From positions 1,488,001 through 1,552,000 of the forward strand of contig NZ_LR746496.1 of NCBI RefSeq assembly GCF_902729405.1: a stretch of DNA of 64,000 nt, given 5' to 3'. Made by a program: the position numbers and the translations under genes. Source of the DNA: Acididesulfobacillus acetoxydans. Lineage in GTDB: Bacteria > Bacillota > Desulfitobacteriia > Desulfitobacteriales > Desulfitobacteriaceae. Positions 1 to 64,000 of this stretch are shown one piece after another; position 1 is the stretch's first letter, and every line of letters begins with the position of its first letter. The notes under the pieces are model-generated. The model searched no databases. It was not told the origin of the DNA and was given only the letters and a program-made list of their open reading frames with translations.

Positions 1-87
1 CAAACATTAAGTGGGCTCTTTTGACTGGGCAGTGACAACGGAACCTGCATATTTCGGGCAGTCTCCCGCCTTGCCCAAGCGAAGGCG

Positions 88-1278
88 CTAGAGTATTCCC
101 AGCTCACGCCCGACTTTGGCATAGACGGAGAGGGCCTGATCCAGCATCTCGCGGGTGTGGGCCGCGGTCGGCATGTTTCTCACTCTTCCCGTGCCCTTGG
201 GAACCGTGGGAAAAACGATGGCTTTGGCATAAACCCCTTCTTCATAAAGTCTTTGGCTGAATTTCTGGGTTTGTTTCTCTTCGCCGATAATACAGGGGGT
301 GATCGGCGTTTGGCTGGAACCGATGTTGAAGCCCAGCGCTTTCAGTCCCTGTTTCAGGTAGTTACCATTAGCCCAAAGTCTTTCCTGCAACTCGGTGCTG
401 TTCATGAGAATATCGACGGCAGTTAAACAAGCGGCGGTATCAGCCGGGGTCAAGGCGGTGGAGAAAAGGAAGGGGCGGCTGCGGACTTTGAGCCAGTCAA
501 TCAGTTCTTTGCGGCCGGCGACATAACCGCCGACAACTCCCAGAGCTTTGGAAAGAGTACCGATCTGAAAATCGATTTTGTCAGACAGGCCAAAGTGCTT
601 AACGGTGCCCGCCCCGTTGCCCAGGACGCCCGAGCCGTGAGCGTCATCGACATACGTAATGAGATCGAGTTTCTCAGCAATTTCAACCATATCCGGGAGT
701 TTGGCAATGTCCCCATCCATGGAAAAAACGCCGTCGGTGATCACCATGAGCTTGTTGTAATTGCCGGATTGTTTGGCTTCTTGGGCTTTGCGCTGCAAAT
801 CCGACATATCGAGATGCTTAAAAGGAATGATCTTTGCTCTGGACAAGCGGCAGCCGTCGATAATGGAGGCATGGTTCAATTCGTCGGAAAGAATGGCATC
901 TTCTTTGTCCATGACGGCGGAAATTGCGGCCATGTTGCAGTTGAAGCCTGACTGGTAAGCGATGGCGGCTTCTGTGTGCTTAAAAGCGGCCAGCTTCTCT
1001 TCCAGTTGGAGGTGGAGTTTCAGGGTGCCATTGATCGTTCTGACCGCCCCGGCACCGACTCCGAACTCCTCAATGGCTGCCTTGGCGGCCTCCTTGAGAC
1101 GTCGGTCAGTGGCCAGGCCCAGATAGTTGTTGGAAGAGAGATTGATGAATTCTTTGCCCGCGATTTTGATCAGAGGACCATTGGGACTTTCCAAAGGATC
1201 GATGACATTGTAGAGGCCTTTGCTCTTCAGATCCTCCAGGTTGGTGGTGAGGAATTCCGACAACACGCGACTGGACAT
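88..1278 (-). CDS. kbl: Glycine C-acetyltransferase (2-amino-3-ketobutyrate CoA ligase)
   Basis: A PLP enzyme of the alpha-oxoamine synthase family, 396 residues, the usual length for KBL. It interconverts glycine plus acetyl-CoA and 2-amino-3-oxobutyrate in threonine breakdown. Visible family motifs are [12 protein letters not shown], the [10 protein letters not shown] stretch (PLP-binding Asp and His) and [12 protein letters not shown] with the Schiff-base lysine. The ATG follows AAGGAGGAGG on the minus strand. No threonine dehydrogenase gene is adjacent. BioF (8-amino-7-oxononanoate synthase) is the close alternative; the overall sequence and lack of other bio genes favour KBL. An 87-base copy of part of this gene lies at 3961-4047. 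Confidence 0.9.
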
Positions 1279-1820
1279 GGGTACATCCTCCTCCTTACGT
1301 CTGATGGTATCGTTTTATGGTACATTTGCGAAAAAGCTTACGACGGAAAAACCAACTGGGTCACGGGGTCGATGTCTCAAGGGATATACTTCTCTGCGGC
1401 ACATATGTCCTCCCCCGGAAGACAGCAGAATTTGGGACAATCGCGTAAAACAGTGGATTTCTACTTTTTAAGATAACACTATTTCCGTAAAATGTACACA
1501 CTCAAGAGACAGCAAAAGTAAGATTTCGGCGAACTTTTTTGAAGTATAAGGTACGCCCGTTATCACGGAGCTTCAATCCATCTGCCGGCAGTAATATAAA
1601 ACGAAAGATGATAGAAGGTGTCTGCCAACATCCTTCGGGAGACTTGGGAATCCCGTATTCAGCGCGCGGAGGAAGTCAGATGCCTTTGAGATTCGAAGTT
1701 GTTTTTTGAGAATTCTCTCCCATAACTGTGGAGGAATCTCTCTGCAAAGGGAGTGACTGACTCTGATTCGGAGAACGGCGCTCTCAATGAGCAGTTGGCA
1801 GAGGCCTAAGGCGCGGAAAT

Positions 1821-1839
1821 TTCCTGCGAATAGCAGGAA
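1821..1839. other. Perfect 7-bp inverted repeat in uraA upstream region
   Basis: TTCCTGC and GCAGGAA flank a 5-base loop. The right arm opens a motif, GCAGGAATTACGGAG then TTTGGCGAA, that recurs in similar form at 13886-13913. No T-run follows, so it is not a simple terminator. Function unknown. Confidence 0.4.
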
Positions 1840-1965
1840 TTACGGAGACTTTGGCGAAATAAGCTGGTTGGTCGGGAACAGACCGGTCTTGCCCCCGCCA
1901 GGATGGTGGCGTTCCCGGTCCAAAGGCAGTCCCGGTGAAAAGAAAGACCTGTCGAGAGGCAGCCT

Positions 1966-2205
1966 AGTCAAAAGGCACCTCAGTCAAAAGGAAGTCTCAG
2001 TCAAAAGGGAGCCCAGTCGGAAAGGAGTCGGATGGAAGTCAAAAGAAAGGGAAACCCTAATCCGTGCCCGGTTAACGACCCGACGGACGCCAAGAAGCGG
2101 CGTCCTCAGGGTAAGCGGCCACTTCGGGTGAGAGCGAACCACCTCACCGTCGGGTGAGCGAATCCGCCGCACCGTCGGGAGAGAGCGGGCCGCTGCACCT
2201 TGGAG
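1966..2205. repeat. Two short degenerate tandem repeats upstream of the uracil permease
   Basis: From 1966 to about 2050 the decamer AGTCAAAAGG recurs every 16-17 bases (1966, 1982, 1999) with decayed copies after it. From about 2128 to 2205 a unit of roughly 26 bases, with GTGAGAGCGA and CACCGTCGGG blocks, occurs about three times. The rest of the 1-kb gap between kbl and the permease (1279-2285) shows no convincing gene and no riboswitch that I recognise. Confidence 0.6.
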
Positions 2206-2285
2206 AGAATGGCCCTTGTCCGGCTCTTCAAGCAATTAAACGGCTAACTGAGATTAGCGAATTTCGGAAATGAGGAGGAACAAAG

Positions 2286-3530
2286 ATGGCCTTTACCAAG
2301 ATCTACGACATTGAACAGACACCCCCTTTCAGGAAAGCGCTGCCTCTATCCTTCCAGCACGTCTTTGCCATGTTCGGTGCCACCATTCTGGTGCCGCTGC
2401 TGACAGGGTTTGACCCATCCGTGACTCTGTTTACCTCCGGCCTGGGCACTCTAGTCTTCCACTTGGTCAATAAAGGCAAAGTGCCGGCTTACCTGGGCTC
2501 ATCTTTTGCTTTTATCGCGCCGATCATTGCGGCCGCCAAGGCTTACGGGGCCCAGGGAGCCCTTACAGGCATGATGGCGGCCGGAGTGGTTTACGCGCTC
2601 TTCTTCGCTATCATTGCCGTGGCCGGGTTGAACTGGATCAACCGTGTGCTGCCGACGGTCGTGGTGGGGCCTGTCGTGATGATCATCGGTCTGAGTCTGA
2701 CGCCGACCGCGATTCAGGAGGCGGAAAAGGGACTTCTGACGGCTTTTGTGACCGCGGGCATCGTGATCGTGGCCAGTGTTTTCGGCCGTGGTTTTATCAA
2801 GATCATACCGATTCTCCTAGGAACGGTGGGGGGATATCTTTTCGCCATCACTCAAGGACAGGTTAATTTCGCGGCCATTAACAAGGCATCCTGGCTGGCC
2901 CTGCCGAACCTGAGCATCTTGACCGGACATCTGCCGGTTTTCACCTGGGGGGCAGTGAGTTTGATTGCGCCCATCGCCATCGCCTCGATTGTGGAAGACG
3001 TCGGCCATCTCTTGGTTATCGGCGATACGGTCGACCGCGATCTCATGCATGATCCCGGCTTACACCGAGTACTTTTGGGCAACGGTTTGGCCACGATTGT
3101 CGCCGCTTTTCTGGGCGGAGTCCCGGAAACGACCTATGGGGAGAATATTGGTGTTCTGGCGATTACGCGGGTTTTCAGTGCCCGGGTTGTTCAGGGGGCG
3201 GCGGTCATTGCCATCTTACTCAGTTTTGTCCAGAAATTCGGGGCGGCCGTGCAAACTATTCCCGAGCCCGTGCTGGGCGGCATCACCATTATCCTGTACG
3301 GGATGATCGCCTCCGTGGGCCTGCGCAACTTGGTCGAAGCGAAAGTCAATCTTGCTAACAACCGCAACCTCCTCATCGTTTCGGTGATCTTCACTTTGGG
3401 GGTCGGCGGGATCCTCATCAAATTCGGACAGTATGCTTTTGCCGGCGTGGGTCCGGCTGCCGTGATCGGGATCCTTCTCAACCTTGTGCTGCCTAAGGAT
3501 AAAGAGGCCGACGCCCCGGCCAGCCAATGA
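2286..3530 (+). CDS. uraA: Uracil permease, NCS2/UraA family
   Basis: Membrane symporter of 414 residues, close in length to E. coli UraA. It should import uracil, or a related nucleobase, with protons. The family signature is clear: LSFQHVFAMFGATILVPLL near the N terminus, KVPAYLGSSFAFI, then EDVGHLLVIG with the substrate-binding Glu and TTYGENIGVLAITRV with the second conserved Glu, and about 14 hydrophobic segments. ATG follows TGAGGAGGAACAAAG. Related NCS2 xanthine/urate carriers are the alternative, but PGLHR and the YGENIG context fit UraA. No pyr genes are adjacent. Confidence 0.88.
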   Translation: MAFTKIYDIEQTPPFRKALPLSFQHVFAMFGATILVPLLTGFDPSVTLFTSGLGTLVFHLVNKGKVPAYLGSSFAFIAPIIAAAKAYGAQGALTGMMAAGVVYALFFAIIAVAGLNWINRVLPTVVVGPVVMIIGLSLTPTAIQEAEKGLLTAFVTAGIVIVASVFGRGFIKIIPILLGTVGGYLFAITQGQVNFAAINKASWLALPNLSILTGHLPVFTWGAVSLIAPIAIASIVEDVGHLLVIGDTVDRDLMHDPGLHRVLLGNGLATIVAAFLGGVPETTYGENIGVLAITRVFSARVVQGAAVIAILLSFVQKFGAAVQTIPEPVLGGITIILYGMIASVGLRNLVEAKVNLANNRNLLIVSVIFTLGVGGILIKFGQYAFAGVGPAAVIGILLNLVLPKDKEADAPASQ

Positions 3531-3549
3531 AGAAGCTTCTATTGTTTAA

Positions 3550-3762
3550 GTGCTGCCCTGCGCGCTGGCGATTTTGGCTTTGACCGGATTGGTCGGACGC
3601 AGCACTATGCCGGAACTGGCGGGCAAACTCGGGGTGTCGGCTGCCAGCCCGCTGTTGCTTCTGGATCAAATCCATTTTGACGACCGCAATCTGCCTATTC
3701 TCTATTCGCGGCTCTTTTTCCGGCCGGATTATTTCGTCTTTCATGTCGTGCGCAAACGTTGA
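3550..3762 (+). pseudogene. C-terminal remnant of a GntR-family regulator (UTRA domain)
   Basis: The last 40 residues, from about SPLLLLDQ through DRNLPILYSRLFFRPDYFVF, look like the end of a UTRA ligand-binding domain, where a Tyr-rich strand precedes a charged C terminus. No winged-helix DNA-binding part lies upstream; the frame runs straight back into the permease end. I read it as a broken piece left after deletion. Family assignment is from pattern memory only. Confidence 0.5.
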
Positions 3763-3960
3763 GTACCTCTCCTATCCTTAGCGGGCTTCGGCGATCATCG
3801 CCGAGATCGTGCGCAGAGGGCTCAACTCGGTTGACAAAGGACAATGGGAAGTAGAATTGCTGCCGGGCTCCGGGCGCCACAAGCGGTAACAACATCAAAA
3901 ACCGGTGTGGGTTGACTCCCCTGCATCGGTTTTGCCATTCTCGGGGTTCTGATACTGGCA

Positions 3961-4047
3961 GAGATCGCAGCCATATTGCAGTTAAAGCCCGACGGGCAAG
4001 CGATGGCGGCTTCCGTATGCTTAAAGGCGGCAAGCTTCTCTTCCAGT
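3961..4047 (-). pseudogene. Displaced 87-bp fragment of kbl
   Basis: The minus strand reads [16 protein letters not shown], then [12 protein letters not shown], matching residues of the kbl gene at 88-1278 almost exactly, with silent differences and a small change where kbl has AYQ. Nothing of the gene continues on either side. Silent divergence suggests either an old duplication or the remains of a second KBL/BioF gene. Confidence 0.8.
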
Positions 4048-4114
4048 GGGTATCCCACTAAGCACACCGGCCGGGGCTGTTTGTCCCGGCTGAATGTCCA
4101 TATAGCGATTCATT

Positions 4115-4135
4115 CCCCGCCTATAGAGGACGGGG
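4115..4135. repeat. GC-rich hairpin, possible IS200/IS605-type end remnant
   Basis: CCCCGCCT, a 4-base ATAG loop and AGG-A-CGGGG form a tight stem with one bulge. Such hairpins are typical of ends of IS200/IS605 elements, but no transposase or TnpB is nearby. It lies in a gap (3763-4429) full of scraps. Confidence 0.25.
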
Positions 4136-4272
4136 GAGTTCCCGCAAGCCGTGTTAAAGGGCAGATTGGCTTACGGCGGGCGCGGGAAAGAACCTGATTT
4201 TCATGCGGTTCGCCTGGGAACGGTGTTGGCGTCGTGACGGCTGCGGCGGGTTGTTCGGTTGGCGCGCACCCT

Positions 4273-4357
4273 TCATAAGGCTTGCTTCAGAGGACTCGGG
4301 TTCACAAGGTCCGCTTCGGAAGAAGGGGTTCATAAGGCCTGCTTGAAAGGGCTTGGT
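4273..4357. repeat. Three degenerate ~29-bp tandem units upstream of tex
   Basis: Units begin TTCATAAGGCTTGCTTC, TTCACAAGGTCCGCTTC and TTCATAAGGCCTGCTTG. They are imperfect and non-coding by appearance. Confidence 0.55.
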
Positions 4358-4411
4358 TGGGAAGGACGGGTATAGTTGCCGGGCCCGGCTATCATCTTGG
4401 CGGCGATATGG

Positions 4412-4417
4412 TATAAT
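4412..4417 (+). promoter_or_regulatory. Consensus -10 box for tex
   Basis: TATAAT is perfect; no good -35 hexamer is seen at 17 bp. Transcription from it would start near 4424, only a few bases before the ATG at 4430, which argues for the TTG at 4451 as the real tex start. Confidence 0.45.
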
Positions 4418-4429
4418 CAAGGGGATATC

Positions 4430-6592
4430 ATGGGCAGGGGGGAAGAGCACTTGGAATTCACACCGGTCATAGCCCGAGAACTGGGCCTGAAGGAGAGACA
4501 AGTTCAGGGAGCCGTTGACCTTCTGGATGGGGGGAATACGATTCCCTTTATTGCCCGTTACCGGAAAGAAGCGACCGGGGAGTTGGACGAAAACGACCTG
4601 CGCGGCATTGCGGAGCGGTTGGAATACCTGCGTCATCTCGATAGCCGCCAAAGCGAGGTGCTGCGCCTGATTGCCGAACAGGGAAAATTGACAGAGGAAC
4701 TCGCCGTTCAGGTCCGGGGGGCGAAGACCCTCCAGGAAGTTGAGGATCTTTACAGGCCTTATCGGCAAAAGCGCCGCACGCGGGCCACGGTTGCCAAAGA
4801 GAAGGGGCTGGAGCCTTTGGCACTCTGGCTTTTGTCTCAGCTTCCTTCCGCCCGGCCGCAAGAAGAGGCAGAGTACTATCTCAATCCGGACTTAGGAGTC
4901 GGACGTGTTGAGGATGCGCTCCAAGGGGCCGTTGACATTATCGCGGAGATTATGTCGGACGATGCGGCGGTGCGCAAGAAGATGCGGGAACGGACCCAAA
5001 GCTTAGGCGATATTGCGGCCGTAGCCAAGAAGACGGAAGAACGCTCACCTTATGAAATGTACTATGATTTCAGGGAACCGGTGCGCAGAATTCCGCCCCA
5101 CCGAGTGTTAGCTCTGAATCGGGGCGAAAAGGAAGGCGTCCTCAGCGTCAAGATTGAGGCGCCTGTTGAGGAAATGCTGGCGGTTTTGGAGCGGGTCTAT
5201 GTTAAAGGCGGGCCGGCGTCAGAATACGTAGCGCGGGCGGCGGAAGATGCTTACAGAAGGTTGATCGCGCCTTCCATCGAGCGGGAGGTGCGCAGTGAGC
5301 TCTCCGAACAGGCGGAGGAACAGGCGATCAAGGTTTTTGCGGCCAATCTGCGCCAGCTTTTGCTCCAACCCCCGCTGCGGGGCAAGACCGTACTGGGGTT
5401 GGACCCGGGTTTCCGGACCGGCTGCAAGTGGGCGGTCGTAACGGATACGGGAAAACTGTTGAACGTGGGGGTCATTTACCCCCACCCTCCGCACAATAAA
5501 CGCTCAGAGGCCAAGAGAGTTCTAGCGGAAGCAATTGCTGAGTTCGGGGTCGGGATTGTAGCCATCGGCAATGGGACGGCCTCGCGGGAAACAGAGGAGG
5601 TTGTGGCGGAACTGATCCGGGAAAAGCGGTTGGCGGTGGAATACATCCTGGTGAGTGAAGCCGGAGCTTCAGTCTATTCCGCTTCCAAACTCGCCGCCGA
5701 GGAGTTTCCGGATTTTGATTTGTCTTTACGCAGCGCGGTCTCTATTGCCCGCAGGTTGCAGGATCCGCTGGCGGAACTGGTTAAGATCGAGCCGAAGGCC
5801 GTGGGAGTGGGGCAGTATCAGCATGATGTTCAGCCCAAACGTCTGGAAGAATCTTTGTCCGGCGTCGTCGAGTCCTGTGTCAACACCGTCGGAGTGGACC
5901 TGAATACCGCTTCGGTTAGTCTGCTTCAGTATGTGGCGGGGTTGAAAGCAACCGTAGCAAAAAACATCGTGGCCTGGCGGGAGGAGCACGGCAAGTTTCG
6001 CCGGAGGCAGGAGTTAAAAAAGATTCCCCGCCTGGGGGAGCAAACATTCGTCCAATGTGCTGGCTTTATCCGTCTTCCGGAAGGAGAGTATCCTTTGGAG
6101 AATACCCCGGTGCACCCCGAGTCTTACGATTTAGCGGAGAATATCTTAGGTAAAGCCGGGTTTCTGCCCGGAGACTTAGTGTGCCGTCCCCGGGAAGTAC
6201 GAACCGCCTTGTCGGTTTTGCGGCCGGAAAGTCTGGCACAGGAGTTCGGCGCCGGCCTTCCGACGGTTAAGGACATCGTGGAAGCTTTGCAGCGTCCGGG
6301 GCGCGATCCGCGCGAGGACCTGCCCCGTCCGCTTCTGCGGCGCGATGTCACCCACCCGGAAGACCTCAGGGAAGGGATGGTTCTGGAAGGAACAGTGCGC
6401 AACATCGTTGATTTCGGGGCTTTTGTGGATATCGGCGTAAAAAACGACGGTTTGGTCCATATCTCGCAGATGGCCCAAAAATATATTAAACACCCGATGG
6501 AAGTGCTTTCCGTCGGGGATATCGTCAAAGTTCGCGTCATCGGTCTCGATCCCGGGCGCGGACGGATTAGCTTGTCCCTCAAGGATGTATAG
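4430..6592 (+). CDS. tex: RNA-binding transcription accessory protein Tex
   Basis: Cytoplasmic nucleic-acid-binding protein of 720 residues. Domains in order: helical Tex N-terminal region, a YqgF/RNase H-like fold around residues 320-430 (VLGLDPGFRTGCKW), helix-hairpin-helix repeats about 470-560 (SLLQYVAGLKATVAKNIV), and a C-terminal S1 domain about 635-705 (EGTVRNIVDFGAFVDIG). Two starts are possible: ATG 4430 behind AAGGGG, or TTG 4451 behind AGGGGGGAAG. The latter leaves room for a leader from the TATAAT at 4412 and matches the usual N terminus better. It stands alone between decayed DNA and a transporter. Confidence 0.95.
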   Translation: MGRGEEHLEFTPVIARELGLKERQVQGAVDLLDGGNTIPFIARYRKEATGELDENDLRGIAERLEYLRHLDSRQSEVLRLIAEQGKLTEELAVQVRGAKTLQEVEDLYRPYRQKRRTRATVAKEKGLEPLALWLLSQLPSARPQEEAEYYLNPDLGVGRVEDALQGAVDIIAEIMSDDAAVRKKMRERTQSLGDIAAVAKKTEERSPYEMYYDFREPVRRIPPHRVLALNRGEKEGVLSVKIEAPVEEMLAVLERVYVKGGPASEYVARAAEDAYRRLIAPSIEREVRSELSEQAEEQAIKVFAANLRQLLLQPPLRGKTVLGLDPGFRTGCKWAVVTDTGKLLNVGVIYPHPPHNKRSEAKRVLAEAIAEFGVGIVAIGNGTASRETEEVVAELIREKRLAVEYILVSEAGASVYSASKLAAEEFPDFDLSLRSAVSIARRLQDPLAELVKIEPKAVGVGQYQHDVQPKRLEESLSGVVESCVNTVGVDLNTASVSLLQYVAGLKATVAKNIVAWREEHGKFRRRQELKKIPRLGEQTFVQCAGFIRLPEGEYPLENTPVHPESYDLAENILGKAGFLPGDLVCRPREVRTALSVLRPESLAQEFGAGLPTVKDIVEALQRPGRDPREDLPRPLLRRDVTHPEDLREGMVLEGTVRNIVDFGAFVDIGVKNDGLVHISQMAQKYIKHPMEVLSVGDIVKVRVIGLDPGRGRISLSLKDV

Positions 6593-6828
6593 GAGCCGGC
6601 AGGAGTGTTTGGGACGGTGTCGGACGGTGTGGCGATCGAGGGGTATTTCGGCCGCTGCTTCAGTCGGCTGAAGTTCCGGGCGGGGTTGCGGTCGGATGGT
6701 GCCGCGGACGGGGGGGGGTATTCCGGCTGGGGCAGGGTCCTCCGATGTTTGGGTCGGATAAGATTGAGGTCGGGAAAGGAGCCTCCGCGGGGTTCGCGAC
6801 GGCTCTTCAGGAAGGCGGCAGGAAGGTG

Positions 6829-7737
6829 ATGGCTGTTAACAGAAAGCGTGGGTTGGGGGTAGGCGCCGTACTTCTTTCCGCAACCTGTTTTGCGTTGACT
6901 TCGATCTTGCTGAAAATTGCGTTGCACCTCGGGCTCACTCCCCTGGCGGCCCTCGCGCTCCAGTCCTGGCTGGCTTCGGTTCTCCTGTTGGTTTACGGCC
7001 TGATCTTCCGGCGGGACATTTTCCGGCTCTCAGGGCCTAAGACCTTGGCAGTATTGGCTTTGCAGGGGATCGTCGGGAGCTTGGGCACCAGTATCCTTTA
7101 TACGTATGCTCTTGTCTATCTTCCGGTGTCGGTGGCTATTTTGCTGCTTTATCTCTACCCCGCTTTTGTATTGGCAGCCGGGGTGCTTTTCTGGCGTAAG
7201 AAAGCCGGAGTCAAGGAGATTGCCGCCCTGCTGCTGACGCTGGCGGGTACGATTCTGGCCAGCGGCGTCTTGGCCGGAGCGCAGCACGTGTCTGTTTTGG
7301 GAGTCATATTTGGATTCGCCTCCGCCTTGGCCTATACGCTCTTTAACCTGGTCGGAGAGGTGGCGCTGACCCACCTGTCGCCCTTGGCAACCATGAGTTT
7401 TTCCCAATGGTTTAGTTCTCTTGGGCTTGTGTTAGCCCTGAGAGGCGGTTGGACGGCGATACTGTGGCATGACTACAGGATTCTCGGAGTGGGGCTTGCC
7501 TTGGCAACCGTGGCCTCGATTTTTCCTTTTTATTTCTTGTTGGTGGGAATTAAGCATATCGGTTCCGATCAGGCTGCCATCCTGAGCACGTTTGAACTGC
7601 CTATGACCTTTATCATGGCGGAGCTTTTCCTCAGAGAGGTTCCGGACTGGAATCAGTGGAGCGGCGGGTTTCTTGTCTTGGCGGGGATCATCCTCGTGAA
7701 TTGGCGGGGCTTTCCGGGCGAGCTGAGAGACGGGTAG
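6829..7737 (+). CDS. DMT-superfamily transporter with two EamA domains
   Basis: Inner-membrane protein of 302 residues with ten hydrophobic segments in two EamA halves, the second beginning near residue 155 (LGVIFGFASALAYTLFNLVG). The substrate cannot be read from sequence; members export amino acids or other small metabolites. I chose ATG 6829 behind AGGAAGG rather than an upstream frame extension, because hydrophobic sequence begins about 15 residues later. The gap after it (7738-7831) contains a short run of repeated ATGTCAATG-like bases. Confidence 0.85.
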   Translation: MAVNRKRGLGVGAVLLSATCFALTSILLKIALHLGLTPLAALALQSWLASVLLLVYGLIFRRDIFRLSGPKTLAVLALQGIVGSLGTSILYTYALVYLPVSVAILLLYLYPAFVLAAGVLFWRKKAGVKEIAALLLTLAGTILASGVLAGAQHVSVLGVIFGFASALAYTLFNLVGEVALTHLSPLATMSFSQWFSSLGLVLALRGGWTAILWHDYRILGVGLALATVASIFPFYFLLVGIKHIGSDQAAILSTFELPMTFIMAELFLREVPDWNQWSGGFLVLAGIILVNWRGFPGELRDG

Positions 7738-7831
7738 ACCCCGTGACATATCAACACAATATCTTAATATCGATGATGTCAATGTCGATGCCAATGTCTT
7801 ATGCTAATGTCAATTATCAATTTGGAGGCCA

Positions 7832-9037
7832 ATGCTGATGATATCCAAGGCTATGGAAAGAATTTTTATTCATAACGGGAAGATCAAGACGATGACGGGG
7901 AAAGAGTTTACTGGGAGTCTTCTGATTGAAGGAGAGAAAATTGCGGCTCTCGGCGAGCATCTGCAAGTTCCGGCCGGAGTTGTGGTGATTGAGGCCAAGG
8001 GACGTTGGGTTCTTCCGGGTTTTATTGATGCCCATTGCCACGTGGGGATCGGGGAGGAAGTCTATCGGGTGGAAGGGGATGATCTCAACGAGATGACGGA
8101 CCCTTTGACACCGGAATTGCGGGCGATCGACGGGATCAATCCGGAGGACGAAGGGTTTCGGGATGCCCGTTTGGGCGGTGTCACCACCGTGTTTACCGGA
8201 CCGGGCAGCGGGAATGTCATCGGTGGGACGGGCGTCGTCATGAAAACCGCGGGCAGGGTCGTCGATAAAATGGTAATCCGGGATCCGGCCGGGTTAAAGG
8301 TGGCTTTCGGGGAAAATCCGAAAGGGGTCTACGGCGAGCAGAAAAAAATGCCGATGACCCGCATGGGCACGGCTGCCTTGCTCAGACAGGCTTTGGTGGA
8401 TGCCGAGACCTACCGGGAGAAACTGGAGCAGGGCAAGAGCGACGCCGAGAAAAAGCCCGAGCGCGACCTCGGTTTGGAGACTCTGGTAAAAGTGCTGAAT
8501 AGGCAAATCCCGCTCAGGGCTCATGCCCATCGTGCGGACGACATCATGACGGCCATCCGGATCGCGCGGGAATTTGGCCTGGACTTGGTCGTTGAGCATT
8601 GTACGGAAGGGCATAAAATCGCCGAGGAATTGGCGGAATACGGTTATCCGGCCGTGGTGGGGCCTTCATTGATTAACCGGGCGAAAGTGGAACTGAAAGA
8701 CAAAACGTTTAAGACGGTCGGAATTTTGGCTAAGGCAGGCGTTAAGGTCGCTTTGATGACGGATCATTCCGTCACACCGATCGAGGAACTTCCCCTCTGT
8801 GCCGCATTGGCTATGAAAGAGGGTCTGCCCGAGGAGGAGGCTTTTAGGGCCATCACCGTTAACCCCGCCGCAATTTTGGGAGTGTCCGGTCGGGTCGGCA
8901 CTCTGGAACCCGGTAAAGATGCGGATGTAGTCATCTGGAGCGGGCATCCTTTTGCCCTTTTGTCCCGCCCGGATTATGTTTTTATTAACGGGGCAATGGT
9001 TAAACCGGAAACAAGGGCCCCCGGGGAAGAAAGGTGA
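7832..9037 (+). CDS. Metal-dependent amidohydrolase (imidazolonepropionase-like)
   Basis: A cytosolic amidohydrolase-superfamily protein of 401 residues. It has the metal-binding DAHCHVG motif after the first strands, further metal ligands suggested by HAHRADD and VEHCTEGH, the acidic MTDHS near residue 310, and the C-terminal EPGKDADVVIW segment seen across dihydroorotase and imidazolonepropionase relatives. The family is well supported but the substrate is not. GGAGG is followed by two possible starts, ATG 7832 and ATG 7838; spacing favours 7838. Its end overlaps the next gene region only in non-coding frame. Confidence 0.8.
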   Translation: MLMISKAMERIFIHNGKIKTMTGKEFTGSLLIEGEKIAALGEHLQVPAGVVVIEAKGRWVLPGFIDAHCHVGIGEEVYRVEGDDLNEMTDPLTPELRAIDGINPEDEGFRDARLGGVTTVFTGPGSGNVIGGTGVVMKTAGRVVDKMVIRDPAGLKVAFGENPKGVYGEQKKMPMTRMGTAALLRQALVDAETYREKLEQGKSDAEKKPERDLGLETLVKVLNRQIPLRAHAHRADDIMTAIRIAREFGLDLVVEHCTEGHKIAEELAEYGYPAVVGPSLINRAKVELKDKTFKTVGILAKAGVKVALMTDHSVTPIEELPLCAALAMKEGLPEEEAFRAITVNPAAILGVSGRVGTLEPGKDADVVIWSGHPFALLSRPDYVFINGAMVKPETRAPGEER

Positions 9038-9186
9038 CATCCGCTTGCCCTCTCTCACCCCCTCCGGGGAAAGAGAGACCTCGACCGCCGGCGGGAAAGG
9101 CCGGTAGGCCGCCTGACTCCGGTTTGGAAGGTTCGGACGCGGGAAAAGCGGGTACAATAAAGAGGTGCTTGTTTGGGGGTTGGGAT

Positions 9187-9840
9187 ATGGAATGGCACTA
9201 TACGAGCTATAGCCCAGAGGATACGCGGAAATTGGGTCTGGCCCTGGGCCGGGTTTTGAGGGGCGGGGATGTCGTGTGTTTGCGCGGAGGCCTTGGAGCG
9301 GGAAAAACCGCTCTGGCCCAGGGGATAGGCGAGGGTTTGGGCCTTGAGGTTCCGGTGACCAGCCCTACGTTTACCCTTATCCAGGAATACAACGATTGTA
9401 TCGCTGAGGATAGGCGGAAACGAAACCGGCGTGAAAATGAGGGTGAGGATCGGATCGAAGCACGAAGTGAACTCGTTCAACTAAAGTTGAACATCGAAAC
9501 TTCGGTGGGGGAACCACTCCCACTTGCAGAAGTGGGAGTCTCACGGTTGGATGAAGACCGGAGCGAGAATTTTAAGGTCGTCCATATGGACTTTTACCGT
9601 TTAACGCAGCCCCAGGAAGCCGAAGTAATTGGGGTCAGCGATTTTTTTCAGGAGGATATACTGGTTTTGATTGAATGGCCGGATATTATTGAAGATATTC
9701 TGCCGGCGGAGCGCCTGGACATCCGGATTGAGGGCGACGGTGAAGAGCCGCGCCGTTTTACCCTGAGCGCTGACTCGGAGGAGTGGGTCGGGCGTTGGCA
9801 GGATCTGCGCGGAGGCATCTATGAAGTATCTGGCAATTGA
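9187..9840 (+). CDS. tsaE: tRNA t6A synthesis ATPase TsaE with a ~60-residue insertion
   Basis: TsaE is the P-loop ATPase that supports TsaB-TsaD in making N6-threonylcarbamoyladenosine at A37 of tRNA. Walker A is GGLGAGKTAL (residues 34-43), the switch segment is VTSPTFTLIQEY, and MDFYRL follows. In the family these last two are nearly adjacent; here about 62 hydrophilic, charged residues lie between residues 69 and 130, making 217 residues instead of about 155. Part of the insert (residues 94-123) is a hairpin repeat also found near moaA (see 9467-9555). A possible -10 (TACAAT, 9153-9158) precedes it. The 3' end overlaps tsaB by 20 bases. Activity with the insert is plausible because a surface loop is extended. 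Confidence 0.9.
   Translation: MEWHYTSYSPEDTRKLGLALGRVLRGGDVVCLRGGLGAGKTALAQGIGEGLGLEVPVTSPTFTLIQEYNDCIAEDRRKRNRRENEGEDRIEARSELVQLKLNIETSVGEPLPLAEVGVSRLDEDRSENFKVVHMDFYRLTQPQEAEVIGVSDFFQEDILVLIEWPDIIEDILPAERLDIRIEGDGEEPRRFTLSADSEEWVGRWQDLRGGIYEVSGN
9467..9555 (+). repeat. Hairpin repeat copy A, inserted in frame in tsaE
   Basis: Starts GTGAACTCGTTCAAC and ends GTGGGAGTCTCACGGTTGG followed by ATGAA. It holds two perfect hairpins: GTTCAAC-TAAA-GTTGAAC and CTCCCACTT-GCAG-AAGTGGGAG. Copies at 24005-24120 and, shorter and inverted, at 24801-24837 share both ends. Relative to copy B it lacks an internal stretch between G-runs. The look is that of a small non-autonomous element of IS200/IS605 type or another mobile hairpin. 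Confidence 0.8.
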
Positions 9841-10564
9841 TACAACGACCAAGGTTAGCGGTCTGGCTTTGGCGGAAGACGGCCGGTTGGTGGGGGAAGG
9901 TTTTTTGCATACCGCCAAGACGCATTCGGAGCGGCTGGTACCTCTTTTGGACCAACTGTTGCGGGCGGCTGGCTGGGGTTTGCGGGATCTGAATTTCATA
10001 GGCGTCGTTCGGGGACCGGGGTCGTTTACAGGTATCCGGATCGGGATTGCGTCCGCCCAGGGTCTGGCCGGGGTGCTCAAGCTTCCGCTGCTCGGAGTCT
10101 TGTCCTTGGATGCTTTGGCTTGGGCGGGTTGGGGGAGGAAGGAAGAGATTGTTCCCATCCTGGATGCCCGCAAAAATGAATGGTATGCCGCCAGATACCG
10201 TTGGCTGGCAGACGGACGGTTGAAGGCTCTGAGTCCGCCCCGAGCCGTTTCCCCCGCTGTTTTAGTCGGCGAATTAAAAGGTATGGACGGGCCTTTTGTT
10301 TTTGTCGGAGACGCCGTGGAAAAATATTGTGACTTTGTTTGCCGGGAGCTGGGGGAACAGGCGATCCTTTTGCCTGATTATCTGGGCTTGCCCCGCGGGG
10401 CTTTTGCGGCTCAAGCCTTGTGGCAGAAGTGGCGGGAAAATCCACGGACGCGGGGGGGAGGAATCCCCGGGGAAGACGAGGAGCGGGTGGAGCCTTATTA
10501 TATCCGTCTATCCGAAGCGGAAGTGAATTGGGCGCGCAGGCATGGAGGCGGCGGGGATGGCTGA
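9821..10564 (+). CDS. tsaB: tRNA t6A synthesis protein TsaB
   Basis: A member of the ASKHA fold, 247 residues, partner of TsaD in threonylcarbamoyl transfer to tRNA. MKYLAIDTTTKVSGLAL at the N terminus and VRGPGSFTGIRIGIASAQGL near residues 65-84 are diagnostic. It overlaps tsaE at its start and rimI at its end, so the tsaE-tsaB-rimI-tsaD order is an operon. TsaB is a catalytically inert paralogue of TsaD. Confidence 0.95.
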   Translation: MKYLAIDTTTKVSGLALAEDGRLVGEGFLHTAKTHSERLVPLLDQLLRAAGWGLRDLNFIGVVRGPGSFTGIRIGIASAQGLAGVLKLPLLGVLSLDALAWAGWGRKEEIVPILDARKNEWYAARYRWLADGRLKALSPPRAVSPAVLVGELKGMDGPFVFVGDAVEKYCDFVCRELGEQAILLPDYLGLPRGAFAAQALWQKWRENPRTRGGGIPGEDEERVEPYYIRLSEAEVNWARRHGGGGDG

Positions 10565-11090
10565 ACGCGGGATGAGGAATTCAGGAACGGATCCTAGGGA
10601 AACGGATTCTTACAGGAGAGGCGGGGAGAAGGCGGAGGAGAGTAGCGAGAAGGGCATTGTGCGTCCCATGCGCATAGAGGACTTGGGGTCGGTCATAGCG
10701 ATTGAACAGGTATCCTTTCCCACTCCGTGGTCGATTCATTCTTTCGCTACGGAATTGCGCGATAACGAATATGCTCGTTATCATTGCCTGGAGGTAGGCG
10801 GTCTGGTTATTGGGTATATGGGCTTGTGGTTTATTCTGGATGAGGGGCATATTACGAACGTGGCGATTATGCCGGGTCACAGAGGCAGGCATTGGGGAGA
10901 GTTTCTCATGCGCTCGGTGATGAGCAAGATGGCTATGGAAGGAATGGAACGCATGACCTTGGAAGTCAGGGTTTCGAATGACCCCGCGCGCCGGCTCTAC
11001 GAACGCTTGGGCTTCAAAGTCGCAGGCCGGCGCAAGGGCTATTATGTCGATACCCGGGAAGACGCCCTCATTATGTGGCTGGAGCTCTAA
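10557..11090 (+). CDS. rimI: Ribosomal-protein alanine N-acetyltransferase RimI
   Basis: GNAT acetyltransferase of 177 residues; the classical substrate of RimI is the N terminus of ribosomal protein S18. The GNAT core begins near residue 35 (IVRPMRIEDLGSVIAIE) and contains the CoA-binding segment, here PGHRGRHWGEFLM, in place of the commoner QGxGxG, plus VSNDPARRLYERLGF. About 35 charged residues precede the core, longer than usual. ATG 10557 follows GGAGGCGGCGGGG; an upstream ATG at 10542 is possible. It is translationally overlapped with tsaB. Confidence 0.88.
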   Translation: MAERGMRNSGTDPRETDSYRRGGEKAEESSEKGIVRPMRIEDLGSVIAIEQVSFPTPWSIHSFATELRDNEYARYHCLEVGGLVIGYMGLWFILDEGHITNVAIMPGHRGRHWGEFLMRSVMSKMAMEGMERMTLEVRVSNDPARRLYERLGFKVAGRRKGYYVDTREDALIMWLEL

Positions 11091-11091
11091 A

Positions 11092-11145
11092 CAGAGGTCG
11101 GAAGCCAGAGGCCAGAAATCGGAGGTCAGAAGCCAGAGGGAGTTT
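11092..11145 (+). repeat. Purine-rich near-repeats between rimI and tsaD
   Basis: Units like GAAGCCAGAGG and CGGAGGTCAG alternate about four times. An upstream ATG frame of tsaD would translate them as an Arg/Glu-rich extension, which I think is not real protein. Confidence 0.45.
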
Positions 11146-11170
11146 ACAGCGTGGAGCGGAGGCAAGGTCG

Positions 11171-12211
11171 GTGTCATACGGAGAAATAAAACAGTCGGAT
11201 GCGGGTCTCTTGATCTTGGGCATTGAAACCAGCTGTGATGAGACAGCAGCCGCGGTTCTGAAAAATGGGACGGAATTACTTAGCCATGTCATCTCCTCCC
11301 AGATCACCACCCATCAGAAGTACGGGGGGGTGGTGCCGGAAATCGCCTCGCGGGAACACCTTCTCCATTTTCAACAGGTGGTGGAAAAGGCGATGGCGGG
11401 GGCAAAGGTTGACTACGGAGATCTGGCTGCCATAGCGGTGACTTACGGTCCGGGTTTAGTCGGTTCGCTGTTGGTCGGTGTGGCTGGGGCTAAAGCGATC
11501 GCTTATGCAGCCGGAGTTCCTCTCATCGGTGTCAACCACCTGGAGGCGCACATCTATGCCAACTTCCTCGTGCACCCGCACTTGGTTTTCCCTTGCCTGG
11601 CTCTGCTGGTATCGGGGGGACACACCCATCTTATCCTCCTCCGTGGGCATGGCGATTATGAGGTTCTGGGCCGGACTCGGGACGACGCGGCAGGGGAGGC
11701 CCTCGATAAAGTGGCCCGTACGCTGGGGTTGGGTTATCCTGGCGGACCGCAGGTGCAGAAGGCGGCGGCGGCGGGGAATGCGGCTGCCTTTGATTTTCCC
11801 AGGGCCATGCTTGAACCCGGAAGCCTGGATTTCAGTTTCAGCGGCATGAAGTCCGCTGTCTTGAACGCGCTCAACACAGCCCGAATGAAGGGCATAAACC
11901 TAGGCGTTCCGGATTTGGCGGCTTCGTTTCAACAGGCTGTTGTCGATGTCTTGGTGCGTAAAACCTTACTGGCTGTTGAGCAGACTGGGGTTACGCATGT
12001 CCTGCTGGCGGGAGGGGTCGCGGCCAATGATCTGTTACGCAAAACGCTGACCCAGGAACTGAAGGAGCGGGAGGGGCGGCTTTTCTTTCCGCCCCCGCAC
12101 CTCTGCACAGATAATGGCGCCATGGTGGCTTCGGCCGGTTATCATCGTTATCTGGCCCGGGATTTCGCTCCCTGGACGCTCAATGCCGTGCCGGGGCTGA
12201 ACTTGACTTAA
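11171..12211 (+). CDS. tsaD: tRNA t6A threonylcarbamoyltransferase TsaD
   Basis: Catalytic subunit of t6A synthesis, 346 residues. It transfers the threonylcarbamoyl group from threonylcarbamoyl-AMP to A37 of ANN-decoding tRNAs. Family marks: LGIETSCDETAAAVL, the metal-binding HLEAHIYA with two histidines (HxxxH), SGGHTHLIL, and AGGVAANDLLR. I chose GTG 11171 behind GGAGGCAAGG: the ATG at 11075 would add 32 low-complexity residues encoded by the repeat at 11092-11145. Last gene of the tsaE operon. Confidence 0.95.
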   Translation: MSYGEIKQSDAGLLILGIETSCDETAAAVLKNGTELLSHVISSQITTHQKYGGVVPEIASREHLLHFQQVVEKAMAGAKVDYGDLAAIAVTYGPGLVGSLLVGVAGAKAIAYAAGVPLIGVNHLEAHIYANFLVHPHLVFPCLALLVSGGHTHLILLRGHGDYEVLGRTRDDAAGEALDKVARTLGLGYPGGPQVQKAAAAGNAAAFDFPRAMLEPGSLDFSFSGMKSAVLNALNTARMKGINLGVPDLAASFQQAVVDVLVRKTLLAVEQTGVTHVLLAGGVAANDLLRKTLTQELKEREGRLFFPPPHLCTDNGAMVASAGYHRYLARDFAPWTLNAVPGLNLT

Positions 12212-12372
12212 GAGTCGGTTAAGAAATTCCTGCAGGATTTGACAGCATTTTCCGTGCTGGCGGGGGGATGCTTGTTCGGTGGATATTCGTTTCTGTGGAC
12301 AATGTGGGTAAGTCTGTTTATAAGTGCAGGGGGCGGGTTTGCGAAGCCGCCGACCGGGGTGAAAAAATCACG

Positions 12373-12410
12373 GACTTATCCACAGGTTCTGTGCATAAGG
12401 TGGATAAGTC
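12373..12410. promoter_or_regulatory. 11-bp inverted repeat with DnaA-box sequence
   Basis: GACTTATCCAC (12373-12383) and GTGGATAAGTC (12400-12410) are perfect inverted repeats. TTATCCACA at 12376-12384 matches the DnaA-box consensus exactly. The gap 12212-12666 has no gene; this site is its only clear structure. Chance, a DnaA-titrating site or a transcription regulator site are all possible. Confidence 0.5.
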
Positions 12411-12666
12411 AGCCGGAAGGCTTAAAAACGGACTTTACTCTGGGGACAATTTTGTGACTTAAGCGGGGATAAAAAAACAGGGACTTGGTCCGGATGGGAA
12501 CACTAGGTTAAGAAACCCGGGTGCAGGGGCGCGAAGGACAAGATTCAGCGGGGAGATGAGGCGAAAAGAAGCGGAGTTTTTCACCTCTGCCGCGGAGTAT
12601 ATGCATGTATGGGCTTGTTTTGGGCCTTGCGGGCATGTATTGCTCGCAGAAAAAGGAGGGCTCGCT

Positions 12667-13740
12667 TTGGTTCCGGTCTTGGTTTTTCTTCTCCTCGGGG
12701 TACTCTGCGGCTGGAAGGCTTGGTTACCCCGTCGTATTTTGTACCAAAGTTCGCGAATGGTAACACTGGGGGTTTTCTTCCTGTTGCTAACCATGGGCAT
12801 TCGTATCGGTGCAGACAGGACCATCTTAGGGCGGCTGGGTTCCTATGGCTTTCAGGCTTTCCTCTTCGCCGTCAGCACGGTCTTGGCCAGTTTGGTTTTG
12901 GTCAGCGGGTTTGAACGCCTGTCAGGCCGGAGGTGGGTTCACCGCTCAGAGGCGAAAGTGGGCGGCAGTCAAGTTCTGTCCGAAGATATGATCGAAGCGG
13001 CACCCCCAGGAGGGGTAAAAAGCCCCAAAGAAACGAGTCAACCCGTGCGGGAAGCGGGAGGGAAAAAAATTAGGGGTGAGTGCAACCGCGCACGGGAGAA
13101 CCGGCCTGAGCCCGATGCCGAGGCCGAGAAAAAGCCGCTGCGCATGATCGGGTTGATCCTGGCGGCTCTTGCGGCCGGCATCTTGGTCGGTCTCAGCCAT
13201 CTTGTCCACGGATTGGAACAATACTTGACGGGTTTGACCGACGGAGCCCTCTATTTCACCTTATTCTCGGTCGGTCTTGATTTGGGTGGCAGCAAGGAGC
13301 TTTGGCGAGAGGTCCGCAGTTTAGGGTGGTACGTCTTATTGGCTCCTCTGGGGGTGGCGGCGGCCAGCGTCGGAGCCGGGATGCTGATGGGCAAACTCTT
13401 GGGCTGGACTTGGCGGGAAGGCGGAGCCGTGGGGGCGGGTTTCGGTTGGTACAGCCTTTCCGGGGTGCTCATTACTCAGCTGGACTCGGTGGCCTTAGGG
13501 ACCGTCGCTTTTCTGGCCAATGTTTTCCGGGAACTACTCTCTATTCTCCTGCTCCCGCTGCTCGCCCGCCGCATGGGGGTTCTCTCCTTGGTCGCTCCGG
13601 GCGGGGCCACGACCATGGACACGACTTTGCCCGTTATTGCGGCAGTGGGACCGCCCGAGGTGGTCGTCATAGCGCTTGTCAACGGAATTACTCTGTCCGC
13701 ACTGGTGCCCGTCCTGGTTCCGCTGCTGTTGGGGAAATAA
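12667..13740 (+). CDS. lysO: LysO-family lysine exporter (DUF340)
   Basis: Inner-membrane protein with two hydrophobic halves joined by a charged linker at about residues 110-160. The C-terminal half carries the LysO-type FSVGLDLG, GAGFGWYSLSGVL and ANVFREL stretches, where acidic residues in the membrane are needed for lysine export in the characterised E. coli protein. The start is set by AAAGGAGGG six bases before TTG 12667; upstream ATGs would add a soluble leader with poor ribosome sites. The linker is longer than in typical LysO. Stands alone. Confidence 0.82.
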   Translation: MVPVLVFLLLGVLCGWKAWLPRRILYQSSRMVTLGVFFLLLTMGIRIGADRTILGRLGSYGFQAFLFAVSTVLASLVLVSGFERLSGRRWVHRSEAKVGGSQVLSEDMIEAAPPGGVKSPKETSQPVREAGGKKIRGECNRARENRPEPDAEAEKKPLRMIGLILAALAAGILVGLSHLVHGLEQYLTGLTDGALYFTLFSVGLDLGGSKELWREVRSLGWYVLLAPLGVAAASVGAGMLMGKLLGWTWREGGAVGAGFGWYSLSGVLITQLDSVALGTVAFLANVFRELLSILLLPLLARRMGVLSLVAPGGATTMDTTLPVIAAVGPPEVVVIALVNGITLSALVPVLVPLLLGK

Positions 13741-13885
13741 GTCCTGGCCAAATGCTACCAAAGTCTGACATCGTTGCCCGAACATCCTGGAAGGGAGGAG
13801 CGCTTTTTCGGCCGGGTGCCTTGCCCAGCCGCGTTCATCAAGGAGGTTCCGAATATTTTTGTTGGGCAAAAAGTTTCTTCCGGCG

Positions 13886-13913
13886 GCAGGATTTAGGGGT
13901 TATTGATCGAATA
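13886..13913 (+). other. GCAGGATTTAGGGG...ATCGAATA intergenic motif
   Basis: Resembles the motif at 1833 (GCAGGAATTACGGAG then TTTGGCGAA). The gap 13741-14017 has no gene. The TCGAA part recalls a Spo0A box, but the match is weak. Confidence 0.25.
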
Positions 13914-14017
13914 TTTTTACTGTAAGCCAAGTTTGGCGCTGTTCACGTATGAAGTTTTTTAATCTGCCTGGCAAATGTTCGCAGTCAAAAAAAGGTGAAA
14001 AAAGATGAGGAGATTTT

Positions 14018-14605
14018 GTGCCAATGGACCGCAAGAAGGAAGTGCGCACTCTGGCCCTAAACCGGCGGGCCGCTTTGTCTGAAAATGAGCGCCGTCTCAA
14101 GAGCCGGCAGATCCAAAGTCTGGTCGCGGCTTTGCCGGAATATAAGCAAGCGCGAACCGTCATGCTCTTTCTTAATTTCCGGGATGAAGCGGAAACGACA
14201 GGCTTGGCGGCGCAGACGCTGGCGGAGGGCAAGGGCCTGGTGCTTCCTCGCTGCGCTCCGGGGGGCCTTTTGATTCCCGCGTTTATTCACGACCTGGATC
14301 AAGATGTCGAGCCGGGAACCTGGGGGATCAGAGAACCGAAGAAGGACTGCCTGAGGGAGGCGAATCCGGAAAGCGTGGATTTCGTGCTGGTACCGGGAGC
14401 GGCTTTTGATCGGCAAGGCAACCGTCTCGGTTATGGCGGCGGATATTATGATCGGTTTTTTGCGCGTTTGCGTCCCATGGCAGCGAGGGTGGCGATCGGT
14501 TTTGCGGTTCAAGTGCTGCCCGAGGTGCCGGTTGACGAACACGATCAAAAAATAGATATTTTGGTGACTGAGGAAGGGGTGGAGCGTTTTCACAAAACCC
14601 GGTAA
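14018..14605 (+). CDS. 5-formyltetrahydrofolate cyclo-ligase
   Basis: ATP-dependent enzyme of 195 residues that converts 5-formyl-THF to 5,10-methenyl-THF in folate one-carbon metabolism. Signature stretches are RALNRRAAL near the N terminus (ATP site Arg), LVPGAAFDRQGNRLGYGGGYYDRF at about 126-149 (seen in two blocks), and the conserved DEHDQKID near the end. GTG 14018 follows GATGAGGAG. Its place directly before formate dehydrogenase genes suits a one-carbon economy, though the gap of some 40 bases does not prove a shared transcript. Confidence 0.9.
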   Translation: MPMDRKKEVRTLALNRRAALSENERRLKSRQIQSLVAALPEYKQARTVMLFLNFRDEAETTGLAAQTLAEGKGLVLPRCAPGGLLIPAFIHDLDQDVEPGTWGIREPKKDCLREANPESVDFVLVPGAAFDRQGNRLGYGGGYYDRFFARLRPMAARVAIGFAVQVLPEVPVDEHDQKIDILVTEEGVERFHKTR

Positions 14606-14647
14606 GGCCGTGGGCCTTTGCGGAAAAAGATAGGGGAGGGATTGTGT

Positions 14648-15130
14648 TTGTGTGATGTGTGTCAGGATCTGGTCGATCCGAAGGAGACGAAATTGGCGGA
14701 GCTTTTGGCCGGTTACGCGGGGCAGAAAGGAGCCTTGATTCCGGTCTTGCAGAAAGCTCAAGAAATTTACGGTTATCTGCCGGCTGACGTGCTCAGACGT
14801 GTCGGGCGGGGGCTTAAAATTCCAGTAGCCAGGGTTTACGGTGTGGCGACTTTTTACGCGCAGTTCCGTCTGACTCCCATGGGGCGAAATGTTTTGCGAG
14901 TTTGCTTAGGAACTGCCTGCCATGTGCGGGGCGGGGCCAAAGTCCTGGAGACGATTGAACAGGAATTGGGTGTGAAGGACGGCGGTACGACTGAAGACCA
15001 ACGCTTTACCCTGGAGATTGTCGCTTGCATCGGAGCCTGCGGCTTGGCTCCCACGATGATGATTAACGACCAGGTTCATGGGCGCCTGACGCCGGACAAA
15101 GTTGGCGGTATTCTCGCCCAATACGAGTGA
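14648..15130 (+). CDS. NuoE-like [2Fe-2S] subunit of NAD-linked formate dehydrogenase
   Basis: Thioredoxin-fold protein of about 160 residues with the four cysteine ligands of a [2Fe-2S] cluster: CLGTACHVRGG and CIGACGLAP. In NuoE/HydC-type subunits it passes electrons between the flavin subunit and the rest of the complex. No ATG is available; TTG 14648 lies 8 bases after GGGGAGGG, while TTG 14618 would add ten residues. It overlaps nothing and is 10 bases from the next gene, so the three subunit genes form one operon. Confidence 0.88.
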   Translation: MCDVCQDLVDPKETKLAELLAGYAGQKGALIPVLQKAQEIYGYLPADVLRRVGRGLKIPVARVYGVATFYAQFRLTPMGRNVLRVCLGTACHVRGGAKVLETIEQELGVKDGGTTEDQRFTLEIVACIGACGLAPTMMINDQVHGRLTPDKVGGILAQYE

Positions 15131-15140
15131 GGGAAAGGGG

Positions 15141-17105
15141 ATGGAGACGATGAAGACACTGTTGGACCCCTGCTGTGAGCGCTGTACACATACCCCTGAA
15201 ACCCCTTGCCGCGACTATATCCGTTGCTTGACGGCAGGACCATTGTGCCATGATGATCCCGGGTGCCGGGCAAAAAGGTCTGGGCTTCTGGCCGAACTGC
15301 GCCCGACCCAAGGGTCGGAAGAGGGTCAGCAAATTTTGGTATGTGCCGGAACGGGTTGTGCCTCATCGGGTGCGCATAAGGTTGTGTCAGCCCTGGAGGG
15401 GGAGCTTCAGCGACAGGGCCTTGACAGTGAGGTCAAGGTGGTGGCCACGGGTTGCCATGGATTTTGCGAGCAGGGGCCGACTTTGATTATCGAGCCCGCG
15501 CATACGGTTTATACTTTGGTCAAACAGGGTGATGTGGCGGAAATTGTACAGAAGGAATTCAAAGAAAAGCAAAGGGTGGAAAACCTGCTCTATCAAGATC
15601 CTTTGACGGGACAGTCAGCCGCGACCTTTGCAAACATTCGTTTCTTTGCCCAGCAAACGCGGGTGGTTCTCGGCAACTGCGGGTTCATCAATCCGGAAAG
15701 AATTGAAGAATATATAGCCCATGACGGCTATCAGGGAATTGCTAAGGCTTTGCAGGAGATGTCTTCGGATCAGGTCATCGAGGAGGTCAAGGCGTCCGGC
15801 CTGCGGGGACGGGGCGGAGCCGGTTTTCCGACAGGATTAAAGTGGAGCTTTTGCCGCCAGTCTGCGGGCGAAAAGAAGTATATCATCTGCAATGCGGATG
15901 AAGGGGATCCCGGGGCGTTCATGGACCGGGGCGTTTTGGAAGGGGACCCGCACGCGGTTATTGAGGGTATGCTGATAGGTGCTTACGCGATTGGTGCGGA
16001 CGAAGGATACGTCTATTGCCGGGCGGAGTATCCGCTGGCGATAAAGCATATGGAAATTGCCATTCGCCAAGCGGAGGCAGCGGGGCTCTTGGGGAACAAC
16101 ATTCTTGACTCCGGTTTCAATTTTCATCTGTCGATCCGGGCCGGGGCAGGAGCTTTCGTCTGCGGGGAAGAGACCGCCCTAATGGCTTCCATCGAAGGGA
16201 AGCGGGGAATGCCTAAGGTTCGCCCGCCGTTTCCGGCGCAGAGCGGTCTTTGGGGCAAACCGACCAATATCAACAATGTCGAAACCTGGGCCAATGTTCC
16301 CCACATTCTCAGGCGCGGAGCCGCTTGGTATGCCCAGTACGGGACAGAAAAGAGCAAAGGCACCAAGATTTTTGCTTTGACCGGCAAGGTGAACAACACA
16401 GGTTTAGTTGAAGTTCCCATGGGGATGAGCCTGAGAAAGATCATCTTCGACATCGGCGGTGGGATTCAAAACGGCAAGAAATTTAAAGCGGTCCAGATCG
16501 GCGGTCCCTCAGGCGGTTGCCTGCCGGACGAGATGTTGGATTTACCGGTGGACTATGACACTTTGACCCGGGCCGGAGCCATGGTGGGTTCCGGAGGTTT
16601 GGTCGTCATGGATGAGACGACGTGTATGGTTGACATCGCGCGTTTCTTCTTGAACTTTTCACAGTCTGAGTCCTGCGGGAAGTGTACGCCTTGCCGGGAA
16701 GGAACCAAGCGCATGTGGGAGATACTGGATCGGATTACGAAAGGGGAAGGCAAAGAAGAAGATCTCGACACACTGGAACATTTAGCCCATGTGGTTAAAG
16801 AAACTTCTCTTTGCGGGTTAGGGCAGAACGCGCCGAATCCGGTACTGTCTACTTTGAAATATTTCCGGGATGAGTTTGAAGCGCATATTCGCGACAAAAC
16901 TTGTCCGGCCCATGTCTGTGCGGCTTTACTGACCTATACGATCGATGCGGAAAAGTGCAAGAAATGCGGCTTGTGCGCGCGAGCCTGTCCGGCCGCTTGC
17001 ATCAGCGGGGACAAAAAAACTCCCTACGTGATCGACACGGAAAAATGCATTAAATGTGGCACCTGCTTGGATACCTGTAAATTCGGCGCGGTGGTGCGCG
17101 CCTAG
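15141..17105 (+). CDS. NuoF/HydB-like NAD- and FMN-binding subunit with extra Fe-S domains
   Basis: A 654-residue subunit that takes electrons to or from NAD(P). Order of parts: a Cys-rich N-terminal stretch (CCERC, then PCRDY and PLC-H pairs), a thioredoxin-like [2Fe-2S] domain (CAGTGC and GCHGFC, about 65-110), the NuoF core with GRGGAGFPTGLKW and CNADEGDPGAF for FMN/NADH, SLBB, the [4Fe-4S] motif ESCGKCTPCREG, and a C-terminal double [4Fe-4S] ferredoxin (CKKCGLCARACP, CIKCGTCLDTC). This layout is that of HydB and of FdhB in NADP- or bifurcating formate dehydrogenases. The Cys-rich N terminus is an unusual extension. ATG 15141 follows GGGAAAGGGG; ATG 15150 is an alternative. Confidence 0.9.
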   Translation: METMKTLLDPCCERCTHTPETPCRDYIRCLTAGPLCHDDPGCRAKRSGLLAELRPTQGSEEGQQILVCAGTGCASSGAHKVVSALEGELQRQGLDSEVKVVATGCHGFCEQGPTLIIEPAHTVYTLVKQGDVAEIVQKEFKEKQRVENLLYQDPLTGQSAATFANIRFFAQQTRVVLGNCGFINPERIEEYIAHDGYQGIAKALQEMSSDQVIEEVKASGLRGRGGAGFPTGLKWSFCRQSAGEKKYIICNADEGDPGAFMDRGVLEGDPHAVIEGMLIGAYAIGADEGYVYCRAEYPLAIKHMEIAIRQAEAAGLLGNNILDSGFNFHLSIRAGAGAFVCGEETALMASIEGKRGMPKVRPPFPAQSGLWGKPTNINNVETWANVPHILRRGAAWYAQYGTEKSKGTKIFALTGKVNNTGLVEVPMGMSLRKIIFDIGGGIQNGKKFKAVQIGGPSGGCLPDEMLDLPVDYDTLTRAGAMVGSGGLVVMDETTCMVDIARFFLNFSQSESCGKCTPCREGTKRMWEILDRITKGEGKEEDLDTLEHLAHVVKETSLCGLGQNAPNPVLSTLKYFRDEFEAHIRDKTCPAHVCAALLTYTIDAEKCKKCGLCARACPAACISGDKKTPYVIDTEKCIKCGTCLDTCKFGAVVRA

Positions 17106-17138
17106 CGGGTCCTGGTTTTGAGAAAGGAGCGAAATCGT

Positions 17139-19820
17139 GTGGAATGGATCACACTGACGATTGACGGGCGCAGCGTAAGTGTCCCGAAAGGGACCACTGT
17201 TTTGCAAGCCTGCCGGATGAACAATATACCGATTCCCACTCTGTGTCATGATCCGGAACTGACAGCCACCGGATCCTGCCGCCTTTGTATTGTGGAAATA
17301 GAGGGCATGCGCAACCTCCCTCCCTCCTGCGTGACGCAAGCCACGCAAGGTATGGTGGTGCGTACCCGGACCGAAAAAGTGCGGGAAGCGCGTAAAACCA
17401 TTTTGGAACTGCTGGTAGCCAATCATCCGCTGGATTGTATGACCTGTCAGAAGATGGGATCCTGTGATCTGGCTAAATATGCCTATGAATACCAGGTGAC
17501 CGGGGAGGCGTTCTCCGGGGGCGAGCGTCGGCAGCTGCCCATCGATGACAGCAATCCTTTTATTCTTAGAGATCCCAATAAATGCATTCTCTGCGGCAAG
17601 TGTATCCGGGCTTGTGAAGAGGTGCAGGGCCGCAGTGTTCTGGATTTCTCCTACCGCGGCTTCAATACTCAAGTGGGTCCGGCCTTCAATCTGCCCTATG
17701 CGGAGTCGGAGTGCGTTTTCTGCGGTTCCTGTGTTTCCGTCTGCCCGGTCGGGGCCTTGACGGAAAAAGAAATGGTGGGTCAAGGGCGTCCCTGGGAAGT
17801 GAAAAAAGTCCAGACGACTTGTCCCTTCTGCGGGACGGGCTGCAACTTCGATCTCAATGTCAAAGACGGAAAAGTCATCGGCGTGACATCCAATCCCGAG
17901 GCCCCGGTCAACGGGCGCGCCCTCTGTGTCAAGGGCCGTTTCGGCATGGACATGATCCACAGCCCGAACCGTTTGACGACACCGCTCATTAAGAAAGACG
18001 GGGAGTTCGTTGAGGCCAGTTGGGACGAGGCTTTGAGTCTGGTGGCGGAAAAACTGGGAGAGATCAAGGCCCAGTACGGAGCAGACTCCATTGCGGCTCT
18101 CAGTTCGGCTCGCTGCACCAACGAAGAAAATTATCTGATGCAAAAGTTCATGCGCGCGGTGATTGGCACCAATAACGTCGATCACTGCGCCCGGACCTGA
18201 CACGCTCCCACAGTGGCCGGTCTGGCCATTACGTTTGGTTCGGGAGCGATGACGAACTCCATCAACGAGATTCCCCATTCAGAAGTTCTCTTTGTGATCG
18301 GCTCGAATACCACGGAAGCGCATCCGGTCATCGGGGCCAAAATGAAACAAGCGGTGGCCAACGGCGCCAAGCTGATCGTTATTGACCCGCGGCGCATCGA
18401 GTTGGCGGAGATGGCGGATGTCTGGCTTCGGCTGCGCCCCGGTACGGATATTGCCTTGGTGAACGGGATCATGAACATTATTCTCAGCCATGGTTGGGAA
18501 GACAAGGAGTTCATCGCCGAGCGCACGGAGGAGTTCGAGAAGTTCCGTGAGCAAGTGCAGAAATTCCCGCCCGAAGTGGTCAGTAAACTCACCGGAGTGC
18601 CCGTTGAAGAGATGCTGGAGGCCGCGCGCATTTACGCCACAGCCGAACGGGCCCAGATCTTTTACACTTTGGGGATCACCGAGCATACCTGCGGTACGGA
18701 CAATGTCATGACCTTGGCCAATCTGGCCATGCTTACGGGCAATGTCGGCAAGGAGAATTCCGGGGTCAATCCCCTGCGCGGGCAGAACAATGTGCAGGGG
18801 GCCTGTGATATGGGGGCGCTGCCTAACACATTCCCCGGTTACCAGAATGTTACCAGTCCCACTGTCCGGGCCAAGTTTGAAGAGGCCTGGCACGTACCCC
18901 TCAATCCCAAGCCCGGTTTCATGATTCCGGATATGTTTGAAGCCGCCATCAGTAAAGATTTAAGGGCGATGTATATCATGGGTGAGGATCCGGTTCTGAC
19001 TGACGCGGATGCCAACCATGTGCGCCAAGGCTTGGAAACGCTTGACTTCTTGGTCGTCCAGAATATTTTCCTCTCCGAAACGGCGAAACTGGCCGATGTG
19101 GTTCTGCCGGGAGCCAGTTTTGCGGAAAAAAGCGGGACTTTCACCAACACCGAGCGCCGGGTACAGATGGTCAATCAGGCGATAGAACCTCTGGGCCAGG
19201 CGCGGACGGACTGGGAAATTCTCTGCGAGTTGGCGGGGCGCCTCGGATACGCTTTCGATTATGAGTCCCCGGCCGAGATCATGGCGGAAATAGCTTCCCT
19301 GACACCCCAATATGCCGGGATCAGCTTCGAGCGCTTGGGTACCCAGGGCCTGCAGTGGCCGGTTCCCACGGCGGAACATCCGGGCACAAAGTTCCTGCAC
19401 GAAGGAAAATTCTCCCGCGGCAAAGGGCTCTTTATGCCGATCGAGTACCAGCTTCCGGACGAACTTCCGGACGATGAGTATCCGCTCCTTCTCGGCACGG
19501 GGCGCAAGCTTTCCCATTACAATGTGATGACGCGCAACTCGGCAGCCCTGGAGAGCTATTCGCCGGAAGAACTGGCGGAGATGAGCCCGCAAGATGCCGA
19601 GCGGCTGGGAATCAAAGACGGTGAAAGGGTCAAAGTCGCGTCCAGGCGGGGCGAGCTGGAGACGCGGGTTCAGGTCACGGACCGGGTTCCCCCCGGTATG
19701 CTCTGGATGACGTTGCATTACAAAGAGTCACCGGTTAACGTGCTTACTAACGGCGCTTACGATAAAGTCGCGAAAACTTACGAGTACAAAGTGTGTGGAG
19801 TCAAGGTCCGGAAGCTGTAA
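17139..19820 (+). CDS. fdhA: Selenocysteine-containing formate dehydrogenase catalytic subunit
   Basis: Oxidises formate, or reduces CO2, at a Mo/W bis-MGD centre. The reading frame is open for 2.7 kb except for UGA at 18198-18200, which falls in NNVDHCART-U-HAPTVAGLA, the exact selenocysteine place of the family (residue 354). Length with Sec is 893 residues, the length I recall for the Moorella enzyme. N-terminal parts: [2Fe-2S] domain with CRLC, the HxxxC ligand set HPLDCMTC, two [4Fe-4S] clusters (CILCGKCIRAC, CVFCGSCVSVC), then the molybdopterin domain with its own cluster CPFCGTGC and C-terminal MopB domain. GTG 17139 follows AAAGGAG. A GGTCT-loop hairpin follows the UGA. Splitting it into two genes would be an error. 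Confidence 0.95.
18198..18230 (+). promoter_or_regulatory. Selenocysteine UGA with SECIS hairpin of fdhA
   Basis: UGA at 18198-18200 is followed 11 bases later by a 7-bp stem, AGTGGCC (18212-18218) with GGCCATT (18224-18230), one G-U pair included. The apical loop is GGTCT, the same loop bases known from the E. coli fdhF SECIS. The loop begins after 18 intervening bases. Confidence 0.85.
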
Positions 19821-19835
19821 TCCGGACACATTGTC

Positions 19836-19867
19836 AAGGGCACTCTTCCAGCCGGAGGAGTGCCCTT
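19836..19867 (+). terminator. Strong hairpin after fdhA
   Basis: AAGGGCACTC and GAGTGCCCTT pair perfectly and the inner TTCC/GGAG extends the stem to about 14 bp around AGCC. No T-run follows, so it may be an RNA 3'-end stabiliser or a weak terminator. Confidence 0.5.
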
Positions 19868-19978
19868 GGATTCAACGCAGAAGGGGACTGTTCCTGCGGT
19901 TCACGGGTGGCTGTGCGACGGGATGCGACGGGGAGATTTGACCGGTGCTTGTATTGAGCGAAATTATTGCAGTAAACA

Positions 19979-20034
19979 TGGGTGACAACGAATGGTGGTG
20001 CAGTTGTGGGTGACAACGAATGGTGGTGCGGATG
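19979..20034 (+). repeat. 28-bp tandem duplication at the start of the sensor kinase gene
   Basis: TGGGTGACAACGAATGGTGG plus eight more bases occurs twice in a row (19979-20006 and 20007-20034) with three differences at the end. Each unit offers an ATG, but only the second leads into the kinase frame. Confidence 0.8.
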
Positions 20035-21924
20035 TTGTTGTTTCTTCGGAAAGTGAAAGAACATCTTTTTCCTATGCAGATTACAAAGCGCGTCTATGCC
20101 TCCGTCGTCATAGTTGTTATGATACTTGTGCTGTCTCTGGCTTGCCTTCTTCCTTGGGAATACATACAGGTACGGGTTGCTCACCGGTCCAAGGATCTCT
20201 ATTATGTGGCTTCTTTGTTGGAAAGCCGGTTCCCGAAGTCTGTCCATGACATCCTAGCTGAAAGTCAGGCCTTGGGAGCATCACCGGATGAGCAGGCCCG
20301 TGTTCTCAACAAGGTGCTCCAGCCGACCATCGATCACTTGTCAAAGTACTACCCGCAGATGGGTCTCGGTTATTATTCCATCGCTTTAGACCGGGTTTTG
20401 GCGATGGGGCCGCATTTTTCCGCCACCGATTTAAAACCGGTTTCGCACGACAATTCATGTTTTTTGGTCTATCAAACCGGACGTCCGGAGTTCTCCCGGC
20501 AGGACCCAGCGCCGTTTAAGCCGAGGGGGCCGGTTCTCAATGTAGTTTATCCCATCTACCGGAACGGTCAGATTATCGGGCACGCCTGGGCCGACATCGG
20601 GATTAGGGACATTTACCGGGACGTCCGTGGGGCAATCATCCTAATACTCTTGATTGGCCTGGGTGTCCTCATGATGAGCCTGGCCCTCGCCTGGAATTTG
20701 TTCACCCGTCTCAGCAGAGGCTTGCAGGATTTTGCCCGGGCTCTGGCCCTCAACGCCCAGGTTCCGGAAAGCCTATGGCCGGAATTGACTCCCGTGCTGG
20801 AGATTGTCAGGAAGCACACGGACCAGGTTTTTGCGGCCTGCGCCAAGCTCCAGGAAGAGGTGGCGATGCGCGAGGAGACGGAAGCCGAGCTGCGCCAATC
20901 TGAAGAACGTTTTTTCAAAGCTTTCAACGCCAGTCCCAGTATGATGAACATTGTGCGCATAGGCGATTGGCAGATTATCGATGCCAATGAGAGCTTTTTT
21001 TTAGCTACCGGCTGGAGCCGGGCGGAAGTCATCGGCAGGACCGCGGGAGAGCTGAAGATTTGGGCGGATAAGGAAGATGTAGCCCGGTTGAGAGAGGAGA
21101 GCATCCGCAACGGTTCTACCCGAAATCTGGAAACGACTTTTCGCACTAAAAACGAGCGGGTGTTAACAACACTGGTTTCCGCGGAAAGGATCGAGCTCGG
21201 TCAGGAAGTTTGCATTTTGGTCGTCATCAATGATATCAGCGAGCGCAAGCAGATGGAAACGGAAATGCTCAGGCTGGACCGGCTCAACCTCTTGGCAGAG
21301 ATGGCCGCCGGCATCAGCCATGAGGTACGCAATCCCCTGACGACGATCCGCGGCTTCTTGCAGATTCTCAAAGGGAAGAAAGACTGCCAGAGCTACGGTG
21401 AATACTTCAGCCTGATGATTGAGGAATTGGACCGGGCTAACGCGATCATTACCGAATTTCTCTCCATCGGCCGGAACAAGGTGGGAGAGCGCCAAATGCA
21501 CAATCTCAATTCGATTATTGAAGCGCTGACTCCACTGATTCAAGCGGATGCGGTGGGCAATGACAAAAGCGTTGTTCTTGATCTCGGAGACATTCCCGCT
21601 CTCCTCGTGAACGAAAAGGAAATCCGACAGGTCGTTCTCAATTTAGCCCGCAACGGCTTGGAAGCTATGGAAGCCGGAGGAACCCTGACTATTCGTACGT
21701 ACGCCACGGACAGTAAGGTCGTTTTGGCGGTGGCAGACCAGGGCAGCGGGATTAGTCCGGAATGCCTGGAAAAACTGGGCACTCCGTTTTTCACGACGAA
21801 AGAGCAAGGGACGGGTTTGGGACTGGCGGTGTGTTACAGTATCGCGGCAAGACATCAAGCGGAGATCATGGTGGATTCGGACCCGCGGGGAACTGAATTC
21901 CGCGTGTGTTTTGCCTTACCTTAA
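20020..21924 (+). CDS. Membrane PAS sensor histidine kinase, sporulation-kinase type
   Basis: A 634-residue kinase. TM1 is about residues 25-47, followed by an extracytoplasmic domain to about 195, TM2 about 200-222, a PAS domain about 295-400 (FNASPSMMNIVRIGDWQIID), HisKA with the phosphorylated His in ISHEVRNPLTTIRGFLQ, and an HATPase_c domain (NLARNGLEAMEAG, DQGSGIS, GTGLGLAVCYSI). HEVRNPLT plus GFLQ resembles Bacillus KinA-E, which feed Spo0F/Spo0A. No response regulator is adjacent. It is downstream of fdhA, so a formate-linked role cannot be excluded. Start uncertain: ATG 20020, 20032 or 20074. Confidence 0.85.
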   Translation: MVVRMLLFLRKVKEHLFPMQITKRVYASVVIVVMILVLSLACLLPWEYIQVRVAHRSKDLYYVASLLESRFPKSVHDILAESQALGASPDEQARVLNKVLQPTIDHLSKYYPQMGLGYYSIALDRVLAMGPHFSATDLKPVSHDNSCFLVYQTGRPEFSRQDPAPFKPRGPVLNVVYPIYRNGQIIGHAWADIGIRDIYRDVRGAIILILLIGLGVLMMSLALAWNLFTRLSRGLQDFARALALNAQVPESLWPELTPVLEIVRKHTDQVFAACAKLQEEVAMREETEAELRQSEERFFKAFNASPSMMNIVRIGDWQIIDANESFFLATGWSRAEVIGRTAGELKIWADKEDVARLREESIRNGSTRNLETTFRTKNERVLTTLVSAERIELGQEVCILVVINDISERKQMETEMLRLDRLNLLAEMAAGISHEVRNPLTTIRGFLQILKGKKDCQSYGEYFSLMIEELDRANAIITEFLSIGRNKVGERQMHNLNSIIEALTPLIQADAVGNDKSVVLDLGDIPALLVNEKEIRQVVLNLARNGLEAMEAGGTLTIRTYATDSKVVLAVADQGSGISPECLEKLGTPFFTTKEQGTGLGLAVCYSIAARHQAEIMVDSDPRGTEFRVCFALP

Positions 21925-22100
21925 AGTGTCTGTGAGAGGCGAGAAGGCGTGGGTAACCTACGATACGCTCCGGAGAGTCACGGCGCGAAAATCGGCGGCA
22001 TGACAGGGCTTTTTCCGGGAATACTTGTTCACTGGGGATACCGGCGGCTACGACGCACGCAGCCGGCTGTAGACGAATAGGGGAAGAATAGAGTATAGTA

Positions 22101-22175
22101 AAGTAAAGCAGAGTGAAGTAAAGCAGAGTGAAGTAAAGCAGAGTGAAGTAAAGCAGAGTGAAGTAAAGCAGAGTA
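22101..22175. repeat. Five tandem copies of a 15-bp unit
   Basis: AAGTAAAGCAGAGTG is repeated five times without error except the last base of unit five; decayed AAGGAAAGT-like units flank both sides (22090-22210). The unit is a multiple of three, so a spurious open frame exists on the minus strand. The gap 21925-22308 has no other feature I can support. Confidence 0.9.
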
Positions 22176-22308
22176 AAGGAAAGTAGAGTAGAGGAAAGGA
22201 AAGGAAAGGCCTACCGAAGCTTTTCCGCAGCTTTTAAAGTACGGATGTAAAGTGAGCAAAGAGTCGAGTATGGCAGAGGAAAAGGCGAATCCGGAAGGGG
22301 GCAGGTCA

Positions 22309-22563
22309 GTGGAGCCAACAAAGGGTGTTACCATGTATATCTTGCCGCTCTGACCGCACTGTACGCGGGCCAGGCGGTTCTTCGAGTCTCGAGGAATATC
22401 ATGGACGGAAAAGAACATTATCTTTCCGAAAGTCAGGAAAGAGATGCAAGCGCTGACGGACGCCCTGACGGTGCCGGTGACCCGGGTGGGCGACAGGGTG
22501 CTGGTGGGCTTCTCCAGCCGGGAATATGAGGAGGCGTTTGAGAATTACCAGGCCGGATCTTGA
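22309..22563 (+). CDS. Selenocysteine glutaredoxin (UxxC active site)
   Basis: A small thiol-redox protein of 84 residues that is invisible to standard gene finding because its first active-site residue is encoded by UGA (22351-22353). The frame reads GVTMYILPL-U-PHCTRARRF, then GISWTEKNI, LTVPVTRVGDRVLVGF, all in the order of the glutaredoxin fold: active-site CxxC here UPHC, cis-proline segment VPVT, and GDxxxxGF near the end. UGA falls exactly where the first Cys belongs. GTG 22309 lies 7 bases after GGGGG; ATG 22333 or ATG 22270 are alternatives. It overlaps the mobA start. Sec-containing glutaredoxins are known from a few clostridia. Expected role: fast thiol-disulfide exchange in the cytoplasm. 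Confidence 0.82.
22351..22380 (+). promoter_or_regulatory. UGA codon and putative SECIS hairpin of the glutaredoxin
   Basis: UGA 22351-22353, then GGGCC (22367-22371), loop AGGC, GGTTC (22376-22380), a 5-bp stem with two G-U pairs. The loop starts after 18 intervening bases, the same distance as in fdhA. The stem is weak and its loop lacks the GGTCT of fdhA, so the structure is less certain than the UGA reading. Confidence 0.5.
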
Positions 22564-23161
22564 AGGGAGCCAAGCGTTCCCTCTGCCTGCCACGGGAATC
22601 TTCTTGGCGGGCGGAACTAATTCGCGAATGGGGCGTAACAAAGCGTTTTTGGAATTCGGGGGTAAACCGCTGGTCGAACGAAGTCTGGCCGTTTTGAGTT
22701 CTGTTTTCGAAGAAGTACTGATCAGCAGCAATGAGCCCGCCCTTTATCAGGCTTATGGGGTCCGGGTCGTTCAGGATCAAGTCTCGGGGAAGGGTCCTTT
22801 GGCGGGCCTGGCCGCGGGCCTGGGGGCCGCCCGTTTTGACGCCGCTTTTTTTACTGCCTGCGATATGCCCTTTGTTCGGGAGGAGCTGATTCGCTATCTT
22901 TGGCGGAGTCTGCCGGGCTACGAAATTGTCGTGCCCCGGGCGGGCGAAGTAGTTCATCCTTTGCACGCTTTTTACCGGAAGAGCTGCCTGCCGGCGATGG
23001 AGGAAAATCTGCGGGCGGGCCGGTATAAGATCATCGCCTTTTATTCCTCTTGCCGGGTGCGGTATGTTCTGGCAGAGGAGCTCCAGGCTTTCGGCGACGC
23101 AGCCAAGATGTTGGCCAATGTCAACACTCCCGAGGAATGGGCGGCCCTGGTGGGGAACTAG
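22526..23161 (+). CDS. mobA: Molybdenum cofactor guanylyltransferase MobA
   Basis: Joins GMP to molybdopterin to give the bis-MGD cofactor that FdhA needs. GIFLAGGTNSRMGRNKAFLEF is the nucleotide-binding signature, with RMG and K typical, and TACDMPFVR holds the metal-binding Asp. About 211 residues, usual length. The start is unclear: ATG 22526 has a poor site, TTG 22538 lies behind GAGGAGG, and both overlap the glutaredoxin gene, implying coupled translation. It ends 4 bases inside the convergent fdhD. Confidence 0.93.
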   Translation: MRRRLRITRPDLEGSQAFPLPATGIFLAGGTNSRMGRNKAFLEFGGKPLVERSLAVLSSVFEEVLISSNEPALYQAYGVRVVQDQVSGKGPLAGLAAGLGAARFDAAFFTACDMPFVREELIRYLWRSLPGYEIVVPRAGEVVHPLHAFYRKSCLPAMEENLRAGRYKIIAFYSSCRVRYVLAEELQAFGDAAKMLANVNTPEEWAALVGN

Positions 23162-23946
23162 GTGGCAGCGGTGATGATGCGCTGGGGAGCGGTGTAGATA
23201 TTCAAATGCTCATTGCGGGCAAAACCGATCACCGTGATGTTTAAATCGCGGGCCAGAGTCAGTGCCAAATCGGTGGGGGCGGAACGCGCCACAAGAATGG
23301 GAAGATTCATCTTCGCCACTTTCAGGAGAATTTCGGAGGAGACCCGGCCGCTGAAAAAGATCACATGGTCCGCCAAGTCGATTTTGGCCCGGAAGGCTTG
23401 ACCGAACAGTTTGTCGAAAACGTTGTGGCGGCCGATGTCATAGCTAGTAAACAGGATTCGGCCCCGAAAAGCCAAACCGCCGTTATGAACTCCCCCAGTG
23501 GCTCGGAAGAGCGGCTGAGTTTGCAGATGGGCGGCATAAGCATGAGCGTCTGCCAAGGAAATGACAGCGGCGGAGGCCTGGGGCTTTGCCAGTCTGGCAT
23601 CGTTGGCGAAAGCGAAGGAGGCCCGGCTCTTGCCGCAACAGGCGGAGAGAAAGCGTTTGCTCATCACTTCTTCTTCCGGAGCGCGGTTTTTTCCCTTGAC
23701 GAAAACCGCTTTGTCCCAGGGATCGTAGGCAATGGCAATCAGATCATCGAACTCGCGGATAAACCCCTCGCTGAGCAGAAAGCCCAGAGCCAACTCCTCG
23801 ATTTGGGCGGGGGAACAGAGCAGGGTCACTATTTCCTCATTGTTGAAATAAAGGGTTAGAGGGGTTTCCAGGACGACCGCATCTTCGGTTTCTTCGGCTT
23901 TCGCCCCATTGGCTCTGATGATTGGGACCATGACAGTTTCAGACAT
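23158..23946 (-). CDS. fdhD: Formate dehydrogenase sulfurtransferase FdhD
   Basis: Needed for formate dehydrogenase activity: it passes sulfur from a desulfurase to the Mo/W centre. 262 residues with the FdhD marks LGFLLSEGFI, TGGVHNGGL, DIGRHNVFDKLFG and SGRVSSEI. The cysteine motif is SACCGKS, two adjacent Cys in place of the CxxC of E. coli. Convergent with mobA, overlapping by four bases. ATG follows TAGGAGGG on the minus strand. A perfect palindrome TATTGTACAATA lies just upstream (23980-23991). Confidence 0.95.
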   Translation of the reverse strand: MSETVMVPIIRANGAKAEETEDAVVLETPLTLYFNNEEIVTLLCSPAQIEELALGFLLSEGFIREFDDLIAIAYDPWDKAVFVKGKNRAPEEEVMSKRFLSACCGKSRASFAFANDARLAKPQASAAVISLADAHAYAAHLQTQPLFRATGGVHNGGLAFRGRILFTSYDIGRHNVFDKLFGQAFRAKIDLADHVIFFSGRVSSEILLKVAKMNLPILVARSAPTDLALTLARDLNITVIGFARNEHLNIYTAPQRIITAAT

Positions 23947-23979
23947 TTACCCTCCTAAAATTAGTATTTTTTCAAGTTA

Positions 23980-23991
23980 TATTGTACAATA
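23980..23991. promoter_or_regulatory. 12-bp palindrome upstream of fdhD
   Basis: TATTGTACAATA lies 34 bases before the fdhD ATG. On the minus strand TTGTAC could also serve as a -35 with a poor -10 (TACTAA) 17 bp on. Operator or promoter, undecided. Confidence 0.35.
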
Positions 23992-24004
23992 AAAAGCAGG
24001 TATA

Positions 24005-24120
24005 GTGAACTCGTTCAGCTTAAGTTGAACATCGAGACGTCGCTGGGGGAGTCTACCCCCACCGAAGCAACGGGGGAACCACTCCCACTTGTAGAAGTGG
24101 GAGTCTCACGGGTGGATAAA
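24005..24120 (+). repeat. Hairpin repeat copy B, intergenic
   Basis: The fullest copy: GTGAACTCGTTCAGC start, hairpins GTTCAGC-TTAA-GTTGAAC, TGGGGG-AGTCTA-CCCCCA and CTCCCACTT-GTAG-AAGTGGGAG, and the end GTGGGAGTCTCACGGGTGG. A further hairpin, CCTGGCT-TT-AGCCAGG within CTGAACC/GGTTCAG, follows at about 24162-24195 and may belong to the same element. Confidence 0.8.
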
Positions 24121-24283
24121 AGTCTCTGGCTATGATTAAAAGGCTTAGCCGCATGCCCCTGTCCTGAACCTGGCTTTAGCCAGGGGAAGGTTCAGTATTC
24201 AAGGCCTGGGGATCCGGACCTGAACAGTCACCTCCAGTCAGTCGGTGAGCGGTCGGGGTAGTTGGGAAGATGGGGTGCCGAGC

Positions 24284-24622
24284 GTGAAGAAAATTGAGGG
24301 AATTATCCGTCCCGGTAAACTGGAAAGCCTGCTGGACGAGTTGGAACATTGCGGAGTCAGCGGTCTGACGGTGTCACAGGTCATGGGTCACGGCAAACAG
24401 AAGGGTTATGCCGAACTTTACCGGGGTAAAGAAATCCGGGTGCGCCTCCTGCCCAAGGTCAAAGTGGAAACGGTCGTGGCGGACGCTCAGGTGGCTCAGG
24501 TTGTAGAAACTTTTCTTAGGGCGGCGCGCACCGGAGAAGTGGGGGATGGGAAAATCTTCATCAGCCCGGTTGAGCAAGTGATTCAAATTCGAAATGGAGT
24601 GAGGGATGAGGAGGCTCTCTGA
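24284..24622 (+). CDS. Nitrogen regulatory protein PII (GlnB/GlnK family)
   Basis: Trimeric signal protein of 112 residues, the exact family length. It senses 2-oxoglutarate, ATP and ADP. Clear marks: VKKIEGIIRPGKLESLL start, MGHGKQKGYAELYRGKE T-loop with the Tyr that is uridylylated in some relatives, and AARTGEVGDGKIFISPVEQ. GTG 24284 gives the standard N terminus; the upstream in-frame ATG at 24245 adds 13 unlikely residues. No amtB or glnA is adjacent; it sits among molybdopterin genes, so its partner here is unknown. Confidence 0.92.
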   Translation: MKKIEGIIRPGKLESLLDELEHCGVSGLTVSQVMGHGKQKGYAELYRGKEIRVRLLPKVKVETVVADAQVAQVVETFLRAARTGEVGDGKIFISPVEQVIQIRNGVRDEEAL

Positions 24623-24769
24623 AAGCAAGATAATCGCAAATAGTTTGCTCCAAAACTGGAATCCTACGGTGTAGAACTATGGTGACCAGGCAAGTGCCGG
24701 CGGGTACTCGGGTAGTGTTGGAAACGGCGCTATCTCCTGTGGGAAAGGAGTCTGTATACAAGGCGGAAG

Positions 24770-24799
24770 ACCCGCGGTATTTCAGACCGCGGGTTTTTT
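24770..24799 (+). terminator. Rho-independent terminator in the moaA leader
   Basis: ACCCGCGGT, loop ATTTCAG, ACCGCGGGT and six Ts, a textbook terminator. It lies 100 bases before the moaA start and after about 150 bases with further pairing such as CTCC/GGAG. It either ends the PII transcript or is the expression platform of an attenuator for moaA. I could not match the leader to the Moco riboswitch consensus. Confidence 0.8.
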
Positions 24800-24800
24800 G

Positions 24801-24837
24801 TTCATCCAATCGTGAGGCTCCCACTGAACGAGTTCAC
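24801..24837 (-). repeat. Hairpin repeat copy C, minimal and inverted
   Basis: On the minus strand it reads GTGAACTCGTTCA then GTGGGAGCCTCACGATTGG and ATGAA: both ends of copies A and B with almost all the middle missing. Confidence 0.7.
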
Positions 24838-24898
24838 TTCCGTTCTTTTTGCAGCAAAATGGGAAATGATCTGGGCACCGGGCAAGGGGGAATGTGGG

Positions 24899-25870
24899 AT
24901 GCAGGACCAATATCAAAGGAAAATTGAATACCTGCGTATTTCGGTAACGGACCGCTGCAATTTACGCTGTCAATACTGTATGCCGGCAGAAGGGATACCT
25001 TGGATTCCGCATGAGAGGATTTTGTCCTTTGAAGAAATTCTGCGCCTGATGGCTGTCAGTACGCATTTGGGCTTTAGGCGTTTTCGGGTGACAGGGGGTG
25101 AACCCCTCGTGCGTAAAGGAATCGTAGAGTTCCTGGAGCAGGCGTCCCATCTGCCCGGAGTCGAGGATCTAATGCTCACGACCAACGGAATATTCTTGCC
25201 GGAGACGGCGTTTGCACTCAAAGCGGCCGGCGTTAACCGGGTGAATATCAGCCTGGACACGTTGGACCCGCTGCGTTACAAGGAGATCACGCGCGGCGGG
25301 GATGTCCGCCAAGCGCTCCAAGGAGTCTTTCGTTCTCTCGAAGCCGGACTTGAGCCGGTCAAGCTCAACGTTGTCGTTGTGCGCAGTCTCAACCTGGACG
25401 AATTGCCGCGCTTTTTGGACCTGGCCGAAAACTATCCGCTGAACGTGCGTTTTATCGAACTGATGCCGATTGGCACCGGCTCCGAACGGCGGAACGACTT
25501 CGTTCCCATTGACGAGATGATCCAACTTCTGGGATTGGCAAAAGCGCCCCAGGCTCAAGATGTTGCCGGGGGAGGACCGGCAGAATACTTGCGGCCCGCG
25601 GGATTCCAAGGGAGCATCGGGTTTATCAGTGCTCTCAGCCGGCATTTTTGCCACACCTGTAACAGGGTGCGTTTGACTGCGGATGGGAAATTGAGGCCCT
25701 GCCTGCACAGCAGTTATGAAGTGGACCTGCTTTCAGCCCTGCGTTCCGGCAAATCGGACGCCGAATTGTTGGACATTTTCGCGCGCGCCGTCTGGAGCAA
25801 ACCGGCCGAACACCACATGAACGAACAGGCGTGGCAGGACAAGCGCTACATGTCGCAGATCGGAGGCTAA
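24899..25870 (+). CDS. moaA: GTP 3',8-cyclase MoaA
   Basis: Radical SAM enzyme for the first step of molybdopterin synthesis. The SAM cluster motif is CNLRCQYC (residues about 20-27) and the C-terminal cluster ligands are CHTCNRVRL and the later LRPCLHS Cys. [11 protein letters not shown] is typical. 323 residues. ATG 24899 follows AAGGGGG; an earlier start at 24812 would run through the repeat at 24801-24837. Followed by moaC after 16 bases. The extreme C terminus ends MSQIGG, with the GG tail needed for catalysis in MoaA. Confidence 0.96.
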
Positions 25871-25886
25871 AGATTGGAGGACAAAG

Positions 25887-26372
25887 ATGGATTTGACCCA
25901 TTTTGATTCGGAAGGACGGGCCCGCATGGTGGATGTCAGCGAGAAGGCGGAAACGGCGCGGTTCGCTCTGGCCAAAGGGAGGGTGCGGATGGAGACGGGC
26001 ACCTGGGAAAGGATCAAAAGCGGCGGGATTGAAAAGGGTGATGTCCTGGCAGTAGCTCAGGTGGCCGGGATTATGGCGGCTAAGCGCACGTCGGCTTTGA
26101 TTCCCATGTGTCATCCCCTGGCCATAACGAGTGCCAAGCTGGATTTTGCGCTGGAGGAACCGGGCATTGTCGAGATCGGGGCGACGGTCAAAGTGACCGG
26201 CAAAACAGGGGTGGAGATGGAAGCTCTGACAGCTGTGAGTGTCGCGGCTCTGACCATTTATGATATGTGCAAAGCCATTGACAAAACGATGGTGATGAGC
26301 GATATTCGTCTGATGGAAAAAGCCGGCGGCAAGAGCGGCCATTTTCGGCGCAACCCGGAAGCCCAGGAATAG
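25887..26372 (+). CDS. moaC: Cyclic pyranopterin monophosphate synthase MoaC
   Basis: Works with MoaA to form cPMP. 161 residues, with [18 protein letters not shown] at the N terminus, MCHPLAITS with the active-site His, and [19 protein letters not shown] and YDMCKAID in the core. TTGGAGGACAAAG precedes the ATG. Same operon as moaA. Confidence 0.96.
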
Positions 26373-26702
26373 GAGCCCCGGCGGGTATGACAGACCGGCG
26401 CCCGAGTCTTCGGCAGACGTCGAGACAGAAGCGCCTCTGTGACTCCGGCGCGCCACCGGGGTGGTTGACTGTTCAGGGTGTTGGGTGCAATGGCGTGAGT
26501 CCGCGCTGTGGCAGACTGACCCTGTTGGCGCGGCTTAACACTGCACCGCCTGCCTGCGTGCGCGGGCGCTCCCCGACTCGGACGGTTCGCTTGGCTTGTG
26601 GAGCCTCGGTTAAACACAGGCGAACACGCGACTAAACAGGGGTCCGCCGAACGCCCGAGGCCGGAGGCGCGGGATCGGATGAAAAACGATGGGAGCGGAT
26701 AG
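26373..26702. other. GC-rich gap with no recognisable gene
   Basis: About 330 bases between moaC and the MOSC gene. A short plus-strand frame exists (26387-26635) but its Arg/Pro/Cys-rich product matches nothing I know and has no good ribosome site. I see no RNA signature. Confidence 0.5.
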
Positions 26703-27140
26703 ATGATGGCTAAAATAGTAGCCGTATGCAGCAGTGAACGGAAAGGAATGCGCAAGAAGAACGTCGGCACCGCCCTGCTGAAGGCGAATTACGGTCTCGA
26801 GGGGGATGCCCACGCCGGTGCTTGGCACCGGCAGGTGAGCCTCTTGGCTTTGGAAAGCATCCGCAAAATGCGGGATTTGGGTTTACAAGTCGGGCCGGGG
26901 GACTTCGCCGAGAATCTGACCACGGAGGGAATTGATTTGGTCAGCCTGCCGATCGGCACCAAGCTGCGCCTCGGTCCCCAGGGCCTGGCTGAGGTGACAC
27001 AGATTGGAAAAGAGTGCCACAGTAAGTGCGCCATCTACTATCAGGCCGGGGACTGCGTCATGCCGAAGGAGGGTATCTTCGTCCGCGTGCTCACGGGCGG
27101 GCCGATCTCTGTCGGCGATGAAATCGAGGTGATGCCTTAA
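26703..27140 (+). CDS. MOSC-domain protein
   Basis: A 145-residue stand-alone MOSC domain, the module found at the C terminus of Moco sulfurases and in YiiM/MOCS-like proteins, thought to bind the sulfurated cofactor. Visible marks: GLEGDAHAGAWHRQVSLL, GDFAENLTTEGIDL, and GKECHSKCAIYYQAGDCVMP with the conserved Cys. Among moa/mog genes it is probably a cofactor carrier or storage step. Its TAA overlaps the mogA ATG. Confidence 0.9.
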   Translation: MMAKIVAVCSSERKGMRKKNVGTALLKANYGLEGDAHAGAWHRQVSLLALESIRKMRDLGLQVGPGDFAENLTTEGIDLVSLPIGTKLRLGPQGLAEVTQIGKECHSKCAIYYQAGDCVMPKEGIFVRVLTGGPISVGDEIEVMP

Positions 27141-27643
27141 TGTTCAGAGTCGGAATCATTACCGCGTCCGACAAGGGTTCGCGCGGGGAGAGGGAAGATT
27201 TGTCTGGGGCCGCGTTGCGTGAACTCGTGCGGGAGATCGGGGCTGAGGTCGTGGAATATGCCGTGCTGCCGGACGAGCGGACTCAGCTGGCGGCCACTAT
27301 GCGTACCTGGGCGGACGAGCTGGGGTTGGATCTGATTTTGACGACTGGCGGAACCGGCTTTGCTCTTCGGGATGTGACGCCGGAAGCCACCCTGGAGATC
27401 GCGGACAGAATAGTGCCCGGCATAGCCGAAGTTATGCGCGCGGAAAGCCTTAAAGCCACGCCGAAGGCTATGCTGAGCCGGGCCGTTTCCGTCTTGCGCA
27501 AGCAAACCTTAATTATCAATATGCCAGGCAGCCCGAAGGCTGTGCGCGAGTGTTGGGCCGCTATTGCTCCGGCTTTGCCGCATGGTATTGAGATTCTGAA
27601 AGGGGAAGCGGGTGAATGTGCCGCGGGTCCTGTACAAGGGTGA
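27140..27643 (+). CDS. mogA: Molybdopterin adenylyltransferase / MoaB-MogA family
   Basis: Activates molybdopterin with AMP before metal insertion. 167 residues; RVGIITASDKGSRGEREDLSG, TTGGTGFALRDVTPEAT and NMPGSPKAVRECW are the family blocks. It starts in the TAATG overlap with the MOSC gene. MogA (active) and MoaB (in some bacteria inactive) are hard to separate by eye; the DVTPEAT and GTG motifs suggest an active enzyme. Confidence 0.92.
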   Translation: MFRVGIITASDKGSRGEREDLSGAALRELVREIGAEVVEYAVLPDERTQLAATMRTWADELGLDLILTTGGTGFALRDVTPEATLEIADRIVPGIAEVMRAESLKATPKAMLSRAVSVLRKQTLIINMPGSPKAVRECWAAIAPALPHGIEILKGEAGECAAGPVQG

Positions 27644-27820
27644 AGAGAACCCGGCCGCGGCACGGTCAGCGGTGGCAGTTCGGGGCCCCTTTGCGATACG
27701 GTTATCGGCGGTGCAGGGAGCCGCTTCAGAGTACCCTCGGGGTTAGTGTGAGATCTTTTTACTAACGATGAATTTCGGCGTTTCGTTCCTACCCTTGTTC
27801 ACCCTTGCCAAGCTTGCGCG

Positions 27821-27826
27821 TATACT
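27821..27826 (+). promoter_or_regulatory. Possible -10 of the NYN-domain gene
   Basis: TATACT with a TTCACC-like -35 17 bases upstream, 26 bases before the GTG start. Confidence 0.35.
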
Positions 27827-27851
27827 GTAGCAGAGACAAGCGGGGTGTGAG

Positions 27852-28688
27852 GTGAAAGATTTGAGGGCGATAGCGTTTGTCGACTATGAAAATATTTGGC
27901 TCAGTTTATTGGAACGGGGGTATGAACTAACTCCCGAACGTCTGGTTTCTTTGCTCCAGCACTACGCGGTTCAAATAAATGCGGATATGTCGGCTATTTT
28001 CCTTTATGCTAACTTCGATCGGGAAGAATTTTGGCGGACACAGACCCTTTTTGAAAAAACGGATGTGTTTACCCGGCATGTCTTTGGCAAGAACAACTAC
28101 ACTCATACTGACTTGCGCCGGAACGCCGCCGACTCCGAACTGATGCTGGAGGCTCAGGAAATCCTTCTGACCCGGCCGGAGACGTTTGATGTGTTTCTCT
28201 TGTTCACGGGAGATGGTGATTTCCTCCCGCTCGTGCGCAAAATAAGGGCCTGGGGCAAACAGGTTAAGGTCGTCGGGGTTGACGGCAGCGTCCATCACGC
28301 ACTCCAACCCTACTGCGAAAACTTAGATGTGCTTAAGCAGCTTTTGCAAGATGCACCGGGGTCAGACTACGACTACACGGCAGATCTCGGCAGGGCAATC
28401 CAAGTCCTGGGCCGGTTGCAGCTGCGCTTGGCTTACGTGGCCTCCACTAGGGCAAGGGCTGCCTTGAGCCAAGAATTGGGCCGTTCCATGCCCCGGGTTA
28501 AGGAACTCATCCGTTATGCTTTACGCGAAAAGGTCGTCCAGGAACGCGAATACCCGGATAGCAGTTTAAAGATCGGGCGGACGAAAATCTACGTTCTCAC
28601 CCTGGATGATCCGCGGGTGAAAGAAACCCTGGGCCAGGATTGGGAAGAGGTTCGTCGTAAACAGGAAAAATTGACATCGGGCCACTGA
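27852..28688 (+). CDS. NYN-domain (LabA/DUF88-type) putative RNase
   Basis: Cytoplasmic protein of 278 residues. The first 160 form a NYN/PIN-like nuclease domain: IAFVDYENIW (first Asp), then DSELMLEAQ and LLFTGDGDFLPLVRKI with the acidic cluster that binds metal. The C-terminal 110 residues (from about YDYTADLGRAIQ) look like a winged-helix, OST-HTH-like segment. No partner gene is adjacent and the substrate is unknown. GTG 27852 is set by GGGGTGTGAG; alternatives are few. Confidence 0.85.
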   Translation: MKDLRAIAFVDYENIWLSLLERGYELTPERLVSLLQHYAVQINADMSAIFLYANFDREEFWRTQTLFEKTDVFTRHVFGKNNYTHTDLRRNAADSELMLEAQEILLTRPETFDVFLLFTGDGDFLPLVRKIRAWGKQVKVVGVDGSVHHALQPYCENLDVLKQLLQDAPGSDYDYTADLGRAIQVLGRLQLRLAYVASTRARAALSQELGRSMPRVKELIRYALREKVVQEREYPDSSLKIGRTKIYVLTLDDPRVKETLGQDWEEVRRKQEKLTSGH

Positions 28689-29060
28689 GGCGGTGCTCCA
28701 ACGGATCAATCGCAGCATAAGCCGAGCTTTTTTTACGAAAAGGGGCTTGGGTGACCGGACAGTCCACGTGTCTCTTGGGCGAGCCTGGTCGAGTGTCACA
28801 TATTTTTGCCGGACGGGTTTGCGGCTGAAGAAAGCCGGGAAAGTTTTGTCCCGGTGTGATGGATGATAGTGAATAATTAGCACTGGCTTTGGCAATCCTA
28901 GGTACTAGAGCCCCGCGGGGGGCCCGAGGGGCTTGCTGTGCAATCAGGAGCCAAGGTGAGATTGAGGAAGATCGGGTGACATAATTGTTCTTAAGACCGG
29001 ATATCAACCCGTGGCGAAGTTTGCTTTCCCATTGCCCCTTGCATATTATATAGCTAGGTG
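28689..29060. other. Gap before groES, no gene seen
   Basis: Contains CCCCGCGGGG near 28911 and a few weak hairpins. One frame (about 28728-28869) stays open with an internal TGA, but the sequence shows no family I recognise, so I do not call it. Confidence 0.4.
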
Positions 29061-29087
29061 TTAGCACTCAATAAAAGCGAGTGCTAA
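29061..29087 (+). promoter_or_regulatory. CIRCE operator of groESL
   Basis: TTAGCACTC, nine bases, GAGTGCTAA: a perfect CIRCE element, the site of the HrcA heat-shock repressor, 38 bases before the groES start codon. Confidence 0.97.
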
Positions 29088-29124
29088 CAAACACGTTAAA
29101 GAAACCATAAGGAGGGACTTTCTG

Positions 29125-29412
29125 GTGATGAATATCCAACCTCTCGGAGACAGGGTCGTCATTAAGGCGCTACCCCTGGAGGAAAAGACGAAGAGTGGGA
29201 TCATCATGCCGGACACGGCCAAGGAAAAACCCCAAGAGGGAGAGGTCGTGGCGGTTGGCCCCGGCAAGATGGAGAAGGGCGAAAGGATAGCCCTTGATGT
29301 CAAAGTCGGTGATCGCGTTATCTATTCGAAGTATGCAGGCACTGAAGTCAAGTACGACGGCGACGAGTATCTCATTCTGAAAGAGTCCGATATTCTGGCC
29401 ATCGTGGGCTAG
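29125..29412 (+). CDS. groES: Co-chaperonin GroES
   Basis: Forms the heptameric lid of the GroEL folding chamber. 94-95 residues with [21 protein letters not shown] at the N terminus and the mobile loop [12 protein letters not shown], then [21 protein letters not shown] precedes both GTG 29125 and ATG 29128. Controlled by the CIRCE upstream. The gap to groEL is 226 bases, longer than usual, and holds repeats. Confidence 0.98.
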
Positions 29413-29524
29413 ACTTTTAAACTTTAAGACTTTTAGATTATAGGGGATTAGGCCAGAGGGTCGAATTCAAAGTTTCAGATGCGTTAAAATTACGGTTGAA
29501 TCTGAATGGTTTAGATTTAGATTT

Positions 29525-29595
29525 CATGGTGGGTTAGATTTGACGATGGGTTAAACTCCATGGTGGGTTAATTCCATGGTGGGTTAAACTTAAGC
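29525..29595 (+). repeat. CATGGTGGGTTA repeats between groES and groEL
   Basis: CATGGTGGGTTAGATTTGA, CGATGGGTTAAACTC, CATGGTGGGTTAATTC and CATGGTGGGTTAAACTT follow one another, four imperfect units of 15-19 bases. Confidence 0.7.
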
Positions 29596-29611
29596 CAGTG
29601 GATTATTTTAA

Positions 29612-31279
<1,668 letters not shown>

Positions 31280-31409
31280 GAAGAGCCCTGAAACCCTTGA
31301 TACAAGCGGCTTTCGGAGTTTGTCTACCCCCGGAAACGCCATCGGGTAACGAAAAGGTAACATTTCCTGATAAAAGAATTAGCACCCAATAGGGGTACAC
31401 ACTAAATTT

Positions 31410-31454
31410 AGAGGTTTCTCACGAGTTCACTGAACTTGCGGGAAGCCTCTTTTT
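31410..31454 (+). terminator. Terminator downstream of groEL
   Basis: AGAGGTTTC pairs with GAAGCCTCT over nine bases (one G-U), followed by TTTTTC. The loop contains AGTTCACTGAACT, itself a near palindrome. Confidence 0.7.
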
Positions 31455-31500
31455 CACGGATTAGCTTTTCTTTATAGAGCCCAAAGGACGTGTGGAGGGA

Positions 31501-31674
31501 ACCAAAACGGTGACGGTGACCCGAAGCGAGATTCTCACGGCCCTGAATTAGCCCGGGCGGTTCGTGTTGGCTTTGGTTTTCGCGGATGGGGATCAAGCGG
31601 GGCCACCGTCTACCTATTCGGGCCGTTTCAGACGGAACCGGATTTTGGCGTAACCAGTGTAAACTATGATCTGG
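31501..31674 (+). pseudogene. C-terminal remnant of a DUF3883-type protein
   Basis: One frame gives VTVTRSEILTALN, an amber stop, then GRFVLALVFADGD; a shifted frame gives TEPDFGVTSVNYDL. This series is the end of DUF3883 domains, which often sit on large helicase or restriction-linked proteins. The stop and the frameshift show decay. Confidence 0.55.
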
Positions 31675-31727
31675 CAGGCATATACGATATAATGATATTA
31701 AAGGTATATACAAAGGGAGATTGCGTT

Positions 31728-32003
31728 ATGGAAAACACGAAAATGACCCCCATCCGAATGCCGGTGGAACTGTTGGCAGAACTGGATAAACGGGTTGGGC
31801 CCGGAAAACGCAGCAAATTTGTGATCGAAGCGACCGAGGAAGAACTACTTCGGCTGAAACAAAAGAAGGCTTTGCTGTCAACAGCCTACATCTTTGAGGA
31901 AAAAGACTACCCCGGTTTTGCCAGCCGTGAAGACACTTACGCTTGGGTGCGTCAGCTGCGGGAAGAAACGGAGGCTTGGAGGAGGGAAATGTTTGCGCAG
32001 TAA
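31728..32003 (+). CDS. Ribbon-helix-helix antitoxin-like protein
   Basis: A 91-residue protein; the first 40 residues (MTPIRMPVELLAELDKRVG, then RSKFVIEATEEELLRLKQ) form a CopG/RHH-type DNA-binding unit, and a charged tail follows. A perfect TATAAT lies at 31688-31693. ATG 31728 follows AAAGGGAG. It is followed at once by the start of a broken PIN-domain toxin, so it is probably the orphan antitoxin of a VapBC-type pair. Confidence 0.75.
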   Translation: MENTKMTPIRMPVELLAELDKRVGPGKRSKFVIEATEEELLRLKQKKALLSTAYIFEEKDYPGFASREDTYAWVRQLREETEAWRREMFAQ

Positions 32004-32007
32004 CGAT

Positions 32008-32112
32008 TTTCCCTTGGACACACTCTTGTGATCGATTTCCTTCGTGGACGAGAAGAAACAGTGGCACTGCTGAACGGATTTGTTGAGGAGGGGCCGCTGG
32101 CTTGCAGTCACT
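32008..32112 (+). pseudogene. Broken PIN-domain (VapC-like) toxin, N-terminal remnant
   Basis: LDTL in one frame and VIDFLRGREETVALLNGF, EEGPLACS in the next make the usual first strand and helix of a VapC PIN domain (LDTxxxIDFLRG), with a one-base frame change between them. It stops after about 35 residues where unrelated sequence begins. Confidence 0.6.
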
Positions 32113-32115
32113 GAA

Positions 32116-32644
32116 CCCGGTACCCGCCTGAAATCTCTCAAAATCAAAGGCAAGCCGCTCGTCGTGATCGGCCGCATAGATCTGAATTGGTCGGGAGTGC
32201 CGTTCATTTCTTTGGAGGAATGGTTTCTGGGTCAAGGGCGCCAGCGGCTGCTCAACCTTCTGCACTTGCCTGCCGTGGATGCGGACTTAGGGCCCAGCCC
32301 TCAGGAGCTGGAGCAGCTCTTGGGGCAATACTTGCGCTTCCTCAATCCGGGACAAATCTTGAAAATAACCCAACAGATTGTGCGGGATATGGGAAAGGAC
32401 TTGCACATCACCCTCAAACCGCATCATGTCATCAATCTGGTCGTACATTTGAGCTGTTTTGGTGGAACGGCTGCAGGTGGGCGAGGAAAGTCCGTCCTGG
32501 CCGGGCCAAGACGAAATACGGAACCGACATCCCCGGGCCTGGACCGGGGTGGTACACTCTTTGCGCCTCTTGGAAGAGACGTTTAACCTATCCGTCCCCG
32601 AGAGTGAAATAGCCTTTATGGTCCAGTTCCTTTTGGAAACTTAA
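32116..32644 (+). pseudogene. C-terminal remnant of a PRD-containing sigma-54 (LevR-like) regulator
   Basis: VPFISLEEWFLGQGRQRLL, LNPGQILKITQQIV and HHVINLVVHLSCF fit the EIIA-to-PRD part of LevR-type PTS-controlled activators, and VERLQVGEES then PESEIAFMVQFLLET the end of the PRD, in another frame. A frameshift near 32460 and the missing N terminus make it a pseudogene. It ends inside the terminator at 32640. Confidence 0.6.
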
Positions 32645-32672
32645 CCGGAGCGCGAGCTCCGGTTAAGTTTTT
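32640..32672 (+). terminator. Very strong terminator
   Basis: CTTAACCGGAGC, GCGA tetraloop, GCTCCGGTTAAG, then TTTTT: a perfect 12-bp stem. The TAA of the upstream remnant lies in its left arm. Confidence 0.92.
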
Positions 32673-32757
32673 GTCCGGGAGAGCGTGCCGAGAAAAAGCG
32701 CATAGTGTCTCGCAGTGTTTCAAGAGACGGGCATATTTTGCCGAGCTACGGCAATCT

Positions 32758-33015
32758 CTGATGCGGGCGATGATTTTAACGGCAGAATCTTTCATTGGGC
32801 GCAGGCATCTCGCCGAGTCGATCGGTCAGGGGGTGGATCAATTTTTGCAAAATCCTGATGTCATGCCCTTGAATCGCATGGAGGAACTTCTCGTGCGCAG
32901 TGCGCTCAGTCGCTATGGGACAACCTTGGAAGGCAAAAGACGGGCAGCCAGGGCTTTAAATATTTCTTTGGGTACACTGTACAACAAAGTTAAGCGTTAT
33001 AACGTCAATAATTAG
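32758..33015 (+). pseudogene. C-terminal Fis-type HTH remnant of a sigma-54 activator
   Basis: VMPLNRMEELLVRSALSRYG, then GKRRAARALNISLGTLYNKVKRY is the Fis-like DNA-binding helix-turn-helix that ends enhancer-binding proteins. The AAA+ sigma-54 domain that should precede it is absent. The 265 bases after it, to the IS256 end, hold nothing I recognise. Confidence 0.6.
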
Positions 33016-33283
33016 TACAGGGTAAGGTGTTATCAGTCTCTTTATTCTGGATTAAAAGAGTCAATTTATTTTGGATTGAAAATTAGTCAGTCAGTCAATT
33101 CCAACCCTCTTCAAGCTTTTCTTGGGAAACCAGAACACTTTCCGTCGAGAATAAAGTGATTGCGAAATGACTTCCAGTCCAGAATACGGTGACCGGCAAC
33201 AGGTAAGGCTCATATTACGTTGTACTAAACCGCTACCGTATATACAACTCAAACCGAATCCAGCTAACATGTTCTTTTAAGAG

Positions 33284-34782
33284 AGGACGTATGAAGTTTT
33301 GTGTAAATGGTTAAAACTACCAATAAGGAGTTGATCATTTATGCAAGATGTTAAAGACCGGTTAGCCCGTGAAGTCGCCAAGGACTGTAAGACCGTCGAA
33401 GACGTCCACAACACGCTCAAAGACCTCTTCAGACGCACCCTGCAGGAGATTCTGGAAACCGAGATGAGCGACCATCTTGGTTATGAAAAACACAGTGTTG
33501 AGGGCAACAATTCAGGCAACAGTCGCAATGGATATTCGAGAAAGACCATTCAAACACGTATGGGTGAAACAGAACTGGCGATTCCCCGGGATCGCAACGG
33601 CGAGTTTGAACCACACATCATCAAGAAGTACGAGAAAAACGCCAGTGAACTCGAACAACAGATTATCGCGATGTATGCCAAAGGCATGTCGACCCGGGAT
33701 ATTGAAGCCCATATGCGCGATATCTACGGCATTGATGTCTCAGCCGAGTTGGTCAGTAAAATCACGGACAAGGTCATGCCACTCGTCACAGAATGGCAAT
33801 GCAGACCCCTTGAGCGTATCTATCCCATCGTCTTTCTGGACGCGATTCACTTCAAGGTTCGCAAAGATAATCGGATTGTCACCAAAGCCGCTTACTCTGT
33901 TTTGGGCCTGGATGTACAAGGCCGTAAAGATATTCTCGGAATCTGGATTGGCGAAAGTGAAACTGCCAGCTTCTGGCTCAGTGTCTGCAACGACTTAAAG
34001 AATCGGGGCGTAGAAGACATCCTAATTGCCAGCAAAGACGGGCTGACAGGCTTCTCAGAGGCCATAAACAGCGTTTTTCCCCGAACATCGATTCAACTGT
34101 GCGTGATTCATCAGATTCGCAACTCCATGAAGTATATTTCCTTCAAAGATCGAAAGCCGGTGATGGCTGACTTAAAACAGGTTTACCAAGCGGCGACTTT
34201 GGATGAAGCCGAATTTGCTTTCGAAATGTTCAAAGAAAAATGGGGTAAGAAATTTCCATTGGTAATTCGTTCCTGGGAAAACAACTGGCTGGAGCTCACC
34301 ACTTACTTTGCTTTCCCCCGAGAAATCCGCCGGCTGATTTATACAACCAATACAGTGGAAGCCTATCACCGACAACTGCGGAAAATCACGAAAACGAAAA
34401 CGGCTTTTCCCACGGATGATGCCCTACGAAAAATCGTTTACCTGGCAACCATGGAAATCACGAAGAAATGGACTATGCCCGTTCAAAATTGGGCAGAATG
34501 TATCTCACAGTTTGCGATACAATATGGGGACCGGCTCAGCGGTGCCCTCTAGTCAGGGGCTTCGCCCCTGGAGTTTATCGCCTTGGTTCTGCCCGTGAGG
34601 AAATGGAGTTGGAAAGGGAAACCTCGAACAGACAGTTCCCATTTCCTCCGGCAGAAACCAGCTGGGCGCTCAGGTTGCTCTCCAGCAGAGCCCTGCCCTC
34701 CCAGATTGGCAAGAGCCAGCTATATTCTAACCCAAAAATCGTTTGAGCAAAGATTCCATTTACACAAAATAATTTACATTCC
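33284..34782 (+). mobile_element. Complete IS256-family element
   Basis: About 1.5 kb. The ends are imperfect inverted repeats sharing TTTTGTGTAAATGG (left at about 33297-33310; right, inverted, at about 34757-34770). CTTTTAAGAG occurs directly outside both ends (33274-33283 and 34783-34792), consistent with the 8-9-bp target duplication of the family. It carries one intact transposase. Confidence 0.8.
33341..34552 (+). CDS. IS256-family transposase
   Basis: 403 residues, full length for the family. DDE residues lie in VFLDAIHFKVR, ASKDGLTGFSEAI and TTNTVEAYHRQLRK; the latter two blocks with QLCVIHQIRNS are the IS256 signature. No stop or frameshift, so it may be active. ATG 33341 follows AAGGAGTTG. 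A CAGGGGC-TTC-GCCCCTG hairpin follows the stop. Confidence 0.96.
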   Translation: MQDVKDRLAREVAKDCKTVEDVHNTLKDLFRRTLQEILETEMSDHLGYEKHSVEGNNSGNSRNGYSRKTIQTRMGETELAIPRDRNGEFEPHIIKKYEKNASELEQQIIAMYAKGMSTRDIEAHMRDIYGIDVSAELVSKITDKVMPLVTEWQCRPLERIYPIVFLDAIHFKVRKDNRIVTKAAYSVLGLDVQGRKDILGIWIGESETASFWLSVCNDLKNRGVEDILIASKDGLTGFSEAINSVFPRTSIQLCVIHQIRNSMKYISFKDRKPVMADLKQVYQAATLDEAEFAFEMFKEKWGKKFPLVIRSWENNWLELTTYFAFPREIRRLIYTTNTVEAYHRQLRKITKTKTAFPTDDALRKIVYLATMEITKKWTMPVQNWAECISQFAIQYGDRLSGAL

Positions 34783-35134
34783 CTTTTAAGAGGCCGTCAT
34801 GGTTCTTTCTTCCATATTAACATTTTTAAAGTGTTTGCCCGATGTATCCTAAATATTTACAAAGAGGAGCGTTCGGATGGTACCTTTAACAAGCCTAAAA
34901 GACTTGTCATGACATCCTTCTTATCCACCTTAAACGTTGGAGAAATATCGGGCTTGAAAGCGCAGGGTTTAAATGATTATAGTGCTTGAGCGCGTACCCA
35001 CCCTGTCACTGTCATCAACGAGGGCTGGCTCAAACGCCTTTTCAGCGCATTCCCCGGGCAACTTCGCGGGCTTTTGTGCTATACTAAACGTATAATCGCA
35101 TCCAGGTGCAAAGCAAGGGAGTATTCCGTTTATA

Positions 35135-36070
35135 ATGATAAAGTGGGGCCCGACAGCTAAAGCTGCGCTGGTATTAACCTTGGCACAATTAATGTATGGC
35201 GGTAACCTCGTAGCAGGAAGAATCATGGCTCAGAGAATCAACCCGTTCGTTTTGGCGGCTTTGCGCGGCTGGGTCGGTATGGTGGTCCTCTCTTTCTTTG
35301 CCTTTTGGCAAATTAGGAAGGTTCCCAGGCCGAAATGGAGGGATATGGGTTTATTGGCCTTGGTCGGCAGTATGGGTATTACACTGGCTTACCTGACCTA
35401 TTTGATAGGTTTGAAGAACAGTACCGCCACCAATGCCGCGATCATAACAGCCGCACTCCCCGCGGCCACCAATGCTTTGCTGATTGTGGGCTGGAAAGTT
35501 AAACCGTCGCGACTTGAAGTCATCGGGATTGGTACCTCATTTTTGGGCTTACTCTTCGTGTTTACACAAGGATCAATCACTGAGTTGCTGCGATTTCGCA
35601 TGAGTTATGGCGAACTGGTGCTTTGCGGCAATGTCTTGGTGTCTGCCTTGTTTAGCATTTTTGGACAGGAGGCCATGAAACGGTTTTCTCCGTTAGTGGT
35701 GACCTTTTACGCTTCTTTTTGGGGGACGTTGTTCTTAAGCCCCTTCGGTGTGTGGAATGTATCCCGGGTAAACTGGAACATCGGTTGGTCCGGATGGTTG
35801 CTCATATTGTATATGGGCGGTGTCATCACCGGTCTTGCCAACTTATTTAACCTTTACGGTATTAAATTGATTGGCAGTGGGAGAGCTGCTATTTATGGCA
35901 ACATGTCACCGGTATTTGGCATCCTTCTCAGTGGAGTGATTCTGGGGGAACGTCTGGCTTGGTACCACTGGGTTGGTTTCACCCTAGTTATGACCGGAGT
36001 CGTCTGTGGGGTGTCGCAAACGAACTTGATACATAAACCGCAGACAAAGGCCAAGACATCGAAGTTATGA
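35135..36070 (+). CDS. DMT/EamA-family transporter
   Basis: Inner-membrane protein of 311 residues with ten predicted segments in two EamA repeats, ending in GERLAWYHWVGFTLVMTGV, then a basic tail. Substrate unknown. It is one of three unrelated-looking EamA proteins in this window (others at 6829 and 53489). The broken aminotransferase just after it is 2-aminoadipate-aminotransferase-like, so export of an amino acid was perhaps once its task. Confidence 0.85.
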   Translation: MIKWGPTAKAALVLTLAQLMYGGNLVAGRIMAQRINPFVLAALRGWVGMVVLSFFAFWQIRKVPRPKWRDMGLLALVGSMGITLAYLTYLIGLKNSTATNAAIITAALPAATNALLIVGWKVKPSRLEVIGIGTSFLGLLFVFTQGSITELLRFRMSYGELVLCGNVLVSALFSIFGQEAMKRFSPLVVTFYASFWGTLFLSPFGVWNVSRVNWNIGWSGWLLILYMGGVITGLANLFNLYGIKLIGSGRAAIYGNMSPVFGILLSGVILGERLAWYHWVGFTLVMTGVVCGVSQTNLIHKPQTKAKTSKL

Positions 36071-36169
36071 AAAACGTAAAGAGGATCACTCCGATGAAAA
36101 AAGATACGATTTATCGCTTGAAAAACAATGAGAGATGCCCTGGAGAGTGCTCCTACTCGCACTCGCCGA

Positions 36170-36732
36170 GCAGTCCCGCACGGGGAATTGCGCTATGAAG
36201 GAGAGAAGCTCCCGAATCTGCTGGAAATGAGCGATAAAGTGGTCTACCTGGGCACTTTTTCTAAGGTCCTTGCCCCGGGTTTGCGCCTGGGATACATTAT
36301 TGCCGATGAAGATATCACCCGGCACTTACAGATGACCAAAGAGGGAGTCGATCTCCATAGCAACAATTTGACTCAACGGGCTGTTTGTGAATTCCTGAGC
36401 AGGAATTTACTGCCTGAACATATTCTAAAACTAAGGGAAGTTTACGGTGCTCGGCGGCACGCGATGATCCACGCGCTAGAACGTTGGTTGGGTGAGGAAG
36501 TGGAGATGGTCGTTCCCACAGGCGGGCTTTTCCTCTGGGCCAAACTTAGGCATGTGGCCATGAGTATCTGGAGGCTACTAAGCGGCAAAATGTGCTCTAT
36601 GTGCCTGGAGCTCTGTTTTATCCGGATGGGCGCGTCTCTTCGGAGATGCGTTTGAAATTCTCCTGTTCGCCCCCCAGCGTCATTGAAGAAGGGGTTCGGC
36701 GCTTAAGCATGGCGGTACGAACAGCCGGGTAG
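36170..36732 (+). pseudogene. Truncated, frameshifted PLP aminotransferase (LysN/MocR-like fold)
   Basis: HGELRYEGEKLPNLLEM, VVYLGTFSKVLAPGLRLGYI with the Schiff-base Lys, and GGLFLWAKL follow the C-terminal two-thirds of 2-aminoadipate-type aminotransferases. Near 36560 the frame shifts to NVLYVPGALFYPDG and VIEEGVRRLSMAV. The first ~200 residues are missing. Non-functional. Confidence 0.85.
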
Positions 36733-37079
36733 GAAATAGGTTTCACCTCAATAGCGGGCGATTCGCTGCCCCATTTCGTTTAGTGGAGGTGTTGTCCTCC
36801 CGTTCCAGTCCTTACACTGGAACGAGGCCAAGATCCGAGGATACTCTGAGGGCTCACTGGAGAGTCGGACCCTCGAACCGTCCAGTCCAGAGTTAGGTTA
36901 TCTGACACGCCGCGAGGCGGTCAGAAAGGAGCAGACCCGTTTTCGAATGCCCAAGCGACAGCCCCGGTATTGGATTAGGCCGAGGTGGCGTGTGCATCGG
37001 GCGAGACTGGGGGGAGTCATCAATGCGAATGCCAAGCAAGAAAAAAGTGAGCCAGCCGCCAGCACAAAGTTGAGCCAAG
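36733..37079. other. Gap between aminotransferase remnant and HAD gene
   Basis: Holds one clean hairpin, GTTCCAGT (36802) with ACTGGAAC (36816). A basic frame of about 52 codons beginning MPKRQPRYW (36948) has no recognisable family. Nothing else is supported. Confidence 0.4.
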
Positions 37080-37832
37080 TTAAGCGGGATGTATCTCACT
37101 AACTCTCTTGAGAATTATATCCGCGTGGCCGTTCAGCTCCTCAACCGTGGAGGCACCGGTCAGCACCCCGACCGTAAGCCCTGCCCCTCCGGCGTTGCCC
37201 ATCTTCACGTCCAACAGTGAATCGCCGACCGCAAGGCATTCTTTGGGTTCCAATCCTAAACGCTCGCAGGCGAGCAAGAAAAGATCCGGGGCCGGCTTGC
37301 CTTCCCTGACTTCGTCGCGACAGGCGTAAGCAGAGATAAAGATGTCCATTCCGGCCTCTTTCAACAAAGCCTTTGTTCTCAAGAGGGAGTCGTTGGTTGC
37401 CACCGCCAACGCGATCCCCGCTTTCCGTAAAGCGAAAAGCATTTCTAACGTTCCGGCTACGGGTAGGGCCTGGGCCGCCAGGCCCATCTCGACGTCGGCC
37501 TCGGCAAAAGCTTCCAGGATTGCCGCCAGTCCAATATCCCAGGGTAAGCCCAGGTACAGGTAAAGGACAGCGTTGACTGCCGCCGCAGTCTGTTCCCGGG
37601 TTCCTATAACAATTACACTGCGTAAAGTTATTAAGCCATTTTCTTTCAGGCCCATAACCCGCTCTATCAGGAGGCCTATTTCCGGTGTGAAGTTCAGCTT
37701 TCTCTGTAAGATTTCTACACGGTGGCGGATAAGCTCCGGCCATATCTTTAGTGAATCTATGAGTGTGCCATCCTTGTCAAAAATCACTCCGTGGCACTCC
37801 ACTCTTCTAGCGCCACAATTTAATAAAACCAT
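37080..37832 (-). CDS. HAD-superfamily hydrolase, phosphatase type
   Basis: 250 residues. Motif I is VIFDKDGTLIDSL (nucleophile Asp), motif II VATNDS, motif III Lys in REGKPAPDLFLLA and motif IV AVGDSLLDVKMG; the cap is helical (C1), as in phosphoglycolate phosphatase and beta-phosphoglucomutase groups. The exact phosphate ester is unclear. The start has no strong ribosome site; a start nearer the ECHGVIFDK segment would also serve. Confidence 0.85.
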   Translation of the reverse strand: MVLLNCGARRVECHGVIFDKDGTLIDSLKIWPELIRHRVEILQRKLNFTPEIGLLIERVMGLKENGLITLRSVIVIGTREQTAAAVNAVLYLYLGLPWDIGLAAILEAFAEADVEMGLAAQALPVAGTLEMLFALRKAGIALAVATNDSLLRTKALLKEAGMDIFISAYACRDEVREGKPAPDLFLLACERLGLEPKECLAVGDSLLDVKMGNAGGAGLTVGVLTGASTVEELNGHADIILKRVSEIHPA

Positions 37833-38517
37833 TCTTAGTAAGTCCTTTCATTCTGCTGCAGAAACCACTTTCTTTGCTTTGGAATCGGCCGGAGGTAGGG
37901 CAGCGGCTTACAATAAGCCGCTGAATATCGCCGTCAAAACGCAAACCGGTACTTTCTGCGCTGAAATCATCCTTTACAAGAAAATCTTCTGATCTTAGTT
38001 ACTAACGATTATAAACCATGGAGTGACACTTGTTGTCAAGGATTTTTTCAAAACCACGTTCCGGCTACCTTCGCTCATCTAGCGATTCTCAAAGATCCTT
38101 TTTTGTCGATGGAATCTGCTCAAGAATATAATTCTAAGGGTCTTTATGGGTTCTCCAATTTCCGCTTAATGGCAACGACCGGTCAGAAGGGCTGGGGATG
38201 CGGGAGTCACTGCAGAGATTAGTTACAGAGCCTTGCGTTCGTTTACTATCACTATCAACCCTTGGCGGTATCCTACTGAATCGCCTTAGCCGAGGCCAGA
38301 ATCGGGCCACTGGTAAGAAGAGTATGAATAAATTTCATACTGCAGTGATTTGAAGATTTGTAGTAAACTGATATTAGAAAGACATCGACGATTGGGGACG
38401 ATTAAAGGTGTTATAAACTCGAAGAAACCGTCGATCATGTTGGGGGGGAGATGCCCATACGAGACGGAGGTCACTGTTCATATTGTACTTACGAGAAACT
38501 ACACAATGGAGGTTAGC
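37833..38517. other. AT-rich gap upstream of the ABC transporter
   Basis: About 690 bases with a fall in GC. No ORF with coding character, no riboswitch I can recognise. It should contain the promoter of the transporter operon, but no consensus boxes stand out. Confidence 0.4.
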
Positions 38518-39309
38518 ATGAGAAAACAAGGGAAACTGACCGACCTGATGAGTCACGTACCCAATTGGGTGTGGCTACTCATCTCGCTTGTGATGGGATT
38601 CATGGTTTGGCAACTATTAGCCGACACGCCCAAAACATCCATTGTATTCGCTTCTCCGAAAGAGATTGTTTTGGCATTTATCAAGGAAGAGAAGTTGCAT
38701 ACAATTTGGACTAATATTGGGATAAGCCTGTTCAGGGTTCTTGCTGGGTTTGCAATCGGGTTTGTTGTAGCAATTCCTATAGCCTTTTTAATGGGTTGGT
38801 ACAAAATTTTTCGCAATCTTGTTGAGCCATGGATTCAATTTATACGGAACATTCCCCCGATTGCCTATATTCCCCTTATAATTGCCGGTGTTGGCGTCGG
38901 TGAAAGAGCAAAGGTCACTGTTATTTTTATCGCCACGTTTCTTGTTATGGTGGTTTCAATTTATCAAGGGGTTCGCAACGTGGATGAGACGCTAATCAAA
39001 GCGGCCAAGATATTAGGCGCAAATAATAGAGTCATTTTCTTGAAAGTCGTTGTACCTGCCTCTATACCGTTTATTTTGGTTGGAGTCCGTCTTGGTCTGG
39101 CGGCGGCGCTCACAACACTGGTTGCAGCCGAGATGACAGGAGCTTCAAGTGGCCTGGGAATGATGGTTTGGTCTGCAGGTCAGTATTTTGATATGCCAGT
39201 TGTTTTACTAGGGATTATCATTATAGGCATAATCGGGTTAATATTTGAGGAGATTGTAAAGTTTCTTGAAAGGAGGCTGACAGGATGGCAGGAAACCCAT
39301 GTAGCATGA
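38518..39309 (+). CDS. ABC transporter permease, NitT/TauT (SsuC-like) family
   Basis: Inner-membrane permease of 263 residues with six segments and the EAA-type loop (IKAAKILGANNRVIFLKVVVP), followed by LRVG-like PFILVGVRLGLAAALTTLVA. Such permeases serve sulfonates, taurine, nitrate, thiamine precursors or aromatic acids. ATG 38518 follows ATGGAGGTTAGC; the upstream extension lacks membrane character. It overlaps the ATPase gene by 25 bases. Confidence 0.92.
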   Translation: MRKQGKLTDLMSHVPNWVWLLISLVMGFMVWQLLADTPKTSIVFASPKEIVLAFIKEEKLHTIWTNIGISLFRVLAGFAIGFVVAIPIAFLMGWYKIFRNLVEPWIQFIRNIPPIAYIPLIIAGVGVGERAKVTVIFIATFLVMVVSIYQGVRNVDETLIKAAKILGANNRVIFLKVVVPASIPFILVGVRLGLAAALTTLVAAEMTGASSGLGMMVWSAGQYFDMPVVLLGIIIIGIIGLIFEEIVKFLERRLTGWQETHVA

Positions 39310-40088
39310 AGGTTCGCGCAAAGGTTAAAATAGATAATGTAAAAAAGGTTTTTGCGGGCCGAAATGGGGAAACTGTTGCACTCAACGGGGTAAACTTTAA
39401 TATCGAAGAGAATGAGTTCATTTGCGTCGTTGGACCCTCAGGTTGCGGCAAATCTACACTCTTAAATATTATTGCAGGCCTTGAGGAACCGACCGAAGGA
39501 AAAGTCTATGTTGATGATAAAGAGGTAAAAGGAACAGGCGCGGAAAGGGGGGTTGTCTTTCAGCAGTATGCGCTGTTTCCCTGGTTAACGGTTCGGAAAA
39601 ACATCGAGTTTGGCCTAAAATTAAAAAACCTTAGACAAGATGAGATCGACAGAATTACAAAGCGATATCTCGATATGGTGGATCTAAAGGAGTTCGCCGA
39701 AAGCTATCCTAAGGAACTTTCGGGAGGAATGAAACAACGCGTGGCAATCGCCCGGGCGTACGCCGTCAACCCTAAAGTACTATTAATGGACGAGCCCTTT
39801 GGGGCGCTTGATGCCCAGTCCAGGACTCAGCTTCAGTCTGAGCTGCTGAAAACCTGGGAAGAAGAGCGGAAAACCTGTTTTTTTATTACGCACGACGTGG
39901 ACGAGGCAATTATTCTTGCGCAAAGGGTAGTTATCATGAGTGCCCGTCCTGGACGTGTGAAGGAGGTGGTGGATGTAGACATTACCTATCCGCGCACACA
40001 AGAGACTAAGATGACCAAGAAATTCCTTGAACTAAAAAGGTACATTTGGGGAAACGTGTATCAGGAGTATTTGGCGGTAAGGAAGTAG
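39285..40088 (+). CDS. ABC transporter ATPase, NitT/TauT (SsuB-like) family
   Basis: 267-residue nucleotide-binding subunit. Walker A GPSGCGKST, Q-loop VFQQYALFPW, signature LSGGMKQRVAIARA, Walker B VLLMDEPFGALD and the switch His in FFITHDVDEAI are intact. It pairs with the permease before and the lipoprotein after it. Confidence 0.95.
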   Translation: MAGNPCSMKVRAKVKIDNVKKVFAGRNGETVALNGVNFNIEENEFICVVGPSGCGKSTLLNIIAGLEEPTEGKVYVDDKEVKGTGAERGVVFQQYALFPWLTVRKNIEFGLKLKNLRQDEIDRITKRYLDMVDLKEFAESYPKELSGGMKQRVAIARAYAVNPKVLLMDEPFGALDAQSRTQLQSELLKTWEEERKTCFFITHDVDEAIILAQRVVIMSARPGRVKEVVDVDITYPRTQETKMTKKFLELKRYIWGNVYQEYLAVRK

Positions 40089-40178
40089 TAATTCCTAGTA
40101 GAGTGGAGGTTATAAAGATTTCATTTCTCGTAGAGTACCGGAATGTAAATGGTGTAGAGTAGAGAAGGGGGAAAGACT

Positions 40179-41201
40179 ATGCGAAGGTTAGTTGGATTGG
40201 GTTTGTCTTTGGTTTTTTTGGTGGGTATGTTATCAGGATGTGGCAATTCGAATTTAGGTAATTCTGCAAATTCGACCTCGCTACGAACATTGAAAGTAGG
40301 ATATATGCCAAATATGGGCAGTGCCAGCGCCCTTGTAACCGGTATCAAAATGGGTTACTTTAAACAGGAAGGTTTGAATGTCCAACTTGTACAATTTTCT
40401 GCCGGACCTGGCGAGATTGCGGCTATGGCTAGCGGAAATATAGATATTTCGCAGATAGGAAATGGCGCCCATACCCTTGCGGCAAAAGGTAAGGCAGATA
40501 TTATTTGCCTTGACGATTTCAGCATTGCGGACGAGATTTTGGGCAATAAGGACAAGGGTGTAAATTCAATATCTGATCTCAGAGGCAAGAAAATAGCGAC
40601 ATCACTGGGAAGCTCAAGTCAGTTAATACTGGATTTAGCCCTTGCGTCCAAAGGCATGACAGAAAAGGACGTAACGGTTGTCAACATGGATCCTTCGTCT
40701 GCCGTCACGGCGATGGTATCTGGCAATATTGCTGCTTGTGCGATTTGGTCACCGTCAACTTTTATAGTAAAGCAGAAGATGGGTAATAAAATTGTTATGC
40801 TGGCAAACGATACCACCTTTAAAGATAAGGTGAGTTTTCCTTCAAGCTTCGTAGTTACTCCGGCTTACGCTCAAAAGCACCAAACGGTTCTCGTAAAATT
40901 TGTACAGGGGCTTTATAAGGCCATGGACTACCGGGCTGGACACATCAAGCAGGTTGCCGACTGGGTTGCGTCAGAAATTAAGCAGGATCCTTCCCTCCTA
41001 CAGCAGGATGCGCATACGAGTAAATGGCTGACCTCAAAATATGTCTTCGATGCAGTTAAAGATGGTACCCTGAAGAAAATGTATCAGAATCAGGAGCAGG
41101 TATTTCTGCAGCAAGGTCTAATACCCTCTTCAGTTAATGTAGACAACTACGTACTTTACAATATTATGACGCGCGCATATGAGGCAAATAATAAAGCGTA
41201 G
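40179..41201 (+). CDS. ABC transporter substrate-binding lipoprotein, NitT/TauT family
   Basis: 340 residues with a signal peptide and lipobox (VGMLSGCGNSN, Cys at about 22), so it is anchored outside the membrane. LKVGYMPNMGSASALVTGIK and the repeated GNIDISQIGNGAH style pattern are of the SsuA/TauA/ThiY fold. The ligand is not predictable; no sulfonatase, nitrate reductase or thiamine gene adjoins. Confidence 0.92.
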   Translation: MRRLVGLGLSLVFLVGMLSGCGNSNLGNSANSTSLRTLKVGYMPNMGSASALVTGIKMGYFKQEGLNVQLVQFSAGPGEIAAMASGNIDISQIGNGAHTLAAKGKADIICLDDFSIADEILGNKDKGVNSISDLRGKKIATSLGSSSQLILDLALASKGMTEKDVTVVNMDPSSAVTAMVSGNIAACAIWSPSTFIVKQKMGNKIVMLANDTTFKDKVSFPSSFVVTPAYAQKHQTVLVKFVQGLYKAMDYRAGHIKQVADWVASEIKQDPSLLQQDAHTSKWLTSKYVFDAVKDGTLKKMYQNQEQVFLQQGLIPSSVNVDNYVLYNIMTRAYEANNKA

Positions 41202-41293
41202 GTCGTTATTGTTTATCTTGGTAGGGGAAACAGGCATGGTCGTCGCTTAGTACTGGTCAGGGGCGGTCGTGGTGGTATTGTCCGTCTCCTTAG

Positions 41294-41351
41294 TATTCAA
41301 GAGGATATAGAACAGAGGTTAGGATGTTTTATATCCTCTCTCCTCTTGAAT
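41294..41351 (+). terminator. Nested alternative hairpins after the ABC operon
   Basis: AGAGGATATA pairs with TATATCCTCT (10 bp), while the overlapping ATTCAAGAGG pairs with CCTCTTGAAT (10 bp) just outside. The two cannot form fully together. No T-run follows; it could be a terminator, an RNA processing site, or a switch before the two-component genes. Confidence 0.5.
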
Positions 41352-41461
41352 TTCGATCATGGCTTTTTGTTATGTTCCCTTAGTCTGCAGTTCCGGTAAG
41401 GAGACATTGCTCCTCGGTAGCCGTAAAGTAATTATTTTGTGTCTATGGGTGGTTTTTAATC

Positions 41462-42997
41462 TTGCTGATTATTATTTTGATCATACTGGCGATTATTGCT
41501 ATATTGTTTGTCATTTTCAAGCATGACGAAAACTCCCTATTTGTTGTGGGATTATATGGAAGCTCGATTGCTATGTTCTCCGGAATTATTATTTATACGG
41601 CCAAAATCGGAGGGCTATCGGATACCCAGAAAATATTCCTCTTTATGTCCCCCGGTATTAAAACCTGGTTCCAATATATGGACATCACTCTCGATAGACT
41701 TGGCTATCTAATTGCCGTCGGAAGATATCTGTTTCCCACCTTTCTGCTATTTATTGCCATGAACTATTCTATGATTCCCTTTATTAGGAAGCATAAGGTT
41801 AGTCTTAATTTCTTGGCTGTTCCGGCGCTGGTGTTCCTTATCTTGTATTATCCAAGGATTTTCTATGTTTTGGCACGCAATAGGTTTGTCTTCCAAAGCA
41901 TATTGATGAAAGCGGCCGTGGTCTGGATTATTCTCTATCTGGCAGTTTCAATTTTCCTCTTAGTTTATGAGTATATCAGTATTACGATGATCTATTATAG
42001 CAAGCAGTTTCGCTATGTCCTTATGTCCTATATCAGCCTGGCCCTTTTGTACGTATTGTACTGTTTTCAAGACCCGATTCAGGTCTATCAATTATACAGT
42101 GCGGAATACATGTGGACGGCAGGGCTATCTTACGCCAATCCCGCTTTGACACTCTTTGAGTGGGTTATACTTTCCACAGGAACAATATTGTTCGTAACCC
42201 TTGGCTTTTGGAATTCGATCGGCTATACCCAGCTGAATATTGAAGCGGGGAAGGTGGACGTGTCTCTTCAACGCAAGTTCGATACAGCAAGCCGGGGGAT
42301 ATCGGTATTTGTTCATAGTATGAAAAATCAACTTTTATCGGCTAGGGTCATTCATAAAAAAATAGACCAGATCCTCGTTGGAGAAAATCCGGATCTTCAT
42401 GTGCTCAGAACCCACACCGACATGATGTGCCAGATAAATGAAGGCATGCTGCTGCGAATGGAAGAACTTTATCGCAGCATAAAAACGAATTATATCGTTC
42501 TGAGACCAGTACCTGTTGGGGAAATTGTGGAATCGGCGGTGAACCGTTTTCACCAAAAATATCCGGACGTGTCGGTATTGATAACAATGAATAAAGACGT
42601 AGCAATCTTAGCCGACCGCGACCACCTGAGTGAGGCAGTAAATAATCTCCTGCTGAATGCGCAGGATGCCATAGCGGTGGCGGGGAGAGAGGCGGACGGA
42701 AGGGTAGAGCTGATTGTCCATGAGGAGCGGCTTTATACGGTTCTGGAGGTAAAAGATAACGGCATAGGGATCCCTAAGAACGTGCGCACAAAGATATTTG
42801 ATCCCTTCTATACAAGTAAAAATACGAATTCTAATTGGGGGATGGGACTTTATTATGTTAAACAGATCGTAAAGAGCCATTTAGGGTCATTGCGTTGGGA
42901 GAGTACCCCAAATGTCGGAACCAGCTTCTTAGTTATGCTACCGAGATATCACAAGTCAGGCCGTTTAGCCAGTAAAGGTTTAAGGGGAAGGCTGTGA
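41462..42997 (+). CDS. Membrane sensor histidine kinase
   Basis: 511 residues. About seven hydrophobic segments fill the first 260 residues, with no large outside domain. The phosphorylated His is in FVHSMKNQLLSARV, and the ATPase part shows NNLLLNAQDAI, DNGIGIP and GMGLYYVKQI. No PAS or HAMP is obvious. TTG 41462 is the best start visible in frame. It overlaps the next gene, a response regulator, so the two are a pair, and they head the sugar-phosphate cluster. Confidence 0.88.
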   Translation: MLIIILIILAIIAILFVIFKHDENSLFVVGLYGSSIAMFSGIIIYTAKIGGLSDTQKIFLFMSPGIKTWFQYMDITLDRLGYLIAVGRYLFPTFLLFIAMNYSMIPFIRKHKVSLNFLAVPALVFLILYYPRIFYVLARNRFVFQSILMKAAVVWIILYLAVSIFLLVYEYISITMIYYSKQFRYVLMSYISLALLYVLYCFQDPIQVYQLYSAEYMWTAGLSYANPALTLFEWVILSTGTILFVTLGFWNSIGYTQLNIEAGKVDVSLQRKFDTASRGISVFVHSMKNQLLSARVIHKKIDQILVGENPDLHVLRTHTDMMCQINEGMLLRMEELYRSIKTNYIVLRPVPVGEIVESAVNRFHQKYPDVSVLITMNKDVAILADRDHLSEAVNNLLLNAQDAIAVAGREADGRVELIVHEERLYTVLEVKDNGIGIPKNVRTKIFDPFYTSKNTNSNWGMGLYYVKQIVKSHLGSLRWESTPNVGTSFLVMLPRYHKSGRLASKGLRGRL

Positions 42998-43668
42998 TGC
43001 AATTGATTAGAGTCATGATTGCAGAAGACTTTCAACTGCTGCGCGAAGACTTGTATGAACTTGTAGAGAGCCAAAATGACATGACTGTTGTTGGTACGGC
43101 GGCCAGCGGGCAGGAAATAATAGAACTCTCCAGGAAGACTCTTTGCGACGTGTTTCTTATGGATATCGAAATGGAAACAGTCAACGCCGGTATCTTGGCT
43201 GCGGAAGAAATATTAAAAGAAAAACCGGATCAGAACATTATCTTTTTAACTGTCCACGAGACCGAAAATATGATTTTTAGCGCTATGGGCACCGGCGCAG
43301 TTGATTATGTGATAAAGGGGGGATATGACGCTGATCTATTGGAACATATTCGTCGCGCTTATGCAGGTAAACCTGTGATGGAGGGACAGATTCAGGCTAA
43401 GATTCTGAGGGAATACTCCAGGCTTAGGCGTTCGGAGCGCAGTCTGCTGTTTTTTATCAACAATATCTCACAGCTTACCCCGGCTGAGCGTGAATTGGTT
43501 CGTTTCCTACTTCAAGGTAAAAAGCCTGGCGAGATCGCGCAGATTCGCTGTGTAGAACTGGTTACCGTAAAGACACAGATCAAGAGCATGTTGAAGAAAT
43601 TCGGATGCAGCAGAACAAAAGAGGTTGTCAAGATGATCGAGGATTTAAATATATCTAATCTCTTCTAA
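42997..43668 (+). CDS. LuxR/NarL-type response regulator
   Basis: About 223 residues. Receiver domain with acidic pair AEDF, phosphoacceptor Asp in VFLMDIEMET, Thr in FLTVHE and Lys in DYVIKGG. The C-terminal 65 residues (LTPAERELVRFLLQGKKPGE, VTVKTQIKSMLKKF) are a LuxR HTH. ATG 42997 overlaps the kinase stop; GTG 42994 is possible. It probably controls the genes that follow. Confidence 0.92.
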   Translation: MQLIRVMIAEDFQLLREDLYELVESQNDMTVVGTAASGQEIIELSRKTLCDVFLMDIEMETVNAGILAAEEILKEKPDQNIIFLTVHETENMIFSAMGTGAVDYVIKGGYDADLLEHIRRAYAGKPVMEGQIQAKILREYSRLRRSERSLLFFINNISQLTPAERELVRFLLQGKKPGEIAQIRCVELVTVKTQIKSMLKKFGCSRTKEVVKMIEDLNISNLF

Positions 43669-43684
43669 TTTAGAATTATAGGAT

Positions 43685-44509
43685 GTGGTTATTGTGAAAA
43701 AGAATTATTTCGATTACTCGAAGGAAGAATTGCTGGATGATCCAAGGATACGACTCTGCGTCTTGGAAGATGATCGAGCAGTATTTTTGTCTATGGCCGA
43801 TGAGATGGAGAAAATAATTACTGAGAATAATCATGCCGGAAAGAGAACAGTGTTAATCTGCCCTGTCGGTCCGGTGGGACAATACCCGTATTTCGTAAAT
43901 GCCGTGAATGGAAAAAGCATAAGCTTGAAAAATGTTTGGTTTATTAACATGGATGAGTATCTCGGGGAAAATAGGGAGTGGATCGATAGCTGCGACAAAC
44001 TTAGTTTCCGGGGATTCATGGAAAGGGAAGTCTATTCTAAAATAAAGGAAGAACTCCTGATGCCCCGCGAACAGCGGATTTTCCCCGATCCGAAGCAGAT
44101 ATCCTATGTACCGGAATTGATTGAAAAACTGGGAGGAGTGGATGCAGTGTTCGGAGGGATAGGGATTACGGGACATGTGGCATTCAACGAGCCGTCGGAT
44201 AAACTTACTCCTGAGGAGTTTTTGCAGCTTGGGACCAGGACGCTTGAGATATCTCCCGAGACTCGGACGGTCAATGGCATTTCAGATTTGAACGGTGCTG
44301 TCGAGGCGATGCCCCGATACTGCGTAACTATCGGCATGAAAGAAATATTTTCTGCAAAAAGGATTCGGCTAGCCTGTTTTCGCAGTTGGCACCGTGCAGT
44401 TGTGCGCAAAGCCTGCTATGGCGAACCGAGCCCCAGCTTTCCTGTGACTTTGTTGCAGAGTCATCAGGACATTAAGCTTTTCATTACGGATTTTGTGGCC
44501 GGACTTTAA
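43685..44509 (+). CDS. nagB: Glucosamine-6-phosphate deaminase-like protein
   Basis: NagB converts glucosamine-6-P to fructose-6-P and ammonia. 274 residues with VWFINMDEYLG (catalytic Asp-Glu), GGIGITGHVAFNEP (catalytic Asp position is Gly-Ile-Thr-Gly-His, with the active-site His) and MPRYCVTIGMKEI. It is divergent: normal NagB has GGVGxDGHIAFNEP and here Asp is Thr, which could change chemistry. nagA follows after 65 bases. Confidence 0.78.
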   Translation: MVIVKKNYFDYSKEELLDDPRIRLCVLEDDRAVFLSMADEMEKIITENNHAGKRTVLICPVGPVGQYPYFVNAVNGKSISLKNVWFINMDEYLGENREWIDSCDKLSFRGFMEREVYSKIKEELLMPREQRIFPDPKQISYVPELIEKLGGVDAVFGGIGITGHVAFNEPSDKLTPEEFLQLGTRTLEISPETRTVNGISDLNGAVEAMPRYCVTIGMKEIFSAKRIRLACFRSWHRAVVRKACYGEPSPSFPVTLLQSHQDIKLFITDFVAGL

Positions 44510-44574
44510 GTACCCCAGATGGTCCGGCGTGAGATGCGCGACTTTGAAATTCTGAAGAACAGGCGGAAGGAAGT

Positions 44575-45744
44575 ATGAACGACCTTTATGTAGCAAATGG
44601 CCGAGTCCTGATCGATGGAGCGTTCCAAAGAGCGGACATCGTCGTTTCAAACGGAAAGATAAGTAGGATTGCAGAGGCGGATTCCTTTGTGGGAACCGAT
44701 CGTATGTTGGATGCGGCAGGGAAAATGGTATTGCCTGGTTTTATCGACATCCATACCCATGGGGGAGCCGGAGTAGATGTCAACAATGCGACGATAGAGG
44801 ACTTGGAAAAGCTCGGGTGCTTTTTTGCTTCCCAGGGAACCACCAGTTGGCTTGCTTCTATTGTAACCGATACGGAAGAGAATACGCTTCGCTGTATCAA
44901 CTGCGCCATCGAGGCTGCGGAACAGGGGACGACCGGGGTTTTGGGTATACATCTGGAAGGCCCGTTTCTCAGTAGACCCTACAAGGGGGCGATGTCGGGG
45001 GGGCTGCTAAGGAAAGCGGATGCGCGGCTGCTTGGAAAATATCTTCAGGCGGCTCGTGGCTACCTGAAGTACCTGACGGTCTCCCCGGAGGTCGAAGGAG
45101 TACCCGAGTTGATTCAGGGGATCAGAGGTCAGGGCATTGTCGTCGCACTCGGACATTCCGGCGCGGACTACGAGACGACTATGAAATGTATCCAGAATGG
45201 CGCGGAAAGTGCCACTCACACTTTTAATGCCATGAGGCTACCACACCAGCACGATCCAGGGATTGGTGGAGCCGTACTGGAAACAGATGTATTTTGCGAA
45301 GCCATCTGTGACGGGAGGCACCTTCATCCGGGAATGATCCGTCTATTGCTGAAGACCAAGGGGTTTGACAGAGTTATTGCGGTTACGGACAGTATGATGG
45401 CCGCCGGCATGCCGGACGGTAGGTACAAACTTGGCGCCAATGAAATCGAAGTACAGGGAGGCGATGCAAAGCTTGTGCTTGACGGGACGCGGGCAGGCAG
45501 CACACTGACCGCAGGAGCGGCGTTAAAAAACCTTGTCTCGTTCACGGGGAAAAAGGTAGAGGAAATTATCCCGCTCTTTACTGCCAATCCCGCTGCCCTG
45601 TTGCGTCTCAGCCACTCTAAAGGCTCTATTAGCTCAGGTATGGATGCCGACCTGGTGCTGGTGGATGAAGCGCTTGACGTGGTAGCCGTCATAATCGCTG
45701 GAATGCTTAAATATCACCGTGAGGGAATACCTCTGTATTGCTAG
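44575..45744 (+). CDS. nagA: N-acetylglucosamine-6-phosphate deacetylase
   Basis: Removes acetate from GlcNAc-6-P to give glucosamine-6-P. 389 residues, amidohydrolase fold: GFIDIHTHGGAGVDVNN with the HxH metal site, GIHLEGPFLS with metal Glu, LGHSGADYETTMKCI, THTFNAM and VTDSMMAAG with the catalytic Asp. All key residues are in place. GGCGGAAGGAAGT precedes the ATG. Confidence 0.95.
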   Translation: MNDLYVANGRVLIDGAFQRADIVVSNGKISRIAEADSFVGTDRMLDAAGKMVLPGFIDIHTHGGAGVDVNNATIEDLEKLGCFFASQGTTSWLASIVTDTEENTLRCINCAIEAAEQGTTGVLGIHLEGPFLSRPYKGAMSGGLLRKADARLLGKYLQAARGYLKYLTVSPEVEGVPELIQGIRGQGIVVALGHSGADYETTMKCIQNGAESATHTFNAMRLPHQHDPGIGGAVLETDVFCEAICDGRHLHPGMIRLLLKTKGFDRVIAVTDSMMAAGMPDGRYKLGANEIEVQGGDAKLVLDGTRAGSTLTAGAALKNLVSFTGKKVEEIIPLFTANPAALLRLSHSKGSISSGMDADLVLVDEALDVVAVIIAGMLKYHREGIPLYC

Positions 45745-45790
45745 GAAAATAACGGACTGAAAGAAAGAATCGAGTAGGGAGAGTGTCCGA

Positions 45791-46897
45791 ATGCTTCAGG
45801 GAAATAGATGGGGCCCACTCAGGTTAAAGGTTAACAGGGTCAAGCGCCCGTTCAAAGGGGGAATGCTGTTGGATAAATGGCAGCAAAAAGAGAATCCTCA
45901 AGACGGGTTTGCAGCGGAAGAATGGGTGGCATCCATGGTGCTTGCCCAAGATGAAAACAATGATTCCCTGGAAGGGCTAAGCAAATTAGATGGGCGGAAC
46001 TCAGAGAAAGAACTATTAAAAGATCTGATCGATTCTTATCCTATTGAACTCCTGGGAACACCTCACGTCCGCAAATACGGTAAGAATACGGCCGTATTGG
46101 TCAAGATCCTGGATTCCTACAGCAGACTTTTGCTCCAGGTACACCCGGACAGGAATTATGCTAAAGAAGTTTTCGGTTCGGAATTCGGCAAGACAGAAGC
46201 ATGGTATATCCTGGGGGGGCGCCGGATCAGTGGAGAGGAACCTTATGTCCTTTTGGGTTTCAAACCGGGTATGACTCGGAAAAGGTGGTCGGAGCTATTT
46301 TATAAGCAAGATGTTCAAGGTATGTGTGATGCCCTTCACCGTTTTCCTGTGCGGGCGGGGGATGTGTTCTTGGTTGAAAGCGGAGTGCCGCACGCGATTG
46401 GTTCCGGTTGCTTTCTGATTGAAATTCAGGAACCTAGCGATTTCACTTTGAGAGTTGAGAGAAAAGCACCGGAAGGAAAGATTCTTTCTGATTTTGAGTG
46501 CCACCAAGGAGCGGGATTCGCGCGAATGCTGGAATGTTTTCACTATGATACCTACGCCCGTGAAGAGATACTGGCCAAATATTACCTAAAACCTCACGTG
46601 ATTGAGCGCCAAGCCGGTGGAGTGCGTAAGAGCCTTGTGTCAAATAAAGACACCCCGTTTTTTTCCATGGACGAAGTGGAAGTTTGGCATAACTTCTCCA
46701 GTTCCCAAGATGACAGGTTTTCTGTGGTTGTCGTGCTGTCCGGACGCGGTGACCTGATCTGGGCCGGGGGCAGCATGCCTGTAAGGCAAGGAGAGGAACT
46801 ATTTTTGCCGGCAGCCCTGCGTGAGGTGGTGTGGAAGAGTGAGGAGGAAGAAAGCCTGAGGATCGTGCGCTGCTTTCCGCCGGATCATGACCCATGA
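45791..46897 (+). CDS. manA: Class I mannose-6-phosphate isomerase
   Basis: Zn enzyme interconverting mannose-6-P and fructose-6-P, 368 residues. Zn ligands are visible in LLQVHPDRNYA (Gln, His) and FGKTEAWYIL (Glu), and GVPHAIGSGCFLIEIQEPSD has the conserved His and the active-site block. Same strand and spacing as its neighbours. Confidence 0.88.
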   Translation: MLQGNRWGPLRLKVNRVKRPFKGGMLLDKWQQKENPQDGFAAEEWVASMVLAQDENNDSLEGLSKLDGRNSEKELLKDLIDSYPIELLGTPHVRKYGKNTAVLVKILDSYSRLLLQVHPDRNYAKEVFGSEFGKTEAWYILGGRRISGEEPYVLLGFKPGMTRKRWSELFYKQDVQGMCDALHRFPVRAGDVFLVESGVPHAIGSGCFLIEIQEPSDFTLRVERKAPEGKILSDFECHQGAGFARMLECFHYDTYAREEILAKYYLKPHVIERQAGGVRKSLVSNKDTPFFSMDEVEVWHNFSSSQDDRFSVVVVLSGRGDLIWAGGSMPVRQGEELFLPAALREVVWKSEEEESLRIVRCFPPDHDP

Positions 46898-47081
46898 CAT
46901 GACCCGGAAGGAGGCTGCGTAAAGGAAGAATTCATGCCTGGTACGTGTGGTGCCGATACGTATCGTGTCCGCCATTACAAGAATGGAAAGCCCGTATCCT
47001 GGATGGGAATCGCAAAACGACAATGTGACATCATGTGTTCCACTCGGGATCGAACAAAGAAGCCGAAGGGAGAAGCTGACA

Positions 47082-48362
47082 ATGGGGATAGAATTGGATT
47101 ATACTAACATTGCGGCTTTTGTTAGCAAGAGCGAAATTGATGCTGCTATTGAGAGCAAGAAGAGGCTGATGGAACATCTTCTTGCTCCAGTAAAAGAGAA
47201 CACAGATAGCCTCGGTTGGATAGATCCGAATACTTTGGTTAATCAAAAATTGCTAACGAGCATTCAAAAAAAAGCCGAAGAGATAAGGGAGAAGGCTGAT
47301 ATCTTTGTCCTCATAGGGGTTGGTGGTTCCAACCAGGGAGCGAGAGCTTTGATCGAAGCCATGGGAGACGGGAAAGTTGAAATACTGTATGCCGGGAATA
47401 ATCTATCCCCAAAATATCTGGGGAAGATTATGTCCAGACTTGCCGAGAAATCCGTTTATGTAAATGTGATTGCCAAGAATTTCGCGACTCTGGAACCCGG
47501 CATTGCCTTCAGAGTGCTCAGACACTATATGGAACAAAGGTATGGTCTGGAGGAAGCGGCGCGAAGGACCATTGCCACGGGAACTCTAAACAGCAGCAGT
47601 CTTGAGCAGTTGGGCAAGATGAAAGGCTATACTTTGCTTCCGTTTCCGCTTAACGTGGGAGGCCGCTATTCCGTGCTATCCGCCGTCGGTCTCTTGCCGA
47701 TTGCTGTGGCCGGGATTGAAATCGGCGAGTTGCTTAAAGGCGCAAGGGATGAGAAAAAGGTGATACATTCTCGGATTCCCGCTAAAAATCCGGCGGTGAT
47801 ATATGGAGCGCTCCGCAACATCCTTCTCGCAAAAGGTTACAGGATTGAAATTCTTTCCTACTTTGAGCCCTCGTTGTCTTACTTTGCCAAGTGGTGGGTA
47901 CAACTCTTTGCGGAAACGGAAGGAAAGGATGGCAGAGGAATTTACCCGTCGATGTGCTCTTTCACGGAAGATCTGCATTCATTGGGGCAGTATATTCAAG
48001 AAGGCCCAAGAATCCTGTTTGAGACCTTTCTCAATTTCGAAAACGAACGGGCACACTACTCGCTTCCTAGAGAAGAGAGGGATCTCGATGGTTTTAGCTA
48101 TATCGAAGGGAAGGACTTTGCTCATTTAAATCGAACGGCTTTTGAAGCAACCGTAGGGGCTCATGTTGAGGGCGGTGTCCCTTGTCTCATACTCAACATA
48201 CCTGAACTAACCCCCTATAATATGGGCCAGTTGTTTTACTTCTTCGAATATGCCTGCTACGTTTCAGCCTCCTTGTTAGGAGTGAATCCCTTTAATCAAC
48301 CGGGGGTGGAAGCGTACAAAAGCAAAATGTTTGCGGCCTTAGGAAGATCTGTGGACATCTGA
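47082..48362 (+). CDS. pgi: Glucose-6-phosphate isomerase
   Basis: 426 residues, the short bacterial form. VLIGVGGSNQGARALIEAM and LPFPLNVGGRYSVLSAVGL hold the phosphate-binding and catalytic loops; the first block is usually GIGGSYLGA. EATVGAHVEGGVP is less usual but the C-terminal catalytic Lys segment is NQPGVEAYKSKMF. ATG 47082 follows GAAGGGAGAAGCTGAC; an upstream start at 46947 would add 45 unlikely residues. Confidence 0.92.
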   Translation: MGIELDYTNIAAFVSKSEIDAAIESKKRLMEHLLAPVKENTDSLGWIDPNTLVNQKLLTSIQKKAEEIREKADIFVLIGVGGSNQGARALIEAMGDGKVEILYAGNNLSPKYLGKIMSRLAEKSVYVNVIAKNFATLEPGIAFRVLRHYMEQRYGLEEAARRTIATGTLNSSSLEQLGKMKGYTLLPFPLNVGGRYSVLSAVGLLPIAVAGIEIGELLKGARDEKKVIHSRIPAKNPAVIYGALRNILLAKGYRIEILSYFEPSLSYFAKWWVQLFAETEGKDGRGIYPSMCSFTEDLHSLGQYIQEGPRILFETFLNFENERAHYSLPREERDLDGFSYIEGKDFAHLNRTAFEATVGAHVEGGVPCLILNIPELTPYNMGQLFYFFEYACYVSASLLGVNPFNQPGVEAYKSKMFAALGRSVDI

Positions 48363-48388
48363 TCGTTTCTGCCGGGTTTTTGGGGACC

Positions 48389-49612
48389 ATGGAAAGACGG
48401 GTAATCCGGACAGGGGGAAGAGAAGTGCTAAATCTGACACATGGAAATCTTGTGGTCGTTCATGGTGGGGGGCCAACTGCGGTCATCAATGCCTCTTTAT
48501 ATGGGGCTATACAAGAAGCGAAACAATACTCTGAAATCACGGGGATCTATGGAGCAATAGGGGGAGTGGAGGGCATTCTCCGGGGAAAGTTTATAGATTT
48601 AAAGCAGGTCACTACCGAGGCGGTTCGCCGACTTCCCTGTTCACCAGCCTCTGCTCTGGGTACATCAAGGGCCCGACTTAACCCTGAGGATTATGAACGC
48701 ATAATTCAGACGCTGAGAAAGTGGAAGGTTAAATATCTGCTGTTCAACGGTGGAAATGGCTCTATGGATACCTGTGGCAAAATCTATCGGCTGGCTAAGG
48801 AGTATGACATCAACGTGCTGGGAGTTCCGAAGACGGTTGATAACGACGTCGCGGTAACCGACCATTCTCCGGGTTTCGGCAGTGCAGCCAGATTCATAGC
48901 GGCTACCACTGCGGAAGTAGCCGAGGATGTTAAATCTATGCCCATCCATGTAAGCATTATTGAAGCTATGGGAAGAAATGCCGGTTGGATTGCTGCGGCC
49001 TCGGTATTGGCACAAAAAAAGGCGGAGGATGCCCCGCACCTTATTTACCTGCCGGAGAGGCCTTTTAAACAAGACGAGTTTCTCGAAGATGTTCAAGATT
49101 GGCGCGACCGCCTGGGTGGGGTGGTCGTTGTCGTCAGCGAAGGGTTGCGGGACGCCCGGGGAGAGTCCATCGTACCACCGCTTTTGACGAGGGGCCGTGA
49201 TGTGTATTTTGGTGATGTGGGTACTTACCTGGCGACATTGGTACTGAAAGAGTTGGGTATCAAAGCCAGAAGTGAAAAACCCGGTTTGCTAGGACGGGCG
49301 TCGATTCCATACCAATCTTCAACGGATAGGAGGGAGGCCATACTGGCTGGGGCTTTTTCCGTTCAGGCATTGCTCAAAGGAGAAACCGGCAAGATGGTAG
49401 GTTTCAGGCGGATATCTAGTCGTCCCTACGAGTGTGAACCCGTGCTTATACCGCTGGAGAAAGTCATGCTTCATGAAAAAAAGTTGCCGGATTGTTTTAT
49501 CAACCAAAGAGGAAACGGTGTTACAGAGGAATTTATAGAGTACTGCGGACCGCTCATTGGCGAACCCCTGCCGACCTTCGTGAAGCTGCAAGAAAATGGT
49601 ATATCCGATTAA
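48389..49612 (+). CDS. 6-phosphofructokinase, atypical donor-site residues
   Basis: PFK-A fold, about 400 residues, like PPi-PFKs of the longer class. It should phosphorylate fructose-6-P. The donor-site motif is FNGGNGS, whose Gly is the ATP-type residue, while PKTVDNDV carries the Lys seen in PPi enzymes and in trypanosomal ATP-PFK. So the phosphate donor cannot be decided by eye. IEAMGRNAGWIAAAS is the substrate block. GTG 48425 behind AGGGGGAAGAGAA may be the real start; ATG 48389 is an alternative. Confidence 0.88.
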   Translation: MERRVIRTGGREVLNLTHGNLVVVHGGGPTAVINASLYGAIQEAKQYSEITGIYGAIGGVEGILRGKFIDLKQVTTEAVRRLPCSPASALGTSRARLNPEDYERIIQTLRKWKVKYLLFNGGNGSMDTCGKIYRLAKEYDINVLGVPKTVDNDVAVTDHSPGFGSAARFIAATTAEVAEDVKSMPIHVSIIEAMGRNAGWIAAASVLAQKKAEDAPHLIYLPERPFKQDEFLEDVQDWRDRLGGVVVVVSEGLRDARGESIVPPLLTRGRDVYFGDVGTYLATLVLKELGIKARSEKPGLLGRASIPYQSSTDRREAILAGAFSVQALLKGETGKMVGFRRISSRPYECEPVLIPLEKVMLHEKKLPDCFINQRGNGVTEEFIEYCGPLIGEPLPTFVKLQENGISD

Positions 49613-49716
49613 CTGAAGCAAGAAGAGGGAGTATCCGGGTCTTTGACCAGATCGTATCCGGCCAATGCGCATTAAAAAAAGAGACGGTTGAAAATAAAAT
49701 CATGGGGGCAAGATCT

Positions 49717-50655
49717 ATGCTGAAGATGTTTGTAAACCTTAAGCGATTTGATGTACCCAAAGAAATGGGTGGAGTGTGCCCCGTTGGAAATCCCGCGGAA
49801 TGGATTGCCTCGATTATGGCAGAGAGCGTTGGACAAGGGTTGGGAAAACTTAAAGATGTAGAACTCATCTTTTTTTTGCCGGAAGGATTAATCCTCAATG
49901 CTTACGACAAACTTTTCTCGTATCCGCCCGAAACTGCAAAAACCATCAAAATAGGTTGTCAGGGAGTCTTCCGGGAAGATATCCGCCAAGGCGGGAATTT
50001 TGGCGCCTTTACCACGAATAGACCCGCAACTGCAGCAAGGAATATGGGTTGCACCTGGGTTCTTGTTGGCCATTCCGAAGAAATGAAAGATAAGTTGGAC
50101 ATTATGGCTCGTTACGATCCCGAAACGGTGTATGATGAGGGAAAAAACAGAAAAGCTAAAGAAGCGGTCTATTCAATTATTAACCAGGAAGTTCTCTGCG
50201 CACTAGAGGCGGGAATGGATGTCCTTCTGTGTGTAGGGGAAACCGCCGAAGAACGAGGAGAGGGAAGTTTGCCAGAGCAGAAAGCAAGAGTCAAACAGGT
50301 CTTGCGCGGCCAGCTTGAAGCTGAGCTAAAAGAAGTTTTCACAGAAAGAACGGGCCGACGGGTGGTTATCGCCTATGAACCCATCTGGGCAATCGGGCCG
50401 GGGAAAATTCCTGCAGGACCCGACGATATCGCTTTTGCCGCTGCCTGCATTAAAGAGGTTGTACAGGAGTTAATGGGCGTGGAAACGGATATTGTCTACG
50501 GAGGAGGTCTCAAAGAGGATAACGCCAGGGCCATAGCTAAAGTCAAAGCCATTGGGGGAGGTTTGGTTGCCTTGACCCAGTTTGCGGGTAACATAGGGTT
50601 TTACCCAAACGATTTAAGCAGAATCATTGGGCGGTATGTAGAGAGCCGTAGGTAA
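49717..50655 (+). CDS. Divergent triose-phosphate-isomerase-family protein
   Basis: 312 residues, some 60 longer than normal TIM. Catalytic residues are recognisable: Lys in MFVNLKRFDVP, His in VLVGHSEE, Glu in AYEPIWAIGPGK, and the phosphate loop YGGGLKEDNA. TIM relatives with such lengths include L-erythrulose-1-phosphate isomerase of tetritol pathways, so the substrate may not be DHAP. Start ATG 49717 lies behind GGGGGCAAG; ATG 49702 is possible. Neighbours are pfk and a LarA-like gene. Confidence 0.85.
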   Translation: MLKMFVNLKRFDVPKEMGGVCPVGNPAEWIASIMAESVGQGLGKLKDVELIFFLPEGLILNAYDKLFSYPPETAKTIKIGCQGVFREDIRQGGNFGAFTTNRPATAARNMGCTWVLVGHSEEMKDKLDIMARYDPETVYDEGKNRKAKEAVYSIINQEVLCALEAGMDVLLCVGETAEERGEGSLPEQKARVKQVLRGQLEAELKEVFTERTGRRVVIAYEPIWAIGPGKIPAGPDDIAFAAACIKEVVQELMGVETDIVYGGGLKEDNARAIAKVKAIGGGLVALTQFAGNIGFYPNDLSRIIGRYVESRR

Positions 50656-50749
50656 ATGTCTGCACTGTAGTTCCTGGTTAGCGAGCGCAACCAGTGAAGC
50701 AAAATACGCAAAACACGATAAGCTCATGATAGACTAAGGAGGAAACAGG

Positions 50750-52189
50750 GTGAAAAAGATAGCTTTTGAATACGGTGAAGGTCTCTTGGAAGCGGAATTA
50801 CCTGACCAGACGGACGTTTTCGTACCAGGAGAAACTGTGCCAGATCCACCCGTGCTTCGGGACATCAGTAAAGCGACGAGGGAATCCATATTGAATCCAA
50901 TTGGGGTTTTGCCAATTTCCCAACAGGTCAAAAAAGGGTCGAAGGTCGCCATCGTCTTTCCGGACCGAGTCAAGGGCGGATTCCAGGAAAATTCGCATCG
51001 GAAGGTCGCTATTCCCATCATTATCGAGGAATGTCTGAAAGCCGGAGTGGAGAAGCGGGATATCCAGCTGATATGCAGCAATGGGCTGCACCGCAAGATG
51101 ACGAGGGAAGAAATCCAGAAGATATTGGGTGATGAATTGTTCAACGAATTTTGGTGGTCCCATCAAATTGCGAATCATGACAGCGAAAACTGGAACAACT
51201 TAGTGGACCTTGGCTTTGATGAGATGGGCAATCCGGTCATCATGAATAAAGACGTCTATGCGGCCGATCTTGCCGTACTGATTGGTCATGTTTTAGGCAA
51301 TCCCTATGGGGGATATTCCGGGGGCTATAAGCATTGTGCGACAGGGATAAGCCACTGGAAGTCCATAGCTTCCCACCATGTGCCTTATGTCATGCATCGT
51401 GACGATTTTACACCGGTCAACAATCACAGCCTCATGAGAAGAAAATTTGATTCCATTGGTCAGCACATGGAAAAATGTATGGGCAAGAAATTCTTTACCT
51501 GTGATGCGGTTCTAGATACCTATCAACGACAAATTGCTGTATTTACTGGCTATGCGAAGGAGATTCAGCCACTGTCCTGGGAAATCGCGGACCAAAGGAC
51601 GTACGTACCGTGGGCCAGGAAAAAGTACGACGTTTTGGTTTTTGGTATGCCTCAGAATTTTCACTACGGCAACGGAATGGGCACCAATCCGATTCTTATG
51701 ATGCAGGCCATATCCGCTCAGATCGTCAGGCATAAAAGGATCTTGAAAGATAATTGTGTGGTCATCTGTTCATCGATTTGCAATGGCTATTTCCATGATG
51801 AAGAATTTCCAGCTTACAGAACGGTCTATGAATTGTTTCAGAAAGACTACCACAATGTCCTGCCTGATTTAGAGAAGTATGGCGAGTATCTGGCCCATAA
51901 TCAGAAGTTTATTGACAAGTATCGCTTCAATTTTGGCTATCACCCCTATCACACGTTTTCCATGATTTCCTGTGCCCATATTGCCGAAAAACATTGCGCG
52001 GCCATTTATGTGGTGGGGGCTTATGAACCCGGTTACGCCAGAAGTATGGGGATGAAGACACGGGCAACTTTTGCAGAGGCTTTGCAGGATGCGGAAAAGT
52101 ACGTCGGAAAGACTCCGAACATCTTGGCTCTGCCCAGGACTTTCAAAACGGCGAGTGTTCATTTGGGCCTGAAGGAAGGGGAGTTCTGA
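50750..52189 (+). CDS. LarA-family (nickel-pincer racemase/epimerase-like) protein
   Basis: 479 residues. The LarA fold is suggested by an N-terminal DUF2088-like part (VAIVFPDRVKGG, SNGLHRKMTREE with the HRxxT-type motif) and the NPYGGYSGGYK block whose Lys would hold the nickel-pincer nucleotide, followed by ISHWKSIASHH histidines. LarA relatives racemise or epimerise 2-hydroxyacids and sugar acids. The usual DxTR motif is changed to FPDR. No larB, larC or larE is in the window, so cofactor genes must be elsewhere, if it uses it. Its stop is one base from the aldolase start. Confidence 0.8.
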   Translation: MKKIAFEYGEGLLEAELPDQTDVFVPGETVPDPPVLRDISKATRESILNPIGVLPISQQVKKGSKVAIVFPDRVKGGFQENSHRKVAIPIIIEECLKAGVEKRDIQLICSNGLHRKMTREEIQKILGDELFNEFWWSHQIANHDSENWNNLVDLGFDEMGNPVIMNKDVYAADLAVLIGHVLGNPYGGYSGGYKHCATGISHWKSIASHHVPYVMHRDDFTPVNNHSLMRRKFDSIGQHMEKCMGKKFFTCDAVLDTYQRQIAVFTGYAKEIQPLSWEIADQRTYVPWARKKYDVLVFGMPQNFHYGNGMGTNPILMMQAISAQIVRHKRILKDNCVVICSSICNGYFHDEEFPAYRTVYELFQKDYHNVLPDLEKYGEYLAHNQKFIDKYRFNFGYHPYHTFSMISCAHIAEKHCAAIYVVGAYEPGYARSMGMKTRATFAEALQDAEKYVGKTPNILALPRTFKTASVHLGLKEGEF

Positions 52190-52190
52190 G

Positions 52191-53381
52191 ATGCCACTCA
52201 TACCGCTCCGACCTTTGCTGGAGGCAACCCGTAAACATGGTTTTGCTCAAGGAGCTTTTAACGTCAACAGTGTCGTTCAAGCCCAAGCCGTGATTGAAGT
52301 GCATGAAATGTTTCGCTCAGCCGGCATTGTGCAGGGAGCCGATCTGGCGAATGCCTTCATGGGTGGAAGGGCCGATTTCATGAAAGGAACGATTGAGGAC
52401 AAGCGCAGAGGCGCCAGGAGAATTGGGGAGGCTGTGAAAAAGCTTGCCCAAGACTCACCCATCCCGATTGTGCTTCATCTTGATCATGGTAAGGATTTTG
52501 AATCAGTTAAGGCTGCTATCGCCGGTGGCTATACGTCGGTCATGATCGACGGTTCCCCGCTTCCTTTTGACGAAAACGTGGAACTGACCCGTGAGGTCGT
52601 CAAGTATGCCCATGCGCGAGGGGTCAGCGTGGAAGGCGAACTTGGCGTCCTTTCCGGCATGGAAGATGATGTTTTCTCCGAACACTCGACTTATACAAAC
52701 CCCCTGAAAGCCGTTGAGTTTTTCAAGAAGACCGGGGTGGACTGTTTGGCGATCTCTTATGGGACAAAACACGGGGCCGTCAAAGGCGAGAACGTCCGTT
52801 TACGCAAGGAGATCGTCATTGCTGTGGCGGAGAACCTGAAGCATGAGGGAATCTTCGGCGTCCTGGTTTCCCACGGTTCGTCCGTGGTTCCGCAATATAT
52901 CGTCGAGGAGATTAATCAACTGGGTGGAAAAATAAGCCAAGCCCACGGCATACCTCTGGATGAACTCAAGTCCGTGATCAAATCCGGTATCGGCAAGATT
53001 AATGTGGACACCGATATTCGCTTGGCGGTCACCAGAAATATCAGAGAGTACTTTGCCCGGAACTCTTCGAAGAAACGGAATTCTGTTGCTGAAGCTGTGA
53101 GCACAATCTGGGAACTCATGGAGAGAAACCCTGAGCAATTCGATCCCAGAGAGTATTTGACTCCCATTATGGAGGACTTTATTGTGGGCGAAGGGAAGGA
53201 TTTTGCGGGAAAAGGAAGCGTCGGGGATATCCGCGATATTCTGGCCTGCGTCAAAAGTGGGGTGAGGGAGGTTGTTGGTTCTCTGATTGTGGAATTCGGT
53301 GCGGTCGGGCATGCCGCGCAAGTGGAGGTTGTGAGTCTCGACGAGATGGCTAACCGGTACCGGTGCATGCCAACGTGTTAG
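52191..53381 (+). CDS. Class II fructose-bisphosphate-type aldolase
   Basis: Zn-dependent aldolase of 396 residues, longer than the common 285-310 form. Zn and catalytic residues: VLHLDHGKDF (Asp, His), VEGELGVLSG, SYGTKHGAVKG (His), VSHGSS (His) and IGKINVDTD. It would split fructose-1,6-bisphosphate, or a related ketose phosphate, to DHAP and an aldehyde. An additional ~80-residue C-terminal part (from about SIWELMERN) has Cys and acidic residues not in the short enzymes. It ends the sugar cluster. Confidence 0.9.
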   Translation: MPLIPLRPLLEATRKHGFAQGAFNVNSVVQAQAVIEVHEMFRSAGIVQGADLANAFMGGRADFMKGTIEDKRRGARRIGEAVKKLAQDSPIPIVLHLDHGKDFESVKAAIAGGYTSVMIDGSPLPFDENVELTREVVKYAHARGVSVEGELGVLSGMEDDVFSEHSTYTNPLKAVEFFKKTGVDCLAISYGTKHGAVKGENVRLRKEIVIAVAENLKHEGIFGVLVSHGSSVVPQYIVEEINQLGGKISQAHGIPLDELKSVIKSGIGKINVDTDIRLAVTRNIREYFARNSSKKRNSVAEAVSTIWELMERNPEQFDPREYLTPIMEDFIVGEGKDFAGKGSVGDIRDILACVKSGVREVVGSLIVEFGAVGHAAQVEVVSLDEMANRYRCMPTC

Positions 53382-53488
53382 AGGTAAGTGGCGGGACAGA
53401 GCAATGAACATATCCGCTGAATTTGCCCACAAGCCGGGCCGGACTACAGACAAGGCAGGCGGGATAAGAAAGAGGCGGCCTCGGGGAC

Positions 53489-54367
53489 ATGAAAACTGCG
53501 ATGATTAACGGAATTGTTTCCGCAACTCTGGTGGGAGTTTTACTCAGCCTAGCGAAGATCTGCTTCTCTGGAATGTCGGTTATCCTGTTCATGTTGATCG
53601 TACTGGGTGGAACGCATCTTACGCTTCTAGCTATTCTGTTAGTGCGACGAGAAGGCCGACAGGTTTTGTCAGCCGGTAAGCGTTATCCGGAGCTGTATTT
53701 AGTGGGTGTCTTGGGTACTACCTTGAGGTTGTTGCAGAATTGGGGGCTAGATCTTAGTTCACCCGTCAATGCCGCCATCCTGTTGCGGGGTGATTTGCTG
53801 TTCAGTCTCATAATTGGCTACCTTTTGTGGAAGCAAAAGTTGCGTCGTTTGGAGTGGGCAGGTATGGGGACCATGCTCGTGGGTGTTACTCTGGTTTTGC
53901 AAATCTCCTGGCAAAGATTTCGCCTTGGCTCCGGCGGCAACATCTTATTTCTTGGCAGTGCTTTTTTAGTGGCAGTTAATGCTGAGATCATTAAACATAG
54001 GCTGGGTCAGGTAGAAAATATGATAGTGGCCTATTTTAATTCTGGTATGTCTCTTATTCTCTTCCTAAGCGGGGCTGCGTGGACGGGGGAGTTAGGAGCA
54101 TTTCCGCGGGCTGGCATGTTAATTTGGGTGTTGGTGTTCACGAGCATTATTTTTCAGGTCATCCAGTACCGGTGTTATTATCGTTCGTTGGAGGGATTGC
54201 CAACTTGGTTGGTCCGGGTTGTTCATTTAATCACACCGATTATAGCCATGGTTACGAGTGCCTGGTGGTTACACGAAAGGATCAATATGGCTCAGATTTT
54301 GGGGATGTTGGTGGTAGCTGGCGGGATTACGCTTATTTATGGCGCACATGCAAAGAGCTATTCCTAG
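53489..54367 (+). CDS. DMT/EamA-family transporter
   Basis: Membrane protein of 292 residues with about ten segments. The two EamA repeats are less clear than at 6829, but VNAAILLRGDLLFSLIIGYL and the C-terminal MVTSAWWLHERINMAQILGM with E-R are typical. The substrate is unknown. ATG 53489 lies after a GAGGCGGCCTCGGGGAC stretch. Confidence 0.82.
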   Translation: MKTAMINGIVSATLVGVLLSLAKICFSGMSVILFMLIVLGGTHLTLLAILLVRREGRQVLSAGKRYPELYLVGVLGTTLRLLQNWGLDLSSPVNAAILLRGDLLFSLIIGYLLWKQKLRRLEWAGMGTMLVGVTLVLQISWQRFRLGSGGNILFLGSAFLVAVNAEIIKHRLGQVENMIVAYFNSGMSLILFLSGAAWTGELGAFPRAGMLIWVLVFTSIIFQVIQYRCYYRSLEGLPTWLVRVVHLITPIIAMVTSAWWLHERINMAQILGMLVVAGGITLIYGAHAKSYS

Positions 54368-54426
54368 CCAGGGGACTATCTGGCGGAATATCTTTAACAA
54401 ATATCTATCCTTTTAATGATTACACG

Positions 54427-54467
54427 GCCTCAAATCCTTATGGCATCTGGGCTTCAGGCACTTGTGG
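54427..54467 (-). repeat. Solo end of the IS1634-type element
   Basis: 41 bases match, with one difference, the inverted right end of the element at 61835-63768 (63697-63737). No transposase accompanies it. The TTATCCACA of the full end has been lost. Confidence 0.85.
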
Positions 54468-54609
54468 CTTCCCGGATACGCCTTCAAACGAAATGTAGTG
54501 GCTTCGCTCAGTTCATGATGCGAACGCCATCCTGCCTTTGTTTACTTGTACTATCCGACAATGTAGATCGACGCGCGGGCCGAGCGGGCTGCAACTAAGT
54601 GACCCCTGG

Positions 54610-54699
54610 TGCTCAACGTTTGCCGATGAGATCGGGGCCGATGCCTATGCCCCCGACGCAGCTACGGCGGTGGAGATGGCAGATAAGCTCTTGGCTTGA
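54610..54699 (+). pseudogene. C-terminal remnant of a corrinoid (B12-binding) protein
   Basis: CSTFADEIGADAYAPDAATA, then VEMADKLLA and stop, is the end of methyltransferase cognate corrinoid proteins (FADEIGADGYAPDA...). Upstream sequence is unrelated. It hints that the genome once, or elsewhere, had O- or N-demethylase genes. Confidence 0.7.
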
Positions 54700-54853
54700 T
54701 TTGGAGCATAATGTGCCATGAGGCGACTGACTGTTTCGAAAGATATTAAAAAAAGTGTATTCAGTGTCGTACAGAGACAACTGCAGATTGATCACCTAAT
54801 GCGCTGATGCGCTACCGTGTAGGAAGCCTAACTGAGAATGCATGACTCAGGGG

Positions 54854-54881
54854 AAGTCACTCGAAGGAGTGGCTTTCTTTT
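54854..54881 (+). terminator. Rho-independent terminator
   Basis: AAGTCACTC, GAAG loop, GAGTGGCTT (one G-U), then TCTTTT. Confidence 0.75.
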
Positions 54882-54941
54882 AATTTATCCATAGGCTCGG
54901 CGTGGGAAAGAAGGTGGATTCACTGTTACTACCGCCGCATA

Positions 54942-55028
54942 GTGTCCGTGGATTGATGGCGTAAATTGTCCGTAATTTGACGGATGGACTGACCGAAATT
55001 CCTGGATTCGTCCGTCCGTCCGTCTGTC
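54942..55028 (+). repeat. Left end of the head-to-head transposon, multiple TGTCCGT repeats
   Basis: TGTCCGT-like heptamers recur (54943, 54968, and TCCGTCCGTCCGTCTGTC at 55010-55028). The inner 45 bases, from TGGACTGACCG to CCGTCTGTC, pair with the inverted sequence at 59321-59376. Such reiterated sites mark ends of Tn7/Tn5053/Tn552-type elements. Confidence 0.65.
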
Positions 55029-55096
55029 GTTTACATTGCGCATGTTCGGTAAAAAAGAGCCGGGAGCTTGCTGCTGACCGGCTTTTGTTGCCCTTG

Positions 55097-55399
55097 TTAG
55101 TTGCACTGCCGAAATTTCCTTGCGGCTTGGAAAGCCAGAATGTCTCCTCTGGCTTCTTTCAATTTTTCCTGAAAGACTGTCTCAAACCACGCTGTTCTGT
55201 TCTTAGTCGGCGGGTACTGGCCAAACTTATTGTTCACTTTGCAAATAGCCTCAAATATTTCATCTTGGTTAAAACCTTGCTCTTCCGCTAATTGCAGGGC
55301 CAAAGGCAGTAGATCATAGAACCCGGTCTGAATGAAGTATTTTTCTAAAGCTGGCTGGGCCGATATCCCATAGTTCGATGGAGGGAAGGTCTTTGGCAT
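55097..55399 (-). CDS. Conserved 100-residue protein of the left transposon module
   Basis: I do not know its family. It is 100 residues, helical, with TGFYDLLPLALQLAEEQGFN, EAICKVNNKFGQYPPTKNRT and EARGDILAFQ. The protein at 58949-59251 has the same length and nearly the same motifs, at the same place after an ATPase, so it belongs to the transposon. ATG 55399 lies 9 bases after AGGGAG; longer upstream frames have worse sites. It may have a target or regulatory role. Confidence 0.75.
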   Translation of the reverse strand: MPKTFPPSNYGISAQPALEKYFIQTGFYDLLPLALQLAEEQGFNQDEIFEAICKVNNKFGQYPPTKNRTAWFETVFQEKLKEARGDILAFQAARKFRQCN

Positions 55400-55457
55400 T
55401 CTGAACATCTCCCTGAATTTAATGAGCAGCATAGGTCTCCCCTGTTTCAAGCTCACA

Positions 55458-55682
55458 TTAGATTTTCACTGTGTAGGTGTCCCAAATTCGCAAATTGAGC
55501 CGGGTGCCATCGATAACAACGTACCATTGCTGCCCATATTCCAAGCGGCAGGGTATGCTTTTGTTCCCGATACGAAGCTCAAAGCATTCCCCACAGTGAA
55601 GTCCAAAGGTTTGTGGACCCTTGTGGACTATCCAGCGGTCTGTCAATTCATCGTATGTTAGGTCATACCCCTGACGATTCAT
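55458..55682 (-). CDS. DUF5348 small protein
   Basis: 74 residues, beta-rich. FGLHCGECFELRIG and YGQQWYVVIDG match the DUF5348 pattern, function unknown. The ATG overlaps the stop of the ATPase gene (ATGA), so it is coupled to it. There is no counterpart in the right module. Confidence 0.75.
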   Translation of the reverse strand: MNRQGYDLTYDELTDRWIVHKGPQTFGLHCGECFELRIGNKSIPCRLEYGQQWYVVIDGTRLNLRIWDTYTVKI

Positions 55683-56479
55683 GACAGTTCCCCCTCGATG
55701 ACGCGCTTCACCATTCGGTCATCAATAATCCGGTGACCCTTCTGGGCGCCATACATGAGGCAATGGGTACAAACTTTATTAATGAGCCGGGCGGAACCGC
55801 TGGAAAACCGGTAGATGTCGTCGATGGCTTGCTCTGAGAAAATGTCATTGTTGGCTCCCGCATACCCTAAGTGGCGTTGAATATAAGCCTCAGTATCCGC
55901 ACGATCATAGTGGGTTAATTTACACTGCAAGTCGATACGCTGGCGAATAGCAGCATAAGCCTGAAGTTGAAGCCGATCCCAAAGTTCAGTTTGTCCGACA
56001 AGAATAAGGGCCATGGGGCTTTCCGCATCCATATTCATATTAAGCAGAAATCTGACTTCCTCCAGCATTTCACGGTCTAACAGATGAGCTTCATCCACGA
56101 CCACGACAGGCTGCAGATGTTGAATTCCCCTCATAAGTTCGATTTCCCGATGCAGCTGACGTTTGGCATCCCCACGGTAGAACTTCGATTCGAAGCCGAG
56201 TTGTTCTAAAAGTCCCTTGTAAAAATGCGGGGGGGTCAGTTTGGAGTCCGATAAATAGAGCATTTTAAATTTGGACGGGTTTAAGGTTTGCGCATAACGG
56301 CGAATGGTTGTGGTTTTCCCCGTCCCGCAATCGCCGGTGACCACGGCGAACCACCTTCGCTCGGCGGCATACTCCAGCCGCCCTAAGGTTTCGTCTAAGA
56401 GGATCGACTCGTAAAGTTCAGCGGTTGGAATATCCCGTGAAAAGGGTATCCGGCTAAACCCATAGAATGTTTCAAACAT
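55679..56479 (-). CDS. ExeA/TniB-type AAA ATPase, left module
   Basis: 266 residues. Walker A GDCGTGKTT, Walker B VVVVDEAHLL, sensor ILVGQTELWDRL and the arginine-rich AIRQRIDLQC block. TniB/TnsC-like ATPases pick the target and call the transposase. ATG 56479 follows GGAGGG and gives the standard start MFETFYGFSRIPFSRDI; the frame upstream is the transposase region read in another phase. Confidence 0.9.
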   Translation of the reverse strand: MFETFYGFSRIPFSRDIPTAELYESILLDETLGRLEYAAERRWFAVVTGDCGTGKTTTIRRYAQTLNPSKFKMLYLSDSKLTPPHFYKGLLEQLGFESKFYRGDAKRQLHREIELMRGIQHLQPVVVVDEAHLLDREMLEEVRFLLNMNMDAESPMALILVGQTELWDRLQLQAYAAIRQRIDLQCKLTHYDRADTEAYIQRHLGYAGANNDIFSEQAIDDIYRFSSGSARLINKVCTHCLMYGAQKGHRIIDDRMVKRVIEGELS

Positions 56480-57053
56480 CTTGCACACCCTCCTTGTAAA
56501 CCGTACGGAAGGAGAGGGCCGGGGCTTGGCGTTCACGGCGCTCATGGTTTTTCTGTTCGGCAGCTCCCAGTAATCTGGATGAGTCCGCCTTTTGTGCTTG
56601 GAGGTGCTCCGGCAGCTCCGGGCGTTTGCCGGCGTGTTCTCCAATTACGAGTTCATGCGCTTTCCAGGGAGCGTGTCCTTCGTATTCAATGGTTAGTTCG
56701 CTGATGTCCGCCGGATCATAAACCACATTCACCTTACAGCCAATAAAGGAAAGCCCGACTTCATATTTTTTGCCCATAAAGCTAATGCAGCCGGATTTAT
56801 CCACTCTGCGGGATTCTGAGTGTAAAAACGCATTGGCCAAGACCTCTGGGTCAGGGAAGCGAAGGGGTTTTTTGTCACTGCGATAGGCTGCTTCTGGACT
56901 CATATTGTTTTCCAGTGCGGCATGCGGTTTGTTCTCATAGCATTCGCTAAGCCAGACTTGAAATAATTCATTAAGTCGATCAAGGGTCTTGGGCTTTTCC
57001 AAAGCGACTTCGCTTAAGAAGGCATCAACAAGCCGGTTAAATTTTTCAATTTT
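56472..57053 (-). pseudogene. TniA-type transposase, C-terminal piece of left module
   Basis: Begins at KIEKFNRLVDAFLSEVAL, i.e. at the GKIE motif holding the catalytic Glu of the DDE triad, with an in-frame TAA right before it. NKPHAALENNMSPEAAYRSD and the later beta-barrel part (SFIGCKVNVVYDP) are Mu-transposase C-terminal features. Both catalytic Asp residues are missing. It ends overlapping the ATPase start. Confidence 0.85.
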
Positions 57054-57083
57054 TTATCCGCATATTCGGATAAAAAATTGAAA
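57044..57083. repeat. 17-bp palindromic junction between two transposases
   Basis: TTTCAATTTTTTATCCG (57044-57060), CATATT, CGGATAAAAAATTGAAA (57067-57083). The arms are perfect and each carries the K-I-E codons of the transposase reading away from it. The T/A-run order is opposite to a terminator. Confidence 0.95.
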
Positions 57084-58012
57084 GGATCATGCGTTCGCTC
57101 TACGAACGACTGGAAACAGAACTGGTTTTAAAAAAGCCCCCACTTACCCTTGACGAGGCGAACGATTACCTGGCGGCTTTAATCAGCCGGGACTACCACC
57201 GGAGAATTCATTCGGAAACCACCCAAACGCCGGAGGAAAGGTTCTTTCAATTTCCGGCACACTACCGCCGCTTTGTCTTCCCAGAAACGCTCAGTCTAAT
57301 TTTCTTGCCCTGTAAACGGACCAAGGTTTCCAAGACCGGCCTCATCCAGTTCAATAAAGAGAAGTACCTGGTGCCGGAGATTAAGCTTTACAAACAGTGG
57401 GTGGAAATCCGCTATGACCTTTTGGATCCCCGTAAAGTCTATGTCTGGTGGCGAGATCGCTATTATGGAGAGGCCTTTCTCTATGTGCCGGAAAACGATT
57501 ATCTCAAGCGTCAAGCCTACTTGTCCCGACTGCAGCCATGCCCCCAGGAACAATCCCCCCCACAGCCGTCTCCCTATGTTCCCCCATATACTCGTCTGGA
57601 ACGTCAGTTGGCCGAGTACCGCCAGCAGCTGGCGGAGAGGGACGTAAACGAGGCTCTGACAAAAACCTGGGCGAAAAAGGAGCAAGTAAAGGCGGAACTG
57701 ACACCTTGGGTTCGACCCCCAGAAGCCGGCGCTCCGGCGGGTACTTGTCCCCAAAGTGAAGCGAAGTCTGAACCGGCAGAATTCGGATTAGACCGGTGTA
57801 CGCACTTGCTGAGCGTGCTCTTAAAGCGTTCCTTAGATGCTCGGGAACGCCTGTCGCTCGATACCGTCTGGCGCCATTACGGCCCTTTTACAGAAAAAAT
57901 GGTACGCCAAACCGTCGGCCGCTTGCTGGGGGAGGGCCATCCGGTTTCTGATCTTATGGGCTACCTGGAGGCGCTCCGTCTGGCCGCAGGGGAAACGAAT
58001 CCCGACCTTTAA
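57074..58012 (+). pseudogene. TniA-type transposase, C-terminal piece of right module
   Basis: Begins KIERIMRSLYERLETELVL, again just after an in-frame TAA. RIHSETTQTPEERFFQFP and the barrel GLIQFNKEKYLVPEIKLYKQ are Mu-C/IS481-like. It is clearly different in sequence from the left piece though of the same family. Both catalytic Asp are absent. A protein from ATG 57089 could still be made and might bind DNA ends. Confidence 0.85.
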
Positions 58013-58086
58013 GGGATCGGTCCCACGGGATGGACGGAACTTCATTCCACGAGGAAAATGCTAAGAAGAAAGAAGGAGGAACCCTG

Positions 58087-58926
58087 ATGTATGCTATTGA
58101 TGAATTGGTGACCCAAACCTTTCTCCAACACTGGGGATTGACCCGCTGGCCCTTCCCGAAAATAGCTGAGCCGGATCATGCCTTTCCGGATCAGCGACTC
58201 AACGCGGCGCTGACTCGCCTCCAACAATTGCTTCTCACCCGAGAGGTTGGTGTGGTGGTCGGCGAAGCCGGCAGCGGCAAGAGTACTTTACTCGATCTTT
58301 TTCTCAACACGGTGTCTCATACACGCTACCGGGTTATCCATATTCCTATCCCTCAAACCCGGCCTCGGGAGCTTTACCGCTCGATTGCGTCGGCTTTAGG
58401 GGTTAACACGTCCTGGTTCGGGGCGGACGCACTGAAAGTGATCGATCTCTTAACCTATTCTTATCTGGAGTCCAACCGGCCCAATGTGCTTCTCATCGAC
58501 GAAGCCCACATTTTAACCCCGACCTGTCTGAACGAACTTCGACTGCTTACGAATGCGACCGGCAAAAACGAAGCCGTACTGACGTTAATTTTGTTCGGTC
58601 AGCCGACGCTCTCTACCACTCTGAAGCTCCCGACTCTGATTCCGCTGGCCCAGCGGATTGGTGCCTGGATCCCTTTGGGAGGCTTAAACGAAACGGAAAG
58701 CTGCCACTATATCGATTGGCAAGTGCAGGCGGCTGGGGGCCAACCCGAGATTTTCCCTCTGTCGACTCAAAAAGCGATCTTCCGCCGCACTCAGGGTATT
58801 CCTCGCATGATCAATCGCCTGGCCTTAGAATCCCTGCATCAAGGCTGCTTAGAGGGTTCCCAGGTGATTACGGAAGAATTGTTCACCCGCGTGTGCAAAA
58901 ATTTAGGGCCGCACTTGGCCAACTAA
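58087..58926 (+). CDS. ExeA/TniB-type AAA ATPase, right module
   Basis: 279 residues. Walker A GEAGSGKSTLL, Walker B VLLIDEAHIL, LILFGQPTLSTTL, and the finger PLAQRIGAWIPLG. Same family as 55679-56479 but divergent. ATG 58087 follows AAGAAGGAGGAACCCTG. It is followed after 22 bases by the 100-residue protein. Confidence 0.9.
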   Translation: MYAIDELVTQTFLQHWGLTRWPFPKIAEPDHAFPDQRLNAALTRLQQLLLTREVGVVVGEAGSGKSTLLDLFLNTVSHTRYRVIHIPIPQTRPRELYRSIASALGVNTSWFGADALKVIDLLTYSYLESNRPNVLLIDEAHILTPTCLNELRLLTNATGKNEAVLTLILFGQPTLSTTLKLPTLIPLAQRIGAWIPLGGLNETESCHYIDWQVQAAGGQPEIFPLSTQKAIFRRTQGIPRMINRLALESLHQGCLEGSQVITEELFTRVCKNLGPHLAN

Positions 58927-58948
58927 ATAAATTGAGGAGGTCAGTCCT

Positions 58949-59251
58949 ATGCCTGAGCCATCAAGACCCTATCGGGGGAACGATAACGATCTAGAAGGAG
59001 AGTTGGAAAGGTTTTTCATTACGACCGGTTTCTACGACTTGTTACCTTTGGCAATAGAAATGGCCAAGGGTTTAGGGTATGACCCATCCGAAATGATCGA
59101 GGCGATATGCAAGGTGAACGATAAGTTCTGCCAGTATCCGCCCACCCGAAACAGAACCGTCTGGTTTCGAAAAGTCTTTGTGGAGAAATTACGCGAGGCA
59201 AGGGGGGATATCCTAACCTTTAGGGCTAGAATGAGTTACTACGGAAAATGA
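58949..59251 (+). CDS. Conserved 100-residue protein of the right transposon module
   Basis: Homologue of 55097-55399: TTGFYDLLPLAIEMAKGLGY, EAICKVNDKFCQYPPTRNRT, EARGDILTFRARM. Function unknown; retained in both modules, so probably useful to the element. ATG follows TGAGGAGGTCAGTCCT. Terminator at 59270-59303. Confidence 0.78.
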   Translation: MPEPSRPYRGNDNDLEGELERFFITTGFYDLLPLAIEMAKGLGYDPSEMIEAICKVNDKFCQYPPTRNRTVWFRKVFVEKLREARGDILTFRARMSYYGK

Positions 59252-59269
59252 ACCGTTAAGTGTTTAGGA

Positions 59270-59303
59270 GCCGGTACCCTAGGGTAACCGGCCCTTTTCT
59301 TTG
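59270..59303 (+). terminator. Terminator of the right transposon module
   Basis: GCCGGTACCC, TA, GGGTAACCGGC (one bulged A), followed by CCTTTTCTTT. Confidence 0.85.
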
Positions 59304-59320
59304 CTATGCTATGCCCTTTT

Positions 59321-59376
59321 GACAGACGGACGGACTGACGGACACAGTCCAGAATAATTCGCTTATGCCGGTCCAG
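59321..59376 (-). repeat. Right end of the head-to-head transposon
   Basis: Inverted, it reads CTGGACCGGC... and TGTCCGTCAGTCCGTCCGTC then TGTC, matching the left end 54985-55028 with gaps. Bases 59377-59702 hold no gene that I can support. Confidence 0.65.
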
Positions 59377-59702
59377 ATTAGAGTGGCTGCTAACAGCATC
59401 CACTAAAGAAGAATGTCGAACAACCTTGCATTTGAAACGGGTAGCACTCGATAAGTGACCCAACCAGCTAAACATCGAATCATTCTTGTGGAGTGACACG
59501 CTATTTCACGGATAAGACCTCAAACGAGGGATCCAGGAGGAACGCACATCTATCTCTCTGACAAAAACGATTATAGCATGATATTTAGCGATAGATAGCT
59601 AGAGTGTCGATTGATTCATCTGAACAATAAGGGCCAAGTTGTAAAAGAACGTTCGGGCTATATTCAAGGCCTGAGCCCTATACTTATCTTGCAAGGAGGG
59701 TT

Positions 59703-60452
59703 ATGTATCTGATCCAGTTTACAGCCTTTCTAAACGATTCCGGCTACAACTCCTACATCCCGGTGCTGCCCAGAGCCTATAAGAGCACATTCACGCCATA
59801 TATCTTTTCTGCCAAAGAGATAGAAGAAATCTTCGCCGTCAGCGACCGGCTGGAGATGGGCAATTTCATGGACTCGACTGTCAATGTTATACCGGCGATC
59901 TTACGCCTTCTGTACGGAACTGGGATTCGCGTGGGCGAGGCGGTATCTTTAAAATTAAGGGACGTCAACCTTGATGAACGGTATTTGGTCATCAGTCAGA
60001 GTAAAAATGGGAAGGAACGGATGGTTCCGTTCTCAGACTCGCTGGCGGAGGTTTTAAGACAGTACCGGAATTCGCTGCATACAGTCCAAGCTCCGGAAAG
60101 TTTTTTCTTTGTCAAGCGCAACGGCTACCCGTGCCGTGCGAAAACGATCTACGAATGGTTTCGCAAGGTGCTCCGGGAAACGGGTATTTCTCACGGAGGC
60201 AGGGGGCAGGGTCCCCGGCTCCACGATGTTCGCCATGCGTTCAGTGTCCATTCATTTGTGGCGATGGCAGAGTCGGGGTTAGATCTCTACTATTCGCTGC
60301 CGATCCTCTCTGAATATCTCGGTCATCAGTCCCTGGAAGCAACAGACAAATACGTCAGGCTGGTCTCCGATATGTATCCCGGGCTTCTTTCCAAGGTCAA
60401 TAACATCTGCGCCTACGCCTTTCCGGAGGTGAGAGACCATGCAGCCGACTGA
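59703..60452 (+). CDS. Tyrosine recombinase, N-terminally short
   Basis: 249 residues with a full catalytic domain: YGTGIRVGEAVSL (Arg I), SKNGKERMVPFSD (Lys), LHDVRHAFSVHSF (HxxR), LGHQSLEATDKYVRL (His and Tyr). The start of the core-binding domain is missing; the frame stays open to 59632 without a start, so the gene was probably longer. AAGGAGGG lies right before ATG 59703. It overlaps the next recombinase, as in elements with two or three recombinases in a row. Confidence 0.82.
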   Translation: MYLIQFTAFLNDSGYNSYIPVLPRAYKSTFTPYIFSAKEIEEIFAVSDRLEMGNFMDSTVNVIPAILRLLYGTGIRVGEAVSLKLRDVNLDERYLVISQSKNGKERMVPFSDSLAEVLRQYRNSLHTVQAPESFFFVKRNGYPCRAKTIYEWFRKVLRETGISHGGRGQGPRLHDVRHAFSVHSFVAMAESGLDLYYSLPILSEYLGHQSLEATDKYVRLVSDMYPGLLSKVNNICAYAFPEVRDHAAD

Positions 60453-61456
60453 CTTTTCGAAAAGCCTGACAGACTTCCTCGCCCGCTACCTGCCGGGTGA
60501 ACGAGGCGCCAGCAAACACACCACCGCTTCCTACAGAGATACTTTCATCCTATTGCTGGCCTTCTTGAAGGAAAGGAAGGACATATCAGCCGAAAAACTG
60601 ACACTACGCCAAATAAGCAAAGAAATTGTTGTGGAGTTTCTGCGCTGGCTTGAAGAAGAGAGGCGCTGCTGCGCAGCGGCTCGAAACGTGCGCCTTGCCG
60701 CCCTGCACTCGTTCTTCAAGTATCTCCAATATCAGAATCCGGAAAACCTGATGGAATGGCAGCGCATCCTGTCCATTCCAGTCAAGAGAACTGAAAAACC
60801 GACCATCAGCTACCTGTCGGTAGGGGGTATCCGGCTGTTGTTGGAACTCCCCGACCCGTCGACCAGGAACGGGCGGAGGAATCTGGCGCTGCTGTCGCTC
60901 ATGTATGAGAGTGGTGCACGAGTCCAGGAAATCATAGATCTCACACCTTCCATGGTGCGCCTCGACTCGCCCTGCACCGTGAAACTGATCGGCAAGGGCA
61001 ACAAGGCCAGGATTGTTCCGCTGCTTGAACAGCAGGTAAAGTTTCTGAGAATCTATATGGCTGAGCAGAAACTGCTGGAGCCACATGCAAATATGTATCC
61101 GCTATTCAGCAACAGCCGCAGGGAGAAGTTGACCCGTGCTGGCGTCAACTACATCCTTGCAAAATACGCGAATCAGGCCCGAACGAAGAAACCTTCTCTG
61201 ATCACTGAAAAGATCAGTTGCCACTGCGTAAGGCATTCCAAGGCAATGCATCTTCTCCAGTCGGGCGTCAATGGTGTACATCCGCGACGTTCTGGGACAT
61301 TCATCCGTCCAGGTAACAGAGATTTACGCCCGGACAGATTCACGTCAGAAACGAGAGGCAATCGAAAAAGCATATTCAGATGTCTCACCAAAAGAGGTTC
61401 CTTCATGGCTGACCAACGATGATTTGTTGGCTTGGCTCAAGTCTTTTGACAGATAA
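60439..61456 (+). pseudogene. Tyrosine recombinase with a frameshift before the catalytic Tyr
   Basis: Frame one covers residues 1 to LLQSGVN (about 61270) with Arg I (YESGARVQEIIDL) and HCVRHSKAMHLL; the last part, MVYIRDVLGHSSVQVTEIYA with the catalytic Tyr, and the tail to 61456 are in another frame. One or two bases are gained or lost near 61270. Unless the sequence is in error, the protein is dead. Confidence 0.85.
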
Positions 61457-61465
61457 GTCACGAGG

Positions 61466-61535
61466 GGTAATGTAAAGTAAATCCGCAATCATTGCCGGTA
61501 AAGCCAGCATATTCACAGCCTTGCTTTACATTACC
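61466..61535. repeat. 12-bp inverted repeat at the boundary of the recombinase element and istA
   Basis: GGTAATGTAAAG (61466-61477) and CTTTACATTACC (61524-61535) are perfect. istA sequence begins 11 bases further on, itself with CATTACCC. Probably the attachment or end site of the recombinase element. Confidence 0.65.
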
Positions 61536-61546
61536 ATCCGCTTTCC

Positions 61547-61834
61547 ATTACCCTTTTCGTGACCGGCGTTCGGGTTACAAAAGACCGCTTCAAAACCATA
61601 GTGCTGTTTGAACCGAAGGAATCCGTCGGTCAGCGTACGGCCTCTCCCTTTCAAAATATCCGTCACCATGGTGCTGGCGTTGTCAAACCAAGTTTCACGC
61701 GGTACCCCTCCAAGATATTCGAAGATATTTTTCAGCCCTTCAAACAGGCATTCCTGATTTTGGCCTTTGAATTGTTGGAGATAACCGCCATTACTGTAGG
61801 GAAAGGATAAGTTCAGATAGTAACCGCTGTATTT
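61547..61834 (-). pseudogene. istA: IS21 istA transposase, middle piece
   Basis: Reads GYYLNLSFPYSNGGYLQ, then GVPRETWFDNASTMV and YGFEAVFCNPNAGHEKGN, the part of IstA with the second Asp, and stops one codon before the catalytic Glu (GHEKGN-VE in the family). The rest is lost at the recombinase element. Upstream it is cut by the IS1634 element; joined across one copy of TATTT it continues into 63769-64000. Confidence 0.88.
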
Positions 61835-61911
61835 CTCGGCTTCGACAGTTTTTCGTGGATTTAGGCATCCGTTAAAAAAATGGATGCCTTTATTCATGCG
61901 GGTTTCAGGGC

Positions 61912-61975
61912 TTATCCACAGGCAAAAACAGTGAAAATGTGTAGGCACACGATTATGTGGATAAGCTGTGGATAT
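61912..61975. promoter_or_regulatory. Cluster of DnaA-box-like sites in the left IS1634 end
   Basis: TTATCCACA at 61912-61920, its inverse TGTGGATAA at 61956-61964 and TGTGGATAT at 61967-61975. A further TTATCCACA is at 63692-63700 in the right end. Confidence 0.6.
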
Positions 61976-62023
61976 CCCTTATTAATACTTGAAGGTATGT
62001 CTGACTTGTGGTAAAATGTAGGC

Positions 62024-63679
62024 ATGTATATACGTGTGACGTCTCGTAAGAACAAAGATAATAGTGTGGTTAAGTACGTTCAGTTAGCTCATAACGTTCG
62101 TAATCCGGAAACCGGCTCTCCGCAGGCGAATGTCCTTTTTAATTTCGGACGTTTGGATCGGTTGGATATGGAGTCCCTTCGCCGGCTGGAACGCAGTATC
62201 CAGCGTTTCCTCGGGGAACCGCTCGATCCGGTGGAGGCCCCGAAACCGGAGCTCCTCTCCTGTCGCCCGCTGGGCGGTGCCTGGTTTCTGGATCAGCTCT
62301 GGCGGAAACTCGGAATCGATAGCATTTTGAAGCGCCGCTTGAAAGAGCGCGAGTATCGCACGGAGGTGGAACGCGCTCTGTTCGCGATGGTGGCTAACCG
62401 GGCTTTGGCACCTTTGAGCAAGCTGCAATTGGAGAAATGGGTGCCCGAAAAGGTAGTCATTCCCGGCCTTGCGAACGTGGAGGTTCAGCACTGCTATCGC
62501 GCGATGGATTTCCTCTTGGAATCCCAGGAAGACGTTGAGCGAGAGGTGTTTTATGCCGTAGCGGACTTGTTCCATCTTGAAGTCGATCTCCTGTTCTTCG
62601 ATACCACTTCGACTTACTTTGAAATGGACGCGTGGGACGATGAGGAACAGGACTTAAAGGCGCTGGGTCACTCGAAGGACAGCCGGCCCGATTTGCCCCA
62701 AATTGTGATCGGCCTGGCGGTCACACGGGACGGGATCCCGATTCGCTCTTGGGTCTGGCCCGGCAATACCTCCGATATGTCGGTTATCCCGGAAGTCAAG
62801 CGGGATCTGGCGGGTTGGAAGTTGGGGCGGGTCGTGAGTGTGATGGATAGGGGTTTTTCCTCCGAGGAGAACTTGCGGATTCTGCAAAGGACCGGGGGCC
62901 ACTACATCGCTGGAGAACGTCTTAGAGCCGGTAAGCCCGAAGTCGAGGAGGCCCTCTCCCATCCCGGAAGGTTTCGCACGCTTCAAGAGAATCTGGAGGC
63001 GAAAGAAGTCGTTGTCGGCCACGGTGAGGCCCGCATCCGCTACGTTCTGGTCCGTAACCCTGCGGAAGCCAAGCGTGATGCCCATACCCGCACCAAGCAC
63101 TTGGAGAAGCTGAAGCAGAAGCTCGCGAAGCTGAAGGAGCTGGACGGAGAAGCGCACACCAAAGCCCACTGTGCTCTCTACAGCCATATCGTCTACAAGC
63201 GATATTTGCAAATCGATGCTAAAGGCAACCTTAGGATTAACCAGAAAGCGGTCAAAGCCGCGGAAAGGCTGGACGGGAAATACCTTATCCGCACCTCGGA
63301 TGACACCCTCTCCATAGAGGATATCACCTTGGGCTTCAAACAGCTTTGGGAAGTGGAGCGGGCTTTTCGCACGCTCAAAACGACTCTGGAGCTACGGCCT
63401 GTTTACCACCGAAAAGACGATCGGATCTGTGCCCATGTCCTGCTGTGTTGGCTGGCTTTGCTCCTGGTACGCCTGGCAGAAGTAGAGACTCAACAAACTT
63501 GGGCCAACCTTCGTTCCGAACTGGAGAAAATTTATCTCGTCGAGTGGGAATCGGCGGACGGGAAAGTCTTTCAAAGGACAGAATTAACCCAAGAGCAAAC
63601 GGGTATTTTTTCAGCACTCAAATTGCCGGAACCCCCGAGAATATGGGATATTTCGCTTCCCAAGGGACAAAAAGTGTAG
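62024..63679 (+). CDS. IS1634-family (IS4-like) DDE transposase
   Basis: 551 residues, full length. Catalytic blocks: LLFFDTTSTYFE, SVMDRGFSSEENL and LWEVERAFRTLKTTLELRP (the YREK-like region with Glu). N terminus MYIRVTSRKNKDNSVVKYVQ is typical. No stops; probably active. Confidence 0.95.
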   Translation: MYIRVTSRKNKDNSVVKYVQLAHNVRNPETGSPQANVLFNFGRLDRLDMESLRRLERSIQRFLGEPLDPVEAPKPELLSCRPLGGAWFLDQLWRKLGIDSILKRRLKEREYRTEVERALFAMVANRALAPLSKLQLEKWVPEKVVIPGLANVEVQHCYRAMDFLLESQEDVEREVFYAVADLFHLEVDLLFFDTTSTYFEMDAWDDEEQDLKALGHSKDSRPDLPQIVIGLAVTRDGIPIRSWVWPGNTSDMSVIPEVKRDLAGWKLGRVVSVMDRGFSSEENLRILQRTGGHYIAGERLRAGKPEVEEALSHPGRFRTLQENLEAKEVVVGHGEARIRYVLVRNPAEAKRDAHTRTKHLEKLKQKLAKLKELDGEAHTKAHCALYSHIVYKRYLQIDAKGNLRINQKAVKAAERLDGKYLIRTSDDTLSIEDITLGFKQLWEVERAFRTLKTTLELRPVYHRKDDRICAHVLLCWLALLLVRLAEVETQQTWANLRSELEKIYLVEWESADGKVFQRTELTQEQTGIFSALKLPEPPRIWDISLPKGQKV

Positions 63680-63768
63680 GTACACGGTACGTTATCCACA
63701 AGTGCCTGAAGCCCAGATGCCATAAGGGTTTGAGGCACTTCCCGTGTCTACGGACTGCCGAAAGCGAG

Positions 63769-64000
63769 TATTTGACTCCGTTCTCATAGAAATCGGCCTC
63801 TCCGAAATCTGCCTGCGCTTCACCGGGAGCGTGTTGAAGCGGCAACCGGCCCTTGTTTTGACCGAACAATTCCTTTTTCCTAATGGCCACATAAGCAGCT
63901 ACCGTACGGTAAGAGCAATCGAAGCGGATTCCATACTTGCTGCGTAACCGGTCAAAGACCCGTCTGGCCGTATGCCGCTGTTTGCGCCGGGCCCGCTTGT
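63769..64000 (-). pseudogene. istA: IS21 istA transposase, N-terminal part running off the window
   Basis: From the window edge: KQRHTARRVFDRLRSKYG, SYRTVAAYVAIRKKELFG, then APGEAQADFGEADFYENGVK with the first catalytic Asp (QADFGEA). It is open to the edge and broken by the IS1634 element at 63768. Confidence 0.88.

Follow-up and report, generated by a model that had tools for sequence, protein, structure and literature searches.

The window analyzed here is a stretch of 64,000 nucleotides from the genome of Acididesulfobacillus acetoxydans. Positions 22309..22563 of its forward strand hold a gene for a glutaredoxin-like protein that starts with GTG, runs for 84 codons, and ends with a TGA stop at 22561-22563. 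A Shine-Dalgarno-like AGGGGG (22296..22301, +), read from the sequence, lies 7 nt ahead of the GTG at 22309. The sequence-only reading had described an 84-codon frame with a single internal TGA in LPL-U-PHC, followed by VPVT and then GDRVLVGF, and the letters of the window agree on each point. The internal TGA (22351..22353, +) is a candidate selenocysteine (Sec) codon and would supply the first residue of a UPHC active site. With Sec at that position, the frame from 22309 to 22560 translates as VEPTKGVTMYILPL-U-PHCTRARRFFESRGISWTEKNIIFPKVRKEMQALTDALTVPVTRVGDRVLVGFSSREYEEAFENYQAGS. A candidate bSECIS hairpin, GTTCTTCGA-GTC-TCGAGGAAT, occupies 22377..22397 (+), with its loop GTC at 22386-22388 starting 32 nt after the TGA. 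Just upstream of the redoxin gene, at 22097-22189, a 15-nt repeat, AGTGAAGTAAAGCAG, occurs six times.

Gene neighborhood

The gene for molybdenum cofactor guanylyltransferase, mobA (22526..23161, +), follows directly. In its longest reading it overlaps the redoxin gene by 38 nt, including the redoxin stop, and AGGAGG (22529..22534, +), read from the sequence, lies within the redoxin EYEE codons and may serve as the ribosome site of mobA. The mobA start is left provisional because several relatives have neither ATG nor GTG at the expected place. Beyond mobA lies fdhD (23158..23946, -), encoding the formate dehydrogenase accessory sulfurtransferase, and then, at 24812..27643 (+), genes that we take from their sequences to be moaA, moaC, a MOSC-domain gene, and mog. 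A match to the Moco riboswitch (RF01055), scoring just over the gathering score, is found at 24636-24767 ahead of moaA and fits the molybdenum-cofactor theme of the neighborhood. Upstream, fdhA (17118..19820, +) encodes a formate dehydrogenase with an in-frame TGA (Sec) at 18198; a Sec formate dehydrogenase has been reported in the proteome of A. acetoxydans INE (PMC8982180), which we take to be the same strain or one very close to it. The INE genome as published, closest to Peptococcaceae bacterium CEB3, has its formyl-THF cyclo-ligase, formate dehydrogenase, and histidine kinase genes in the order seen here.

This arrangement recurs. Among 32 homologous loci, the redoxin gene stands directly ahead of mobA in 24, one of them a Cys form (L035) from another family. 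The usual order past mobA is fdhD on the other strand, moaA, moaC, the MOSC-domain gene, and mog, so that linkage of the latter four to the redoxin-mobA neighborhood is seen across loci, some of which are too short to include them all. Because at most of the linked loci the redoxin and mobA ends overlap or lie next to each other, the translational coupling proposed by the sequence-only reading is plausible.

The in-frame TGA and its hairpin

A search of 101 genomes returned about 33 clear homologs at 45-92% identity, and 32 loci were read through the position of interest. The codon aligned with TGA 22351 is TGA in 20 of the 32 and TGC or TGT in the other 12, so that homologs do align through the UGA, with Sec or Cys at that place, and no other nonsense codon occurs inside the frame at any of the 32 loci. 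Pairwise dN/dS for the region after the TGA is 0.021/0.142 between the window redoxin and its same-genus relative CEB3, 0.145/1.59 between the window redoxin and L011, and 0.106/0.974 between L018 and L034, one a Cys form and the other a Sec form. These comparisons indicate that the region downstream of TGA 22351 is under strong purifying selection. Standard annotation would show a true stop here, in which case the gene would be either a degenerate glutaredoxin or a short leader coupled to mobA. Such a reading is highly improbable given strong selection past the TGA, retention of TGA at 20 loci in a frame free of further nonsense codons, and Cys as the sole replacement; on purifying selection and TGA conservation the pseudogene and plain-stop interpretations were rejected. 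Mapping the codon state onto a tree gives at least 2 changes (bootstrap range 1-4), with resolution too poor to count losses or gains of Sec.

The hairpin was initially placed with its loop 18 nt after the TGA, the same distance as in fdhA. For fdhA that distance is correct, with loop GGTCT, but it holds for fdhA only. Folding and alignment put the shared redoxin loop 31-32 nt after the TGA, and the 18-nt loop was rejected as the redoxin SECIS element. In the TGA forms (n=19) the hairpin spans alignment columns 27-47, with 96.7% of cells paired, and beats all slid controls. Two of its pairs show changes on both sides, these double changes deriving from few lineages and the hairpin coinciding with a conserved coding stretch. 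Cys forms (n=11) have 86.4% of hairpin cells paired and no both-side changes. RNAalifold recovers the same helix unaided. Every TGA form preserves the hairpin. It is weaker in most Cys forms, with a stable one persisting in four. For each TGA form the hairpin is more stable than synonymous-codon shuffles would give (P 0.001-0.09), and TGA forms show a larger excess than Cys forms (P=0.015), both comparisons being uncorrected for relatedness. The same hairpin appears in register in Alicyclobacillus and in Bacillota metagenome-assembled genomes (MAGs), where C-G mostly takes the place of A-U at pair 35-39. All 24 sequences compared have G at loop column 36. The gene thus has the kind of hairpin looked for in bacterial selenoprotein genes, lying shortly 3' of the UGA and bearing a G near the beginning of its apical loop. 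The generally accepted range of bacterial SECIS distances covers the spacing seen here.

The genome of A. acetoxydans, searched as one contig of 4,520,225 bases, encodes SelA (548 bits), SelB (345 bits, or 371 with a second stretch), SelD (406 bits), and tRNA-Sec (63 bits). The sequence-only reading had named absence of selA, selB, and selC as evidence that would count against it; the genome instead holds selA, selB, selD, and tRNA-Sec. SelD (L148, G000:C1:3921896-3922822) is probably a selenoprotein itself, since its gene has an in-frame TGA. Matches to selA occur in 31 of 33 related genomes searched, 3 of the 31 having only fragments in incomplete assemblies. Of the two genomes with no selA match, one (G052) carries a Cys-form redoxin and has no selB over cut-off. 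The other is the draft genome G009 of Paradesulfitobacterium ferrireducens, whose redoxin (L071) has the TGA. This genome is roughly 90% complete and does have selB; we read its missing selA as a gap in the draft assembly.

Readthrough of the TGA by a near-cognate tRNA, in place of Sec insertion, we consider very unlikely in a genome whose Sec machinery is complete, where the catalytic position exchanges with Cys only, and where a conserved hairpin lies inside the accepted SECIS range. The interpretation of the locus as a functional selenoprotein gene is supported: a UGA with Sec and Cys homologs aligned through it is found together with selA, selB, selD, and tRNA-Sec, features by which bacterial selenoproteins are recognized.

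Protein family, reductant, and further copies

The protein matches the glutaredoxin model PF00462 with E=1e-10 and 42 bits, far above chance and well over the gathering score of 22.9. An AlphaFold2 model, made from the sequence with C for U, predicts a thioredoxin fold (pLDDT 89.8, pTM 0.81), and together the profile match and predicted fold place the protein in the glutaredoxin superfamily. Archaeoglobus Grx-1 is the first fold match in PDB and dithiol cGrx1 the second (33% identity); by sequence, cGrx1 is the best PDB match (E=7.8e-9). The best NCBIfam match, nearly full length, is to YruB (TIGR02196) at 48.6 bits, far under the curated cut-off of 88.55. Next is Uxx-star (NF041212), a model for short glutaredoxin-like (seleno)proteins, at 39.9 bits, also under its cut-off of 66. 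In a wider alignment, 29 of 29 members match both TIGR02196 and NF041212 at E<=1e-5.

The label glutaredoxin, as first applied, stands for the superfamily and fails for the glutathione-dependent type. The GG motif that follows the cis-Pro strand in classical, glutathione-binding glutaredoxins is absent, with GF or RF in its place in close members, and in its GF block the protein resembles the YruB-type redoxins, to which it is closer. Searches of the A. acetoxydans genome for glutamate-cysteine ligase (PF04107, PF04262) found none, so glutathione synthesis by this route is not indicated, and two thioredoxin reductases score over cut-off. On these grounds thioredoxin reductase is likelier than glutathione to be the reductant.

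Several genomes carry extra redoxin copies elsewhere. A. acetoxydans has a second Sec redoxin (L061:1294-1659; G000:C1 about 747793-748158), in which a UPHC YruB-like domain is followed by a zinc ribbon, CPQC...CPKC, and a hairpin of its own, GAAAGAGTTTCTTTC, follows the TGA. The acidophiles Alicyclobacillus tolerans (L092) and A. ferrooxydans (L093), whose genomes have selB, encode UPRC redoxins with an in-frame TGA followed by the same hairpin. At L087:4001-5259, in a Bacillota MAG, a Sec redoxin gene adjoins selD and faces it. Neighbors of the distant and extra copies include no consistent partner, this nearby selD being the exception.

Proposed function and relation to known selenoproteins

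The best explanation for the locus, to which we assign a probability of about 0.92, is that it encodes a functional selenoprotein, namely a YruB-like redoxin of 84 residues. Its UGA would be decoded as selenocysteine by SelA, SelB, SelD, and tRNA-Sec, aided by the hairpin 24-44 nt downstream. The selenolate would then attack a target disulfide or persulfide, the Cys of UPHC would resolve the redoxin-target intermediate, and the redoxin would probably be reset by thioredoxin reductase rather than glutathione. Attack and resolution are proposed on the strength of the UxxC motif, the predicted fold, and how cGrx1 behaves. The conserved frame, exchange of Sec with Cys, machinery, hairpin, and linkage come directly from the comparisons; we infer Sec insertion itself, the reductant, and the targets.

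The likeliest targets may be thiols of molybdenum-cofactor and formate-dehydrogenase maturation, favored because the gene keeps its place just ahead of mobA, with fdhD and the moa genes close by; we advance this tentatively, at somewhat less than even odds. The more specific proposal, a Sec redoxin dedicated to that maturation and acting on MobA, FdhD, or the Mo-bound sulfido site, is less likely again. Were it true, one selenoprotein would help mature another. Alternatively, the Sec redoxin is real but serves as a general thiol or repair redoxin, and its place next to mobA reflects operon sharing, a view that rivals only the pathway part of the interpretation. Homologs lie away from mobA in at least 7 loci, for which reason operon sharing may account for the link, and those of Alicyclobacillus sit beside unrelated genes. 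Moreover, the studied Sec-glutaredoxin, cGrx1, is a proposed MsrA reductant (PMC7642778). Against a general role stand the linkage to mobA in 24 loci, even in the Cys form from another family, and the result that no MsrA was found in the A. acetoxydans genome, so that the cGrx1 role cannot simply transfer; we therefore rejected MsrA reduction as the role of the window redoxin. On balance we see a general role as close to an even chance, about as likely as a role in maturation or more so.

The cGrx1 protein of Clostridium (Alkaliphilus) oremlandii is a natural selenoprotein (PDB 7c10; PMC7642778). It shares with the window redoxin the U/CPHC active site and a small, single-domain thioredoxin fold, predicted in the case of the window redoxin, and differs in genetic partner, being paired with a Sec MsrA where the window redoxin is paired with mobA. 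Glutaredoxin selenoproteins of Moorella, Geobacter, and Alkaliphilus were listed in 2006 (PMC1794560). By description, rather than by sequence, these are of the same general kind, Sec-glutaredoxins in anaerobes; the relevant passages of that listing do not name Desulfosporosinus or Acididesulfobacillus. Sec-glutaredoxins were still a recognized family in a 2026 review, and the present clade therefore counts as an addition to a group known since 2006. In the texts consulted we found no earlier description of the mobA link or of the split between Sec and Cys across Desulfosporosinus, although the clade could figure in Haft and Tolstoy 2025 or in the 2011 cGrx1 paper.

These results add a well supported clade of Sec/Cys redoxins for sulfate-reducing and acidophilic Bacillota. 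The redoxin encoded here scores under the thresholds of its matching curated models, so annotation is likely to miss or truncate such genes. Close species that carry the same gene with Sec or with Cys form a natural set for the question of what advantage Sec confers, and the conserved position ahead of mobA allows a connection between selenium redox chemistry and the maturation of molybdenum enzymes to be put to the test.
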